This document shows positions 1 through 46,295 of a DNA stretch of 46,295 nucleotides, one piece after another. The stretch lies in the IMG/VR virus record IMGVR_UViG_3300012985_000015, positions 1 through 46,295 of that record. One strand, 5' to 3'. Every line of letters starts with the position of its first letter. Position 1 is the stretch's first letter. The notes beneath the pieces were generated by a model. That model saw only the letters and a list, made by a program, of their open reading frames with translations. It searched no databases and had not been told where the DNA came from. This stretch comes from a virus. Both the position numbers and the translations under genes were made by a program.

Positions 1-2466
1 CTCAAAGTCTCCATACTTGTTTGTGGCATCAATCGTCGAGATGCCTCTGAAGTCGGCGAACAGAGGGATGCCAGCATCGATAACACAGTATTCCACCGCC
101 CCGCTATACGGAGAAATCACTTGACTTACAGCGTTGTTGTCATCTGTTGCTGTTAGAATGTCGCCCGCGAGCGCGTGGATCGACGACTCACAGAATACGC
201 CCAAGGCCGTGCCATTCAGAGACAACAAACCCGTGATTCTATCACCGAATGGGTAGATGGTTGCTCCGTCTACCGAACTGAAGTTGGTTGGCTCTCCGGG
301 GAAGGAGACAATACACTGTCCGTTCTCATACCCCAGCACGTTGTAGTTTCTGTGATAGACAATGTGCGATGGGGTGTCTTCGTTCGGCTGAAGCTCCGTG
401 TATACGTTGTAGAAGTAGTAGCCGTCATATTGGAATGCAGGGCCTACACCATCCACTCCATAGAAAGCTTCCCAATCTTTGTTGGCATAGTAGTTGGCAT
501 TAATGATTTCAAAACGCTTGCGAACCTTGTCCATAGAAGCACGAGATGGCAATTGGGTGCCAACCATCTGGCTTGTGAAGATAGCTACGCGGCTGCCGGC
601 GCCGGAAGCGCCCTCTCGGGCTGTCCACAGTTCCCATCCCGATCCGATAGTCCATGTACTTGACACGGGCGAAGTACCGGAGGCATCCAGTGGGGTGATG
701 TTCTGAATAGACATCGACCCTTGGCCCCAAAGTGTTGACGACCCTCCGGGATTGAATTGACCCTTCAGCAGGCGATAGTAGGGGATGTTGACTTGAAGGT
801 CTTGTCCTGTAACCGGATCGTGGGCGTAGTAGTTTTGGATCGGCAGCTTGTAGAAGATTTGCAAGCTGATTTCGGAAATCTTGTCGTCTGTGCCGAGTGC
901 GCTTGTAGAAGTGGACACGACATTGAATTTGATTCCAAACGTAGGATCATCACGCACCAGCGCCACAAGGGCTTGGGCATCTAAACCCAATCCCCATGTA
1001 TCCCCGTCGTCGCCAACAGTAACATCCGAAAAAGCCGTACCAGCCGCCCATTGCACCGACTTGATATTCGATTGCAGGACATTGGCTCCAACAATTTGCA
1101 TGTTGACCGTCATCGACATATTAGCCGATGTTGTCCCTCTCACTGTCGCTTTGATGCCTGTGACAATGGCCGCGTCTGGCAGTGCAGCGAGGGCAGAATT
1201 AAATCCTGTCAGCGAGGCATACAACGAAGTGAAGGTACCCGTAGCCGAATACCCATTACGCAAATAAGAGGCATCGCTAGAGTCACCCAACACCGTATGT
1301 AGCGCTGTCGCCGCGGGAGTTGTGGTAGAAGCCGGCCCAACAGGGTTGGTTAGTGTTCCTGCCGGATCAAGCGTTTCAGCCGTGGCTCTGGCCACTTGGC
1401 TTGTCGTTGTGTCATACAGATCGCCTTGAAGCTGGCCTCTGAAGATAAACGGAGGAGCGCCCCCCGTAGTTGTATTGTCTGTCTTGAACTGGATTTCCCA
1501 GCCCATGTCCACAGGTTTCCAAAGCTTACCCGGTCGGGAAGCGTTGGCATTGATCTGTTCTGTTGTTTGGTAGTCATCGTCCAGAGGCCCTTGATACAAT
1601 TGTGCCGAGGGGCTGTTTGGAACTAGGCGATCCGTGACATTGAACGCGTTGCTGTATGTTGTGTAAGCAGATGCGCCGTTAGGTCTACGAATGGAACGAG
1701 AGCCCAGATTAATCGAATTGGTTGTAGTAAATCCATCAGTACGAACAACCATCGTACCCGAAGCATTGCCATCAGACCAACTTCCCGACGTTGCATTAAT
1801 CGAGATGATGGTGCCGATTTTAGTTCCCGCCAAGACAATCTCGTCATGCGGAAAGAGTTCTACAGTGCCCGTGTCGAAAGACAATTGGTATGCATCTGCG
1901 ATTGCGTAAAGCGCACCCTTATACCAATGCAGCCCGTGCGGAATTACATTCTTAGCATAGGAGTCGTACACATAGATGGATTTCTTGCTGGTACGTGCGG
2001 CCAGATAGATGTCATTCTGCGCCGAGAGAAACTGATCGGCATCAGGATAGTACGCACTCGCTCTCTTGATACCGCCCACAGCCGCTACAAGCGTGGCCCC
2101 GCCGTTCCCGGTGATAGTGTCCCCCACTTTAGGGGCAAAAGCTGGATTGATGATTAGATAGCTTAGATCGGGGCTGTTCCACGCGAGTACGACACCGAAA
2201 TAGTTGTCACCAACCTTCAGGTATTCTCCAATCGTAAATGTGCCGCTACCTGTGCTGCGTGTGGCAATCACCCAATCTCTGTTGTAGCACGGAAAGGCGC
2301 CGTCGTAACGGGCCAAGCCATCAATACGATTGTAGCCTTGAACGCTGTATGTCTCGTAATTGAGACAGTTGCGCAAAGTACCCGGCGTGACAGCAAAACG
2401 CGGCGACACCAAATCCAGCGCGCCGCGGAAAGGAACAACAGCTTTTTTGAGAACAGCTTGTGTCAT
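1..2466 (-). CDS. Large tail protein, candidate tail nozzle/tubular protein (3' end outside window)
   Basis: The gene opens with ATG at 2466 and stays open for 822 codons to the window edge, so its C-terminus is missing. The protein is rich in Thr, Ser, Gly, Asn and aromatic residues with no long helices, as in beta-rich virion proteins. Its N-terminus (VPFRG, then NCLNYE, then GYNRIDGLARYDG) resembles the opening of phage tail nozzle or stabilisation proteins such as the T7 gp12 and P22 gp10 types, which sit under the adaptor. Its ATG overlaps the stop of the preceding gene by one base (TAATG), so the two are translationally coupled. The position after capsid and adaptor genes fits a tail role. 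The exact family is inferred, not proven. Confidence 0.7.
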   Translation of the reverse strand, partial: MTQAVLKKAVVPFRGALDLVSPRFAVTPGTLRNCLNYETYSVQGYNRIDGLARYDGAFPCYNRDWVIATRSTGSGTFTIGEYLKVGDNYFGVVLAWNSPDLSYLIINPAFAPKVGDTITGNGGATLVAAVGGIKRASAYYPDADQFLSAQNDIYLAARTSKKSIYVYDSYAKNVIPHGLHWYKGALYAIADAYQLSFDTGTVELFPHDEIVLAGTKIGTIISINATSGSWSDGNASGTMVVRTDGFTTTNSINLGSRSIRRPNGASAYTTYSNAFNVTDRLVPNSPSAQLYQGPLDDDYQTTEQINANASRPGKLWKPVDMGWEIQFKTDNTTTGGAPPFIFRGQLQGDLYDTTTSQVARATAETLDPAGTLTNPVGPASTTTPAATALHTVLGDSSDASYLRNGYSATGTFTSLYASLTGFNSALAALPDAAIVTGIKATVRGTTSANMSMTVNMQIVGANVLQSNIKSVQWAAGTAFSDVTVGDDGDTWGLGLDAQALVALVRDDPTFGIKFNVVSTSTSALGTDDKISEISLQIFYKLPIQNYYAHDPVTGQDLQVNIPYYRLLKGQFNPGGSSTLWGQGSMSIQNITPLDASGTSPVSSTWTIGSGWELWTAREGASGAGSRVAIFTSQMVGTQLPSRASMDKVRKRFEIINANYYANKDWEAFYGVDGVGPAFQYDGYYFYNVYTELQPNEDTPSHIVYHRNYNVLGYENGQCIVSFPGEPTNFSSVDGATIYPFGDRITGLLSLNGTALGVFCESSIHALAGDILTATDDNNAVSQVISPYSGAVEYCVIDAGIPLFADFRGISTIDATNKYGDFE

Positions 2467-3413
2467 TACCAGAGTCTTGTCGGGACCATCAAGACAGGAA
2501 GCTCACCTTCTCTGTCAAATTTCTTTTTGAACAACGCGTAACGGGTTTTGGCTTGTTGCTCAATTTGCGGCTGTTGCGTGTATTGGCCGAAGTAAATGAG
2601 CGCGCGCCATGCAATCATTGGATGATAGAGAGACTTGAGTTCTACGGGCTCGTCTTCGTCTGAATCAAGGTCTGCCAAGCTCTTGTAGTAGTAGCCTCGG
2701 ATACGGACAGGCTCGCTTGGAGGCGGAGACAGATAGATACGCGTCCCATCATCCGGCGTCTCTGTTACAATGACAGGAAATCCCGGCGTCTGATTGACTT
2801 CGTATCGCTGTAGAAACAACGAGTAGTTGACGAATGGCAACGGAATCTCTGACGAGTCATTGTCCGTTCTGTGGACAATCAAACTGTCCCACCAAATATC
2901 GATCAGATTAGAGATGTATCCGTCGCCCATCTCTGTCTGGGAATCAAGACGATAATCGCCCCAACGAATGAATCTACAACTGTCCACATAACTGCCTCCA
3001 GTTGCTTGGACTGTCAGCGTTTCACTGTCGATTGGCAATCCGGACAGGTCTTCGTATTCGATGAAACCCTGTGCTGTGCCGTCTGCCCAGATGCCGTTGT
3101 TTACGATGATGACATTCGTTACTGTTAAAGTGCAGCCCGAGATGCTACCGACAAGAGTGTCACCCACAAAACACTCAGTGTTCGCAGTGCCATTCAAGTC
3201 AAAATAGAATCTCGGGTTGCATGTGGTAGAGAACCACGCTCGTACAAATTCTCCCTGATCGTTTTCAATCTGGAGGTCAGTCCATGCTTGTTTTACCCAA
3301 TTGACGATTTTAGCCGACAGGCCGGTCAATCCTTCAATTGTCTCAGGGACAGGATTACTTTGGGAAATTCCTGCCTCCCTGTGGACCATCTGTACGAGTT
3401 CAAGTAGATTCAT
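2466..3413 (-). CDS. Putative head-tail adaptor protein
   Basis: 315 aa. Residues 1-55 form a helical start (LLELVQMVHREAGI, then KIVNWVKQAWTDLQ) typical of podovirus adaptor or connector proteins, where paired helices clamp onto the portal ring. The remainder is beta-rich and ends with a helix carrying YFGQYTQQPQIEQQAK. The gene lies between capsid-region genes and the large tail protein and is coupled to the latter by a 1-base overlap. Role by pattern and gene order; moderate confidence. Confidence 0.55.
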   Translation of the reverse strand: MNLLELVQMVHREAGISQSNPVPETIEGLTGLSAKIVNWVKQAWTDLQIENDQGEFVRAWFSTTCNPRFYFDLNGTANTECFVGDTLVGSISGCTLTVTNVIIVNNGIWADGTAQGFIEYEDLSGLPIDSETLTVQATGGSYVDSCRFIRWGDYRLDSQTEMGDGYISNLIDIWWDSLIVHRTDNDSSEIPLPFVNYSLFLQRYEVNQTPGFPVIVTETPDDGTRIYLSPPPSEPVRIRGYYYKSLADLDSDEDEPVELKSLYHPMIAWRALIYFGQYTQQPQIEQQAKTRYALFKKKFDREGELPVLMVPTRLW

Positions 3414-3414
3414 T

Positions 3415-4059
3415 TTACGGCTTCATACCGAGGATGTTACCAATGACAGCCGATTGGAGGGCTGCTGCTGCCTTCTTCTGATCTTGGAATCGCTTTGCGC
3501 CGTCTTTCAGGTCTTGTTCGACAGCCTTCTCAGCTTCTAGATCACGATTCCAGTAAAGCTCAGCCACGTCTTCCGAGAATACGTCTCGTGCAGCGGGGGG
3601 CTTGGCAACCAAAGAGCCGTCAGGCTGAACAATAGGCAATCCGTCTTGTTCTTCATACTCCGTGCGAATAGCGTCACGCCACGCGCTACGATACTTATCC
3701 GAAACCACAACCGTCTCGCCGCGCTTGACGACGAGGCTCTGACCTTGCACTGCAAAGTAAGCAAACGACTTGGTTTTCTTACCCCATTCAATGCCCGACT
3801 TAGGGGTCACTTTAATGACCATGTGCCCCGGTGGACATTCATAGGTCTTACCGTCTGGGGTGCTGACTGTCTTCGCCACAACGATGTCATTGCGCTTTAC
3901 AGCACGAATCAGCTCAAGCATCTCTTCACGATTGGCGGCCGCTTCAATCTTGTCGCGCGGAACACCAAATAGCTGCATCACTTCAGGAAGGGCGTCATCG
4001 GGAATCGACTTCAAAAACTCTTCTTGATCTTGCTTCTGTTCAACTACTTGCTTTTTCAT
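3415..4059 (-). CDS. Hypothetical virion-region protein
   Basis: 214 aa, not recognised. The N-terminus is charged and helical (MKKQVVEQKQDQEEF) and includes a short segment on evaluating residues PDDALPEVMQLFGVP. The centre is a compact beta region (residues about 60-120), and the C-terminus is an Ala/Lys-rich helix ending GNILGMKP. It begins just downstream of a terminator-like hairpin and its stop is one base from the next start, so it is the first gene of a small capsid-to-tail transcription unit. Possible completion or connector factor; function unknown. Confidence 0.7.
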   Translation of the reverse strand: MKKQVVEQKQDQEEFLKSIPDDALPEVMQLFGVPRDKIEAAANREEMLELIRAVKRNDIVVAKTVSTPDGKTYECPPGHMVIKVTPKSGIEWGKKTKSFAYFAVQGQSLVVKRGETVVVSDKYRSAWRDAIRTEYEEQDGLPIVQPDGSLVAKPPAARDVFSEDVAELYWNRDLEAEKAVEQDLKDGAKRFQDQKKAAAALQSAVIGNILGMKP

Positions 4060-4080
4060 TCATCAATCCTTTGAAGAGAA

Positions 4081-4102
4081 GCGCCCCGGTGTTCTGGGGC
4101 GC
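4081..4102 (-). terminator. Intrinsic terminator-like hairpin after capsid genes
   Basis: On the minus strand GCGCCCC, an 8-base loop, and GGGGCGC form a perfect 7-bp GC-rich stem followed by TTCTCTTC. It lies between the 195-aa head protein and the 214-aa gene, where it could reduce read-through from the strongly expressed capsid genes. Confidence 0.6.
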
Positions 4103-4115
4103 CCTCGTTTCCTTT

Positions 4116-4703
4116 TTAGTAACCGCCCATGTTCACAAACACATTCGGCTGCGGAGCCGGTGTTGTACGAACCACATCAAACTCAAAGCGGATAACGCGG
4201 TCTACGTCATCGGCCGTTGTCTGAGTTGGCGTCGAGGCCGTTTGCGTTGCGGTCAGACGGACAGGGCCGGCGTTGCCGGTATTAGCCGCTGTAGCACCTG
4301 CGGTGAGCGTAAGGCTCGAAAAGCCCGCTGCTCGCCCGAAAGTGGCGCCTGTAGCGTAGAACGCCGCGCTGGTTGCTGGAGAGGTATAAGTGGCGCCTTC
4401 GGCGACAAGGAAGTCTGTCGCTACGCCAGAGGCGTTCACGCCACCATACCCGGTTCCCGGCACGAGCTGGGCAAAGCCCACATCCCATGCCATCGTTGTG
4501 CCATCGTCAAGATCGTCCGTATAAACGCGGATCGCGGTTACAACGTGCTTGGTCATCAGGTCCATGATGTTGATAACATCGTTCTGGGCAATCTGTGTAC
4601 CAGCGGGGATTGTAACGGATGCGATAAACGTTTGGTGCATACCATCAGAGATGGCGTTAGCACGGACGCGCTTGTTGATGAGGTCGCAATTGAATGTTGC
4701 CAT
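4116..4703 (-). CDS. Probable head decoration or minor virion protein
   Basis: 195 aa. It is low in charge and rich in Ala, Thr, Gly and Val, with runs such as LTAGATAANTGNAGPV, like beta-sandwich decoration proteins. It immediately follows the major capsid gene (26-base gap) and precedes a hairpin terminator, the usual place for a capsid-cementing protein. The C-terminus is PQPNVFVNMGGY. The same flavour is seen in the 187-aa and 105-aa proteins further upstream. Role inferred from composition and location. Confidence 0.6.
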   Translation of the reverse strand: MATFNCDLINKRVRANAISDGMHQTFIASVTIPAGTQIAQNDVINIMDLMTKHVVTAIRVYTDDLDDGTTMAWDVGFAQLVPGTGYGGVNASGVATDFLVAEGATYTSPATSAAFYATGATFGRAAGFSSLTLTAGATAANTGNAGPVRLTATQTASTPTQTTADDVDRVIRFEFDVVRTTPAPQPNVFVNMGGY

Positions 4704-4728
4704 TGTTAGTGTTTCTCTTTGTTATCTA

Positions 4729-5733
4729 TTAGGCCGTCGAACCGACTTCCAATCTACTCATCCAGTTCTGGTTGAGGATCAGAGCCGCGTGCCACATCTT
4801 GTAGGAGACAAATCCGCGCTGGCCGAGAGGATCGGTTGGGCTGACTTGGCCGGGGTTGTACACCTTGATCATAGGACGTGTGGCGCCCTGAAGCGGCACA
4901 GTACCAATGGCTTCCTTAGCAAGGACAAGGATCGGATAAACGTCAACTGCGCTGTTGGTGTTGCGCATGCCGTTGAGTGTGGTCGAACCAGCACCCGGAA
5001 GCGGCTTCAAGAACGCCGACAAGACAAAGCGCAGGCCATCGGCCGAACCCACTTCCTCAGGTTCCGGCTTGCCCGAAGCATAAAGCTCCGCACGACGGAA
5101 GCCCGGCAGGTCATACAGGTCGCCACGCAGGTTGGTGTGACCAATCGCCACATAACCTTCTGGGACCGCCGAAGTGCCATAGTCGCCCGATGGGTCAAGG
5201 CGCTCGGTGATGCGGTTGGCATAGTTGTCGTCAAGGTACTGTTCAACACGGCGAATCAATCCGAGATTGATCGGGGCGTTGACCTGTGTACGCAGAGTTG
5301 GCGAGGCTGTAGTCGAGCTGTAGAACACGCTCGTTCCCGCACGGAAGATGCCCCAATTGACAAGCTCACGCTGTTGCGCAGCCAGCTCGCCCACCGACTT
5401 CAGGGCTTCGTTCAGGATCGGGTCTTCGTGGGTATCCGCAACCACGTCAGTGATCGGAACCCAGCCACCATACTGCTTGATCGTTGTTTGCACATCTTCG
5501 TATTGCAGGCCAAGCGGCGTAGGTGTAACACCTTCTTGAAGTGGGATGACATCCACATCGAAAGGCACCGAACGGCGGAAAGCAATCGTAAGTGTCTTAT
5601 TGCGCGGAAGGGGCTTCGTCAGCGAGTAACGCTCAAGAATTTGCTTGGGCGTTGCGTGCGACAGAAACTTTTCGTCCGCGTAGAGGTTGGTACGGGAGCC
5701 AATGCCACCGTAGGTATTGACAAACTGTGTCAT
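4729..5733 (-). CDS. Major capsid protein, N4 gp56 family
   Basis: 334 aa. The protein has the features of the N4 gp56-type capsid family: an N-terminal arm, then a charged segment before PFDVDVIPLQEGVTP, the TTIKQYGGWVPITD stretch, and a long central helix LNEALKSVGELAAQQREL. A C-terminal P-domain-like region includes the KMWHAALILNQNWMSRLEVG end. Length is in the range for HK97-fold major capsid subunits. It follows a highly charged scaffold-like gene and precedes a decoration-like gene, the canonical order. It should assemble the icosahedral head. Confidence 0.85.
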   Translation of the reverse strand: MTQFVNTYGGIGSRTNLYADEKFLSHATPKQILERYSLTKPLPRNKTLTIAFRRSVPFDVDVIPLQEGVTPTPLGLQYEDVQTTIKQYGGWVPITDVVADTHEDPILNEALKSVGELAAQQRELVNWGIFRAGTSVFYSSTTASPTLRTQVNAPINLGLIRRVEQYLDDNYANRITERLDPSGDYGTSAVPEGYVAIGHTNLRGDLYDLPGFRRAELYASGKPEPEEVGSADGLRFVLSAFLKPLPGAGSTTLNGMRNTNSAVDVYPILVLAKEAIGTVPLQGATRPMIKVYNPGQVSPTDPLGQRGFVSYKMWHAALILNQNWMSRLEVGSTA

Positions 5734-5754
5734 TTGTTGTTATCTCGTTGATGT

Positions 5755-6852
5755 TTAACGTGCATTCTTGTAAATAGAGGGGTCATTCTTACGAAGGGAC
5801 TCACGAGCCAATTTACGAAGTCGCATTTCTGTAGCCTCATCGCTGATGTCTTCGGACGGGGCTTGGGAAAGCGGAATCTGGTTGGATTTCTGAGGAGCTA
5901 CCTTTTTCAGATCGTCCTGCCTCTTTTGGAGGATTTTGTCAGCGTCAGCATTTACGGGCGGAGGGGTTTCTTCTTGGACAAACCCGTTCTCGCGAAGCCA
6001 TTCAGTGTGTTTGGCAATAGCCCAGAGTGCTTGGTCGGGGCTTTGGATGTTTACCAGAGCGTCGCGCTCCCACGGCGGTGTGTCCTTGACAAAATGGTCC
6101 CATTGACTCGAAAAGAGCGGGTTGCCATTCTTGTCAGTGACTAGACGGCCGTCGTCGCCTGTCTGAAAAACAATCTCACGCCAATTTTCGCATTTAGAGT
6201 CCATCGTTCTGACAAACTCTTCTTGCTGTCTGGCTTGTTCCATTTGCTGACGTTCGATTTCTGGTGCTTGGATGGCTTTCTTGTGCTCATCCAGCTCGGC
6301 CAGAATCTCGTCACGCATGCGCTTACGAAATTCCTCAAAGGTTTCCACCGTGTCCTCATCCACCTCGGCAAGCTCCTTGAAGCGTGGCGAGATTTCCTTC
6401 AGACTCTTAGGTGGAGCTTTCTTCAACGCGGCAATTTCTTGCTCTAGCTGAGCAGCCTTGCGGCGTTCTTCCTCGTATTTACTTTGATATGCAGCCAAAC
6501 GGCCTGAATCCGACTTTTCTCGGTGTTGGCGGTCTTGCTTCAGTAACGAGGCAACTTTCTCCCGAACCTCTTCGGGGAATTCTTCTAGTGGGCCCTTTTT
6601 CTGCTGTTGTTCCTCTGGGGCGGCTTTGGCGAACGTGCCGTCTGGGTTTCTTGCACGTTCTTGCTTCTGCGGCTCTGTTGGTTGCTCTTCCGATGCTTTT
6701 TGTTCATCGGCTGCCTCGGGCGGGGCTTGCTCCTCCGGCTCTTTCTTTTCTGGCGGTTCCTTACCTTGGGCTAGTGCGCGGGCTTCTGCTCGGGCAGCGG
6801 CCATTTCGTCTTCGGGAATACCAAATTCATTTGTTTCAGTTGTCATTGTCAT
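5755..6852 (-). CDS. Capsid scaffolding protein
   Basis: 365 aa and extremely rich in Glu, Lys, Gln and Ala. Residues about 25-90 are a Glu/Pro/Gln-rich disordered region (EEQAPPEAADEQ), followed by long coiled-coil segments (QSKYEEERRKAAQLEQEIAALKK). The C-terminus is basic (KLARESLRKNDPSIYKNAR), as expected for the capsid-binding tip of a scaffold. It sits between portal and major capsid genes. No protease domain is visible. Its start overlaps the upstream 66-aa gene. The C-terminal RKNDPS-Y-K string also occurs in the 114-aa zinc-finger protein at 34.7 kb. Confidence 0.75.
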   Translation of the reverse strand: MTMTTETNEFGIPEDEMAAARAEARALAQGKEPPEKKEPEEQAPPEAADEQKASEEQPTEPQKQERARNPDGTFAKAAPEEQQQKKGPLEEFPEEVREKVASLLKQDRQHREKSDSGRLAAYQSKYEEERRKAAQLEQEIAALKKAPPKSLKEISPRFKELAEVDEDTVETFEEFRKRMRDEILAELDEHKKAIQAPEIERQQMEQARQQEEFVRTMDSKCENWREIVFQTGDDGRLVTDKNGNPLFSSQWDHFVKDTPPWERDALVNIQSPDQALWAIAKHTEWLRENGFVQEETPPPVNADADKILQKRQDDLKKVAPQKSNQIPLSQAPSEDISDEATEMRLRKLARESLRKNDPSIYKNAR

Positions 6853-7036
6853 CTTCCATGATAGTGCTAATCATCTGGCTAAGGGCGAACACCTGTCCTC
6901 GGCGCCACCACGTAGCTGCGTTGTCCTTTTCCATGTTATCTTGTGGCTTTGGAGCTGAAATAGCGTCTTTCAGTTCGCTAATCCGCTGTTCCATCAAAGT
7001 CACTACAGCTTCCTTTGCCGTGTGATCTATCCGCAT
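6836..7036 (-). CDS. Small hypothetical protein between portal and scaffold
   Basis: 66 aa, helical and charged (TLMEQRISELKDAISA), with WWRRGQVFALSQMIS near the C-terminus. It starts one base before the portal stop and overlaps the scaffold start by 17 bases, so it is tightly coupled on both sides. That arrangement argues it is real. Function unknown; a head-assembly accessory is possible from position. Confidence 0.65.
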   Translation of the reverse strand: MRIDHTAKEAVVTLMEQRISELKDAISAPKPQDNMEKDNAATWWRRGQVFALSQMISTIMEDDNDN

Positions 7037-9406
7037 TTAGATGCCCGTCTTTCCTTGCTTCTTGAGTTTGATTTCGTCCTGTTTGATCTTGACGTTCTGT
7101 TCTTCCAAATCCAGTTTTCGATGGGCTTGCTGAGCTTGTACGCCCTTAACAAAGTCATCCGACACCTGCTGGTCTTTGGCGATAGACAACTTGACATTAA
7201 GTTCATCGGCGGCTTGCTTATCATCGGCAGCAAGTTGCAGAAGAGCCACATCACGCTTGGAAGCCGCATCCATTGCTCTGGCCTGTGCTTCATTGTTACG
7301 GGTGTTGTAGTTCTCCATAGCCTGTTGGTGAGCCATTTTAGCCTCTTCCAAGCCTTGCGCTGCTTCAAACTTGATTTTGTCGGCGTCATTCTGGACGCTT
7401 TGCTGGTGAGCCTGAGCGTTGATAATGTCAGCTTGCGATTTGAGCGTTGCGGGGTCTGGGTTGTTGGCCGCCTCTTCCGCTGCCTTCTGCTGCAACAATT
7501 TGACCTCTTCGTCGCTGCGGACGATCGAGTCATAAGGAATGTTCATGCCAACCAATCGTGCACGGAGAAGCGCACTGCGGTCCACGAGGAACTTCATGTC
7601 CGGGTCTTGTGAGGCCTCTACAGACAAACGCTCAAGATCGCGTTGACCAATGATCTTGTTCAAATAGGCTGTGCTGGTTTGAACGTCGATGTCATAATCG
7701 CCCTTCAGGTCTTCCTTTTCGGAATACTGCATATTCCATTCGTAAAACCATCCAACAACAGGCTTGGTGATGTTGTCATCCCATTCACGAGCCTTGGACG
7801 CTAGTACTGTCGTTGACGATTGCATACGCAGCGTCATACCTGTGGCGCCGCCGTCGTTAACTTCTGTATCGCCAAGCCCGCCCGCAATCAACGGGACAAT
7901 CGACTCCTCTTCACCAAACTCGCGTGCAGTGTTAAGCACCTGCATGAGCATTTCAATGTTGTTAGGTGGGAAAAAGAATTGAATAGCTTCGCCGACATTC
8001 GTCCCGACTCCATTTTCAGTGAAATACCATACCTTGCCGGGCGTGATTTCAGGCTTACCGTCAATCGGCTTAATGGTTTCTTTGTTAATGGCCACTTGCG
8101 GAAGTGCCGCAAGACCGGCATTGTCAAGCACCTTACGATAGCAGTTGTCCACGACACGCTGGGCGTCGCGGAGAAGAATCGAACCGAAGCCGAACAGCGA
8201 AGCAGGGTCGGGCTCCCACACATTTACTGCGAATGGAAGGCAAAGGTCGGCCTCTAGCAGCTCCAACGAAGCATAAATTACCTTGCCCTGACACACCCAA
8301 ATCTCCGCTTTATACATATCGTGCGGATTTTTGTATGGAGGATCAATTCCTAGACGGCCAAGATCGTCAATTCCCACCGTGCCGTGCCACTCAAGGGCAA
8401 TGTACTTGTTCTCTAGGAACTTGGTGTTGTCGTACTGGATGGCGCGGGCTCTAAAAGCCGTGTAGCTATTTGTCGGCACGCCCTTCAATTGTTCCGCGAT
8501 TACTTCGCCGCGGAATCCGTATTGCTTTGTGAGCATACGGTATTGTGTAGGCGTGAAGATATGGACAACAGTGGCGTGTTCAGCCTCCCTGATGTCCAGC
8601 GCTCTATGATCAGGGTAGAACAACCACACCGGAATTTGGTCGAAACACGGCGCTGGCTCCTCGGTGTAGGCTGTCACCCACAACGACTTACCTTCACTTG
8701 AAGCGGTTCTATATCTAACCTTGTTGCACTTATTTTTGTTGAATGGGCCTTTGTAGACAGCCGTGCCATACCAAAGCATGCTATCAAAACCATCACGCAT
8801 CTTCTGTCCATAGTTGACATTGGACAGTTGGCACCATACCTCTTCATCCATCTTGCGGGCACATTCGTCGTCTTGCTGACTTTGTTGCATCGCAAGCTGT
8901 CCAACGGTCATTTGCTGGCCGTCGGGGCCCATCATAGGAGAAATGCCGTCCGCCTGAAATACAGGACTTTGATTGGCGATTTGGGTTTGAACTTTTACAG
9001 GCTTCTTGGCCTTGATAGTGAAGTTCTTATCGGTACCAGCCCCAAACTGGAGCATTTCCAGTTGAGCCTTGCCAATCTTCATCTTTGGACGGACAATATT
9101 GAAGCCCGGATGATCTTCATATACCTTGTTGTCGTTCTTGAAAGGGTCATTGGTGTCATCATTAGCCCAACGGTTCCAATAACGGAACATACTTCCAAGC
9201 TTCAAACGCTCAGACCAATACCACTCAATCTCCTTACGTTGACGCATGGAGGCATCGAGGATAAACTTACCCTCGATATCCTTTGCAAGAAGGTCTAGCT
9301 GACGCTGCTCTTCTTCTAGTTTGGCTTTTTCTTCCTCATAAATGCGGTACATCTTCTCTTCATCCAGAGAAGGACTAGCATTTACGGCGTAGAGAGCATT
9401 AGGCAT
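7037..9406 (-). CDS. Portal protein
   Basis: 789 aa, the usual size for podovirus portals with a barrel extension. It includes an N-terminal coiled coil (EEEKAKLEEEQRQ), the YWSERLKLGSMFRYWNRWAN segment, a central wing and clip region (EECARKMDEEVWCQL, SMLWYGTAVYKGPF), and a domain with KPVVGWFYEWNMQYS. A long C-terminal Ala/Gln-rich helical tail runs from about residue 660 to the end, resembling a barrel domain. It lies directly after the terminase nuclease gene, sharing one base, and before the scaffold. It should form the dodecameric DNA channel. Confidence 0.85.
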   Translation of the reverse strand: MPNALYAVNASPSLDEEKMYRIYEEEKAKLEEEQRQLDLLAKDIEGKFILDASMRQRKEIEWYWSERLKLGSMFRYWNRWANDDTNDPFKNDNKVYEDHPGFNIVRPKMKIGKAQLEMLQFGAGTDKNFTIKAKKPVKVQTQIANQSPVFQADGISPMMGPDGQQMTVGQLAMQQSQQDDECARKMDEEVWCQLSNVNYGQKMRDGFDSMLWYGTAVYKGPFNKNKCNKVRYRTASSEGKSLWVTAYTEEPAPCFDQIPVWLFYPDHRALDIREAEHATVVHIFTPTQYRMLTKQYGFRGEVIAEQLKGVPTNSYTAFRARAIQYDNTKFLENKYIALEWHGTVGIDDLGRLGIDPPYKNPHDMYKAEIWVCQGKVIYASLELLEADLCLPFAVNVWEPDPASLFGFGSILLRDAQRVVDNCYRKVLDNAGLAALPQVAINKETIKPIDGKPEITPGKVWYFTENGVGTNVGEAIQFFFPPNNIEMLMQVLNTAREFGEEESIVPLIAGGLGDTEVNDGGATGMTLRMQSSTTVLASKAREWDDNITKPVVGWFYEWNMQYSEKEDLKGDYDIDVQTSTAYLNKIIGQRDLERLSVEASQDPDMKFLVDRSALLRARLVGMNIPYDSIVRSDEEVKLLQQKAAEEAANNPDPATLKSQADIINAQAHQQSVQNDADKIKFEAAQGLEEAKMAHQQAMENYNTRNNEAQARAMDAASKRDVALLQLAADDKQAADELNVKLSIAKDQQVSDDFVKGVQAQQAHRKLDLEEQNVKIKQDEIKLKKQGKTGI

Positions 9407-10170
9407 CAGTCAGATGTAAACTTGTATGGATTGGTGTATTTGTAGCCACTATCGTCTGTGGCGTAAATCAATTTGGCGAATCTCTGGCCCATAACACCAT
9501 AACGCATGGCGTCCATAAGGTGATCGTTCTTCTTGACAATCTTCCCTTCAACATCGCGCTGATACATCGAATATTCTTTCAGAACAGCGGTGCAGCGGCG
9601 GAAGATTTTAAGGCGGCCAGTGGAGAATCGTTCCCAACAAACGTGAATACCAGCCTCTACGGCATTTTCAGCGGGGCGGCAATCCAGCCCTTCTTTGCGA
9701 TACTCTACGATGAGGCGTCTGCCGTCCACTTGACTACGACCTTTTGAGGCCGGATCGATCATAATTGGATGCTTGTTGCCCTTGCGGCGTTTGATGGCCG
9801 AGGCGACAACGGCGGGATCGGCATTAGTGGCTGTATACTCGTCGACGATGTAGATAACGTCATTATCAGGGTCGATTGCCAAGCTGACATAGGCTGTGCA
9901 TGTTCTTCCTACATCCAACCCACCAAGTCGCTTCCAATGGGCAGGCACTTCGATGTAATTGCCCTTTGAATCTTTTGTGTAATCGTAAATGATGTCGTCT
10001 TGCGGTACTTGGTAGACGTTACCGGCACCCATTGTGGGGTTGCCATATACCACGGCTGGAATGAGATGGGGCTGTGTTGTTCTTTTAATCTCTTCGATGC
10101 GGGCTTCTGTTAGATGCCCTGCATCGTACATACTTGCCACTACATACGCTTGACCCTTAATCGTGCTCAT
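9406..10170 (-). CDS. terL: Large terminase, C-terminal nuclease part (separate frame)
   Basis: 254 aa. It carries the RNase H-like nuclease half of TerL: GGLDVGRTCTAYV gives the first Asp (motif I), VDEYTATNADP the second acidic site, and KKNDHLMDAMRYGVM the C-terminal acidic motif. The N-terminal ASMYDAGHLTEARIEEI is the segment that normally follows the ATPase core in intact TerL, so the protein begins about where the ATPase frame ends. Its ATG lies 14 bases inside the upstream frame (+1 relative). The in-frame stop just upstream means it cannot simply extend. Either a split terminase or a frameshift. Confidence 0.85.
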   Translation of the reverse strand: MSTIKGQAYVVASMYDAGHLTEARIEEIKRTTQPHLIPAVVYGNPTMGAGNVYQVPQDDIIYDYTKDSKGNYIEVPAHWKRLGGLDVGRTCTAYVSLAIDPDNDVIYIVDEYTATNADPAVVASAIKRRKGNKHPIMIDPASKGRSQVDGRRLIVEYRKEGLDCRPAENAVEAGIHVCWERFSTGRLKIFRRCTAVLKEYSMYQRDVEGKIVKKNDHLMDAMRYGVMGQRFAKLIYATDDSGYKYTNPYKFTSD

Positions 10171-10993
10171 ACATCTCTTTCTTCTTTGGCGTTACATCAA
10201 CCGCCTTTTCCGTGAAGTCTTTCAGCAAGGCAGTCCAGCCAAGCAAAGGAGTGAACGTTACAATGAAGGTTCCATTTGTAGTTGTGAGACGGATATAGGC
10301 TTGGTTCCAAATGAGCGGAGCATCTTTGCCAGCCGGTTCTTCGTCCAACCAAACAATGTCTACAGGTTTTCCGTAGAAAGACTCTGGTCCTGATTGATAG
10401 GTCTTGAATTTGATCTGAGAAAGCTTGCTGTTAGCGTGTCTCACCCAGATAGAATCTACTGTACCGCCCGTATTGGGTCTGATTACGATGTCGTAGATGT
10501 TTTTCTCTGCGATGAGGCCCGTGCCTTTTGGGGTTCCTAGGAATTTGCTTTGTAGGATTTCCCTTACGGTGTCGTTTGTGTCTCCACAGGCCCACACTAC
10601 AGGGGCTTTGTCAAACACTCGACCTTGCCACCAATCGGGATAGTCTCCTGTTGACCAACAGCTAATGGCATACGCGCCACTCGTAGTCTTGCCTGTCTGA
10701 TTGCTTGCTCTAAAGAGAACCTGTTGATATTCAGATGTAGCATCAAAAAAAGCTTTGTGGGCCGGATAATGCTCGATGCTAAGTGGGGTTTCGGGCTGAA
10801 ACAGCTTGACTAGATGCCCGCCCGTTTCTTCGATATTCTTGTAGTGCTCAATCAGTTTCAGGGCGTACATCAAATCCTGAGGGCTTCCGGTCAGTTCTTT
10901 GACCTCCTTTGCCTCAAATTTCTTCAGGATTTTGTTCAGTTTACCTTGTTCTTCTGGTGTTACGCTAAATTGGGGCCGCAAGCTGCGGGGCAT
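10157..10993 (-). CDS. terL: Large terminase, N-terminal ATPase part
   Basis: 278 aa. It contains the packaging ATPase core: Walker A ASNQTGKT at about residue 97, an adenine or coupling region, and Walker B VDIVWLDEEP with its catalytic Glu at about residue 217. The coupling motif region FIVTFTPLLGW follows. The frame stops soon after (KKKEMYEHD), before the linker and nuclease normally present in a roughly 500-residue TerL. The nuclease lies in the next overlapping frame. ATP-driven DNA translocation and motor assembly on the portal is the expected job. Confidence 0.88.
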   Translation of the reverse strand: MPRSLRPQFSVTPEEQGKLNKILKKFEAKEVKELTGSPQDLMYALKLIEHYKNIEETGGHLVKLFQPETPLSIEHYPAHKAFFDATSEYQQVLFRASNQTGKTTSGAYAISCWSTGDYPDWWQGRVFDKAPVVWACGDTNDTVREILQSKFLGTPKGTGLIAEKNIYDIVIRPNTGGTVDSIWVRHANSKLSQIKFKTYQSGPESFYGKPVDIVWLDEEPAGKDAPLIWNQAYIRLTTTNGTFIVTFTPLLGWTALLKDFTEKAVDVTPKKKEMYEHD

Positions 10994-10999
10994 AATCCT

Positions 11000-11482
11000 T
11001 TACGCCTTTCGTTTTTCTTGTGCCTCGACTAGGCTAAGAATGTTTGGAGTGAGTTCACGAAGCTTCTGAAGGGCTTCGTCTCTCGTAAGCCCTTCGATAT
11101 TCCAGATGTCGTTGTTGGTTGTCTCTGTCTTTTCCGCCCATCCGAACATGTTCTTCATTGCGAAATTAATCATCGTGGCCGATTTGAATGTCTCTCCAAG
11201 CATCGCTCGCTGGTATGTCTCTTCCCATTTTGCTTGGCAGAGTGTGCGACCGAAAGACACTACACGTCGAAAGTGATCGTCATTCTTGAGGCGTTCGTCA
11301 AACTCTTCCTTAGAGATTTGGATGGCTTTGCAGACGCTGCTGTCAAATTTGCCTTCGTTGTACGTAAAAAGAATCTTCTCGTCTTCACTCAACGAGTCAA
11401 AATCAATGTCTTTTGGCTTGGCAGGACGGCCGGGGCCACGTTTTTGCGGGGCATCCTCGTCCAGCATGTCTGGATGTGTCAT
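11000..11482 (-). CDS. Probable small terminase subunit
   Basis: 160 aa from the ATG at 11482. This start is chosen because it forms an ATGA overlap with the stop of the upstream collagen-like gene and has AAAGG upstream; a longer frame exists but its extra 34 residues are Cys/Arg-rich shadow sequence. There is an N-terminal [10 protein letters not shown] basic segment, a helix-turn-helix-like region around [16 protein letters not shown], and a C-terminal helix [17 protein letters not shown]. Position immediately before the ATPase gene supports DNA recognition for packaging. Confidence 0.7.
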
Positions 11483-12762
11483 CCTAATGTAACCTTTGCT
11501 GATCCTCCCGTACCGCCCGTAGAGCCCGATGCGGCAGTGCCTGCTACATTTCCTACAGCCGTACGAACACCAGTAGAAAGGCATGTAACAGTTATTTTAC
11601 CGCTAGTAGCACCATTAGAGCCTCCTCCTACCGCTCCTGTGCCATTACCAGTGCCTCCATTAGCACCGTCTGCTCCTGAAGCATTGAAGAAATCTACCAC
11701 TGTGGCCCCGGTGTGAGTGCCATAAAGACAATAGATGGGCCCGCCACCTCCGCTTCCTCCAGCTCCTCCTCCTCCCACATTCCCAATACCCGACGGGCCT
11801 TTGTCTCCGCCCTTACCGCCTTTACCACCACGCGTGTCTACTGTATTGGATGGTGTACTACCGTCTGTTATAATGGTCCCAATACTTAGAGAGACGCCGC
11901 CCCCCGCACTGCCCGGACCCCCGCCCCCGCCTCCAAAGTTGGTACCATCTCCGGTACCACCCGTCCCTCCAGTGCCCGAGGTGGCGCCGGTGATATTAGT
12001 AAACGTGTCTGTCTGAATACGCTGCAGTAGGCCGGGAAGAGGCGCTACTTTCGTGGTTGTTCCAGCTACACCAACAGTCCCCGAAACTCCAGTAGAACCG
12101 TTTCCTCCCTTTCCTCCAGATGATCCATCTCCCCCCCAAGAGGCGCCGAGACTGGTTCCGTTGGTTCCTCCCGTGGAGTTTCCCGTGTTAACGCCATTCG
12201 ATCCTAGTGGGCCAGCAGCGCCCGCGGTAGCAAAGTAAGCCGTACCAGTTGTTGCTGCCGCACCAGCAGAGCCTCTATTCTGATTAACCGCGTCCGTTCC
12301 AACACTTCCAGCAACTGAAATCTGGCCATAGAAGCCGCTAGTGCAGTCCCATGTCTGAGCGCATATCTGAAATGTATTAGAGCGCAGAGTAATGCCCGTC
12401 GTGATTTTCATCGTCGACAACATCACATGCCGCGTTAAAGTATAAGTGCTACCAGCAAGCGTAGCGAACGAAAACGTATTGCTCCCGTTGAATGTAGCTG
12501 CCCCATCTTCTCCAGACCCACCGATAATATCAGCCACATAACTTCCGGGACCTGTAGGTCCGGTGGCTCCAGTAGGCCCCGTTGGGCCCGTTGGGCCCGT
12601 AGCGCCGGCTGCTCCTGTTGGTCCGGTAGGGCCTGTAGGACCAGTCGCACCCGTTGGCCCGGTCGGCCCCGTGGGGCCAGTAGGTCCGACTGGGCCAACA
12701 CCTCCGCCGCCACGAGATAGACCAGCGAGCAGCGTGCGGTCTTGGCAAGTATTAGTCGGCAT
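11479..12762 (-). CDS. Collagen-like, glycine-rich fibre protein
   Basis: 427 aa. Residues about 22-72 are uninterrupted Gly-Pro-Thr/Ala triplets of collagen type, expected to form a trimeric triple helix. A beta region follows (residues 75-160), then a very Gly/Ser/Thr-rich stretch with [11 protein letters not shown] and [12 protein letters not shown] blocks. The C-terminus is beta-rich with Ser/Gly. The architecture suggests a trimeric appendage or fibre with adhesive surface. It lies upstream of small terminase, in the fibre gene cluster. The repeat could also vary in length by slippage. Confidence 0.75.
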
Positions 12763-12771
12763 GTTTAAGCA

Positions 12772-13533
12772 TTAAGGATTAACAAATGTTCGTGGAGTTG
12801 TAAGTTGCTGTGTAATGCCAATGGCATCAACATACAAAGACGAGCCGGTATTATTTCCAACCGTTTTTTCTCTTGACCAACCCAGAGAAAACAGATTGGC
12901 AGTTACCGGAGAATTATTTATGGTTGCAACTAGAACGTTGTTGATGTAGAAATAGCAAACATTTGGCGTGATTGTTACACGGAAGTAGGTGTCAGTATTA
13001 GCCGCCGCAGCAACGGTTGTGATAACTTGCGATGTGCCGTTTATCTGGTCTTTGACGTAACAAATGTAATTTGGAGAAATGCTAAGGTCGTAATAAATTA
13101 CGGCAGCATTACTTTCAGAGCTTCTATCAGCAAAATTATCAGAAAATCCAAATGAAGTTTTGTGAATCTGTGAGCCAGTTCCCAAACTTGTCATCATAAA
13201 ACGCGTCTGAACATCCAGAAGATTATTTACAGACAAGTTCAAAACTGGCAAAGTTTCTAGAACAGCCGTGTCCCCTTGGTCTTCAATGTACAACGAAACA
13301 GCGCCCGGAAAAATGGTGCTATAGACGGGGGTAATCTGAGCAGAGCTAGTAGTACTGGATTGAAAATATATTCCGATATAATTGAAAGGGTCGGCGATAT
13401 TGGACGACACTTCAATAAAGTCATCAAAAGCTACGACGCCTTGATTGACATTCTGGACGATAGGAACACGTTTCTTAAATGCGGCTGGCACTAGTAGGCA
13501 CACCAATATGAGAAGAAGGAAAAACCACATCAA
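12772..13533 (-). CDS. Membrane-anchored or exported beta-sandwich protein
   Basis: 253 aa. The N-terminus [19 protein letters not shown] is a strong hydrophobic segment followed by KKR, so it reads as an uncleaved anchor or signal. The rest is beta-rich with Asn/Ser/Thr and a lectin-like pattern ([21 protein letters not shown]) reminiscent of laminin-G or concanavalin-type domains. It lies between two fibre/virion-like genes and overlaps the 105-aa gene by 4 bases. Possible receptor-binding fibre or envelope-associated protein; unassigned. Confidence 0.6.
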
Positions 13534-13847
13534 ATATTAACAACGAGCGTCGCTGTTCCTGATCCGCTTGTAAATGCTGTACAGTTCAGGATGATGTCGC
13601 AGTCTGTGTTGATGTCTAGATTCACTGCTGTTGGCGTTGTCACTGCGGACGATGACAAGGTGGCGTAGTTGGCAGCTCCCGGCGTGCTGACTTGCACGGC
13701 AACCGTGCCACTAAACGTTCCGGTGATGTACAATGTAGCTTTCAGAGGAAAGCCCGGACGAACGCCCCTTACTTGAAGCGTATCTGTACCAGCACCCGTA
13801 CCGGTGATACCTGTTGCGATGAGCCAGCCATTAGAAGCAGTTGCCAT
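13530..13847 (-). CDS. Small beta-rich virion-like protein
   Basis: 105 aa, dominated by Thr, Gly, Val and Ala with alternating beta patterns (ATLYITGTFSGTVAVQVST). It has no signal peptide and no charge clusters. It is of the same style as the decoration-like proteins at 4.1 and 15.4 kb. It is placed immediately after the endolysin (3-base gap) and overlaps the next gene. Likely a virion surface or fibre-associated protein; function unproven. Confidence 0.6.
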   Translation of the reverse strand: MATASNGWLIATGITGTGAGTDTLQVRGVRPGFPLKATLYITGTFSGTVAVQVSTPGAANYATLSSSAVTTPTAVNLDINTDCDIILNCTAFTSGSGTATLVVNI

Positions 13848-13850
13848 TTC

Positions 13851-14345
13851 TTATTCTACCGTGAGAGTTGTGTCGGGCTTTAGACAGAGAAGGAATTCTT
13901 CTTGGCGGCGTTTGACAAGGCCTTTCCATTGAATTCCGTTGGCATATGTCCATTTCTTGAATTCAGGACACCATTGGGCGGCGGGTTCCCCTGCGTTGAG
14001 TCGCTTTACGAGCGTCGATCCGCAGAAGGCATTGCCCCCAATGTTGTATGCGAGAGAGATGGTGGCGGCCTTTTGGTTATTCGTCAAAGGCCTTTTGGCG
14101 CATTGCTCAACAGCAGCCGCAGCTTCGTAAAGGTCTTCCGTCAAGAACTTCGTGCATTCGGCTTTAGTGTAAGTTTGCCCCATCTTGACATCGGAGCCCG
14201 TATGGCCGTAGCACGCAGTGGTAACGCCCACAACATCTTTATAGGCCTGAGGGACATATCCTTCGTACGTTGCGACAACAGCACTCGTGGCGGCCATTAC
14301 GCCGCCTGCTACGAAAGCCAGCACCCGAGGGCTAACTGCCGGCAT
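13851..14345 (-). CDS. Endolysin, GH24 lysozyme with SAR domain
   Basis: 164 aa. The N-terminal stretch VLAFVAGGVMAATSAVVA is hydrophobic but rich in Gly, Ala and Ser, typical of a signal-arrest-release segment that lets lysozyme reach the periplasm without holin pores. The catalytic triad of phage lysozymes follows: Glu in TYEGYVPQAY (about residue 28), Asp at about 37 and Thr at about 43 in VVGVTTACYGHTG. Cys residues at 45, 60, 83 and later may control activation. It cleaves peptidoglycan glycosidic bonds. It overlaps the holin gene by 14 bases. Confidence 0.9.
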   Translation of the reverse strand: MPAVSPRVLAFVAGGVMAATSAVVATYEGYVPQAYKDVVGVTTACYGHTGSDVKMGQTYTKAECTKFLTEDLYEAAAAVEQCAKRPLTNNQKAATISLAYNIGGNAFCGSTLVKRLNAGEPAAQWCPEFKKWTYANGIQWKGLVKRRQEEFLLCLKPDTTLTVE

Positions 14346-14523
14346 ACTTGGCCTTAACCCACTTGTAGAAGCGGTAGCCTAGTTGAATGATGAGTCCTGT
14401 GGTGTAGATTGCCGTCAGGAAGTAGGCAATCTCGCCCCAATGGACGTTGTAAAACCAAGACGTAGCCACAATTGTAGCCGGAGGAGTGGCTTTCGCGAGT
14501 TCTTGCACGACAGGATGTTCCAT
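14332..14523 (-). CDS. Probable holin
   Basis: 63 aa from the ATG at 14523, which has GGAGG upstream; a longer frame upstream encodes unlikely sequence. EHPVVQELAKATPPATIVAT at the N-terminus followed by one membrane segment (about residues 28-50, IAYFLTAIYTTGLIIQL) and a basic tail YRFYKWVKAKY is a pattern common in short phage holins. It overlaps the lysozyme gene, forming a lysis cassette. No spanin genes were recognised nearby. Confidence 0.7.
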   Translation of the reverse strand: MEHPVVQELAKATPPATIVATSWFYNVHWGEIAYFLTAIYTTGLIIQLGYRFYKWVKAKYAGS

Positions 14524-14712
14524 TATGAGTCCTACCTCCGGTTTGCGAGAACGAGAGGGGTTGTATTGCAGGGAGAGAGTGAGGAAGAGAGCAAGACAGG
14601 AGGGAACGTCCTTGTAATGCTTGGAAGGCGGGCATCGTGCCGGCACTCATCAAGTCATCTTGCTCAACAGAATGTCCGTTTCTGTTTTCCTCGCCGGCAT
14701 TGCGCCGGAATG

Positions 14713-14789
14713 TGGCACGCTCGGGCGGACTTAAACCGCCAACCCCGAGCTTAGAAGGCCCGTGCTCTATTCGGTTGAGCTACAAGCGT
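14713..14789 (-). tRNA. tRNA-Arg (anticodon TCT)
   Basis: A full cloverleaf can be drawn: a 7-bp acceptor stem with one G-T pair, a D arm GCTC/GAGC, an anticodon stem with loop CTTCTAA, and a perfect 5-bp T stem around TTTAAGT. The discriminator is G and CCA is encoded. It reads AGA codons, rare in many high-GC hosts. It is the last of five tRNAs in the minus-strand order. Confidence 0.9.
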
Positions 14790-14795
14790 ATAAAA

Positions 14796-14871
14796 TGGTG
14801 CCGGCAGAAGGTCTCGAACCTCCGGCCTGATGCTTACAAAGCAACTGCTCTACCTACTGAGCTATGCCGGC
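14796..14871 (-). tRNA. tRNA-Thr (anticodon TGT)
   Basis: The acceptor stem GCCGGCA/TGCCGGC is perfect, the D stem is GCTC/GAGC, the anticodon loop is TTTGTAA, the T loop is TTCGAGA, and CCA is encoded. The anticodon stem has one T-T mismatch. It decodes ACA. Only six bases separate it from the tRNA-Arg gene. Confidence 0.92.
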
Positions 14872-14872
14872 G

Positions 14873-14944
14873 TCTGCATGGAGTGAATCGAACACCCTTA
14901 AGCTAGCTCCCAAAGCTAGTGGTCAACCAATGACCCACACGCAG
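14873..14944 (-). tRNA. tRNA-Pro (anticodon TGG)
   Basis: The acceptor CTGCGTG pairs with CATGCAG (one G-T). The D stem is GGTC/GACC, the anticodon stem CTAGC/GCTAG is perfect with loop TTTGGGA, and the T stem is GGGTG/CACTC. The discriminator is A, and the bases after it are CG, so CCA is not encoded and must be added. Its 3' end is one base from the tRNA-Thr start. Confidence 0.9.
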
Positions 14945-14952
14945 AAAAATTG

Positions 14953-15019
14953 AGCGCCACTAGGGACTCGAACCCTACTTGTCTGGCTTGGAAGGCCATG
15001 AGGGACCGTTCCGTAGCGC
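14953..15019 (-). tRNA. tRNA-Gly (anticodon TCC) with shortened D arm
   Basis: The acceptor GCGCTAC/GTGGCGC, T arm TAGGG/CCCTA and anticodon loop CTTCCAA are clear. Only 13 bases lie between acceptor and anticodon stems instead of about 18, so the D arm is reduced to roughly GGA, ACGG, TCC. The tRNA is about 67 nt and CCA is not fully encoded. It decodes GGA. It may be degraded or an unusual functional tRNA. Confidence 0.75.
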
Positions 15020-15028
15020 ATTTTGAAA

Positions 15029-15102
15029 CAGAGGCGGTAGGGCTCGAACCTACGCATGCAGGCTTCAAAGGCCCGTGCCTTAACCAGCTTGGCTACGCCT
15101 CG
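15029..15102 (-). tRNA. tRNA-Gln (anticodon TTG)
   Basis: The anticodon stem CGGGC/GCCTG carries loop CTTTGAA, giving TTG. The T stem GTAGG/CCTAC with TTCGAGC is perfect and the discriminator is G, as usual for Gln. The 1-72 pair is a mismatch, a known trait of tRNA-Gln acceptors. It decodes CAA. CCA is not encoded. Confidence 0.85.
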
Positions 15103-15150
15103 ACAATCTGAGCTGCCTTGGGTTAGTTCGGTGTGGCAGCTACCGAGGGC

Positions 15151-15276
15151 TTAGTCGAAGAGTTGGGCCCAGCCTTCGTTGATGGCTTTTGCTATATAAG
15201 GAGGAAATGGCTTCTGTTTTGAAGCCAAATCCACAGCAAATTTCAAAAGCTCGGCTTGGAATTCTTCTTCAGACAT
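15151..15276 (-). CDS. Very small hypothetical protein (41 aa)
   Basis: 41 aa, acidic N-terminus MSEEEFQAELLKFAVDL followed by KQKPFPPYIAKAI and ending NEGWAQLFD. Its ATG overlaps the stop of the upstream 34-aa membrane peptide (TAATG), so translation appears coupled. It lies just before the tRNA cluster. The pair could be a lysis or host-interaction accessory, but nothing identifies it. Confidence 0.6.
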   Translation of the reverse strand: MSEEEFQAELLKFAVDLASKQKPFPPYIAKAINEGWAQLFD

Positions 15277-15380
15277 TACGCGACTTGGGAGTCCCACCAT
15301 GCCTTAATGCGAGGCCACACCTTCGCCATGAAGACGGGGCCTCCTACGACACCAAGAGCAAAACCAAGAATAAATCCCAT
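15276..15380 (-). CDS. 34-aa membrane peptide
   Basis: 34 aa: MGFILGFALGVVGGPVFMAK is a Gly-rich membrane segment followed by a Trp/Lys-rich cytoplasmic-like tail (WPRIKAWWDSQVA). It has a good ribosome site, CCGAAGGAAG, a variant of the cassette repeated elsewhere in the genome. Coupled to the 41-aa gene. Unknown role. Confidence 0.65.
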   Translation of the reverse strand: MGFILGFALGVVGGPVFMAKVWPRIKAWWDSQVA

Positions 15381-15408
15381 TTGTGTTCTTCCTTCGGAAT
15401 GTCAAACG

Positions 15409-15972
15409 TTACGGGGCGTTCTGAAGCGGAATTTCCGTGACGCGGAGATAGCCACCTTTCTTGAGGGTAGCGGCCGACACCGCAGCAAACTCCGCAAACG
15501 ACAGCGCAAGCGACCCCTTATCCGTACATTTGAACGTACCAGTCACACGAACAGCAATAACACCTGTCGTGGCGGCGCCGTTAGCCCCGTTAAGAGCCGT
15601 CATGTTGTACACGGCCGATCCACCAGCCACGAGATGTTCTGCTGTAAGCTGCACATCCGTTGCCGTAAGTGTGCCGGCACCCAAGCTCACCTTGATACCG
15701 CCAGAAGCACCGACAGTGCAAGGAAGATAGGCATCCACAGCATACCAACGACCACCAACGCACGCCGCGTTCTGGTTATAACCGACGCTGGCAGCGATAG
15801 ACAGATCAGTGGCGGCAGTAAGAGTTGTGCCTGCAACGGCTTGGTCGGCCGTCACATAGGCTACGTTCGGCAAGCCGCGTTGCGTAATGTAGCGGGCCAG
15901 CTTGTTGACGGGCTCAGGGACAGCGCCGTTCTGCGTGATTGTGTTGGTAAGAATTTGGTGAGTGGTTGCCAT
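15409..15972 (-). CDS. Virion-like beta-rich protein
   Basis: 187 aa, low charge, with many Ala, Thr, Gly and Val residues. It begins MATTHQILTNTITQNGAVPEP and contains VGASGGIKVSLGAGTLTATDVQL, similar in texture to the 195-aa head protein near the capsid gene. The C-terminal third (FKCTDKGSLALSFAEF) is more amphipathic. It is separated from the capsid genes by the tRNA, lysis and fibre genes. Probably a minor structural protein; not identified. Confidence 0.6.
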   Translation of the reverse strand: MATTHQILTNTITQNGAVPEPVNKLARYITQRGLPNVAYVTADQAVAGTTLTAATDLSIAASVGYNQNAACVGGRWYAVDAYLPCTVGASGGIKVSLGAGTLTATDVQLTAEHLVAGGSAVYNMTALNGANGAATTGVIAVRVTGTFKCTDKGSLALSFAEFAAVSAATLKKGGYLRVTEIPLQNAP

Positions 15973-15984
15973 TTGAGGTGTTTC

Positions 15985-16164
15985 CTAGTCAGTGGTCAGG
16001 AGCGAGCTGATATATTCGTCGGCTTGTTTCCGCACACTAGGCGGCATCGCATACCAGAGCTTATCTAGCTCGTCCAGTATTACTTCTTCATCGTCCATGT
16101 CCAACACTTGGCTTTGTTGGTCAATGAGGAATTTGTATGCTTCAAGCAGATTGTGCCCGTCCAT
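15985..16164 (-). CDS. Small acidic hypothetical protein (59 aa)
   Basis: 59 aa, acidic and helical: LLEAYKFLIDQQSQVLDMDDEEV followed in the chain by LDELDKLWYAMPPSVRKQ. It overlaps the 3' end of the HNH gene by 23 bases. No strong ribosome site is visible, so expression may depend on coupling. Function unknown. Confidence 0.55.
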   Translation of the reverse strand: MDGHNLLEAYKFLIDQQSQVLDMDDEEVILDELDKLWYAMPPSVRKQADEYISSLLTTD

Positions 16165-16594
16165 GTGTATCTTTGTCTGGAAAATTAATAAAAAGTTCCC
16201 TAGATTGTTCTCGATCGTTCAATTCGGCTTCAATTTCCTCCTTGAAGTTCTGGTAGACGGTGTTGGCCCAGAGAATTAGGTTCATGTGCGTGTGGTTGCC
16301 CTTGCGCTTGTTGCAATCCGAACAGATCAACTGGAGATTGTAGTAGTCGTTTGTTCCGCCCTTGATTTCAGGAAGGCTGTGATCGATACAGACCTGATAG
16401 GGAGCCTCTGTCTTCGTATTGCAATAGGGACATTTGATGTGCGGGAAGCCTTGATTGTAGAGCCATTGGGCAAATTCCTCTCGACTGTACGGCACTTCCT
16501 TGTTGGCGGCTCTGAGTTTCCCTACAAAGCTGCTAGCTCGGGTGCCACAGTCAAACTTCCTGTCCCTCGGGAGGGTCTTCCTTCCTCTGCTCAT
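16142..16594 (-). CDS. HNH endonuclease
   Basis: 150 aa. It has the zinc-stabilised HNH layout: CPYC at about residues 55-58, then CIDHSLPEIKGGTN with the HN-type His, then NLQLICSDCNKRKGNH supplying the second Cys pair and final His. The N-terminus is basic (SRGRKTLPRDRKFD). Such proteins nick DNA and are commonly homing or packaging-associated nucleases. It is not next to the terminase, so a free-standing homing type is more likely. Confidence 0.8.
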   Translation of the reverse strand: MSRGRKTLPRDRKFDCGTRASSFVGKLRAANKEVPYSREEFAQWLYNQGFPHIKCPYCNTKTEAPYQVCIDHSLPEIKGGTNDYYNLQLICSDCNKRKGNHTHMNLILWANTVYQNFKEEIEAELNDREQSRELFINFPDKDTHGRAQSA

Positions 16595-16766
16595 TCTGTA
16601 GTTGTCTCAGGTAGTAGGCGTAATGGAGATTGAAGCTTTTCTGGTCTTTCTTTGCGAGCTTTTCAGCCCTGCGGCGTATCTCTTCTCCTTCGTCAATGTC
16701 TTCAGGAATGCCGTCCTTACCGTACATATCAAAGAGAGCTAGTTCTTGGTCAATGGTCAATTTCAT
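16551..16766 (-). CDS. Hypothetical charged helical protein (71 aa)
   Basis: 71 aa. It opens MKLTIDQELALFDMYGKDGIPEDI and continues as a charged helix (EEIRRRAEKLAKKDQKS), ending in EDPPEGQEV. It overlaps the HNH start by 44 bases and the preceding 52-aa gene by 17. It may be a small DNA- or protein-binding factor; unassigned. Confidence 0.6.
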   Translation of the reverse strand: MKLTIDQELALFDMYGKDGIPEDIDEGEEIRRRAEKLAKKDQKSFNLHYAYYLRQLQNEQRKEDPPEGQEV

Positions 16767-16908
16767 GTTGAATCTCTACAGCCCGTTCAAAGATGTCCAG
16801 AAGCCACGGAGGGCAGGATAGTTTGGATTCGTAGTCTTTGGCAATTTCATCCACAGCGGCAGCGATAGCATCCGCACTTAGAAAGTTGTATCCATTAAAG
16901 CTAATCAT
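16750..16908 (-). CDS. 52-aa hypothetical protein
   Basis: 52 aa, beginning MISFNGYNFLSADAIAAAVDEIAK and ending FERAVEIQHEIDH. It is the first gene behind the sigma70-type promoter at 17090-17117 and overlaps the next gene. Nothing identifies its function. Confidence 0.6.
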   Translation of the reverse strand: MISFNGYNFLSADAIAAAVDEIAKDYESKLSCPPWLLDIFERAVEIQHEIDH

Positions 16909-17089
16909 TAGGCCCCTATAAGCTATTGATATATTTTCACAAAAAGAACAGAAAGAACAAATCCCCCCAAACCCCCCACTGACTTACATGTCTAGTGGAT
17001 TGGTTGCCCTGTTAATTCAGGAAAGCTAAAAGAAAGAAAAAGGTTGGGTGTTGCTGTCCCTCGTCCGTGAGGGTTGTTCTATCACATCA

Positions 17090-17117
17090 AGTATAGCACA
17101 TATTCTCAGAACGTCAA
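17090..17117 (-). promoter_or_regulatory. Sigma70-type promoter (minus strand)
   Basis: On the minus strand TTGACG, a 16-base spacer and TATACT. It reads toward the 52-aa gene at 16908 and the structural genes beyond. A small CCCTC/GAGGG hairpin lies in the leader at about 17059-17074. It may be a start for the late transcription unit. Confidence 0.65.
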
Positions 17118-17148
17118 GGGTGCTCTTACAATGTCGTTTATTGCATGT

Positions 17149-17364
17149 TCAGTATGCTTTGATGTTGTAGTGGGTTTTGTAGTTTTCCCAGTTCCCTCCG
17201 CTTGCATACCACCGCTTCTGTCTTTCCTGCTCGACGTGCTCCGAACTGCCCAGCCATTCTTCCTCGGTATCAAACGCATAACACCCACAGTTATATTGGT
17301 AATAGTGAGGTAGCGGTCGAGCTGTCGCTGTGTGAATATGTATTCCACACTTCTTACAATCCAT
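17149..17364 (-). CDS. Small Cys-rich hypothetical protein (71 aa)
   Basis: 71 aa. The N-terminal MDCKKCGIHIHTATARP has a CxxC pair, and CGCYAFDTEEEWLG follows at about residue 26, giving a possible zinc site of two Cys pairs. The remainder is charged (QERQKRWYASGGNW). It lies upstream of the promoter at 17090. Possible zinc-ribbon regulator; not identified. Confidence 0.55.
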   Translation of the reverse strand: MDCKKCGIHIHTATARPLPHYYQYNCGCYAFDTEEEWLGSSEHVEQERQKRWYASGGNWENYKTHYNIKAY

Positions 17365-17422
17365 TTCTTGTCTCTACTTATTTAAGTCTGGGTAAGGAAT
17401 TCTGCGCAGCGTAGCCGCTTGT

Positions 17423-17448
17423 CCTTATCCCGCAAGGTCGGGATAAGG
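17423..17448 (-). terminator. Perfect 9-bp inverted repeat
   Basis: CCTTATCCC and GGGATAAGG flank an 8-base loop at the 3' end of the small gene at 17425. The stem is perfect but no T tract follows on the minus strand, so it may be a transcript-end stabiliser rather than a classical terminator. Confidence 0.45.
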
Positions 17449-17568
17449 ATTCACCCTATCCTTCATCATTCGTATGTCGCATTGTAAGTCGACAATCCTT
17501 TTCCTACATTCCGCATCGGAGAGCCGCCAAATGCTTGTAAGCTCTTGCTCCACATATTCCAACGTCAT
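17425..17568 (-). CDS. Small hypothetical protein (about 47 aa)
   Basis: The frame reads MTLEYVEQELTSIWRLSD and then AECRKRIVDLQCDIRMM, a helical charged protein ending NPYPDLAG. The ATG at 17568 is chosen because longer starts would overlap the upstream gene by about 100 bases. A TTG at 17577 has a better-spaced GGAG and could be the true start. A 26-base inverted repeat covers the stop codon. Unknown function. Confidence 0.5.
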   Translation of the reverse strand: MTLEYVEQELTSIWRLSDAECRKRIVDLQCDIRMMKDRVNPYPDLAG

Positions 17569-17590
17569 CCATAACAATGTCTCTCCAATC

Positions 17591-18175
17591 TCACTGCTTG
17601 ACACGTAGCTGTTTTCCTTTCTGCCATATGGCCATGTTGTCTTTCGTGAAGGGCTTTGTCTCGTCGATGCGTCTTGCGTACGTAGCATATTCATCCGTCA
17701 ACGGATTACCGCATGCCTCAATAGCAGGTATTAGTCCTTTACTCGGATGATAGATATTTTCAGCGGTGGCCCAGAGCACCACCCATTCTGGGTAAGACAG
17801 CTGATACCAACTATCCAAATCAATCTCCCTACCCTCCCTCTCAGCTTTCCGCGCGGCTCTCAGCCGGCTCACCGACCTGTTCTGACAATACTTCCTTCTC
17901 AGGGAGGCCTGCCATTTCCTATGGCATTTCCATTGTGTCCTGTGCCTCATGTTCTTCTGGGCCAGCCTTGCTCTCTTCCTCTTGGCTTTCCAATGCTTCT
18001 TCCCAGCAATGTCTTTCCTCTTTACGAATTCCTTCTTCACCCTCCTATTCTCATCGAATGTAGGCCCCCCTCTCTTGGGCCTCTTACGTTCATGGTCGGG
18101 TTTTGAATTCCCTTTCTTCTTTGGCGGCTCTGCCTGCGGAATGTCAGGCTTCTTGCCTAGAAACTTATCGAACAT
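17591..18175 (-). CDS. Basic, possibly DNA-binding protein
   Basis: 194 aa. The N-terminal 110 residues are extraordinarily basic (KKKGNSKPDHERKRPKRGG, then KHWKAKRKRARLAQKN), suggesting nucleic-acid binding. The C-terminal part has a pattern of Trp and Tyr with RRIDETKPFTKDNMAIW, resembling C-terminal segments seen in some phage HNH-type proteins, but no HNH catalytic triad is visible. It overlaps the metallopeptidase-like gene by one base. Identity uncertain. Confidence 0.6.
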   Translation of the reverse strand: MFDKFLGKKPDIPQAEPPKKKGNSKPDHERKRPKRGGPTFDENRRVKKEFVKRKDIAGKKHWKAKRKRARLAQKNMRHRTQWKCHRKWQASLRRKYCQNRSVSRLRAARKAEREGREIDLDSWYQLSYPEWVVLWATAENIYHPSKGLIPAIEACGNPLTDEYATYARRIDETKPFTKDNMAIWQKGKQLRVKQ

Positions 18176-18540
18176 TACGGCCTGTAGTCCTTATTCAGAG
18201 CCATAGTGCATTCTTCAAACAACTTTTCTAGTGTGTAGGCCAATACTTCCGTAGCGTCTTCTGACAATGGAACCCCTCTGTCATGGAAGCATCGCGTCAC
18301 GGCATGGACCAGTTCATGCAAAAGAACCGGAGCTGTTACTTGCCGAAGGAGGATGGCAGTACCATTACCATAGTGAACGGCCCACCCCACGCAATCCGGC
18401 TGTTCTGGCCGGATGTGACAACCCCTGCTTGTCAAGAAATCCGTGTGAGCTTTCTCGTCTGTATGGAGAACTACAGTCCAGTCGTACGGTATGATGGACG
18501 CGTGGAATACAAATGGCTTGGCTTTCTTAGGCTTAGTCAC
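18175..18540 (-). CDS. Putative zinc metallopeptidase-like protein
   Basis: 121 aa, GTG start with GGAGG five bases upstream. The key feature is LLHELVHAV (about residues 73-81), a HExxH zinc motif, followed about 20 residues later by SEDATEVLAY with a Glu in the place of a third ligand. The protein is short, so it is a minimal fold. It overlaps its upstream neighbour by 4 bases. It might cleave a host or phage protein, or only bind zinc. The catalytic residues are seen; the substrate is unknown. Confidence 0.65.
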   Translation of the reverse strand: MTKPKKAKPFVFHASIIPYDWTVVLHTDEKAHTDFLTSRGCHIRPEQPDCVGWAVHYGNGTAILLRQVTAPVLLHELVHAVTRCFHDRGVPLSEDATEVLAYTLEKLFEECTMALNKDYRP

Positions 18541-18710
18541 TCATCCTCCGGCATCAGAGGAAACATATTGTCTCTCAAGCGTTCTGTTCCGCCGTTGGCT
18601 GCCTGAAGCAGGAAGTCCATCCACACCTCAGGCATCCTAAGAGCCCCCGAAGCTACATAAAGCCCAGCAGCCAAGTCCATGTACATTTCTTTCCAATCAA
18701 CGTTATTCAT
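18537..18710 (-). CDS. 57-aa hypothetical protein
   Basis: 57 aa (MNNVDWKEMYMDLAAGLY, then LRMPEVWMDFLLQAANGG, ending FPLMPEDE). It overlaps both neighbours, 8 bases at the start and 4 at the end, so it is part of a coupled operon. Methionine-rich and amphipathic. Unknown. Confidence 0.6.
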   Translation of the reverse strand: MNNVDWKEMYMDLAAGLYVASGALRMPEVWMDFLLQAANGGTERLRDNMFPLMPEDE

Positions 18711-18930
18711 CCGAAGGAGCCTCCTCCTTAGGCCACTGAGCTACACAACTAGCAATCCACCTACACCCATCCTGCCAATCCCTTTCGTCCTCAAGAACCC
18801 CCTCCAACCATAGACGATCCAATTGGCAAGTGTATCCGTCTTCATCAGGATCACCTCTCCATCTTAAAGCACTCACCTTGACCAGAAGACCAAGATAGTA
18901 AATTTCCTTCTCATTTTCTGTCATTTCCAC
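18703..18930 (-). CDS. 75-aa hypothetical protein
   Basis: 75 aa, GTG start with GGAG eight bases upstream. It is acidic and Trp-rich: MTENEKEIYYLGLLVKVS, then LDRLWLEGVLEDERDW, and Cys at WQDGCRWIASCVAQW. It is the first gene downstream of the promoter at 19121-19149 and the leader element at 18964-19083, so it may be regulated by that element. Function unknown. Confidence 0.6.
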   Translation of the reverse strand: MEMTENEKEIYYLGLLVKVSALRWRGDPDEDGYTCQLDRLWLEGVLEDERDWQDGCRWIASCVAQWPKEEAPSDE

Positions 18931-18963
18931 TACGTTGTCTCCTGCTGTCTACACACTACCTTT

Positions 18964-19083
18964 GGAATGCCCCTAGAAGCTCCTGAGAGCATCTCAGAGG
19001 CCATTACTCCCCCTACCCTAGGCTACCCTAGCGGGTAGGAACGAGAGGCTCTTAAATCGCTTCTACGGAGCTTTAAGAGGCAT
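18964..19083 (-). repeat. Leader element copy C (minus-strand sense)
   Basis: About 110 bases of palindrome-rich, CTAG-containing sequence between the promoter at 19121 and the gene at 18930. In the transcribed sense it shares a 14-mer (GTTCCTACCCGCTA) and the words GTAATGGCCTC and AGGAGCTTCTAG, in the same order, with the element at 35630-35748. It ends in GGCATTC close to the gene start, as in that copy. Confidence 0.7.
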
Positions 19084-19120
19084 GTCAAATATACTTTACA
19101 TCCGACACATCTATCCATAG

Positions 19121-19149
19121 AGTATAGAACATTTTCCTGTAGTTGTCAA
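19121..19149 (-). promoter_or_regulatory. Consensus-like sigma70 promoter (minus strand)
   Basis: TTGACA, a 17-base spacer and TATACT on the minus strand, overlapping the last codons of the HNH gene. It drives the operon beginning at 18930 through leader element C. One of the best host-type promoters in the window. Confidence 0.8.
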
Positions 19150-19616
19150 GGGAAGCACTCAGAGCTTTGTTCAGCTTCTGTTACGTGTTTCCATGTCTTC
19201 CCTTGACGTGCATCACGTACCGTGCTTCTAGCCAATCCGTATTCTCGCGCCAGCTCAGCATCTGACTCGGAACGGGAACGCAAGTGCCTAACCAGCTTGT
19301 CCGAAAGCTTTGACATCCCGTTCCTTGTTCCTGCTGAGTGTCTGTTTTTCTTCATAGCATCCCGAGCATTCTCTGCCTTCGTTCCTAGCCACAAGTGGTT
19401 GGGGTTAATACATGCTCTGTTGTCGCATTTGTGGCAAACGCACATGCCTTCAGGAATAGGACCGACAACCAGCTCATACATAAGTCGGTGCGCTCTACGA
19501 TGCTTTTTCTTGTACTTGTACCAAGCGTATCCGTTGTGGTTGCGCTGCCCCTGCCAAACATAGCATCCATTTTCGTCAACAATTGTTTTACTTTCAAGCA
19601 GTTGAATTAGATTCAC
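19146..19616 (-). CDS. HNH homing endonuclease with C-terminal helix-turn-helix
   Basis: 156 aa from a GTG at 19616 that has AAGGAG at good spacing; the frame also allows an earlier GTG. It has the phage HNH_3-type layout: [54 protein letters not shown] with zinc Cys and catalytic His, and [18 protein letters not shown]. The C-terminus ([19 protein letters not shown]) is a helix-turn-helix for target binding. It is the first minus-strand gene beyond the divergent region. Confidence 0.88.
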
Positions 19617-20069
19617 ATTAAATCTCCTTATAGGCACAACATACCATTGAATTCCTTAATGGAAGCTTAAGGGATATTTTCAGCTGGTTTTGGCCTATGG
19701 AAAAGGGTCCTTCGGCTCGCCATGGGACCCACGCAGAAAGGTGCTACCCCGCCCCCTCTACCCTAGCCCTGTAGTGTGTTGCTTATATACCACACTCACA
19801 CACTGTATAACCTGTAGTTATAGCTCTCTCTGTTTATCCTCTCTTTAGTTATATTACATAAGACCAGTTGCGCACCCTAGTCCGCACTACGTTGCTTGGC
19901 ATAGTTGTTGACATGGGCATGGGCCACATGAGCGTAGCGAAGCCATAAACATCCCCGGGGAAATAGAGGCTTTACAGGGAGGGGAGATATTCTGGGGAGA
20001 GACAGGAATGAGTGGGTGGGGGTATCCCCAGGACAGGACCCGTCATGCCTAGTGGCTACGCCAGCAAAC

Positions 20070-20090
20070 ATATCCACACACTTATACACA
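20070..20090 (+). promoter_or_regulatory. Two tandem DnaA-box-like sites
   Basis: ATATCCACA (20070-20078) and TTATACACA (20082-20090) lie 3 bases apart in the same direction. The second fits the TTWTNCACA consensus exactly and the first differs at its first base. They sit in the divergent intergenic region. No further copies were seen close by. Confidence 0.45.
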
Positions 20091-20215
20091 GGCTTGAATT
20101 CTCATCTACCTTTCCTATACTCCCTCCTATATTCCTCTTGACAGGTTGGCAGCTTCCCTCTGGTCATGCCTACAGTTGACCCTAGAACCTTTACATTTCT
20201 TTACATCATTACCTG

Positions 20216-20244
20216 TTGACAAACGCAACGCGCTCGGGTAATGT
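20216..20244 (+). promoter_or_regulatory. Sigma70-type promoter
   Basis: TTGACA, 17 bases, TAATGT, directly upstream of the 54-aa gene at 20275. It is the most proximal plus-strand promoter after the candidate origin, so it probably serves early genes. Confidence 0.65.
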
Positions 20245-20274
20245 ACAATCACACAAACGGCAAGGGGTAAAACG

Positions 20275-20439
20275 ATGAACGCTTGGGAAGAACTGATCGA
20301 CGCGGCGATGTGTGTGGTCGTGCATGCTGAAGAATATCGCGATGGTGAGCCGCTACGAAACGAACAGGAAATCGCGCGCGTCTCAATCGACGCACGTCGC
20401 CTGAGGGCCGCAATAGCTGCGATACAGAACGCCAAATAA
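20275..20439 (+). CDS. 54-aa hypothetical early protein
   Basis: 54 aa (MNAWEELIDAAMCVVVHAEE, and a second helix VSIDARRLRAAIAAIQ). It has AAGGGG upstream, its own promoter, and is followed by a hairpin terminator, so it is a single-gene transcription unit. Acidic and Arg-rich helical protein; unknown function, possibly host-directed because such early mini-genes often are. Confidence 0.65.
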   Translation: MNAWEELIDAAMCVVVHAEEYRDGEPLRNEQEIARVSIDARRLRAAIAAIQNAK

Positions 20440-20447
20440 CCCAACCC

Positions 20448-20475
20448 GCCCGGCGCTTACATAGGCCGGGCATTT
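20448..20475 (+). terminator. Hairpin terminator, copy 1
   Basis: GCCCGGC, a 10-base loop, and GCCGGGC, followed by ATTT. The same stem occurs after the next gene and a shorter relative after the gene ending at 21071. Confidence 0.6.
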
Positions 20476-20523
20476 ACCCATTCCATACCCCTTAGGCTGT
20501 TACACTCTGTTACAATTCTCCTG

Positions 20524-20552
20524 TTGACAACGGAAGTTTCGTGTAGTAGGAT
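20524..20552 (+). promoter_or_regulatory. Sigma70-type promoter
   Basis: TTGACA, 17 bases, TAGGAT, located about 30 bases upstream of the 67-aa gene's ATG. Confidence 0.6.
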
Positions 20553-20580
20553 GTATGCACTTTCAGAGAGGGTGACGCAA

Positions 20581-20784
20581 ATGAAAACACCAGTAACGCC
20601 ATATCTGGAACACGGCCGCGAAGTAAGCTTTGCCGACGCACCGAATTGGACGTTATTCGCGTACAACAATGCCGTGTTCATCAAGCGTTCGCCTCGCACG
20701 GCGGCGTGCCATTGGCCCGCAGGACCGGATAACGTCAAGTTCAAGGCAACTGACAGAGTGTTGACGCTGCAAGGCGTCGAATAA
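20581..20784 (+). CDS. 67-aa hypothetical early protein
   Basis: 67 aa starting MKTPVTPYLEHGREVSFAD, from the ATG with GAGAGGG upstream; an earlier in-frame start would lie on the promoter itself. It includes WTLFAYNNAVFIKRS and ends TDRVLTLQGVE. It is flanked by its own promoter and a hairpin terminator. Beta-rich; unknown. Confidence 0.65.
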   Translation: MKTPVTPYLEHGREVSFADAPNWTLFAYNNAVFIKRSPRTAACHWPAGPDNVKFKATDRVLTLQGVE

Positions 20785-20793
20785 ACCCAAGCA

Positions 20794-20821
20794 GCCCGGC
20801 GCTAAGACAGGCCGGGCATTT
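20794..20821 (+). terminator. Hairpin terminator, copy 2
   Basis: GCCCGGC and GCCGGGC around a 14-base loop, followed by ATTT. The stem sequence is identical to copy 1. Confidence 0.6.
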
Positions 20822-20833
20822 AGGGAGCTAGTC

Positions 20834-20926
20834 ATGTCCTACAAAATGCGTCTCTGCCGTTGGTGCAAGTCTCGGGTATATCCTGAGTGCGCGTTCTACT
20901 ACTGCGGCACGAGCCGCAAGCATTGA
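20834..20926 (+). CDS. 30-aa Cys-rich mini-protein
   Basis: 30 aa. MSYKMRLCRWCKSRVYPECA contains a CxxC pair, and a second Cys pair is split as C-x6-C (PECAFYYCG). It may be a tiny zinc knuckle. Its MSYKM start is shared with the 57-aa protein at 21359, suggesting duplication. GGAGC lies upstream. Too short for certainty. Confidence 0.5.
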   Translation: MSYKMRLCRWCKSRVYPECAFYYCGTSRKH

Positions 20927-20936
20927 GGGGAAGGAA

Positions 20937-21071
20937 ATGAAACTGGAAACTCGCGAAAACTGGCAAACGCAAGCGCGCGGCGACAATGACGCGGAGTATC
21001 AGATATACGTTGCCGCGGCCGAATCTCTTGGTTGGCCCGTCAAGAGCTATGATGAATGGCTTAACAGCTAA
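20937..21071 (+). CDS. 44-aa hypothetical protein
   Basis: 44 aa, MKLETRENWQTQARGDNDAE, then a helix VAAAESLGWPVKSYDEWLN. A GGGGAAGGAA ribosome site precedes the ATG and a hairpin follows the stop. Unknown. Confidence 0.6.
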   Translation: MKLETRENWQTQARGDNDAEYQIYVAAAESLGWPVKSYDEWLNS

Positions 21072-21080
21072 CAACCCCGG

Positions 21081-21110
21081 CGCCCGGCTGACATAGCGGG
21101 CGCATTTCTT
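21081..21110 (+). terminator. Hairpin terminator, copy 3
   Basis: CGCCCG and CGGGCG form a stem around a 10-base loop, followed by CATTTCTT. It is a shorter variant of the two hairpins upstream. Confidence 0.55.
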
Positions 21111-21150
21111 GATGGGGACTTCGCTTTCGCTCATGCTTGGAGTACACACT

Positions 21151-21327
21151 ATGTTCCGTGTAATGACGACATGGCACAATGACAACCCGGACACTGTCTG
21201 GAACAAGCTGGCTGCCAGACTCGGGCGTGAGCCGACGGCAGCTGAAGCAAAGGCCGAAGTGAGGCGCATTCTTGAGGCCGAGACAGTCAAGCGGGCCGGA
21301 CAAGGCAAACTTCCCTTCCAACGCTAA
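21151..21327 (+). CDS. 58-aa hypothetical protein
   Basis: 58 aa from MFRVMTTWHNDNPDTVWNKL, with GGAG upstream of the ATG; upstream in-frame starts lie close to the terminator hairpin. The middle (REPTAAEAKAEVRRILEAE) is a charged helix. Unknown function. Confidence 0.6.
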   Translation: MFRVMTTWHNDNPDTVWNKLAARLGREPTAAEAKAEVRRILEAETVKRAGQGKLPFQR

Positions 21328-21358
21328 CACTACACACTCGACTAGAGGAGCCCTAGCC

Positions 21359-21532
21359 ATGTCTTACAAGATGATGCTTTGCCGTTTCTTTCCTTCTCGG
21401 GAACTCTTTCGGATGCCTGCTAGCGCAGTGCGGCACGTTGGCCCTGTGCGTGGTTACATCCGCATCCGCAAGATGAAGCCGGCTGCCTTCTCCATCGGCG
21501 ATGGTCGGGAGACGTTCTCATACGCCGCTTGA
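21359..21532 (+). CDS. 57-aa basic hypothetical protein
   Basis: 57 aa, MSYKMMLCRFFPSRELFRM, then a basic segment (VRGYIRIRKMKPAAFS). GGAG precedes the ATG. Its first residues parallel those of the 30-aa protein at 20834. Strongly positive; nucleic-acid contact is possible but not shown. Confidence 0.6.
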   Translation: MSYKMMLCRFFPSRELFRMPASAVRHVGPVRGYIRIRKMKPAAFSIGDGRETFSYAA

Positions 21533-21558
21533 CAACCCCATACATTCCGCGCTAGCCT
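21529..21558 (+). promoter_or_regulatory. Probable sigma70 promoter
   Basis: TTGACA overlapping the end of the previous gene, an 18-base spacer, then TAGCCT. It precedes the 106-aa gene. Its -10 is weak. Confidence 0.5.
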
Positions 21559-21586
21559 ATGGCTAGGCTAACAAAAGGGTCACGAC

Positions 21587-21907
21587 ATGTCACGCATCAC
21601 CCACAAGAATTGTGAACGGCTGTGCGACGCGATTAACCAGATGACCGGCAGCCCGAAGGCGAGCTACGTCAAGGAGGCCAACGGCCGCTGTCGGTCGCAG
21701 ATCGGCAACTATCACCTATACCGCTGTCTCGGCGTGTGCAACCTGGTTCGCATGGACAACGAAAGCGGCGGCATCCGCACGATTATTCACGCCAGCACGG
21801 CACCCGAGCTGTTCGAGCGCATGCACGCATGGGTGGCAGGATGGCGCGAGGCGGCCGACGCGTATTCGCGGGCAGTGCAGGACGCCGCGAAGGAGTCGAC
21901 GCCGTGA
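21587..21907 (+). CDS. 106-aa hypothetical protein
   Basis: 106 aa, beginning MSRITHKNCERLCDAINQMT, with beta-rich centre (SQIGNYHLYRCLGVCNLV) and a C-terminal helix (RMHAWVAGWREAADAY). Of the style of short conserved phage proteins in beta-proteobacterial phages. It is coupled to the next gene by a GTGA overlap. Function unknown. Confidence 0.7.
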   Translation: MSRITHKNCERLCDAINQMTGSPKASYVKEANGRCRSQIGNYHLYRCLGVCNLVRMDNESGGIRTIIHASTAPELFERMHAWVAGWREAADAYSRAVQDAAKESTP

Positions 21908-22224
21908 ACGTTCGCAAGGAAATCGAGTTGTACTCCGCCGATGCTGACAAGCCTGTACTTAATTGGCTGTTTGATCGGTACCACTACGCATCGCAGTGGA
22001 ACTTTGTCGCGACGTGCGATTTCTCGCGGCCGCATTTCCACCGCATTTGGTCCCCGACGCGTGCCGGCTTGAAGCTATTCGCGCATGACGAGCTGGTCGC
22101 GGCGCTGCGCAAGATAGATGCTTTCTGGACTATGCGCATTGCGCAACTAGGAGCCCTGTCTGACGAGGCTATGGAAGTCCGCCACATTGGCCGCGTCGCG
22201 CTGGCGAAGGTAACCGCCCAATGA
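21904..22224 (+). CDS. 106-aa hypothetical protein
   Basis: 106 aa, GTG start overlapping the previous stop (GTGA). It begins VNVRKEIELYSADADKPVLN and includes FDRYHYASQWNFVATCDF and a helix-rich C-terminus. Ending ATGA couples it to the next gene. High GC in third codon positions relative to the rest of the window. Unknown. Confidence 0.65.
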   Translation: MNVRKEIELYSADADKPVLNWLFDRYHYASQWNFVATCDFSRPHFHRIWSPTRAGLKLFAHDELVAALRKIDAFWTMRIAQLGALSDEAMEVRHIGRVALAKVTAQ

Positions 22225-22403
22225 ACACCCTCAAGTCCCCCGTACCGAACGACGCACGCTACACATGCCGCCTTGAATGGTGCGGCTACCCCGAGCGGCG
22301 CTTTGTCATCCGCTTTTGTGGTCAATGGATCGTACAGGCTACCAAGCTCGGCGACGCTATCGCAGTAGCGCATGCGCACAAAAAGCATAGAGAGGCAGTG
22401 TGA
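22221..22403 (+). CDS. 60-aa hypothetical protein
   Basis: 60 aa (MNTLKSPVPNDARYTCRLEW, then GYPERRFVIRFCGQWIVQATKL). It overlaps its neighbours at both ends (ATGA at the start, one base at the end). Small beta-rich basic protein; unknown. Confidence 0.65.
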   Translation: MNTLKSPVPNDARYTCRLEWCGYPERRFVIRFCGQWIVQATKLGDAIAVAHAHKKHREAV

Positions 22404-22558
22404 TGCGTAACCATTGGCGTGCCTATGCTGTTGACGGCTGCCGCCTTATCGAATGGCGGTATGGATATGCAGCGAACGGCGAAGCAACTACCGTCTACCG
22501 CGAACGGCTTTTCGCGACAGAGCGCGAGCTAGTAAACTACTTGTGGCCTGATGAATAA
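22403..22558 (+). CDS. 51-aa hypothetical protein
   Basis: 51 aa, MRNHWRAYAVDGCRLIEWRY, then ATTVYRERLFATERELVNYL. Coupled to the preceding gene (TGATG). Possible small basic DNA-binding protein, but nothing specific. Followed by a promoter. Confidence 0.6.
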   Translation: MRNHWRAYAVDGCRLIEWRYGYAANGEATTVYRERLFATERELVNYLWPDE

Positions 22559-22564
22559 TCCCGC

Positions 22565-22593
22565 TTGACACCCGCCGCAGAGCATGGTAGTTT
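22565..22593 (+). promoter_or_regulatory. Sigma70-type promoter
   Basis: TTGACA, 17 bases, TAGTTT, about 25 bases upstream of the 157-aa gene. Confidence 0.6.
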
Positions 22594-22617
22594 AAGCCAA
22601 CTAAACGGGAGTGCGAC

Positions 22618-23091
22618 ATGGAAAAGATTGTGCGTCTGGGTATTGGTCCGGATGGTAATGTGTATTGCCGTATCAAATACACGGAAGGCCGTCTGTCCAT
22701 TACGGGAGTTGAAGGCCCGAAGGCGAACGGCGATTGCCGCGGGGCCTGCGGGCAGATCGTTATGCATTTGAAGGACTGCCCGGAATCCATCTCGCCCGCG
22801 CCCGGATGGGACGCCGAAACCATTACGCGGTTCTTCGATACGTGGGACCGCTGGCATCTGAACGACATGCAGCCGGGCACGCCAGCGCAGGAAGCCTACC
22901 TGCGCGAGCATCCTATCACCGACCATCTGAACTATTACAAGCGCGCTTGCGAGGTGTTGGCGGCCGCGGGACTGAACCCCGACGGCGGTTACAAATACGG
23001 TAGCGCGTGGTTGCGCGAAGAAGTGCCGCAGGACGTGCTCGACTGGCTGTTTTCGCTGCCCGACGCCGACATGACACCGGCGTGGGTTTGA
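22618..23091 (+). CDS. 157-aa hypothetical protein
   Basis: 157 aa, beginning MEKIVRLGIGPDGNVYCRIK, with an N-terminal beta domain containing Cys residues (GDCRGACGQIVMH) and a helical C-terminal half (LNYYKRACEVLAAAGLN). It has its own promoter and a good GGGAG upstream. One of the larger genes of the GC-rich block. Not identified. Confidence 0.7.
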   Translation: MEKIVRLGIGPDGNVYCRIKYTEGRLSITGVEGPKANGDCRGACGQIVMHLKDCPESISPAPGWDAETITRFFDTWDRWHLNDMQPGTPAQEAYLREHPITDHLNYYKRACEVLAAAGLNPDGGYKYGSAWLREEVPQDVLDWLFSLPDADMTPAWV

Positions 23092-23101
23092 AGGAGTAGA
23101 C

Positions 23102-23476
23102 ATGAAACCGCAAAACCCCAACGTCGCAGAGCTGGCCCGTACGGCGCAGCTTGCCGGATATACCGTCTACATGAGCAATCAAAACAACTCGTGGTTTCAC
23201 TACACGGACGGGAAGAATATCGGCTATGCGCAATTCAACGCCTACGACGGCGCGAAACTCACCACGGTGCACAAGCCATCGCGTCAGGTAGGGACAGGGT
23301 TCTGCGTGGACGGATGCGACGAGTTGGCTTTTAAAACCGCCGCTATCATAAGCGCCCCAAGTTGGGTGAGTCCGCGCGACATGCGCCACGTCCGCAAGTG
23401 GGAAAGTTTTGAGGCATTCCGCAAAGCGCACTGGTGCCCGCTGGTGGAAGTGGAGCCGATGGAGGAAACGCCGTGA
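23102..23476 (+). CDS. 124-aa hypothetical protein
   Basis: 124 aa with AAGGAG upstream. MKPQNPNVAELARTAQLAGY begins a helical region and then beta-rich sequence (VDGCDELAFKTAAI). The C-terminus is acidic (LVEVEPMEETP). Coupled by GTGA to the next frame. Unknown. Confidence 0.65.
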   Translation: MKPQNPNVAELARTAQLAGYTVYMSNQNNSWFHYTDGKNIGYAQFNAYDGAKLTTVHKPSRQVGTGFCVDGCDELAFKTAAIISAPSWVSPRDMRHVRKWESFEAFRKAHWCPLVEVEPMEETP

Positions 23477-23691
23477 AAATCGTCGCCTACGCATTCGAAG
23501 CCGCATTGCATTGCCCGAAGTGTACGCGCAAGCGCCACCAGCGCACGCCGTTTAGCGTGCGCGCTCCTTCGCTCGTTCCCGCACGGAAGATGCCAAGTTC
23601 ATTTTGCAGGGCAAAGGAATTATGGTATGAACACCCAACGCTACAACGCTTTTTGAGGGCTTCCCTAGCGGGAATGTTTAACGTAGAATGA
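23473..23691 (+). pseudogene. Probable remnant of a small Cys-motif gene
   Basis: A GTG at 23473 overlaps the previous stop. The first part (VKIVAYAFEAALHCPKCTRK) reads like a phage protein with a CPKC zinc knuckle. After about residue 20 the frame runs through a strong GCGCACGC/GCGTGCGC hairpin and low-likelihood sequence until it stops at 23691. The C-terminal half is probably not functional coding, so the gene looks cut short. Confidence 0.45.
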
Positions 23692-23729
23692 CATAGAGAT
23701 GCATTCCGCATCCGAAGGAGCTAACAGAA

Positions 23730-24590
23730 ATGAACACGCGGGAGCGGGAAGAAGTCCTGAAGGTGATGGATGCGCTGGCGAATGCGCTGCGCACGGCTGA
23801 TTCATTGTTGGATTCGGCGAACATCGGCGGAGGCGCGCAAGAAAATATGGAAGCGCTCGCCGCCTACGACGCCCTCCTCGCCGAAGGAAGCGCGAGCAGC
23901 GAAGGGGCGGTTGCGTGGCGTAGGGAGTCACTAGGTGATTTCGCGTCGCCGCACGATCTTACCAGCGACGTGACAATCGCCGCCGTTTGGGCTAAACGGT
24001 ATAACGTTACGCCGCTCTACACCCACCCGCAGCCCGCGCAGGGCGAGCACGAGCAGCGTAGCTGCGAAGGATCGGAGCGGCGGCCAATCGCACGAAACGA
24101 AGTTTCTGCTATAGCGGATGAGGTGGTGGAGCGTATGTGTCAAGAACATAACCGCAATTCTGTGCTTGACGAGCGCGCATGTCCTTCCGGGATGCGTGCC
24201 GCCCTAGAATCCGCCCTCCCGCGCGGCCTGCCTGCCGGGAGCGATGCAGGCACGACGGGAGAAATGACGCCGCGGCGCGCCACCTACTTCATGGAGCGAT
24301 TCAAGCGCGACGAAAAGATGCTCGGGCCGAACGAGCAGAAGGCGCTCGACTACGTTATCGCGATGCTCGCCACCGCAGAACAGCCGTCCTGCGGGCAGGA
24401 TGCGCGGGATGCGGCGAGGTATCGATTCCTGCGAATGATGAACGAGCGCGATGACGACGGTTCTCCGTGCATTCAGATCGCAGAGGTTTACCCGGATTTC
24501 ACCAATTACCCTGCTGGAGACAAGTTCGACGAAGCGGTCGACACCTTTATGAGCATCGCCGCCCAACAGCGGCAGGGTGGTACAAAGTGA
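23730..24590 (+). CDS. 286-aa hypothetical phage protein
   Basis: 286 aa, preceded by the CATCCGAAGGAG ribosome cassette. It opens with a charged helix (MNTREREEVLKVMDALANAL). A middle segment VAWRRESLGDF and PLYTHPQPAQ is a pattern often met in Burkholderia-type phages, and a late segment DARDAARYRFLRMMNE is another common phage module. It appears to be a mosaic of modules. Function unknown; no catalytic motif recognised. Confidence 0.7.
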   Translation: MNTREREEVLKVMDALANALRTADSLLDSANIGGGAQENMEALAAYDALLAEGSASSEGAVAWRRESLGDFASPHDLTSDVTIAAVWAKRYNVTPLYTHPQPAQGEHEQRSCEGSERRPIARNEVSAIADEVVERMCQEHNRNSVLDERACPSGMRAALESALPRGLPAGSDAGTTGEMTPRRATYFMERFKRDEKMLGPNEQKALDYVIAMLATAEQPSCGQDARDAARYRFLRMMNERDDDGSPCIQIAEVYPDFTNYPAGDKFDEAVDTFMSIAAQQRQGGTK

Positions 24591-24796
24591 TAGCTCAGCT
24601 CAAAACGCAATTACGGTCGGCAGTGCTGCGTTACCGAGCCGCGACGGAGAACCTCGACTGCGGCGCTAACTTGGCCGCCGTAATCAGCGCAGATGCGTCA
24701 AAAGCAGCGCGAGAGGCGAACGAGCTTGCTCGCAAGCTAAAAGCAATCGACCCGTCATTTCCGGCATCGTGGACACCGTACCCGGAGGGAACATGA
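24587..24796 (+). CDS. 69-aa hypothetical protein
   Basis: 69 aa, GTG start overlapping the previous stop (GTGA). Helical (LKTQLRSAVLRYRAATENLD, then AREANELARKLKAIDPSF). Its own stop is overlapped by the next ATG. Unknown. Confidence 0.6.
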   Translation: MIAQLKTQLRSAVLRYRAATENLDCGANLAAVISADASKAAREANELARKLKAIDPSFPASWTPYPEGT

Positions 24797-25020
24797 CCAA
24801 CGAACTCCGCACCAACGACGAACCGCAGCGCATCCTGTTGGAGGCTTCCGAGCGGATCAAGGCGTGCTATCCGAACGGCACCAAGGTCGAGGTTTTGTAC
24901 GGCGACGATCTTGTGCGAGGCGATCTTCAATACGAAGGGCTTGGTCATTGGTCGCTGTGCAACAACGACGGCACCTATCCCTTCTCCCCCGCCGTCCATC
25001 CCCACCGGGTGCTGCCATGA
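24793..25020 (+). CDS. 75-aa hypothetical protein
   Basis: 75 aa, ATGA-coupled at both ends. MTNELRTNDEPQRILLEASE, then a compact beta segment (KVEVLYGDDLVRGDLQY) and GHWSLCNNDGTYP. It could be a small SH3-like fold; not identified. Confidence 0.6.
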   Translation: MTNELRTNDEPQRILLEASERIKACYPNGTKVEVLYGDDLVRGDLQYEGLGHWSLCNNDGTYPFSPAVHPHRVLP

Positions 25021-25586
25021 ACACGAGCAACGACAAAGGAGCCACGAACGTGGAAAGAGCAACGCCAGTTGCGATTAATACCCCCGCCGCGCTGTTGCGG
25101 AGAGCCGTAGAAACGGCGAAGCAGGCACTTGAACGTGTACAGCCGCAAGCGCGCGGCGTACTGGTTGTTGACGACATTACGTACGCCATCGAGTTGTGCG
25201 GTAAGGCACTCGCCTCCACCGCTCCCGTCGCAAGCGAGAGCCGAGGGATCGTGCCGGAGGGGTGGGTGCTGGTGCCGCGCGTTGCAACTGAGGCAATGCG
25301 TATCGCTGCCACGAAGGACCACGAAGGCGATTTTTTCCTGCCATTCTCGCTGTGGAAATCGATGCTCGCCGCCGCCCCCACGCCGCCAGCCGTTTCCAAC
25401 GGAGAGCCGCCCGCCGCGCTGCTGCACGAGGTCTTGACGCTCGTCGAGTTTGACGCGAAAGGCTATTGCTTGGTTTGTGGCGGATGGAATGTATCTCCGC
25501 AAGGCTGCACACCGCGCAAGCACACGAAGGATTGCAAGCTGGCGAAGCTACTCGCCCGCAGCGCAGCGGCGAAGGGGGAAGGATGA
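25017..25586 (+). CDS. 189-aa hypothetical phage protein
   Basis: 189 aa, ATGA-coupled. It includes the segment IVPEGWVLVPRVATEAMRIAA, a phrase common to many phage and prophage small proteins, and a Cys-rich C-terminal stretch (YCLVCGGW, then CTPRKHTKDCKLAKLL) giving a plausible zinc site. The Trp/Pro phrase suggests membership of a broad beta-proteobacterial phage family of unknown role. Confidence 0.65.
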   Translation: MNTSNDKGATNVERATPVAINTPAALLRRAVETAKQALERVQPQARGVLVVDDITYAIELCGKALASTAPVASESRGIVPEGWVLVPRVATEAMRIAATKDHEGDFFLPFSLWKSMLAAAPTPPAVSNGEPPAALLHEVLTLVEFDAKGYCLVCGGWNVSPQGCTPRKHTKDCKLAKLLARSAAAKGEG

Positions 25587-25705
25587 GTACGATTACGCTT
25601 CAAGAATTGCTTGCCAAGCTCCCGCGCAAACGACTAGCTGCAATACAGCGGGAATATCGCCGGTTGAAAAAATCGTTGAAGCGAGCACAGGAGAAGCCGC
25701 GATGA
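25583..25705 (+). CDS. 40-aa basic peptide
   Basis: 40 aa, ATGA-coupled on both sides. Strongly basic C-terminus (EYRRLKKSLKRAQEKPR). Its last 18 bases (CAGGAGAAGCCGCGATGA) are repeated exactly at the end of the next gene. Unknown. Confidence 0.55.
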   Translation: MSTITLQELLAKLPRKRLAAIQREYRRLKKSLKRAQEKPR

Positions 25706-25779
25706 CCCAGCAGAATGCTCCCGAAAACGACCGCAGACATTACGAGGAATGGATGCGCAATCAGGAGAAGCCGCGATGA
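25702..25779 (+). CDS. 25-aa peptide
   Basis: 25 aa (MTQQNAPENDRRHYEEWMRN and QEKPR). It ends with the same 18 bases as the preceding gene and contributes the ribosome site of the next one. Coding status rests only on the coupled stop/start pattern. Confidence 0.4.
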   Translation: MTQQNAPENDRRHYEEWMRNQEKPR

Positions 25780-25856
25780 GCACTGGAGAATGGATAATTA
25801 CCATCTGGTTTCTTGTCGCATGTATATGCGCGTGGACTAAGAGGGCGGCGCGATGA
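25776..25856 (+). CDS. 26-aa membrane peptide
   Basis: 26 aa, mostly one membrane segment (TGEWIITIWFLVACICAW) then TKRAAR. Coupled to both neighbours by ATGA overlaps. A small membrane peptide of unknown role. Confidence 0.5.
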   Translation: MSTGEWIITIWFLVACICAWTKRAAR

Positions 25857-25954
25857 GCACGATTGCGTTTGCTCCGCACACGCTGCTGCCGAAGGCAGAA
25901 CACAACAACGTAAGGGCTGCGATGGGTAGCCCGGATTGGAAGGAGGGGTTGTGA
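25853..25954 (+). CDS. 33-aa peptide
   Basis: 33 aa, MSTIAFAPHTLLPKAEHNNV, ending MGSPDWKEGL. ATGA-coupled to its predecessor and GTGA-coupled to the next gene. Unknown. Confidence 0.45.
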   Translation: MSTIAFAPHTLLPKAEHNNVRAAMGSPDWKEGL

Positions 25955-26157
25955 GCAAGCAGCGTTATCAAGACCCAAACGATCCGCTCAACGGACCGGA
26001 GTACCACACGGGAAAGTTGTGCTGCGAAGGCTGCGGACGTATGGCCGGTACGGCTTGGAGTCCGCACTGGTGTCAGCCGTGCAACGCTGCGCGCATGGAC
26101 CGCATCGGTTCGTTCTTGCGAACTGAGATTGAGCGTAGAGAGGGGCAGCAGCCATGA
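25951..26157 (+). CDS. 68-aa zinc-ribbon-like protein
   Basis: 68 aa, GTG start preceded by GGAAGGAGGGG. CCEGCGR and HWCQPCNAARMDR give two CxxC-type pairs about 20 residues apart, a compact zinc ribbon. The sequence between (MAGTAWSPHW) is short. The C-terminus is basic and charged. Likely a small nucleic-acid or protein-binding factor. Confidence 0.6.
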   Translation: MSKQRYQDPNDPLNGPEYHTGKLCCEGCGRMAGTAWSPHWCQPCNAARMDRIGSFLRTEIERREGQQP

Positions 26158-26489
26158 CCACCCCAACCAAGCAGCACGACAGTGATGCAAATCGCCAGAC
26201 GAGCGAGCGGGAGAGGCTTGCGGAATGGTTAGAATCTGCCGGGAAAGGGATTCTTACTAGCGAAATCGCGAGACAACTCCGCGCCGGCGAGGCCGAGATT
26301 GAAAGTTGGCGCGTAGCCGCGACGATCAATGACCTAGAAGTGAAACGGCTCCGCGCCGAGAACGAGGCGTTGCGGACGGTGACGGATGAGGATGTGATCC
26401 GAACGTCGGCGCGCACCGGGGTAATGCCGGTGGATGTTCGTAAGGCCCTCCAATCCTTCATCCGCAGCAAGGAGAGCCGCCGTGGGTAG
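26154..26489 (+). CDS. 111-aa helical protein
   Basis: 111 aa, ATGA-coupled. Strongly helical with heptad-like charged pattern (ERERLAEWLESAGKGILTSE, and EVKRLRAENEALRTV). The end LQSFIRSKESRRG is basic. Possible coiled-coil adaptor; unknown. Confidence 0.6.
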   Translation: MTTPTKQHDSDANRQTSERERLAEWLESAGKGILTSEIARQLRAGEAEIESWRVAATINDLEVKRLRAENEALRTVTDEDVIRTSARTGVMPVDVRKALQSFIRSKESRRG

Positions 26490-26820
26490 TAATTCTGCGA
26501 ATTACGATCTGGTGCAGAGGTTGCGATTCCTGGGTGAAGGGGAGCCGCTGCGCGGGCCTCTAATGTGCCGAGCGGCCGACGAAATCGAACGCCTGCGCGC
26601 GGAGGTTGCCGAATGGAAGCGCGTAGCATCGGCTCAGGCTGAGCTGCACGATACCGCCGAACGCGAGCTGGCAGAGCTGCGGGAGAGGATCGAGAAGGCG
26701 CCTGTTCGAGACACATACGTTGAAGGCGAGCACGGGCGGGAAATCGTATGGATAAGCGACGATGGTGCGATGCCTGCGGAGTACAAAGGCAAGCGCGTGC
26801 GGCTGCTCGTCGAGGAGTAA
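26482..26820 (+). CDS. 112-aa coiled-coil protein
   Basis: 112 aa from a GTG at 26482 with AGGAGAG upstream; longer starts lie inside the previous gene. Residues about 30-70 form a coiled coil (EIERLRAEVAEWKRVASAQ), then a beta-rich end. It is of a type found widely in phages. It is the last gene of the GC-rich block. Confidence 0.6.
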   Translation: MGSNSANYDLVQRLRFLGEGEPLRGPLMCRAADEIERLRAEVAEWKRVASAQAELHDTAERELAELRERIEKAPVRDTYVEGEHGREIVWISDDGAMPAEYKGKRVRLLVEE

Positions 26821-26824
26821 TTTC

Positions 26825-26959
26825 ATGGCTGAAAAGCTTCTCTCTTATCTATTCCCTTTCTATCTGTTGTGTGTTATTGTGTGGCTGGTTGGGAGCATGC
26901 TCTACGAGCATTGTCTAAAGCCGAAACATCCGAAGGAGCATGAAAATGACTTATCGTAA
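26825..26959 (+). CDS. 44-aa membrane peptide
   Basis: 44 aa from the ATG at 26825: EKLLSYLFPFYLLCVIVWLV is a long membrane segment, then LYEHCLKPKHPKEHENDLS. The HPKE portion encodes the CATCCGAAGGAG ribosome site used by the next gene. Unknown. Confidence 0.6.
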   Translation: MAEKLLSYLFPFYLLCVIVWLVGSMLYEHCLKPKHPKEHENDLS

Positions 26960-27347
26960 GAAGCCTGTTGTCGATGCGAACACCAAGCCGAAATTCTATG
27001 CTTTCAACCAGAACAACTCTGGTGGTGGGTTTCACTTCGATGCAGAGTGTGGTATTTCCCATTGGGTGATTGTTGAAGCCCATTCGGCGGAACAGGCCAA
27101 CAGCATTGCTGAGTCCATCGGCATCTATTTCAACGGCTGTGACGATGGCAGTGATTGTCCTTGTTGCGGGGATCGCTGGTCTTCGCAGTGGAGTGATGAC
27201 AAGGGGTTCGATTTTCCGTCTTACTACGGCGATAAGCCTCTCCGAGACAAATGGGAAAATAGCTCCGGCTATGGCATTAAATGGATTGAAGGTCCCGAGG
27301 CTTTCGTTCATTACCTCGATGGCACCATCGAGGCATTTGAACACTAA
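26946..27347 (+). CDS. Conserved phage protein (133 aa)
   Basis: 133 aa from the ATG at 26946, chosen over 26940 because it is 7 bases from GGAG. It contains KFYAFNQNNSGGGFHFD, a signature phrase of a widespread phage protein family of unknown function, and CPCCGDRWSSQW, which may bind zinc. The C-terminus is EAFVHYLDGTIEAFEH. Expression is set by the CATCCGAAGGAG cassette. Confidence 0.75.
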   Translation: MTYRKKPVVDANTKPKFYAFNQNNSGGGFHFDAECGISHWVIVEAHSAEQANSIAESIGIYFNGCDDGSDCPCCGDRWSSQWSDDKGFDFPSYYGDKPLRDKWENSSGYGIKWIEGPEAFVHYLDGTIEAFEH

Positions 27348-27382
27348 ACACATCGAAGATGCACACTCCGAAGGAGGCTAAC

Positions 27383-27745
27383 ATGAATACCGAAAGATTG
27401 ACTGTTATTTGTGAATGGCTTGAAGCTGGAGCCCCGCATAAGGATGGGGTGGATGGGTTTGACATGCGCGAGTGGGTAAGATACACACCTTGCGGCGCCG
27501 TGTGCTGTATTGCCGGGGCTGTTTATCAGTTTTTCGGCGGGAAAGGAGAGGGCTTTTTTATCCAAGCAGCGAACTTGCTTGAATTGGATTGCAAAACCGC
27601 AGAGAGGCTTTTCTATGCTTTCGACGGAAGCCCCGAAGAAGGCGGGATCAATCCCGCTACCATCACCCCCGCATGGGCTGCACGCTGCATTCGTAAGCTC
27701 ATGGAAACAGGGGAAGTGGACTGGATGGGTACGCAAGCTGCCTAA
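27383..27745 (+). CDS. Hypothetical phage protein (120 aa)
   Basis: 120 aa, ribosome cassette CACTCCGAAGGAG 7 bases before the ATG. It carries TPCGAVCCIAGAVYQFFGG, a Cys-Gly pattern seen in many small phage proteins, and a C-terminal helical domain (WAARCIRKLMETGEVDWMG). Cys residues may bind a metal. Unknown. Confidence 0.65.
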   Translation: MNTERLTVICEWLEAGAPHKDGVDGFDMREWVRYTPCGAVCCIAGAVYQFFGGKGEGFFIQAANLLELDCKTAERLFYAFDGSPEEGGINPATITPAWAARCIRKLMETGEVDWMGTQAA

Positions 27746-27759
27746 CGTAGGAGAATAAA

Positions 27760-28182
27760 ATGACACACGATGAAAAGCTGAATTGGATGGCAATTTGGGC
27801 GGCCAAGAATGGCGTTGCGCTCGAATTGCAGGGTGAATGTGGATTTGGTAGGGAATGCGTTGGCATCATCAAACACGATGTCTACCCCGATTTTGAGCGA
27901 TACGACGAAAAATACAACGATGTTTGCTGGGCTCCTCCGGATGCCTACCACAAGCATGACTGTGTTGCTGTACTCGGGCGAGGAGAGGCGGCCGAGGGTC
28001 AGCTTTATGATTGGCTCAAGTGGTTTGATGACAATGGATATGTAGTAGAAGCCAAACGAAAGGAATGCAGGGATGACGGCCGCGCATTTGATGCCATTGA
28101 CTTTATTCTTGGTGCTCACAATAGCGTTAAAATGGTGAAGAAGGGTCAGATCTCTCTCCAGAACACCCCTACAAGCCTCTAG
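27760..28182 (+). CDS. Hypothetical protein (140 aa)
   Basis: 140 aa, with GGAG ribosome site. MTHDEKLNWMAIWAAKNGVA begins a helical domain, followed by ECGFGRECVGIIKHD with two Cys, then a Trp-rich acidic part (YDWLKWFDDNGYVV). The stop codon lies inside the leader element A. Not identified. Confidence 0.65.
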   Translation: MTHDEKLNWMAIWAAKNGVALELQGECGFGRECVGIIKHDVYPDFERYDEKYNDVCWAPPDAYHKHDCVAVLGRGEAAEGQLYDWLKWFDDNGYVVEAKRKECRDDGRAFDAIDFILGAHNSVKMVKKGQISLQNTPTSL

Positions 28183-28272
28183 GAAGCTCTAGGAGGCCAT
28201 TACAGCCCTAGGGAGCTACCTACGTAGCCCCTAGAAAGAGAACGCCTTAGAACGCTTCCTAGAGCGAAATAG
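28176..28272 (+). repeat. Leader element copy A
   Basis: About 97 bases of CTAG-rich, palindromic sequence, starting in the last codons of the preceding gene and ending about 50 bases before the next gene's ATG. It shares the 14-mer AGAACGCTTCCTAG and the ending TAGAGGCAT with element B. It also carries GAGGCCATTAC, the reverse complement of a motif in B and C, as expected for an element that folds on itself. Confidence 0.65.
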
Positions 28273-28319
28273 AGGCATACACAATAGACAGCCGAAAGGC
28301 GCCAACAGGAGAGAAAGTC

Positions 28320-28580
28320 ATGAAAGTGAGCAAGTGTGGTGGTGAGCAGACGACCCCTAAGGAACTGACGTGGGATGAGATGATTCTGAGTGAGGGAGTA
28401 TATCGCAGCACCGGCTCTTCTGGTACATCCTCGCGGTTTGTTGTCGTGACCAACTTCGGCCAGCCAAACACCGTATTGTGGTTTTGCGACGGTATGCTTG
28501 AAACGGCAGGCGGTGAATGGAAGAGGGGTAAGTTCATCCCTACCAACGAAACTGTCTGTTTTGAGCTGAAGCCTGCTTAA
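28320..28580 (+). CDS. 86-aa hypothetical protein
   Basis: 86 aa, preceded by ACAGGAGAGAAAGTC. The protein is beta-rich (SRFVVVTNFGQPNTVLWFCD) with acidic helix at the start (TPKELTWDEMILSEG). It follows leader element A directly, so it may be expressed under that element. Unknown. Confidence 0.65.
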   Translation: MKVSKCGGEQTTPKELTWDEMILSEGVYRSTGSSGTSSRFVVVTNFGQPNTVLWFCDGMLETAGGEWKRGKFIPTNETVCFELKPA

Positions 28581-28663
28581 ACGTCTTTGGCTTAGGGGCT
28601 TGCATGAGACAGCCGTAGGCGCTATAAAAGACTGAGGAAGAGGGGACTAAAAGGAGGCAATGT

Positions 28664-28918
28664 ATGCACTACACACTCATCCGTAACACCTCTGCCCCGG
28701 CTCGTAAGTCGGAGGCGCTTCCGCTGCGGAATCTGGCCTTTGCGAAGATTGTAGGAGGCCAGCTCGAAGGCGATGCCCTGTTCATCAAGGGCAAGAAGAC
28801 ACAGGACGTGTCCAGCGAGATTTACAAGCTGGCTGAAAGCATGGACGTCAAGGTGGCTCTTCGTTTCGATGCTGAGAACAATGGAGTGAAGGTGTTCCGC
28901 ATCAAGAAGATCAGTTGA
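28664..28918 (+). CDS. 84-aa hypothetical protein
   Basis: 84 aa with AAGGAGG upstream. MHYTLIRNTSAPARKSEALP precedes GQLEGDALFIKGKKTQDV and a compact end (VKVFRIKKIS). Stop codon overlaps the TTGACA of the next promoter. Small alpha/beta protein; unknown. Confidence 0.6.
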   Translation: MHYTLIRNTSAPARKSEALPLRNLAFAKIVGGQLEGDALFIKGKKTQDVSSEIYKLAESMDVKVALRFDAENNGVKVFRIKKIS

Positions 28919-28943
28919 CATTGCTGTAGCGTTGTGCTACAAT
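28915..28943 (+). promoter_or_regulatory. Strong sigma70 promoter for a non-coding RNA
   Basis: TTGACA, exactly 17 bases, TACAAT, then CTAAAGGC as the likely start area. The following 300 bases contain no credible gene. The same CTAAAGGC follows the promoter at 37693. Probably drives the structured RNA below. Confidence 0.8.
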
Positions 28944-28949
28944 TCTAAA

Positions 28950-29212
28950 GGCGTGGGCTCATTTGTCTTAGCACATGAATTTCCTCACACTCAGGAGAGG
29001 GTGTGTTGGCTAGGAGGAATGAGCCCACGAAGGCCGTGAGCGACGGAAAGCAGTTGAGTTGGGACTTACGTCCCGGTGAAGACACGCTAGGACAATTCAG
29101 TGGACGGCCCTTTGATGGCGGGGCTAAAACGGGTCTAATGGGACACAAGGGCGTTGCCTGACAGAGCTAGCAAGGAGTGCTATTCTGTTCCCGACAATAG
29201 GCCACTGAATAC
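28950..29212 (+). ncRNA. Structured non-coding RNA candidate (about 260 nt)
   Basis: Downstream of a near-consensus promoter and without a credible reading frame, the sequence folds into nested helices visible by eye. CGTGGGCTCATT (28952-28963) pairs perfectly with AATGAGCCCACG (29018-29029). CACAC/GTGTG lies inside that stem. CCGT/ACGG and GGGAC/GTCCC hairpins follow. ATTCAGTGG pairs with CCACTGAAT across about 100 bases, enclosing ACAGA-TAGCA-AAGGAG-TGCTA-TCTGT. It does not look like tmRNA, RNase P or a tRNA. Role unknown: regulatory RNA, decoy or ribozyme-like are all open. Confidence 0.65.
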
Positions 29213-29297
29213 CAACATGAACGAACAGCAACAAAAGACGGCGTAGCGGGCTATGTCCCAAAAGCCATCTAATGACCCCTTTTGCCCGGAGAAAGCA

Positions 29298-29639
29298 ATG
29301 GCTAAGTTTAAGATTGGTGATGTGGTACGCATTATCGCCCGCGACGATTGGGGTGAAGGAGAGGTGATCGCCCATAACGGCTGCGACCTGAAAATCATCT
29401 TCAACGATGGCAGCGTGGGCCTCTTCATTGAAGATGAATTACGATTGGTGGCACGTCCTGTAGATAAGGAGACAGAGCAGGCCGTTGATGAAGCTCTCGG
29501 GCTTGTCTCTGTCCAAATGAGGCTTCCTGTGGAATTGCATGAAGCTTTGAAGGCTATTGCTGAGGGGAAGGGATGGGTGCTTCCTGCGGTCATGCGCGAG
29601 GCTTTGTCGCTCTATGCTTATCAAGCCAACACCGCTTGA
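29298..29639 (+). CDS. 113-aa hypothetical protein with SH3/KOW-like start
   Basis: 113 aa from the ATG at 29298 with GGAG 6 bases upstream; an earlier in-frame ATG at 29253 lacks a good site. KFKIGDVVRIIARDDWGEGE is a small beta-barrel pattern, and the C-terminal half (MRLPVELHEALKAIAEGKGW) resembles a ribbon-helix-helix or helix region, so it may be DNA binding. It follows the RNA candidate. Confidence 0.6.
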   Translation: MAKFKIGDVVRIIARDDWGEGEVIAHNGCDLKIIFNDGSVGLFIEDELRLVARPVDKETEQAVDEALGLVSVQMRLPVELHEALKAIAEGKGWVLPAVMREALSLYAYQANTA

Positions 29640-29820
29640 AGTGTATTTGAAAGCTCATGCTGTTTGCAATGCTGTCTTTCAATCACTCTTGAATGCTCAG
29701 AACGATCCAGAGAAAGAAGCATTCTGGTTCTCTCATGCGGATAAACTAGAGCATAAGTTTACCACAGAGCACGGCAAGCATTACAGTTATTTCCTCACAC
29801 ATCCGAAGGAGCAGCCATGA
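29614..29820 (+). CDS. 68-aa hypothetical protein
   Basis: 68 aa from the ATG at 29614, overlapping the previous gene by 26 bases. Helical (LEVYLKAHAVCNAVFQSLLN), with FWFSHADKLEHKFTTEHGKH. Its final codons form the CATCCGAAGGAG site for the HD gene and its stop overlaps that start. Unknown. Confidence 0.6.
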   Translation: MLIKPTPLEVYLKAHAVCNAVFQSLLNAQNDPEKEAFWFSHADKLEHKFTTEHGKHYSYFLTHPKEQP

Positions 29821-30338
29821 AGGAAGTAGTAGCTAAGGCTAAGCTGATTGCTGAAGTGGCTCACTTCACCCAGCGCAGGAAATACACTTCTGAACCGTAC
29901 GTGGAGCACTGTCGTCGCGTAGTATCGCTCCTTGATGGCTCTGAGAAGCGCATGTCTGATGCGGCCTATGCTGCGGCTTGGCTCCACGATGTTGTCGAAG
30001 ACACTCCGATTACGCTTGACTTCATTGCAGAGCGGTGCGGGATGCTCGTGGCCCGCTACGTCAGTGCCATGACCGACACCAAAAACATGTACATGAACAG
30101 GGCTGCTAGGAAGGAAGTGGACAGGAAGCGACTCTCAGAAAGCAACCGAGAGGTGCAGACGATTAAAGTGTGTGACCTCATTGACAACACCGAATCCATC
30201 GTGCAATATGACCCTGCCTTTGCGAAGGTGTATCTGAAGGAGAAGCAACTGCTCCTAGATGTTCTCACGAAGGCAGACAAGTCCCTACACGAAAGAGCCC
30301 AACACCAGCTTACACAAGCCTTGGAGGCTATGGAATGA
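29817..30338 (+). CDS. SpoT-like HD hydrolase
   Basis: 173 aa, ATGA-coupled with the CATCCGAAGGAG cassette upstream. It has the (p)ppGpp-hydrolase type HD layout: AHFTQRRKYTSEPYVEHCRR (His near residue 28), AAWLHDVVEDTPI with the HD pair at about residues 57-58, and KVCDLIDNTESI with a conserved Asp. No synthetase domain, so it would be a small alarmone hydrolase or a phosphohydrolase on another nucleotide. The fold is seen; the substrate is inferred. It may act on host stress signalling. Confidence 0.8.
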   Translation: MKEVVAKAKLIAEVAHFTQRRKYTSEPYVEHCRRVVSLLDGSEKRMSDAAYAAAWLHDVVEDTPITLDFIAERCGMLVARYVSAMTDTKNMYMNRAARKEVDRKRLSESNREVQTIKVCDLIDNTESIVQYDPAFAKVYLKEKQLLLDVLTKADKSLHERAQHQLTQALEAME

Positions 30339-30454
30339 TTCTCCTTGAATACCCTTCTGTCATCCGCACCATTGGAACAAAGCTTTGGGAGGGGGCGCTG
30401 TCGCTGTTTGTTGTCGTAATGCTTGGGCTTACGTTCGGGCTCTACATCCGATAG
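30335..30454 (+). CDS. 39-aa membrane peptide
   Basis: 39 aa, ATGA-coupled to the HD gene: WEGALSLFVVVMLGLTFGLY is one membrane segment with a short N-terminal MILLEYPSVIRTIG. It may tether or modulate its neighbour, but this is speculative. Confidence 0.5.
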   Translation: MILLEYPSVIRTIGTKLWEGALSLFVVVMLGLTFGLYIR

Positions 30455-30464
30455 GAGACAATAA

Positions 30465-30848
30465 ATGAACTTGCAAGCAATGATGGACGGTTTGAACGCG
30501 CAGTGGCAAAAAGAGCGCAGCAATACCCAAATGACTCTTGGCCAACTCATCGATTTTCTTGAGGGTCTTGATCCCGAAGCGCAGGTTGTAAATTTAGTTC
30601 ATCCGCATAGCTACCGGGGCTATTACTCCGATCTTGCTTTTGAGCATGCGGAAGGTACTCGCGCAGCGGGAGACCTCCTCTCTGCCTGCCGTTTGTGCAT
30701 GGGAGAAGTATTTGAAGGCTACAAGGGCGGTGATTTTGTCATGGGCAAGTTGACCCCTCTTTGGGTAGCCAGTTATGGCTGTTGTGGTCTGAAGCTCATG
30801 CGGCTCGGAATCAATGGGGACATGGAAACGGCTGAAGATGAATATTGA
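30465..30848 (+). CDS. Conserved phage protein (127 aa)
   Basis: 127 aa with AGGAG upstream. MTLGQLIDFLEGLDPEAQVV and SYRGYYSDLAFE are phrases of a common phage family of unknown function. It includes VASYGCCGLKLMRLG near the C-terminus. Probably an early host-interaction protein; unproven. Confidence 0.7.
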   Translation: MNLQAMMDGLNAQWQKERSNTQMTLGQLIDFLEGLDPEAQVVNLVHPHSYRGYYSDLAFEHAEGTRAAGDLLSACRLCMGEVFEGYKGGDFVMGKLTPLWVASYGCCGLKLMRLGINGDMETAEDEY

Positions 30849-30869
30849 CATTCCGAAGGAAAGACTCTA

Positions 30870-31067
30870 ATGGACAACACCAACAAAGCAACATCCAAAG
30901 GCTTCAAACGTCTTATGAAGAAGTGGTTGGCTACGGCTTCGCCTGCGGCACGTAGCACCTACCGTGATGCTCTCAAACAGCCGACAGGCCTCTGGCCGCA
31001 GCACCTTGACGTAGTGCCCAATGAAGTGAAGGGAGCTACGGCTTGGTGGGCTAGGAAGGGAGGCTGA
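30870..31067 (+). CDS. 65-aa basic hypothetical protein
   Basis: 65 aa, behind a CATTCCGAAGGAA ribosome site. Basic helix (TSKGFKRLMKKWLATASPAAR) and Trp/Pro-rich middle. Unknown; might bind DNA. Confidence 0.55.
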   Translation: MDNTNKATSKGFKRLMKKWLATASPAARSTYRDALKQPTGLWPQHLDVVPNEVKGATAWWARKGG

Positions 31068-31068
31068 G

Positions 31069-31248
31069 ATGAGCACACAGGCTACTAGCAGCGGCGGTAT
31101 TGGGTTTGATGGGTTGTTGACGATTGTCTTCATCACACTGAAGCTATGCAATGTCATCAATTGGTCATGGTGGTGGGTGCTATCGCCGTTGTGGATTCCT
31201 CTGGCCATTCTGATTGTGATTGTAGCTCTTGCTGTGGTTCTCAGTTGA
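31069..31248 (+). CDS. Transmembrane Fragile-X-F-type small membrane protein
   Basis: 59 aa with GGAGG-like upstream sequence. It has two membrane stretches, LLTIVFITLKLCNVI and PLWIPLAILIVIVALAVV, joined by NWSWWWVLSPLW, the phrase characteristic of the small phage transmembrane family known as Fragile-X-F-associated. Function of that family is not known. Confidence 0.7.
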   Translation: MSTQATSSGGIGFDGLLTIVFITLKLCNVINWSWWWVLSPLWIPLAILIVIVALAVVLS

Positions 31249-31269
31249 CATCCGAAGGAGCCTCCTGAA

Positions 31270-31569
31270 ATGGCCAAATTCTATGTAGGGCAGAGGGTAC
31301 GCATAAACTCCCCCGGAGGAGACCTCCACGGTATGGAGACAACCATCATAGCTTTGGACGTGGTGGGATGGAACCGCGATGGTACGACTTTCATTGGTGC
31401 TGGGGTTGAGGCGCCAGCTGGAATTGATATGTCGGATGCCGATGAGGATTTTGATGGTTATAGTTATGAGTACCATGAACTTGAACCCATCGTTGATGAT
31501 GGCCGAAGGGTGATTAGCTGGGAAGAAATGAAAGACCTGTGGACCCCAAAGGAGCTTAGCCATGTCTGA
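31270..31569 (+). CDS. 99-aa hypothetical protein
   Basis: 99 aa, preceded by CATCCGAAGGAG. MAKFYVGQRVRINSPGGDLH is a beta-barrel-like start similar in style to the 113-aa gene at 29298; an acidic tail includes DMSDADEDFDGYSYEYHEL. Overlaps the next gene by 8 bases. Unknown. Confidence 0.6.
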   Translation: MAKFYVGQRVRINSPGGDLHGMETTIIALDVVGWNRDGTTFIGAGVEAPAGIDMSDADEDFDGYSYEYHELEPIVDDGRRVISWEEMKDLWTPKELSHV

Positions 31570-31975
31570 CAATACGAAGTATGCCACCATCCCCGGCTTT
31601 GAACAGCTTACGGCCCAGCAAGTGTTCGACATGTCAGCTAGTCATTTGCTGAAGCAGATGGAACAGAGCCGCGAGCCTCAAGTTCTTCCGTCCGCACCAA
31701 GCGGCCTTTGCCTCTATCGCAACGAGGCGGGCTTGAAGTGCGCAGCAGGCGTGTTCCTTACTGACGCGGGCGCTGAAGAGTGCGATGCTTACGACAATTG
31801 CGGTTCTGGCTCTGGTTGGGGCACGCTATCGGATGCTGGTCTTGTGCCAAATACTAACGAAAGATTGATTCTGCACCTTCAGGATACCCACGACAACCAT
31901 TGGCCGTCGGAATGGCGCGCATGCCTTATCCGCCTCGCTGCCGAGTTTGGCCTAGACGACTCAGTGTGCCGATAA
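31562..31975 (+). CDS. Conserved phage protein (137 aa)
   Basis: 137 aa with AAAGGAGC upstream. It contains GLCLYRNEAGLKCAAGVFLT, a repeated theme in phage proteins of unknown role with conserved Cys-Ala-Ala-Gly, and an acidic loop with Cys. The C-terminus includes DTHDNHWPSEWRACLIRLA. Stop overlaps the next ATG (TAATG). Confidence 0.65.
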   Translation: MSDNTKYATIPGFEQLTAQQVFDMSASHLLKQMEQSREPQVLPSAPSGLCLYRNEAGLKCAAGVFLTDAGAEECDAYDNCGSGSGWGTLSDAGLVPNTNERLILHLQDTHDNHWPSEWRACLIRLAAEFGLDDSVCR

Positions 31976-32217
31976 TGAACTCCGTTCTGTCCCAATCCCT
32001 GTATGGGCAGGTGGAGGCGCTTCGCCGCCTAGAGTACAATCACCATGAAGCTCTCATCATGGCCCAATCGCTCATCCGCATCCTCAGTGAATACCTACCT
32101 GAGACATCGGAGAGCTATCAAAAACTACTAGACAGGATCAGGGACTATGATTACGCTGACGCTGCGGACCATAGAGGAAGACGGGAGTTTGGAAATCGGC
32201 ATCAAGACGAATTGTGA
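31975..32217 (+). CDS. 80-aa helical protein
   Basis: 80 aa from the ATG overlapping the previous stop. Helical (YGQVEALRRLEYNHHEALIM, SYQKLLDRIRDYDYADAAD). The N-terminal extension of the longer frame is unlikely. It overlaps the next gene by 71 bases. Unknown. Confidence 0.6.
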   Translation: MNSVLSQSLYGQVEALRRLEYNHHEALIMAQSLIRILSEYLPETSESYQKLLDRIRDYDYADAADHRGRREFGNRHQDEL

Positions 32218-32320
32218 AGAGAGCACCGATCCCGGAGCTTTTGAAGCCATGTACAAAATCCTAGGCTTTCTTCAAGAACAAGGCATCGTCCAATCTGACA
32301 ACTCAATGAGGATACACTGA
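32147..32320 (+). CDS. 57-aa hypothetical protein
   Basis: 57 aa, MITLTLRTIEEDGSLEIGIK, then a helical end (EAMYKILGFLQEQGIVQ). The ATG lies inside the preceding gene. The sequence after its stop repeats GAGGATACACTG seen at 38376. Likely real because it has alpha/beta alternation, but support is modest. Confidence 0.5.
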   Translation: MITLTLRTIEEDGSLEIGIKTNCEESTDPGAFEAMYKILGFLQEQGIVQSDNSMRIH

Positions 32321-32343
32321 CATGACATCGAAGAGCCCCCAGA

Positions 32344-33999
32344 ATGCGTAAGAAAACAGCATGCCCTAGCTGTGGTCCTAGGGATGTCAGTGGTAACAAC
32401 CTTCTTCTCTATGAAGACTCTGACACCCTCGGCTACTGCTTCCAATGCCAGAAAACCCTAAGCACAGAGAAAGCAATGCCCCCTCAGACGAAGAACAAGG
32501 ACGACAGCTTGGAATTGGCAGCCATTGCTTCGCTGCCTTTCCGTGTTTTGGAAGATCGCAACATCTCCAAGGAGACGTGCCAACGTTTTGGTGTTCGTGT
32601 CGCTCTGGATGAGCAGACGGCCTCTGAAGTGACAGACCATTATTACCCCTACTACCTGAATGGGGAGATTACGGGGTATAAGAAGCGTACGCTCCCGAAG
32701 CACTTCGCTGTTCTTGGGAAGGTGAAGTCGCTATTCGGTCAGGAACAGGCCAAGAAGAATGGCCGCATGCTGATTGTCGTGGAAGGGGAGATTGATGCTC
32801 TGTCTACGTGGGAAATCCTTCAGCAGAAGGGTAAGGCGTACAACGTCGTGAGCCTCCCCAACGGAGCTAATGAGGCAGGCCAACTAGACGCAGCAACGCG
32901 TTCCCAATTGGAATTCTTCACAGCCCACGAGCTTGTAGTGATTTGCCTTGATGAAGATGCTCCGGGACAAGCCACAGCGCAAGCTTTGGCCGAACTCCTC
33001 GTGAGCCAGTGCAAGGTGAAAATCATGCGCTTGGCCCGTAAGGATACGAACGAATACCTCAAGGCAGGCGACATCGACGGCTGGTGGAGTGCTCTCCTCG
33101 GGGCTAAGGACTATGTTCCTGAGGCCATCGAGAACGGCTCTGTGGACAATTTGGACGAACTAACTACGCCCACGCCTCCGGGTGTGTTCGTAGGCTGTCT
33201 GCCGCAGACGATGAAGAAGATGTATGGCCTTCGCCCCGGTGAAATCACGTTGATACTCGCCCCACCCGGTGCGGGAAAGACCACGCTTTGCCGTCAGATT
33301 ACGTACGACCTCCTGCGCAAGCAGGATGGACCCGTCTTCAACATGTTCTTGGAGGAAGGCAAGACCAAGACCCGACAAGGCATTGTGGCCTTGCATGCAG
33401 GGGTGGCCCTCAATCACTTCCGCCGCGATCCGAAGGTGGCTAAACGATCGGCAATCGAAGATGCCAACAACAACGTCCTCTCTAAGCTTGAGATGCTGAC
33501 AAACAATAAGGTGCTTCTCAATGACGAGGCATTGCTGAACAAGATCAATTTCTTTGCCAAGGCCAAGGGCTGTAAGTATGGCGTCTTGGATCACATCTCC
33601 TATGTCCTGTCCAGCCGAGACAGTAAGGATGAACGCAAGGAAGTGGATCAGTTGATGACGAAGCTGTCGCAGCTTGTCGAAGATCAGGGCCTCCATTTGA
33701 TTGTTGTCTCCCACATCAAGCGCAAGCAGCGAGACAGGGACAAGGCCGGAAGCCAGAAATACCCCTATTGGGAAATCCTAAGCCTTGACGACGCGCGCAG
33801 CAGTGGAGCATTCGAGCAGCTTTGCCACAATGTGATTGCACTAGAGCGACAGATTTGCGATCCTAGCGATGCCAGCCCAAAGCCGCTTAGCCGTACACGC
33901 ATCCTCAAGAACCGAGAGGAAAGTACGCTTGGCTTGGGTGACTACTTGATGTACAACACACAGAAGGGCGCTCTAGAACCTGTTGAAGCGGAGTATTGA
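32344..33999 (+). CDS. DNA primase-helicase, T7 gp4 type
   Basis: 551 aa. The N-terminal zinc site is CPSCGP and CFQCQK (residues about 6-39). A TOPRIM domain follows (LIVVEGEIDALST, then VVICLDEDAPGQATA, with acidic metal residues). The C-terminal RecA-type helicase has Walker A APPGAGKTTLCRQI, a motif around LDHISYVLSS, and IVVSHIKRKQ. Length and order match bifunctional phage primase-helicases of the T7 type. It unwinds DNA and makes primers at the replication fork. The start ATG has a weak ribosome site. Confidence 0.93.
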   Translation: MRKKTACPSCGPRDVSGNNLLLYEDSDTLGYCFQCQKTLSTEKAMPPQTKNKDDSLELAAIASLPFRVLEDRNISKETCQRFGVRVALDEQTASEVTDHYYPYYLNGEITGYKKRTLPKHFAVLGKVKSLFGQEQAKKNGRMLIVVEGEIDALSTWEILQQKGKAYNVVSLPNGANEAGQLDAATRSQLEFFTAHELVVICLDEDAPGQATAQALAELLVSQCKVKIMRLARKDTNEYLKAGDIDGWWSALLGAKDYVPEAIENGSVDNLDELTTPTPPGVFVGCLPQTMKKMYGLRPGEITLILAPPGAGKTTLCRQITYDLLRKQDGPVFNMFLEEGKTKTRQGIVALHAGVALNHFRRDPKVAKRSAIEDANNNVLSKLEMLTNNKVLLNDEALLNKINFFAKAKGCKYGVLDHISYVLSSRDSKDERKEVDQLMTKLSQLVEDQGLHLIVVSHIKRKQRDRDKAGSQKYPYWEILSLDDARSSGAFEQLCHNVIALERQICDPSDASPKPLSRTRILKNREESTLGLGDYLMYNTQKGALEPVEAEY

Positions 34000-34000
34000 T

Positions 34001-34258
34001 ATGAAAAAGTTGAATGTCCCTTTGTATTTTGCTTGCTCAAATCTATACCATGTGAGCAAAGTAATGATGGGGAGATGGAACGACGAACTAGGAAGTTATT
34101 GGGACGCCGACGGTGAATATGATTGCACTAAGTTAGGTCACAACTCGTGCATCGAAGATGGCCCTTGTTCAACGTTTTCTTCAACCTCTAAAAAAGAAGT
34201 ACAAGCGTACGTTTTGGGACAACAAGACCTCCGTCGTGTATTGAAATCTAGCCTATGA
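34001..34258 (+). CDS. 85-aa hypothetical protein
   Basis: 85 aa from the ATG at 34001, immediately after the helicase stop. Contains a Tyr/Asn-rich start (NVPLYFACSNLYHVSKVM) and several Cys. ATGA overlap with the exonuclease gene suggests coupling. Unknown. Confidence 0.6.
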   Translation: MKKLNVPLYFACSNLYHVSKVMMGRWNDELGSYWDADGEYDCTKLGHNSCIEDGPCSTFSSTSKKEVQAYVLGQQDLRRVLKSSL

Positions 34259-34716
34259 AGGCATGGATTGATATTGAGACGGACAATCTCTCTCCATTCT
34301 ATACGCGTATATGGTGTGTGAGTGTTTGTCTGGATTCCTCTGGCGAGTGTCAAACGTACACAGACCGAGAGAGCTTCCTGAAGGCGTCCAAGGAATGGAC
34401 GGAGATTGGAGGGCACGGCATTCTGTCCTTTGATCTGTTTGCCTTGTGGTTGTTGTGGGGCATCCCTTTCACTGTAGGACCAGACACGTTCAATGGCAAG
34501 CCTGTCAAGTTCATTGACAGCCTCGTCATGTCTCGCTACTTGCACCCAGATCGGGGGCTTCATGGACTTGAGGAATGGGGCGAGAGATTAGGACTGCCCA
34601 AGCTCGACCACAAAGACTTCACTTGCTACAGCGAAGAAATGCGTGTATACTGTGAACGCGACGCAGCCCTGTCAAGGGCGGTATATCACTACTTGCTGAA
34701 AGAGGAGATGAGCTGA
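34255..34716 (+). CDS. Stand-alone 3'-5' exonuclease domain of a T7-type DNA polymerase
   Basis: 153 aa. Motif I is WIDIETDNL (Asp-x-Glu at residues 5-7). Motif II is the segment ILSFDLFALWLL with its Asp at about 60. Motif III is YCERDAALSRAVYHYL with Asp at about 134. This corresponds to roughly the first 185 residues of T7 gp5 but with no polymerase domain after it; the polymerase is a separate gene 1.5 kb away. It should proofread in trans if it pairs with the polymerase. Confidence 0.88.
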   Translation: MKAWIDIETDNLSPFYTRIWCVSVCLDSSGECQTYTDRESFLKASKEWTEIGGHGILSFDLFALWLLWGIPFTVGPDTFNGKPVKFIDSLVMSRYLHPDRGLHGLEEWGERLGLPKLDHKDFTCYSEEMRVYCERDAALSRAVYHYLLKEEMS

Positions 34717-35060
34717 TGCCTTGGGCAATTGCGGTTGCTGCTATAGGCGCAGCGATGAATAAAGAGAGCAGTATCCCGGATATCAGTATGGGAACGATCT
34801 ACACTGACACTACGCGGACCAAGCCAAAAGAGAAGCAGTGCGGATGGAAATGCACGGGATGTCACGCAACCAACGGTGCCCACGAATCCCAATGCTCATG
34901 GTGTAGGACGTATAGACTGGAAGAAAAGGAAGCTCCGACCGATCCACTACCGGCAAAGTGGTACGAAGAAGAATTACGCATGAGAAAGGCAGCCAGAGAA
35001 GCAATACGTAAGAACGACCCGTCTGTCTACAAAGAACATCCGAAGGAGAGTCCGAAGTGA
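34716..35060 (+). CDS. Zinc-finger protein, RanBP2-like
   Basis: 114 aa, TGATG-coupled to the exonuclease. CGWKCTGCHATNGAHESQCS WC gives W-x-C-x2-C-x10-C-x2-C, the spacing of RanBP2-type zinc fingers at about residues 44-60. The C-terminus is charged and ends KEHPKESPK, carrying the CATCCGAAGGAG site for the next gene. Binding to nucleic acid or a partner is plausible; unproven. Confidence 0.65.
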   Translation: MPWAIAVAAIGAAMNKESSIPDISMGTIYTDTTRTKPKEKQCGWKCTGCHATNGAHESQCSWCRTYRLEEKEAPTDPLPAKWYEEELRMRKAAREAIRKNDPSVYKEHPKESPK

Positions 35061-35302
35061 AGAAGCTTATCCTTGTTGTTAGCACGTTGTTGCTTGGAGC
35101 ATGCACATGCCCGAAGGAGGTGCTGGTGTGTTCGTATGGCGGCGAAGAGTCATTCCGAAGTAGGGCCGCCGTTGGCATTAGGGCCATTTACAATGGCCGA
35201 GTTGTCTACCAGATTGGTAGGTGGGGTGACGGCAAAACCTACAATCCTCGCGCGGGAGAATATTGTGAAGTACAACCAGCATCCGAAGGAGCTAACAAAT
35301 GA
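35057..35302 (+). CDS. Putative lipoprotein (81 aa)
   Basis: 81 aa, GTG start coupled to the previous stop. MKKLILVVSTLLLGACTCPK is a signal peptide with lipobox LGAC, so Cys16 would be acylated. The mature part has Cys and a beta pattern (AIYNGRVVYQIGRWGDGKTY). Envelope-anchored small lipoproteins in phages may block superinfection or act in lysis; the role here is unknown. Confidence 0.7.
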   Translation: MKKLILVVSTLLLGACTCPKEVLVCSYGGEESFRSRAAVGIRAIYNGRVVYQIGRWGDGKTYNPRAGEYCEVQPASEGANK

Positions 35303-35439
35303 TTACCAGAGACGTATCAGACAAGGCACTAGCTGACACACTAAACAAGATAGCTGAACAGTATGACGACGCCTGCGGCTGTCCCCGATGGCTGTGGGAC
35401 TTGTACGAAGAAGCAAGAAAGCAGGAGAAGGCAGAATGA
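35299..35439 (+). CDS. 46-aa hypothetical protein
   Basis: 46 aa, with CATCCGAAGGAG 7 bases before the ATG, and ATGA-coupled at the start. Helical acidic (VSDKALADTLNKIAEQYDD) and CGCPRWLWDLYEEA. Ends overlapping the next ATG. Unknown. Confidence 0.55.
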   Translation: MITRDVSDKALADTLNKIAEQYDDACGCPRWLWDLYEEARKQEKAE

Positions 35440-35636
35440 ATCTCTGGAACAAGCTGAACGTTTTCAACAAGCTATTTGCCATCAGCCTCGCCCTGTTCTT
35501 GTGTGTGCTATGGCTAGCGCCATTTTTCCCCTCCAAGTTTGTCTTTTCGCTGTTTTGCACAGGTCTCTTGGCCCTGATTGGCACGTTTGTCGGGGGTGTA
35601 GCGTCTTTCTTTCATTACTATGACAATAGGCCCTAG
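35436..35636 (+). CDS. 66-aa membrane protein
   Basis: 66 aa from the ATG at 35436 with GGAG upstream. Two membrane segments (FAISLALFLCVLWLAPFF and LFCTGLLALIGTFVGGVAS). It ends where the leader element B begins. Unknown; possibly a membrane-association factor for the replication machinery, which would be speculative. Confidence 0.6.
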   Translation: MNLWNKLNVFNKLFAISLALFLCVLWLAPFFPSKFVFSLFCTGLLALIGTFVGGVASFFHYYDNRP

Positions 35637-35748
35637 AACGCTCTAGGAACGCCTAGGAGCCCATCGTGTTCCTACCCGCTACCCTACTACCTCCCCTAGG
35701 CTGTAATGGCCTCAGAACGCTTCCTAGGAGCTTCTAGAGGCATTCTAA
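35630..35748 (+). repeat. Leader element copy B
   Basis: About 119 bases rich in CCTAGG and CTAG, starting at the end of the membrane-protein gene and ending 20 bases before the macro-domain ATG. It shares 14-mers with copies A (AGAACGCTTCCTAG) and C (GTTCCTACCCGCTA). The 5' and 3' arms resemble each other's reverse complement, so the transcript can form a long imperfect hairpin. Confidence 0.7.
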
Positions 35749-35768
35749 CACCATCCCAAGGACTGCAC

Positions 35769-36188
35769 ATGATTGAATACCGAAAAGGAAGTTTGTTTGA
35801 CGCCCCTGAAGACTTTGTTCTGGCCCATGCTTGTAATTGTCGGGGTGTTTGGGGGAGCGGGGTTGCCGTAGAATTCAAGAAAAGATTCCCGCTAGCCTAT
35901 CAGGACTACCGAGAGGAGTGCGCAAAAGGAATGGGCCCCGGATGGGCTAGTTTGTTTGGCAGGGTTGCTTGTCTGTACACTTCGTACGACTATGGCTCCC
36001 GAGTTAGTACGCCCTACCTCATCTTGCACGACACAGGCTCTGCCGTTGCTGATCTTCTCAGACAGACAGATGCTCCGATTGCTATGCCTAAGATCAACAG
36101 TGGCAAGTTTGGAGTGCCTTGGGAAGACACCGAAAAGGTGTTGAATCTGTTCAGTCGTACTTTCTACGTGTATACGAATGAAAGTTGA
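35769..36188 (+). CDS. Macro-domain protein
   Basis: 139 aa from the ATG at 35769; the longer frame runs through the leader element. The fold signature is IEYRKGSLFDAPEDFVLAHA, then CNCRGVWGSGVAVEFKKRFP and IAMPKINSGKFGVPWEDTEK, the ADP-ribose-binding loops of Poa1p-like macro domains (ADP-ribose-1''-phosphate phosphatase type). It overlaps the polymerase start by 11 bases. It would hydrolyse or bind ADP-ribose derivatives. It lies between the split DNA polymerase halves. Confidence 0.82.
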   Translation: MIEYRKGSLFDAPEDFVLAHACNCRGVWGSGVAVEFKKRFPLAYQDYREECAKGMGPGWASLFGRVACLYTSYDYGSRVSTPYLILHDTGSAVADLLRQTDAPIAMPKINSGKFGVPWEDTEKVLNLFSRTFYVYTNES

Positions 36189-37662
36189 TTGGGATGCTGC
36201 GCTGCGGCTTGCTCAGAAGAGCGCCTATCTCCAAGCAGCACAGGAAATCTCTGGCATTCGCTTTGACCAAGAGAAGGCTAAGGCGCTTCTGGAACGCATT
36301 CGCTGCCTGATGTCGGAGATTGAGGCGGACATTGAACCTAAGCTTCCCTCCCGTAAGCTCAAGAAGAGCGAGGAGAACGAATACACCCTGCCGGCCAAGC
36401 CCTTCAAGCAGGACGGGTCTTTCTCCCATCACATGTTGAAGTTTCTTGACCGGCACGGCATTGAGGCAGATGCGACTTCACGCACCCTGCAATGGCAGGG
36501 GCAGCCAGAAACGATTGTAGGAGGAAAACTCCTCCCAGCAACAAAGCCCATGACCCTGAGCAATCAGGATGATCTAAAGGACTGGCTGATTCAGGAAGGA
36601 TGGGAACCCTCGCTGTGGAACTTGAAGAAGGAGAATGGAAAGCCTGTCCGTGATCCGAAGACGAAGGCCACCATTCGCACCACACCCAAAATGCAGGAGA
36701 ACGGCAAACTCTGCCCCAATCTGGAGGAGATGAGCGGTCCTCTTGTAAAACAAGTGGTGAAGTGGTTGTCATGCCGGAATAGACATTCCGTGCTTGAAGG
36801 GTGGCTGTCCAATCCACGATTGGCTTTCGACGGCAAGCTTACGGCAGCGTCTAGCGGCATCACGAATACGTTCCGCCAGAAACATACTGTTGTAGCCAAC
36901 ATTCCCAAGAACAAGGAACATGTCCTGTTCGGCAAGGAGATGCGAGAACTTTTCATTGCCAATGAAGGGCAGGTGTTGGTTGGGTACGATGCTTCTAGCC
37001 TTGAGGACCGGATCAAAGGGCATTTCACAAGTAAATATGACTCGGGCGCCTACGCTGCCAAGATTCTGGCTCCGGGGTACGACCCCCATCAGGAAAATGC
37101 CGATCTGTGGGGGATTGACCGATCTATTGCAAAGAACGGAACGTACGCTCTTGGTTATTTCTGTGGTGTGGACAAACTAGCCACAACAATCAAGTGCAGC
37201 AAACAAGACGCAGCAACGCGCCACCAAGACTATTGGAAACTCAACAGTGCCCTGAAGCAACTAGACGAAGCCCTAGGAGCCCATTGGGAAGCCAACGGTA
37301 AGAAATACATCGTAGGCATCGACGGGAGGAAGGTGTTCTCTCGTCACCGCCACGGCCTTGTCAACCTCTTGATTCAGAGCACAGGATCAATCATCATGGA
37401 CTTCTCAGCAGCATGGATGGACAAAGCTCTTGGTGGGCTAGTTGTAATGGACGGAGAAGTGTGCTATAATGTCAAAGGACATGAGGTGTTTCGTGTAGGC
37501 TTCTTCCATGACGAATACATTTACTCTTGCGATCCTGAAGTGGCAGAATATGTAGCCGAACTAGGCAAGAAGTCGATTCAGAAGGCAGGGGAACATTTCA
37601 AGCTTCGCGTTCCGCTCATGTCGGAAGCCAAAATCAGCACTGATTGGAGTAAGATTCACTGA
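36178..37662 (+). CDS. DNA polymerase, family A (T7 type), polymerase domain only
   Basis: 494 aa. Motif A is VGYDASSLEDRIKGHF (catalytic Asp about residue 270). Motif B is RSIAKNGTYALGYFCG with the Arg, Lys and Tyr of T7 Pol (about residues 316-330). Motif C is FFHDEYIYSC with the His-Asp pair (about residue 444). The N-terminus begins at the thumb, and the exonuclease domain is missing: it is a separate gene at 34255. All catalytic residues are present, so it should be active. It overlaps the macro-domain gene. Confidence 0.92.
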   Translation: MKVDWDAALRLAQKSAYLQAAQEISGIRFDQEKAKALLERIRCLMSEIEADIEPKLPSRKLKKSEENEYTLPAKPFKQDGSFSHHMLKFLDRHGIEADATSRTLQWQGQPETIVGGKLLPATKPMTLSNQDDLKDWLIQEGWEPSLWNLKKENGKPVRDPKTKATIRTTPKMQENGKLCPNLEEMSGPLVKQVVKWLSCRNRHSVLEGWLSNPRLAFDGKLTAASSGITNTFRQKHTVVANIPKNKEHVLFGKEMRELFIANEGQVLVGYDASSLEDRIKGHFTSKYDSGAYAAKILAPGYDPHQENADLWGIDRSIAKNGTYALGYFCGVDKLATTIKCSKQDAATRHQDYWKLNSALKQLDEALGAHWEANGKKYIVGIDGRKVFSRHRHGLVNLLIQSTGSIIMDFSAAWMDKALGGLVVMDGEVCYNVKGHEVFRVGFFHDEYIYSCDPEVAEYVAELGKKSIQKAGEHFKLRVPLMSEAKISTDWSKIH

Positions 37663-37692
37663 ATCACGCATGAACGCAGTGAAGACCCCATA

Positions 37693-37721
37693 TTGACACC
37701 CACCAACATCTAGGCTATACT
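37693..37721 (+). promoter_or_regulatory. Sigma70 promoter with near-perfect hexamers
   Basis: TTGACA, 17 bases, TATACT, then CTAAAGGC. It lies just downstream of the polymerase and upstream of the structured leader and the coiled-coil gene. The start-site neighbourhood matches that of the 28915 promoter. Confidence 0.8.
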
Positions 37722-37727
37722 ACTAAA

Positions 37728-37828
37728 GGCAAGTCGCGAAAGGGGAAGGTAAGAGGTCCGTATCGCAAGGCGAAATGCCCTAGACCCGGTTGCCCGCTTG
37801 TCACAATCACACTCAAGGAGAAAGTGTC
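37728..37828 (+). ncRNA. Structured leader of the 37829 gene
   Basis: The transcript from the 37693 promoter begins near here. GGTC/GACC with an inner GGC/GCC forms a hairpin, and ACACT/AGTGT closes a loop that contains the AAGGAG ribosome site (about 37810-37826). Folding would hide that site, so it looks like a translational control leader. Confidence 0.5.
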
Positions 37829-38338
37829 ATCAAAATCATCGAAGCACTCAAGCGTCTGAAAGACCTCACCATCAAGGCGGAAGACCTCCGCACCAAGATT
37901 GGACAGCACAGCGCCGACCTCAACTACGAGACGCCTGTCTACGAGAATCAGAAGGATCAGGTGGACAGTTGGCTTCAGAGCCATTCTGACATCCTGAAGG
38001 AAATCCTGCGCCTGCGTACCGCAGTGCAGCGCACGAACCTTGAAACGAAGGTGACGATTGATCTGAATGGCAAGGGTGTTACGCACTCGATTGCCGAGTG
38101 GATTCACCGCCGCCGCGATCTTGCTGCCGCAGAGGCTACGGCTTACGCCAAGCTCACCGACCGCAATCTCAAGGAAGGCATGGCGCAGCAGTCGAGCGGT
38201 CAGGCGATTGAAGTGAAAATTCGCCGCTACTACGATGCCAAGACCCGCGATGAAAACATCTCCAAGTACAAGTCGGAGCCGCACATCATTGATTCGACGT
38301 TGGAAGTGACGAACGCTGTCACTGACCTCATCGAATAA
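37829..38338 (+). CDS. Coiled-coil protein, DIP1984-like
   Basis: About 169 aa. The reading frame has no ATG or GTG near the ribosome site; AAGGAG is 8 bases before an ATC at 37829, and a TTG at 37790 lies further upstream without a site. From there IKIIEALKRLKDLTIKAEDL begins a long helical protein, with RTNLETKVTIDLNGKGVTHS resembling the DIP1984/septicolysin-type family. It sits behind a structured leader. Function unknown. The unusual start is open to error. Confidence 0.6.
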   Translation: MKIIEALKRLKDLTIKAEDLRTKIGQHSADLNYETPVYENQKDQVDSWLQSHSDILKEILRLRTAVQRTNLETKVTIDLNGKGVTHSIAEWIHRRRDLAAAEATAYAKLTDRNLKEGMAQQSSGQAIEVKIRRYYDAKTRDENISKYKSEPHIIDSTLEVTNAVTDLIE

Positions 38339-38657
38339 TCCCGTTCAACATTAGCCAACACACAGAGTAAACAACGAGGATACACTGGACGTCGCCGGAC
38401 GACTCTGGCTCCAAACTGCATGGTATGCACAGACCCGTTAAGTCTGTCGTGGTTCGACCCCACACAAACTCTAAAGGTTGAAGGCTCAAGGCTGAAGGAA
38501 GCAAGGGTTAAGACGTTCAAGGTAGCAAGAGGTAAGGTAGGAAGGATAAACACGGCGTCGTAGTCGTGAAATCCGGGTTAAGAGCTGAGGTTCTAGTGCC
38601 TCATCGTTCTCTTCCGGCTTCCTGTTTGGGTGGCTAATCTTTCTTTCGAGGAAATGT
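38339..38657 (+). other. Non-coding region with tRNA-like element and purine-rich tract
   Basis: About 320 bases without a gene. It begins with GAGGATACACTG, repeated from 32306, then a tRNA-like fold (38408-38470), then a G/A-rich stretch (38470-38560) that includes repeated AAGG/GGTA words, and a TGAGG/CCTCA hairpin near 38586. A promoter was not convincingly seen. Purpose unknown. Confidence 0.5.
38408..38470 (+). ncRNA. tRNA-like element, possible degenerate tRNA-Asn
   Basis: TGCA-TGGTA-TGCA makes a D arm. CAGAC/GTCTG with loop CCGTTAA makes an anticodon arm reading GTT (Asn), but position 33 is C rather than T. A T arm GTGG/CCAC with TTCGACC follows. The acceptor stem cannot be formed and the variable region is only one base, so it is probably not an active tRNA. 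Confidence 0.4.
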
Positions 38658-38876
38658 ATGTATCTCAGACTGTTTCAGCTTTTGGGGGCACTGGCGTTGT
38701 TTGGTGTCCTCTTTTCGCAAGTGGTAATTCCCTTGTGGCATCGCAAGCCGACGTGGCCTATGTTTTCAAAGAAACGCTCCGCAATCGAAGATGAATTCAT
38801 CAACACCAACGAGCAAATTGAACTGAAAGCTCTTCAAGAACGTAACAACCAACTCAAGGACAAACTTCATGATTAA
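38658..38876 (+). CDS. Membrane-anchored coiled-coil protein (72 aa)
   Basis: 72 aa with GAGGAA 6 bases upstream. LFQLLGALALFGVLFSQVVI is a membrane segment, followed by a charged coiled coil (NTNEQIELKALQERNNQLKD). It overlaps the SPFH gene by 8 bases, which suggests cotranslation and perhaps a physical partnership. Confidence 0.7.
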   Translation: MYLRLFQLLGALALFGVLFSQVVIPLWHRKPTWPMFSKKRSAIEDEFINTNEQIELKALQERNNQLKDKLHD

Positions 38877-40017
38877 GACCATTGCTTCCGCTGTTGTTGT
38901 CGGCCTGATTGTTCTGTTTGGCTTGGTGGGCACCACCCATCAGGACGCACAGGAAATCCTCATTACGCAGTCGGCCTCCGGTGCACTCACGGTGTATACC
39001 ACGCCGGGCTGGCACTTCGCTCCCTTCTCCAAGACCACCTACTACGACCGGCGCTCTTCGTATGAGTTCCAGTCGCCCATTCGTTTCAATGATGGCGGTC
39101 AGGCTACGATGAAGGGCTCCATCCAGTTTGAGATTCCTACGGATGAGAAGACGCTCATCGACCTGCATTCTAAGTATGGCTCTCAGGATGCTCTGAAGAC
39201 GCAGCTTGTCCAGCGTGTTGTGGACAAGGCCGTGTTCATGTCCGGCCCGCTGATGTCCAGCCGAGAGTCGTATGCTGAGAAGAAGTCGATGCTCGTGAGC
39301 GATGTGGAAGATCAGATTGCGCGCGGCGTCTATCAGACGCGCCAGCATGAAGTGAAGACCGTCGATCCGATTACGGGCGCTGAAAAGACCGTGACGAATG
39401 TCGAGATTGTGACGGACGAGAAGGGCCTTCCGCGTCGACAGGAAGAGGCCGTCCTGACCCCGTTCGGCATCCGCACCTTCAACTTCACCATTGCTGAAAT
39501 CGACTACAGCAAGGACATTGAAGCGCAGATTGCCTCGCAGCAGAAGATTACGATGGATGTGCAGACGGCCATTGCTACGGCCAAGCAGGCCGAACAGCGA
39601 GCCCTCACCGCTGCGAAGGAAGGCGAAGCCAACGCAGCCAAGGCCCGCTGGGAACAGGAAGTGATTAAGGCCAAGGCTGTTACGGCTGCTCAACAGGAGC
39701 TTGAAGTGGCTAAGCTGGCCACGCAGAAGGCCGAGCAGGAAAAGCAGGCCATTATTTTGAAGGCCGAGGGTGAGTCGGAATACAAGCGCAAGATTATCAC
39801 GGCCGATGGTGCACTTCAGCAGAAGCTTGCGGCTTACATCGAAGTGAACAAGAACTACGCCAATGCCATTTCGGCCTACAAGGGCAATTGGGTGCCAACC
39901 ACCGTGTTTGGCGGTACGACGAATGCCGGCGGCGGCGCTCAGGACTTGCTCAATCTCCTGACCGCTAAGACGGCCAAGGAACTGTCTCTCGACACCACTG
40001 TCAGCTCGGGGAAGTGA
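38869..40017 (+). CDS. SPFH/band-7 domain membrane protein
   Basis: 382 aa. Residues 1-25 (TIASAVVVGLIVLFGLVG) form a membrane anchor. The SPFH core follows: ALTVYTTPGWHFAPF, then YEFQSPIRFNDGGQATMKG, then LVQRVVDKAVFM and AVLTPFGIRTFNFTIAEIDY. A long Ala/Glu/Gln coiled coil from about 240 to 320 (EQRALTAAKEGEANAAKARWE) is typical of prohibitin/stomatin/HflK-type proteins that build ring cages in membranes. The C-terminus is Gly-rich. A viral member is unusual; it may control host membrane proteases or superinfection. Confidence 0.85.
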   Translation: MIKTIASAVVVGLIVLFGLVGTTHQDAQEILITQSASGALTVYTTPGWHFAPFSKTTYYDRRSSYEFQSPIRFNDGGQATMKGSIQFEIPTDEKTLIDLHSKYGSQDALKTQLVQRVVDKAVFMSGPLMSSRESYAEKKSMLVSDVEDQIARGVYQTRQHEVKTVDPITGAEKTVTNVEIVTDEKGLPRRQEEAVLTPFGIRTFNFTIAEIDYSKDIEAQIASQQKITMDVQTAIATAKQAEQRALTAAKEGEANAAKARWEQEVIKAKAVTAAQQELEVAKLATQKAEQEKQAIILKAEGESEYKRKIITADGALQQKLAAYIEVNKNYANAISAYKGNWVPTTVFGGTTNAGGGAQDLLNLLTAKTAKELSLDTTVSSGK

Positions 40018-40018
40018 T

Positions 40019-40228
40019 ATGTTCCGCTCAAAGACGTTTGAAAGCATTACGGGCGACTTGGCACAGAAGGTTGAAGACCTGAAGACTCTTGCCGCTCAGA
40101 AACGTGATGACGCTAAACGACACGAAGCAAGCGCACAGGAATATGCCAACAAGGCAAAGAGTGCTACGGCCGACTCTGAACGGGCTGACAAGGTGGCCGC
40201 CAAGATTGACCAACTTCTGAGTGACTGA
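40019..40228 (+). CDS. Coiled-coil protein (69 aa)
   Basis: 69 aa, one base after the SPFH stop. Almost wholly helical (ITGDLAQKVEDLKTLAAQKR, then EYANKAKSATADSERADKVA). Likely a partner of the SPFH protein because of adjacency and coiled-coil pattern. Inference only. Confidence 0.6.
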   Translation: MFRSKTFESITGDLAQKVEDLKTLAAQKRDDAKRHEASAQEYANKAKSATADSERADKVAAKIDQLLSD

Positions 40229-40229
40229 T

Positions 40230-40316
40230 ATGACCTACCCTAATCCGAAATTCACCGCGCAAGACATCATCAACTTCCTTAACGAGCGCTATTACAAGGC
40301 GCATCCGAATGCGTAA
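40230..40316 (+). CDS. 28-aa peptide
   Basis: 28 aa (MTYPNPKFTAQDIINFLNER, then YYKAHPNA). It has GAGTGA upstream and sits two bases from the previous stop. Stop overlaps the next start. Coding status moderate. Confidence 0.45.
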   Translation: MTYPNPKFTAQDIINFLNERYYKAHPNA

Positions 40317-40530
40317 ACATTGGCTTGTTTTGTCCCACTCCGATTTTCTGAGTCCGCTGGGGCTGTCTCAAGCAACGGACTTGTTGACGTGCGAAGCAGA
40401 GGCAGATTCAGATGCTACTGACTGCATCAAGCAAGGAGAGGATTGGGCCTACGTGTACGAACTGAAGCGGGTGTATCTTCCGCATCCGAAGGAGCCCACA
40501 AAAGAGGCAGAAATAGTGTATGTGGACTAA
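40309..40530 (+). CDS. 73-aa hypothetical protein
   Basis: 73 aa beginning MRKHWLVLSHSDFLSPLGLS. Acidic centre (TCEAEADSDATDC) with Cys; the HPKE motif at residues about 59-62 encodes a CATCCGAAGGAG sequence that is not at a gene start here. Unknown. Confidence 0.6.
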   Translation: MRKHWLVLSHSDFLSPLGLSQATDLLTCEAEADSDATDCIKQGEDWAYVYELKRVYLPHPKEPTKEAEIVYVD

Positions 40531-40702
40531 GTTGGGAATGAGTGGTAGTCTTTGCGTGGCCGTATCGGCATTGGTGTTGTCAGGCTTTGCCCTAGCAGCT
40601 TCGTGGGATTTGTTCGGTGCCACCCTCGTTGGCTTGATGCTTATGGGGGTGGGTTTTGCAATGTATGCTTACAAACAGGAGAATTTCAATGACAGCAAGT
40701 AA
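40520..40702 (+). CDS. 60-aa membrane protein
   Basis: 60 aa, two membrane segments (GSLCVAVSALVLSGFALAA and LVGLMLMGVGFAMYAY). Overlaps its neighbours by about 11-14 bases. The stop lies 14 bases inside the next gene. Unknown. Confidence 0.6.
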   Translation: MWTKLGMSGSLCVAVSALVLSGFALAASWDLFGATLVGLMLMGVGFAMYAYKQENFNDSK

Positions 40703-40904
40703 GAAGGGCAGTGCGAAATTGCCGAGCCCGCGTGGGGAATTTCTGTGGGCTGTGCCCGGCTGGTGTGTTTCCGACGCCACGTTTCCTACCGCAGCGGCGG
40801 CAGTGGCGGATTTTGAATCTAATGGCGATCCGGACGCTGGTGACGTAAAGATTTGTCAGGTGGTTGAGACGTACGGCTACACCACTACCCTAACCAAGAA
40901 GTAA
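40689..40904 (+). CDS. 71-aa hypothetical protein
   Basis: 71 aa from the ATG at 40689 with AGGAG upstream. MTASKKGSAKLPSPRGEFLW, then beta-rich YGYTTTLTKK end and an acidic loop. Unknown. Confidence 0.55.
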   Translation: MTASKKGSAKLPSPRGEFLWAVPGWCVSDATFPTAAAAVADFESNGDPDAGDVKICQVVETYGYTTTLTKK

Positions 40905-40918
40905 GGAGAACACAGAGA

Positions 40919-41410
40919 GTGAAAGGCACTTACAAGGGCTTTGAAGGCCCAAAGAACGGCGGATTCTACACCGCCATCATTGAAGGACAGGGGCTCCCCA
41001 CGCGCTTCTTTGGGTGTGGGAAGAAGCCCCCCACCACGGCCAGTGGCACTACCGTTGAGTTTGAAGTGGTGGAGAAGGAGGTTGGAGACAAAACCTACTA
41101 CTCTATCAAGGGAGCATTGAAGGAATTGGGGGCGGCTGCGCCTGCGGAAAGTGCTACTAGTTCTGGCGGCAATTACAGCAAGAACGCACCCAAGAGTGCA
41201 GAAGATCGTGTCTCGATTGAAAAGCAGGTGATTCTCAAGGCGGCTGTAGAGTTTGTCGTAGGCACTCAGGGGTCTAATGCAGACCCCAAGGAAGTGGTGA
41301 AGGCGTTCAATGCTTTCCTCCCGCTCCTTCAACCGTCCCCAGCAAAGCCCAAGCCAAAGCCTGTCGAGGAACAGAGCCAAGACCCTGACGATCAAGATCC
41401 GCCTTATTGA
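40919..41410 (+). CDS. Probable single-strand DNA-binding protein
   Basis: 163 aa, GTG start with AAGGAG upstream. Residues 1-75 read as an OB-like barrel (GFYTAIIEGQGLPTRFFGCG, then VEFEVVEKEVGDKTYYSI). A Ser/Thr/Lys linker and a helix (QVILKAAVEFVVGTQG) follow, and the C-terminus is an acidic tail ending DDQDPPY with a terminal aromatic, as in T7 gp2.5-type SSBs where that tail contacts polymerase and helicase. It lacks a clear database-like signature, so this is an inference. Confidence 0.55.
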   Translation: MKGTYKGFEGPKNGGFYTAIIEGQGLPTRFFGCGKKPPTTASGTTVEFEVVEKEVGDKTYYSIKGALKELGAAAPAESATSSGGNYSKNAPKSAEDRVSIEKQVILKAAVEFVVGTQGSNADPKEVVKAFNAFLPLLQPSPAKPKPKPVEEQSQDPDDQDPPY

Positions 41411-41421
41411 TGAGGTAACGC

Positions 41422-41595
41422 ATGCGTATTGACGACATTGAACGACTTGCAAAGGTACACGCCTCACTCATCGCTGACAGCGCCGAGTTTCGTACTAGCA
41501 ACGGCGATCCAAATTACAGTTTCAACGACACCAACAAGGCGATCAGCGCAGTTGCAAAGGCAATTGCAGACGCAGTAAGCAACAATCCGCAGTAG
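41422..41595 (+). CDS. 57-aa hypothetical protein
   Basis: 57 aa, MRIDDIERLAKVHASLIADS, then a helical end (ISAVAKAIADAVSNN). Polar with a helix-loop-helix pattern. GAGG lies upstream. Unknown. Confidence 0.6.
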   Translation: MRIDDIERLAKVHASLIADSAEFRTSNGDPNYSFNDTNKAISAVAKAIADAVSNNPQ

Positions 41596-41596
41596 T

Positions 41597-41779
41597 ATGG
41601 GCCGACTAACATATATAGAGGCGCTAGAGGCATATCAGAAATACCTAGGCCGTTTTCTGTCTCCACAAGAACTGGCAGAAAAAGAACGCGACTCGCACTT
41701 TGCATTCTGGCTCACTAGTGCAGATAGACCGTGGAATCAGAACTCAACACAACACAATCAAAAGGAACCAAACCAATGA
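41597..41779 (+). CDS. 60-aa hypothetical protein
   Basis: 60 aa, beginning one base after the previous stop: MGRLTYIEALEAYQKYLGRF, then FAFWLTSADRPWNQ. Stop overlaps the next ATG. Unknown. Confidence 0.55.
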   Translation: MGRLTYIEALEAYQKYLGRFLSPQELAEKERDSHFAFWLTSADRPWNQNSTQHNQKEPNQ

Positions 41780-41955
41780 GCAACACGAACAACAAGCCCC
41801 GCAAGAACGGCACCTATGCAGTGGCCTATTCCCGTCGTAAGAGTCGAGAGGTGAATCAGGGAACGGCCACCTACACTCGCGGTCGAGGCTGGAGCAATGT
41901 CCGAGGCCCGTATGGCCGAGCTGTCACCAATCCCACTATCTACGCTTGGGAATAA
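41776..41955 (+). CDS. 59-aa basic hypothetical protein
   Basis: 59 aa, ATGA-coupled, with AAAGGAACC upstream. Arg/Lys/Gly-rich: KPRKNGTYAVAYSRRKSREV, then TRGRGWSNVRGPYG. Likely nucleic-acid-binding; unproven. Confidence 0.55.
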   Translation: MSNTNNKPRKNGTYAVAYSRRKSREVNQGTATYTRGRGWSNVRGPYGRAVTNPTIYAWE

Positions 41956-41959
41956 TCCA

Positions 41960-42073
41960 ATGTTCACGGCCGTATGTTTTGTAGTGGCCGTATACGTAGC
42001 CTACCGGGGAGGTTTCTCGGTGGGCTATGTTTTTGGATATGACGATGGAATCAATGACGGGAGGAAACGATGA
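41960..42073 (+). CDS. 37-aa membrane peptide
   Basis: 37 aa, FTAVCFVVAVYVAYRGGFSV forms a membrane segment, then GYDDGINDGRKR. Coupled to the ligase start (ATGA). Unknown. Confidence 0.5.
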   Translation: MFTAVCFVVAVYVAYRGGFSVGYVFGYDDGINDGRKR

Positions 42074-42609
42074 AAGAATTTGAGGCATTCAAGAAGATTC
42101 CTCGCCTAAGCCGAGAAATTGTCATTACCGAGAAGATTGATGGTACCAATGCGTCCATCTATATCGGAGAGGATGGCGAATTTCTTGTTGGCTCGCGTAC
42201 GCGATGGATTACGCCAGAAAATGACAACTACGGCTTTGCTAATTGGGCCTACGCAAATGAAGAGGAATTGCGTAAGCTTGGGACGGGGCATCACTTTGGT
42301 GAATGGTGGGGGCAGGGCATTCAACGCAACTATTCCCGTGTGGGAAAGATTTTCAGCTTGTTCAACACTACACGCTGGAAGGACGCTGCTGACCTCCCGC
42401 CTTGCTGCTCTGTCGTACCCGAGCTATATCGTGGCGATTTTGACACCAACGCCATCCGCGGCGTGTTGAAAGAGCTTGAGCGAGACGGCTCCAAGGCAGC
42501 GCCGGGCTTCATGAAGCCAGAAGGCATCATCATTTTCCACACAGCGGGCAATCTGATGTTCAAAAAGACTCTGGAGAAAGACCACGAACCGAAAGGACAG
42601 CAGGCATGA
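42070..42609 (+). CDS. RNA-ligase-like nucleotidyltransferase
   Basis: 179 aa, with GGAGG upstream. ITEKIDGTNASIYIG gives the KxDG nucleotidyl-lysine motif (Lys about 22). EFLVGSRTRWI is motif Ia-like, LGTGHHFGEWWGQGI carries a motif III/IIIa-like segment, PEGIIIFH is motif IV and NLMFKKTLEKD motif V. The protein is short, consisting only of the nucleotidyltransferase domain, close to Rnl2-type RNA ligases. It may repair cleaved tRNA or nicked nucleic acid. A DNA ligase role is possible but less likely because the OB domain is absent. Confidence 0.78.
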   Translation: MKEFEAFKKIPRLSREIVITEKIDGTNASIYIGEDGEFLVGSRTRWITPENDNYGFANWAYANEEELRKLGTGHHFGEWWGQGIQRNYSRVGKIFSLFNTTRWKDAADLPPCCSVVPELYRGDFDTNAIRGVLKELERDGSKAAPGFMKPEGIIIFHTAGNLMFKKTLEKDHEPKGQQA

Positions 42610-42930
42610 GCAACGCGAAGCCGTATAATCACAAATCCACCACTCACGAAGAACTCTACTTCCACATCCGAGAACCCCACACGGATAAGAAGGGCAAGAA
42701 ATACAAGGCAGCTACAGTGTTTGCCCGTAAGTATCCGTCAGACGATATTGGTCCCGCTGGATGGATCACTACCGTTGTCCGCTGTTCGGATACAGATAAC
42801 TTTTGCCGCGGCCACTGACCGCAATCTGGCAAGGAAGCGATTCTTCCACGGAGAAGACCCTGATTACTTCAGGCAGTCGGAGACGAAGCCAACATATGAC
42901 GACGCTAAAAAGCTCTACATGAGCATCTAA
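42606..42930 (+). pseudogene. Hypothetical gene interrupted by a +1 frameshift
   Basis: An ATGA-coupled frame reads to a stop at 42816-42818 (ending VRCSDTDNFCRGH). The next frame (+1) carries TDRNLARKRFFHGEDPDYF to a stop at 42928. Removing one G near 42808-42812 joins them into one plausible protein of about 107 aa with CSDTDNFCRATDRNLARKRF. It could be a sequencing error, a broken gene or a recoded gene. The complete form resembles small phage DNA-metabolism proteins. Confidence 0.55.
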
Positions 42931-42941
42931 AGGAGAAAGGA

Positions 42942-44618
42942 TTGGAAGGAACGTTCAGGACTCATATTGCAGAGTCGATCTTTTACAACAAATACGCACA
43001 GGGCCGCAACGATACATGGAAGAACCTTGCCATCCGCCTCGTGGATGATGTCTGCGGGCGAATGGGAGGGGAGGCCCGCCAAACCCTTCTTTCAACGGAG
43101 GACATGAAAGACCTCACCAAATTCATCGTGGACATGAAGTTCATTCCGGGCGGTCGCTATCTCTACTATGCTGGCAGACCACTTCATGCTTGGAACAATT
43201 GTTACCTTTTGAAGGGAGAGGAGGACACAAGGGAAGAGTGGGGAAACATCCTAAAGCGAGCTAGTGACTGCTTGATGAGCGGCGGGGGCATCGGCGTAGA
43301 CTACTCGGTGTTTCGTCCTCGCGGAGCTGCCTTGAAGCGAACAGGCGGTCAAAGCAGCGGGCCTCTGCCGCTGATGAATTCGGTGAACGAAGTAGGTCGA
43401 AATGTTATGCAGGGCGGCTCCCGTCGCAGCGCGATCTACGCATCACTTAATTGGCAGCACGAAGACGCTTCTGCATTTCTTGGCATGAAGAATTGGGCTG
43501 AAATGCCCATTGGTAATGCTACGAAGGAAGATGGTACTCCGTACACCATTTGGGATGCAAAACAGGCCGATTTTAACTATCGTGCTCCTTTGGACATGAC
43601 CAACGTCAGTCTGAACTACGACGACGCTTGGCTTCACAACTCCCAACGGCATTCTGATGCAACATTCCTCAGAAACGTCCGGCAGGCGATGGAAACCGGG
43701 GAGCCGGGATTCAGTTTCAACTTCGGAGACAAACAATACGAAACTCTTCGTAACGCATGTACAGAGGTCACTAGCGAGGATGACAGTGATGTTTGTAACC
43801 TCGGCTCTATCAATCTCGGGAACATCGAGACGCCGGAGGAATTGAAGCGTGTTGTTGAACTGGCTGCGAAGTTTCTCGTTTGCGGTACTATTCGCGCCGA
43901 CCTACCTTACAAGAAGGTGTATGATGTTCGAGAAAAGAATCGTCGGCTCGGTCTTGGACTGATGGGCATCCATGAGTGGCTTCTGAAGCGGGGATCAAAG
44001 TACGAAGTGACTGAAGAGCTTCATAGGTGGCTTAGTGTTTATCGGGACGAATCTGTGAGGGCAGCAAACGAGCACTGTGACCGCTTCTTTCTGTCCCGTC
44101 CGAAAGCCTATAGGTCCATTGCTCCTACGGGCACAATTGGAATGCTGGCTTCCACGACGACAGGTATTGAACCGCTCTTCGCAGTCGCCTACAAGCGACG
44201 CTATCTGAAAGATGGCACGCGTTGGCACTACGAATATGTAGTGGATGCTACGGCCGATTTGCTCATCAAACAACTTGGCATCAACCCGTTGGACATTGAC
44301 AGCGCTTACAAGATGGCCTCGGATTTTGAACGTCGCATCAAGTTCCAAGCCGATGTACAAGACTACGTAGACATGGCCATTAGTTCTACGATCAATCTCC
44401 CTGCTTGGGGAACAAAGCTGAATAACGAAGACAAGGTGGAAGACTTCGCTAAAACGCTAAGCGCATATGCCCCGCGCCTTCGAGGTTTCACGGCTTACCC
44501 AGACGGATCACGCGGTGGCCAGCCACTTATCGAAGTGGACTATGACACAGCCGTAGCACATAAGGGTGTTGTATATGAAGAACACAGTAGTTGTGCCGGC
44601 GGCGTGTGTGGCATTTGA
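42942..44618 (+). CDS. nrdJ: Adenosylcobalamin-dependent (class II) ribonucleotide reductase
   Basis: 558 aa from a TTG with AGGAGAAAGG upstream. WNNCYLLKG holds the first redox Cys, SGGGIGVDYSVFRP is a substrate-loop signature, GGSRRSAIYASL follows, and the catalytic NACTEV motif (N-x-C-x-E) is at about residue 270, with DVCNLGSINLGNI supplying the second redox Cys. APTGTIGMLASTTTGIEP is conserved in these enzymes. The C-terminal CAGGVCGI has the Cys pair that accepts reducing equivalents. It makes deoxynucleotides. No separate small subunit or flavodoxin gene is near, as expected for class II. Confidence 0.9.
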   Translation: MEGTFRTHIAESIFYNKYAQGRNDTWKNLAIRLVDDVCGRMGGEARQTLLSTEDMKDLTKFIVDMKFIPGGRYLYYAGRPLHAWNNCYLLKGEEDTREEWGNILKRASDCLMSGGGIGVDYSVFRPRGAALKRTGGQSSGPLPLMNSVNEVGRNVMQGGSRRSAIYASLNWQHEDASAFLGMKNWAEMPIGNATKEDGTPYTIWDAKQADFNYRAPLDMTNVSLNYDDAWLHNSQRHSDATFLRNVRQAMETGEPGFSFNFGDKQYETLRNACTEVTSEDDSDVCNLGSINLGNIETPEELKRVVELAAKFLVCGTIRADLPYKKVYDVREKNRRLGLGLMGIHEWLLKRGSKYEVTEELHRWLSVYRDESVRAANEHCDRFFLSRPKAYRSIAPTGTIGMLASTTTGIEPLFAVAYKRRYLKDGTRWHYEYVVDATADLLIKQLGINPLDIDSAYKMASDFERRIKFQADVQDYVDMAISSTINLPAWGTKLNNEDKVEDFAKTLSAYAPRLRGFTAYPDGSRGGQPLIEVDYDTAVAHKGVVYEEHSSCAGGVCGI

Positions 44619-44627
44619 GGACGATAT

Positions 44628-45266
44628 ATGAGACTGTTTTTGGCTCTAGCGATGCTTACAGCAGACGACACCATTTATCAGAATGGGTTTGAGGCGGGGC
44701 TATGCCCTCTGACGATTGTAGCTCCTGACGGTCCTCGCAATCTCCTTACGCGTTCCAATGTGGGTTATGGGGCCTATCCGGGAGTAAATGGTACACGTCC
44801 TAACGTCCTCATCACCGAGTGGGACAATGTGTGGGGGTATAATGGTACGCAGCCCGGCCCTCCGTGGCCTTGGCCGGGTGTATCAGGCTCAGCCCCCATC
44901 TTCAAGAACTTCCGCAGGGACAGCTATGTGGCGCTCCACTTCCGCACGCCTGACAACCCCAATCCCTTCCTTGCCAGTGTGTTCGTCAATCCTACGGCCA
45001 ACCCCGGCCCCAACTTGACAATGGCCATCAGCTACGCATGTGGTGATTTCTACGCTGCGCTGCCGACGCCGGGGTGTCTAAAGGAGAACATCCCCTCTGC
45101 CGATGCTCCGATGGTGTATTGGCAATTCAGGGATACATCTCCGACAACAGCGTGCAATCTCATGCCCCACACTGACTATTGGGTGAACATCATGCAGACG
45201 GATATGCATTCTACGTTGGAATGTTCTAGCCCTACGGTGTGTCCTGCGGCAGCTTGGCGTCAATGA
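44628..45266 (+). CDS. Predicted exported protein
   Basis: 212 aa. MRLFLALAMLTADDTIYQNG starts with a short hydrophobic segment, then DDTIYQNGFEAG, a phrase close to tags found in exported proteins of gamma- and beta-proteobacteria. The protein is rich in Pro, Asn, Thr and Trp with six Cys residues (CPLTIV, YACGDF, GCLKEN, CNLMP, LECSS, TVCPA), as in disulfide-bonded secreted domains. It follows the reductase by 9 bases and overlaps the HNH gene. Phage tail tip or host envelope factor are possible. Confidence 0.6.
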   Translation: MRLFLALAMLTADDTIYQNGFEAGLCPLTIVAPDGPRNLLTRSNVGYGAYPGVNGTRPNVLITEWDNVWGYNGTQPGPPWPWPGVSGSAPIFKNFRRDSYVALHFRTPDNPNPFLASVFVNPTANPGPNLTMAISYACGDFYAALPTPGCLKENIPSADAPMVYWQFRDTSPTTACNLMPHTDYWVNIMQTDMHSTLECSSPTVCPAAAWRQ

Positions 45267-45622
45267 AGACATCAACAGGAAAAGCTAAGAAAGCGGATGA
45301 GTTGCGTTTTGCTGCGATGAAGGAAGCGGGGTGTCTGTGCTGCCTCCTGCACGGGCATCCCAACGTTCCGGGGGAGGTGCATCATCTGACATCAAGAGGG
45401 CGCAGAATTGGCCACCAAGCTACGCTCTTTCTTTGTCCGGGGCATCATAGAGGCGTAGACTTTCCTATGCCGTACAATGAATGGAAGAAGGCTGTAGGGC
45501 CGTCCTACGCACTGGACAGGAAGGAGTTTAGAGAAGACTTTGGGGAAGACGCGTTGCTGCTTGAAATCCAGAACGAATTGATTAGACCGATCTTGGCCGC
45601 TTGGGCTGGAGAATACACATGA
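45263..45622 (+). CDS. Ref-like HNH endonuclease
   Basis: 119 aa, ATGA-coupled. EVHHLTSRGRRIGHQATLFL and CPGHHRGVDF form the HNH catalytic and zinc region characteristic of P1 Ref-type enzymes, RecA-dependent nucleases. CLCCLLHGHPN supplies an extra Cys pair. The start is chosen by the overlap with the previous stop. It may process recombination intermediates; Ref activity needs RecA, which here would come from the host. Confidence 0.75.
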   Translation: MKTSTGKAKKADELRFAAMKEAGCLCCLLHGHPNVPGEVHHLTSRGRRIGHQATLFLCPGHHRGVDFPMPYNEWKKAVGPSYALDRKEFREDFGEDALLLEIQNELIRPILAAWAGEYT

Positions 45623-45867
45623 CCTTTGACACGTTGTTTGTTTTGGCGATTAACGATCGCCACTACGATCCCATCACGGAGCTTTTTGAGCGATACGAAG
45701 ACGCCATGTCCTATTTTAAGGACTGGCTTGAAATGGAAGGGCGTCGATTTGAGGACATTGAAGAACCTGATGAAAAGGACGATGGCGATTTGCTGTTCTC
45801 GGCTTGGTATGGCGGTCAAGAAAACACTGTTCACATTTATCGGAGGAGCGTAAACAAATGTGCGTAG
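45619..45867 (+). CDS. 82-aa hypothetical protein
   Basis: 82 aa, ATGA-coupled. Acidic helical part (DWLEMEGRRFEDIEEPDEKD) and Tyr/Trp-rich beta ends (FVLAINDRHYDPI, SAWYGGQENTVHIY). Overlaps the next start by 10 bases. Unknown. Confidence 0.6.
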   Translation: MTFDTLFVLAINDRHYDPITELFERYEDAMSYFKDWLEMEGRRFEDIEEPDEKDDGDLLFSAWYGGQENTVHIYRRSVNKCA

Positions 45868-46178
45868 TAAGTATGGTTGGCGATCATTATGGGGATAAAT
45901 GGGAACCGTGGAAGGATCGAATTAAGCCTTTCTCAGACATCTTTCCAACTCAGACCGCCCCTCAAATCATCAACACGATTGAGCTTCAGAAGCTTCGTGA
46001 CGAAGTGCGAGAAATGAAGGAGCTTCTGAAGAGGGCCATCCAATATGACAAGGACAACAATCAACCCGATTGCGAAAAGCCCGAGAAGATTGCTTTCCTG
46101 AAGCGCATGGCAGAGATGGTGGGAATCACGCTGGATGACGTTTTTGGAGGGGACAATGCCGCTCAAGAAGGGAAGTAG
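45858..46178 (+). CDS. Conserved phage protein (106 aa)
   Basis: 106 aa from the ATG with GGAGGAG upstream. [20 protein letters not shown] is a recurrent phrase of a phage family of unknown function. The second half is a coiled coil ([20 protein letters not shown]) with [15 protein letters not shown]. Likely early or middle gene. The following gene starts inside it. Confidence 0.7.
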
Positions 46179-46295
46179 TCAGGAAACTATCGGAGAAAAC
46201 ATCGGAGAGCTTCGTAAATCGGGCTATCCGGCAAAACAAGCTGCTGCTATTGCCTACAACGAGGCAGGAAAGGCCAAGAAGAAGCCCAAGTACAA
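46156..46295 (+). CDS. Conserved phage protein, 3' end outside window
   Basis: 46 complete codons visible before the window ends. [20 protein letters not shown] and [18 protein letters not shown] are typical of a short conserved phage protein family in which KSGYPxKQAxAIAY recurs. It begins inside the previous gene with GGAGG upstream. Function of the family is unknown. Confidence 0.65.

Follow-up and report, generated by a model that had tools for sequence, protein, structure and literature searches.

In published passages of PMC5371410, RNase III targets are described in phages lambda, T7 and T3, together with occlusion of the ribosome site in lambda cIII, and the stabilization of mRNA by 5'-terminal stem-loops appears among the reference titles of PMC3997798. 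Non-coding RNAs from intergenic spaces are documented for phage PhiKZ in sections of PMC8545117, and phage small RNAs have been reviewed, as portions of PMC12197685 set out. Here we describe a promoter and the structured RNA downstream of it in a bacterial virus, using as our window the entire stretch of DNA analysed, a virus record of 46,295 bases.

The RNase III sites of the T7 and T3 early messages are long irregular stems in non-coding spacers of phage operons that host polymerase transcribes, and the leader at this locus is like them in these respects; its stem, however, lies at the very 5' end, adjoining the promoter, and is a candidate site only. With the lambda N and cIII leaders, which are subject to RNase III-dependent control, it shares a strong phage promoter and, behind it, a long leader with structure, but its first domain (domain 1) does not extend to 29298, the next clear gene, and does not include that gene's ribosome site. 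As with 5'-terminal stem-loops of the E. coli papA type, the hairpin starts no more than a few bases from the expected transcription start; here it is longer, and about 270 further bases separate it from that gene. Decoy RNAs of the CsrB/RsmZ type resemble the leader in displaying AGGA in two apical loops, but the leader has few such sites, is not enriched in GGA, matches no family and has no terminator.

At this locus a near-consensus host-type promoter is followed by a very stable hairpin, which begins at most a few bases from the expected start. The feature is most likely a real, orphan, structured phage leader whose function is predicted. We hypothesize, at roughly even chances, that the promoter and the approximately 350 nt behind it form the 5' leader of a rightward operon leading into replication genes (29298 onward), in which the hairpin protects the message and/or is cut by RNase III. 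If true, this would be another phage that sets the life of its replication message by a promoter-proximal hairpin, in a little-known phage group; the locus would attract wide interest only should the RNA turn out to be discrete and trans-acting.

Gene layout of the phage

The phage is isolated and has T7-like replication genes, which lie on the plus strand of the right arm; the left arm carries portal-like, major head protein, terminase and endolysin genes on the minus strand (Table 1). Megablast of 24 kb of the window against 50,697 phage records gave no match, the closest primase of a named phage is 34.6% identical, and the primase, used among the neighbouring proteins to look for relatives, reached one locus, at 37%. 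Scanning with a two-sequence DNA-polymerase alignment yielded 80 loci, of which a near group of 26 (L029-L054; polymerase identity 39-50%) served as relatives, and the other 54 were left out of the leader and handle searches and kept in the blastn/nhmmer comparison, which took in all 80. The phage group is little known, and its replication proteins share no more than about 50% identity with those of the relatives found.

Table 1. Features of the leader region and the genes around it
Feature	Position	Strand	Detail
Left-arm genes: portal-like, major head protein, terminase, endolysin		-	
Upstream small gene, 84 aa	28664-28918	+	ORF and codon score
Sigma-70-type promoter TTGACA-17-TACAAT, extended -10	28915-28943	+	
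Perfect dyad TGTAGC-N5-GCTACA inside promoter, possible operator	28925-28941		
CTAAAGGC beside presumed transcription start	28945-28952	+	common to promoter at 37693
Domain 1, 5'-terminal hairpin	28952-29029	+	13 bp, G.G mismatch, 7 bp, 13/3 internal loop, 7-bp inner hairpin
AGGAGA apical loop of domain 1	28993-28998	+	could be Shine-Dalgarno for frame 29003/29006
Candidate small ORF, 52 codons	29003-29161	+	GTG; or TTG at 29006
5-bp hairpin GGGAC-UUAC-GUCCC	29061-29074	+	pairing probability 0.57
9-bp long-range helix, 5' arm ATTCAGTGG	29095-29103	+	
12-bp hairpin with AGGAG loop (29173-29177)	29160-29189	+	pairing probability 0.87-0.91
9-bp long-range helix, 3' arm CCACTGAAT	29202-29210	+	
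Possible 6-bp stem AGCCAT/ATGGCT enclosing 29298 start codon	29263-29303	+	sequence
First clear operon gene, 113 aa	29298-29639	+	GGAG before ATG
DnaB-type primase/helicase	32344-33999	+	right arm
Family A DNA polymerase	36178-37662	+	right arm
RNA ligase	42070-42609	+	right arm
Ribonucleotide reductase	42942-44618	+	right arm

Other features of the record are noted here for completeness. The ribonucleotide reductase is 78% identical to the copy in L043, against only about 41-50% for polymerase and primase, a contrast that might reflect gene exchange, and the RNA ligase is 59% identical to a gene of L037. Five tRNA genes (Arg, Thr, Pro, Gly, Gln) are clustered on the minus strand (14713-15103), and a tRNA-like piece was seen by eye on the plus strand at about 38415-38465, with a 6-bp anticodon-type stem, the loop CCGTTAA and a T-arm-like GTGG-TTCGACC-CCAC; it has no acceptor stem, and ARAGORN and Rfam give no call there.

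Promoter and 5'-terminal hairpin

The promoter at 28915, first picked out in a sequence-only reading of this DNA, is indeed present: it matches 11 of 12 consensus bases, with a 17-base spacer and TG ahead of the -10 box, and its -35 box is overlapped by the stop codon of the 84-aa gene. Three sites reach 11/12 in the entire window (28915 and 37693 on the plus strand, 19149 on the minus strand). The promoters at 28915 and 37693 both carry CTAAAGGC right after the -10 box, and because the sequence is common to the two, both sites are supported as real phage starts; the 37693 promoter likewise lies upstream of same-strand genes. Random 29-mers drawn from the window hold a dyad of the kind found inside the 28915 promoter in 460 of 20,000 cases, as does one of six promoter-like sites, so this one is taken as suggestive only; it could be an operator.

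Domain 1 is closed, as the same reading had stated, by a perfect 12-bp helix (28952-28963 with 29018-29029), which is lengthened by a U.G pair, a G.G mismatch and 7 further pairs. Mean pairing probability in its two outer helices is 0.98-0.99, the helices of the domain persist in all eight growing transcript lengths that were folded, and the stretches 28950-29030 and 28950-29031 have z values of -6.2 and -6.4 relative to dinucleotide shuffles. An inverted repeat equal to the 12-bp one appeared in none of 300 shuffles of the 263-nt region. Among 1,232 overlapping 150-base windows from both strands (mean z -0.30, sd 1.2), that of domain 1 ranks second, at z -5.43. Stems of 21 pairs with at most one mismatch number two in the window, domain 1 and another within a collagen-like repeat gene, and window-length Markov controls held one such stem in 4 of 40 cases and none in the other 36. 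Folding is stronger on the plus strand than on the minus strand, both for domain 1 (-44.2 vs -32.6 kcal/mol) and for the whole (-104 vs -80.8 kcal/mol); the minus strand, moreover, offers only a 9/12 promoter-like site, and an antisense reading was rejected on these grounds.

How this hairpin compares with the RNA downstream of other promoters was assessed at 166 promoter-like sites in the window and the 26 related loci. The most structured RNA of all follows 28915 (z -7.63; the next value is -3.15), while the sites as a group match random control places: z is below -3 at 3 of 166 sites and 7 of 332 controls, and the means are -0.30 and -0.26. Since 28915 tops the sites and the group is no different from controls, domain 1 is specific to this place, and the same counts rule out structured leaders as a rule of the phage group. 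That the structure arose by chance in an ordinary spacer, in which the promoter alone matters, would be in keeping with these counts, by which structure is not tied to promoters generally, and with the lack of any conservation found; we nevertheless regard it as improbable, as domain 1, at z -6.2 to -7.6, falls far outside the controls and its 12-bp repeat was never equalled in shuffles. Against the leader reading, for its part, stand the other five of the six promoter-like sites in the window, where the 100 nt that follow lack strong structure (z -2.44 to -0.07), so that a structured leader is no rule within this phage either.

According to the leader reading, transcription would start from the 28915 promoter at about 28950, and the hairpin would begin 2-3 bases from that point. 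Two stacked stems, of about 21 bp with one mismatch, would shield the 5' end from single-strand nucleases, and/or host RNase III would cut them, and by either route the hairpin would set the lifetime of the operon message. A hairpin so close to the start, and offering roughly two duplex turns, is consistent with protection of the 5' end and/or with an RNase III site: the approximately two helical turns of an RNase III site in a message spacer are found here as 13 bp, the G.G mismatch and 7 bp stacked together, an arrangement rare in controls.

Middle and second half of the leader

The full 268 nt have z -4.2, and none of 200 shuffles was as stable. Beyond domain 1 the structure is weaker: the middle (29031-29158) folds no better than its shuffles (z -0.34), 29159-29212 has z -1.09 and 29213-29297 has z +0.66. 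The 9-bp long-range helix, which had been proposed to enclose a second domain, is present, and the stretch it encloses (29094-29212) has z about -3.1 (-3.06), but repeats of at least 9 bp occurred in 13 of 300 shuffles. The helix pairs with a mean probability of 0.73 when the 263 nt are folded; in the full leader 5 of its pairs exceed 0.5, with a mean of 0.52. Only moderate structure is seen in the second half of the leader, and its second domain had been overrated; the length of the leader, together with this modest folding, is also a point against the leader reading. A loop exposing AAGGAG, another feature of the earlier description, was recovered as AGGAG at 29173-29177, with an unpaired probability of 0.99-1.0.

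AGGA thus stands in two apical loops (AGGAGA in domain 1 and AGGAG), a situation seen in 4 of 400 shuffles, and the leader holds 5 copies of AGGA against 1.7 expected. From these figures one might suppose a decoy RNA, whose AGGAG loops would sequester either a CsrA/RsmA-type RNA-binding protein of the host or the 16S anti-Shine-Dalgarno. The motif, however, was picked after the fold had been seen, GGA is near expectation (9 vs 6.8), and two GGA loops arise in 58 of 400 shuffles. CsrB/RsmX-type RNAs have many GGA loops above expectation and a terminator of their own; here only two loops show AGGA, no terminator-like site follows the structure before 29621, Rfam returned no match of that type and the phage has no csrA gene. 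Such a decoy is very improbable.

Whether the leader codes for protein is a closer matter. The sequence-only reading had counted about 260 bases with no credible gene, which proves borderline: the frame at 29003-29161 (mean codon score 0.093) scores as high as only 1.8% of off-frame segments, and so above 98% of them, yet in 2,000 shuffles of the spacer a frame of equal total score turned up 115 times. True gene segments of 52 codons score as low in 7.7% of cases, which puts the frame at about their 8th percentile. On this basis the leader may hold a gene of 51-52 aa (GTG 29003 or TTG 29006, stop 29159-29161), with the AGGAGA loop as its Shine-Dalgarno and the hairpin as a translational control element; AGGAG lies 5-8 nt ahead of the GTG/TTG, and the robust structure precedes the frame and is not inside it. 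Set against this, a frame of equal length occurs in 717 of the 2,000 shuffles, G occupies 18 of 53 second codon positions as compared with 19% in genes, and the start is partly buried in the hairpin stem. Homologues were found neither among named phages (best E 1) nor in viral contigs, Pfam at E <= 1 gave a single sub-threshold match at 0.2 and PHROGs at E <= 10 gave none, and the single-sequence model has no secondary structure (pLDDT 59.9, pTM 0.14). We therefore hold this small gene to be rather unlikely. It bears on occlusion of the lambda cIII type in that it is the only candidate ORF in domain 1, which stops short of 29298, where the separate 6-bp stem may hold the start codon; in a fold extended to 29330 that codon is mostly paired.

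Probable read-through, relatives and other structured spacers

Gene 29298 is the next gene with a ribosome site after the leader. On the plus strand no terminator-like site was found from 28000 to 29620, the first lying at 29621, and a search by eye for boxA, as in phage antitermination RNAs of the put/nut type that let polymerase pass over later terminators, gave nothing clear. Because there is no terminator until 29621 and the next good ribosome site is at 29298, the leader is placed at about 350 nt, and in the leader reading transcription would then run on into 29298, towards the primase. The product of this gene shows, by eye only, an SH3-like start and a ribbon-helix-helix-like end; Pfam gave CopG_antitoxin (E 0.096) and DUF3553 (E 0.041), both below the cut-off, and its structure model is of low confidence. 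Conceivably this product could bind the dyad in the 28915 promoter, and the dyad would then perhaps be its operator in a self-limiting operon.

The lack of a terminator also bears on what had originally been proposed, a promoter feeding a structured non-coding RNA: the promoter and the structured start are supported, but the free-standing RNA is not, given gene 29298 and a middle resembling shuffles. A discrete, trans-acting RNA of some 260 nt, its end made near 29212 by processing or by Rho, would be in line with the strong promoter of its own, the z values of the full 268 nt and of the second domain, and the intergenic RNAs documented for PhiKZ (sections of PMC8545117). But besides the absent terminator it must contend with the values near zero at 29031-29158 and 29213-29297, a 9-bp helix that shuffles can equal and the failure to find a relative, and we consider it unlikely.

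Known RNA families do not account for the leader, in agreement with the initial impression that it resembles none of tRNA, tmRNA, 6S and RNase P. Rfam 15 covariance models gave no match for 28900-29300 at gathering thresholds (tRNA, tmRNA, 6S, RNase P, SRP, group I and phage RNAs included) and none at the leader when the whole window was searched at E <= 3; local searches at E <= 10 brought up chance microRNA and snoRNA models only, and no tRNA or tmRNA was called at the site. Compared with phages, plasmids and E. coli genomes, the leader DNA has no relative, two plasmid matches being chance ones of 22 and 32 bases. Three 16-base words shared with viral contigs (3, 19 and 3 stretches) and one 18-base word shared with bacterial genomes (1 stretch) proved to be chance matches once the flanks were compared.

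Searches closer to the phage gave the same result. The blastn/nhmmer comparison with all 80 polymerase loci revealed no relative of the leader, and in none of the 26 related records was the leader RNA, searched for by DNA, or the 29298 protein found. The 84-aa product has no family match, and neither it nor a neighbouring 128-aa protein found relatives in viral contigs. The covariance search that had been suggested as a check was run on relatives with models of domain 1 (R1) and of 29034-29212 (R2), each effectively a single sequence and so of small reach: among 27 records both matched the window itself only, and with filters off R1 reached 15.4 bits (E 0.12) at its next best place, which lay in another part of the window. 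Literature searches found no paper that could be linked to the element. The absence of relatives, and so of covariation evidence, counts against the leader reading. It also removes the footing of a new phage RNA class, a claim that one sequence without a relative cannot carry: an independent conserved class would have homologues with covarying helices, and the collections searched yielded none. A free-standing RNA of an undescribed class, made early in infection from its own strong promoter, with AGGAG loops that bind ribosomes or an AGGA-reading protein and a stabilizing 5' hairpin, is in our estimation quite improbable.

Long intergenic hairpins occur elsewhere among the loci. The related phages L002 (2526-2601) and L029 (719-801) have one in common, its 3' arm identical at 34 of 38 positions and its stem top different; it was not found in the window. 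Homology of domain 1 to it was considered, as both have GGG(T)TGTG...GGCTAG, and the alignment gives no support. That just two related contigs show a conserved intergenic hairpin of comparable kind, and at a different place, is a further point against the leader reading, while in its favour other spacers of this phage are structured too. One, on the plus strand 0.7 kb upstream (28183-28319), has 12-bp arms GCTCTAGGAGGC/GCTTCCTAGAGC around an inner hairpin (z -4.0). The other, on the minus strand (18931-19145; z -4.7), comes directly after the strong leftward promoter at 19149, and its first 100 nt alone have z -2.4.

Follow-up and report, generated by a model that had tools for sequence, protein, structure and literature searches.

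The replication locus

The window analysed here is the whole 46,295-nt record IMGVR_UViG_3300012985_000015 of an uncultured phage; it is linear, and its left end truncates one ORF. The replication genes lie on the plus strand and the structural genes on the minus strand. A preliminary description had claimed that a T7-type DNA polymerase is divided here into an exonuclease gene and a polymerase gene, with about 1.5 kb of unrelated genes (zinc finger, lipoprotein, membrane, macro domain) between them. This layout was confirmed. Both ORFs are present on one strand at 34255-34716 and 36178-37662, both match the DNA polymerase profile phrog_17 in adjacent stretches, and the 1461-nt gap holds genes of the kinds described. 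The two activities that T7-type enzymes carry on one polypeptide are thus encoded by two ORFs, 1461 nt apart. The locus comprises the following genes.

32344-33999, plus strand: T7-gp4-like primase/helicase (phrog_239, E 2e-130), upstream of the exonuclease
33983-34258, plus strand: 91-aa ORF, known only as an ORF, sitting between primase and exonuclease and overlapping both
34255-34716, plus strand: stand-alone T7-type (DEDDy) 3'-5' exonuclease of 153 aa, the proofreading half (phrog_17; AF2 model; best PDB match T7 gp5; conserved D6, E8, D60, Y132 and D136)
34716-35060, plus strand: small zinc-finger-like protein in the gap (WKCTGCHATN...CSWC; CxxC...CxxC), by sequence reading; Pfam and PHROGs families all below threshold
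35057-35302, plus strand: small lipoprotein-like protein in the gap (LLLGAC lipobox), by sequence reading
35388-35636, plus strand: small membrane protein in the gap, by sequence reading; no Pfam match
35706-36188, plus strand: macro domain protein in the gap (Pfam Macro E 2e-11, phrog_335 E 1e-24), with an 11-nt overlap with the polymerase start
36178-37662, plus strand: family A DNA polymerase of 494 aa without exonuclease domain (phrog_17 and Pfam DNA_pol_A; T7 gp5 by sequence and fold; motifs A, B and C intact)

The window shares with LUZ24 and phiEco32 the layout of separate exonuclease and polymerase genes with the primase upstream of the exonuclease.

Two complete halves of a T7-type enzyme

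The exonuclease ORF matches phrog_17 over profile positions 674-827 (E 1e-23) and the polymerase ORF over 834-1232 (E 5e-69), and a second comparison gave 674-828 and 832-1245; the polymerase ORF also matches Pfam DNA_pol_A (E 9e-14). Since a single profile covers both halves in adjacent stretches, the cut falls in the linker, at the domain boundary where it had originally been placed. The exonuclease had also been equated with the first third of T7 gp5, which is an overestimate: its 153 aa correspond to T7 residues 1 to about 187 of 704, roughly the first quarter. AlphaFold models were made of each half alone, with alignments built from the window and locus sequences. The exonuclease model has a pLDDT of 97.4 and finds T7 gp5 as its best PDB structure match. 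The polymerase model has a pLDDT of 94.1, and among solved structures this half matches T7 gp5 best, both by sequence and by fold.

Are the catalytic sites retained? In the alignment, exonuclease residues D6, E8, D60, Y132 and D136 map onto T7 D5, E7, D65, Y170 and D174, while polymerase residues D271, R315, K319, Y323, H444, D445 and E446 map onto T7 D475, R518, K522, Y526, H653, D654 and E655. This one-to-one correspondence agrees with the earlier statements that polymerase motifs A, B and C are kept and that both halves preserve their catalytic residues. The further statement that exonuclease motifs I-III are intact holds for the catalytic Asp, Glu and Tyr residues, but not for the Exo II Asn (T7 N60), which is present in 69 of 77 aligned sequences and is Gly55 in the window. 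The protein is a DEDDy exonuclease with Exo I-III in which this one Asn has been swapped, and the activity of the window exonuclease may be weakened by the change. The L014 exonuclease has retained the Asn. The polymerase carries a thumb insert, at about residues 53-124, in the place of the T7 thioredoxin-binding loop; it aligns to T7 258-333 and is similar in length, but its sequence is not conserved. No thioredoxin gene was found in the record.

One polymerase encoded by two genes

Within the record, the only polymerase match is the split one: no second family A polymerase, family B polymerase or polymerase III alpha was found in these 46,295 nt, the record being linear with an ORF truncated at its left end. 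Could the two ORFs be exons, or split-intein pieces, whose products are joined after transcription or translation into one polypeptide? There are precedents that invite the idea, as the LUZ24 polymerase gene does carry a group I intron and the UFV-P2 paper names the halves exons. However, no Rfam covariance model matched at E up to 1 across 32000-38500, whereas the same library detected the known group I intron of LUZ24 as a positive control. Both halves possess start and stop codons of their own and form complete folds that end a few residues from the domain border, so there is no room for split-intein pieces. In relatives, moreover, the gap holds other genes or is absent. We therefore regard joining into a single chain as highly improbable and treat the ORFs as two genes with separate products.

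The same split in relatives and the growth of the gap

The survey set comprised 178 sequences, window included, of which 151 are fused and 23 separate; several loci stem from repeated retrieval of one contig. The separate ones include 12 further IMG/VR contigs that group with the window and three records that belong to the LUZ24/phiEco32 type. The window type thus consists of 13 contigs, window included, in eight lineages at 95% polymerase identity. An assembly error or a decaying polymerase gene might be suspected in one metagenome-derived record, but 12 further contigs with the same split, intact ORFs and purifying selection make this explanation scarcely credible. Further independent splits were considered for Kolga and PS32B.1, in both of which the exonuclease is annotated 'hypothetical protein', and for 172P1 and HTVC142P; all of these are fused. 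No cultured relative with a window-type split was present in the phage collection searched, where the best polymerase match is the fused enzyme of Pseudomonas phage vB_PsaM_M1 (42-50%) and the right part of the window has no nucleotide-level match.

The distance between the two genes varies widely within the window type. In L133 the gap is 0 nt: the stop codon of the exonuclease gene overlaps the start codon of the polymerase gene (TGATGA) and no gene lies between them. Gaps of intermediate size are found in L098 (168 nt), L099 (173), L019 (247), L128 (250), and L008 and L127 (413 each), and the largest in L007 (1209), the window (1461) and L014 (1623). The window and L014, its nearest relative, carry unrelated genes in the gap; their exonucleases are 53% and their polymerases 66-67% identical. 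The L007 gap contains a DNA methyltransferase gene (Pfam N6_N4_Mtase) whose end duplicates the 3' end of the exonuclease gene. The methyltransferase gene is missing from L127, whose flanks are 96.6% and 99.5% identical to those of L007. In this pair one insertion of a gene into the gap can be seen directly. A search for direct repeats flanking the gap gave nothing informative. The polymerases of L007 and L127 are near-identical but their exonucleases only 90% alike; therefore, the halves can be exchanged by recombination.

Two peculiarities of individual relatives are recorded here. The L127 exonuclease gene (L127:6988-7533) is a mosaic: its 5' part is 96.6% identical to L007, and its 3' part differs and has an additional loop ahead of Exo III, a sign of recombination within the gene. 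At L133:2557-4781 the polymerase gene is interrupted by a 214-aa ORF that looks HNH-type endonuclease-like by eye; it has no Pfam match, and no Rfam intron match was obtained.

Origin of the split

The window shares with the LUZ24/phiEco32 group the same cut region and a similar order of primase, exonuclease, small genes and polymerase, which would be expected if the split had been inherited by descent from a common split ancestor. The trees speak against this. A polymerase tree of 30 rows unites LUZ24, BroderSalsa and phiEco32 in a clade (100/99) close to fused T7-type enzymes and groups the window type with fused Ounavirinae-like enzymes (99/99). Constraining all split rows to one clade costs 114 log-likelihood units, and the AU test rejects it (p-AU 2.6e-90); fused T7-type lineages stand between the two split groups. 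A 70-row polymerase tree agrees in placing the split groups apart. When these intervening fused lineages are left out, in a 28-row set, the one-clade constraint is not rejected (p 0.225); the case for independence therefore rests on the wider 70-row and 30-row sampling. Taken together, these comparisons make common descent of the two splits very unlikely. Judged by the trees, the window-type split arose independently of the LUZ24/phiEco32 split, from a fused ancestor. For a single cut versus several among the eight window-type lineages, the AU test gave p values of 0.21 (30 rows) and 0.29 (28 rows).

The exonuclease tells a similar story. With the exception of L098 and L099, window-type exonucleases join the fused clade with which the polymerase groups (93/95). 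With the two trees in agreement on this clade, descent of both halves from a single fused gene is the simplest reading. Import of the exonuclease from an unrelated phage was considered and rejected, as the exonuclease tree groups it with the fused clade of the polymerase, and the polymerase clade, when forced on the exonuclease data, was not rejected (p 0.25).

Constraint on the separated exonuclease

Separation might be expected to free the exonuclease from selection. In close split pairs, where rates are measurable, dN/dS is 0.12-0.23 for the exonuclease and 0.03-0.24 for the polymerase, so both halves are under purifying selection. The ratio of exonuclease to polymerase divergence is 1.29 in split pairs versus 1.57 in fused pairs; separation therefore did not relax the constraint on the exonuclease.

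Does the exonuclease then still serve the polymerase? It might instead act alone, in recombination, end processing or host DNA breakdown, leaving the polymerase to replicate without proofreading. Its separate gene would suit such a role, as would the substitution of Gly55 for the Exo II Asn, and after T7 its structural neighbours include the stand-alone DEDD nucleases NrnC and WRN exonuclease. T7 gp5, however, is the best fold match, ahead of those nucleases. In every split locus found, the exonuclease lies near the primase, which is upstream on the same strand, and near the polymerase. The exonuclease evolves in step with the polymerase, their divergences being correlated across split pairs (r 0.81), and it is never lost: all 82 loci found by polymerase alone also carry it, fused in 70 and split in 12. 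We consider an independent nuclease unlikely and prefer a proofreading exonuclease that works with the polymerase.

Other features of the record

Several features elsewhere in the record deserve mention. The terminase large subunit is also encoded by two overlapping ORFs (9406-10170 and 10157-10993, minus strand); the ATPase part corresponds to phrog_2 267-404 and the nuclease part to 427-600, and PHROGs has a separate family for each piece, phrog_31467 and phrog_5653. Either a frameshift or a second gene split could account for this. An array of five tRNAs occupies 14713-15103 on the minus strand: Arg(tct), Thr(tgt), Pro(tgg), Gly(tcc) and Gln(ttg). Downstream of the polymerase, at 38869-40017, lies a gene for an SPFH/Band 7 (stomatin-like) protein, an unusual cargo for a phage. 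The ribonucleotide reductase (42942-44618) is only 558 aa long and has a TTG start. The gene at the matching place in L014 encodes 1047 aa and resembles it only weakly, over a short stretch, as if the type of ribonucleotide reductase had been replaced between the two.

A model for the two-gene polymerase

Based on these observations, we propose that both genes go back to a single fused gene for a T7-type DNA polymerase, severed in the linker that joins its two domains. At first the separated genes probably lay side by side, the stop codon of one overlapping the start codon of the next as it does in L133, and unrelated small genes would afterwards have gathered in the gap. The products would be the two chains of a single replicative polymerase. 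In this model the exonuclease (DEDDy, 153 aa) most likely docks on the 494-aa polymerase at the site that the exonuclease domain occupies in T7 gp5 and proofreads in trans, with host thioredoxin possibly seated on the thumb insert that the polymerase has kept. This reading of a two-chain replicase is supported by the conservation and linkage of the genes, by their shared history and by a constraint that has not relaxed. We judge it probable as a whole; association of the chains, proofreading in trans and use of thioredoxin are the parts that we infer. Our literature search, made mostly without subscription papers, found no biochemical test of association between exonuclease and polymerase for any split system. 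A separate proofreading subunit is familiar from E. coli DNA polymerase III, in which the alpha and epsilon subunits (DnaE, DnaQ) play these parts, and the window pair would be alike if a heterodimer forms. DnaE is not homologous to the window polymerase, however, and DnaQ is a DEDDh enzyme, whereas the window exonuclease is DEDDy.

How does the locus compare with known phage systems? In all phages of the LUZ24 group, the polymerase and the proofreading exonuclease have a gene each, as had been reported for phiEco32 (phage tf paper, PMC3517423), and the exonuclease is separately encoded in the whole Kuravirus group and several relatives (PMC9965538). The phiEco32 record is likewise annotated with a polymerase lacking both exonuclease domains. 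This kind of arrangement is therefore already known; what is new is a member of independent origin, without a cultured representative in the collection searched. The LUZ24 group (Bruynoghevirus and relatives: LUZ24, PaP3, tf, UFV-P2, BroderSalsa) resembles the window in its separate T7-type exonuclease and polymerase, its upstream primase/helicase and the 1.6-2.3 kb of unrelated small genes between its halves. It differs in that both proteins sit in another branch, their split being of independent origin, and LUZ24 also has the group I intron inside its polymerase gene. The phiEco32/Kuravirus relatives (YF01, 7-11, Privateer) share the stand-alone 3'-5' exonuclease adjoining the primase/helicase and a polymerase annotated without exonuclease domains, but about 8 kb separates their halves and the polymerase is sister to LUZ24, not to the window. 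T7 gp5 and the Ounavirinae-like polymerases have the same two domains and catalytic residues in a single polypeptide; that of vB_PsaM_M1 is the nearest phage record by polymerase (43%). In MEP401-type OM43 phages two ORFs also encode the polymerase, but the cut lies inside the polymerase domain and the exonuclease stays with the N-terminal part of the polymerase.

What are the implications of a second split? Separate exonuclease genes had previously been noted in LUZ24-like and phiEco32-like phages and treated as a feature of those groups. With a second, independent split and intermediates spanning 0 nt to 1.6 kb, the path from a fused enzyme to a two-subunit replicase can be traced, and the split loci supply small, tractable protein pairs for testing T7-type proofreading in trans. 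On balance, and by a narrow measure, we favour the view that phages have at least twice independently turned a single-chain T7-type polymerase into a genetically two-subunit replicase that would proofread in trans, and that the freed boundary may have become a landing site for cargo genes and a point at which phages can exchange the exonuclease subunit with one another.
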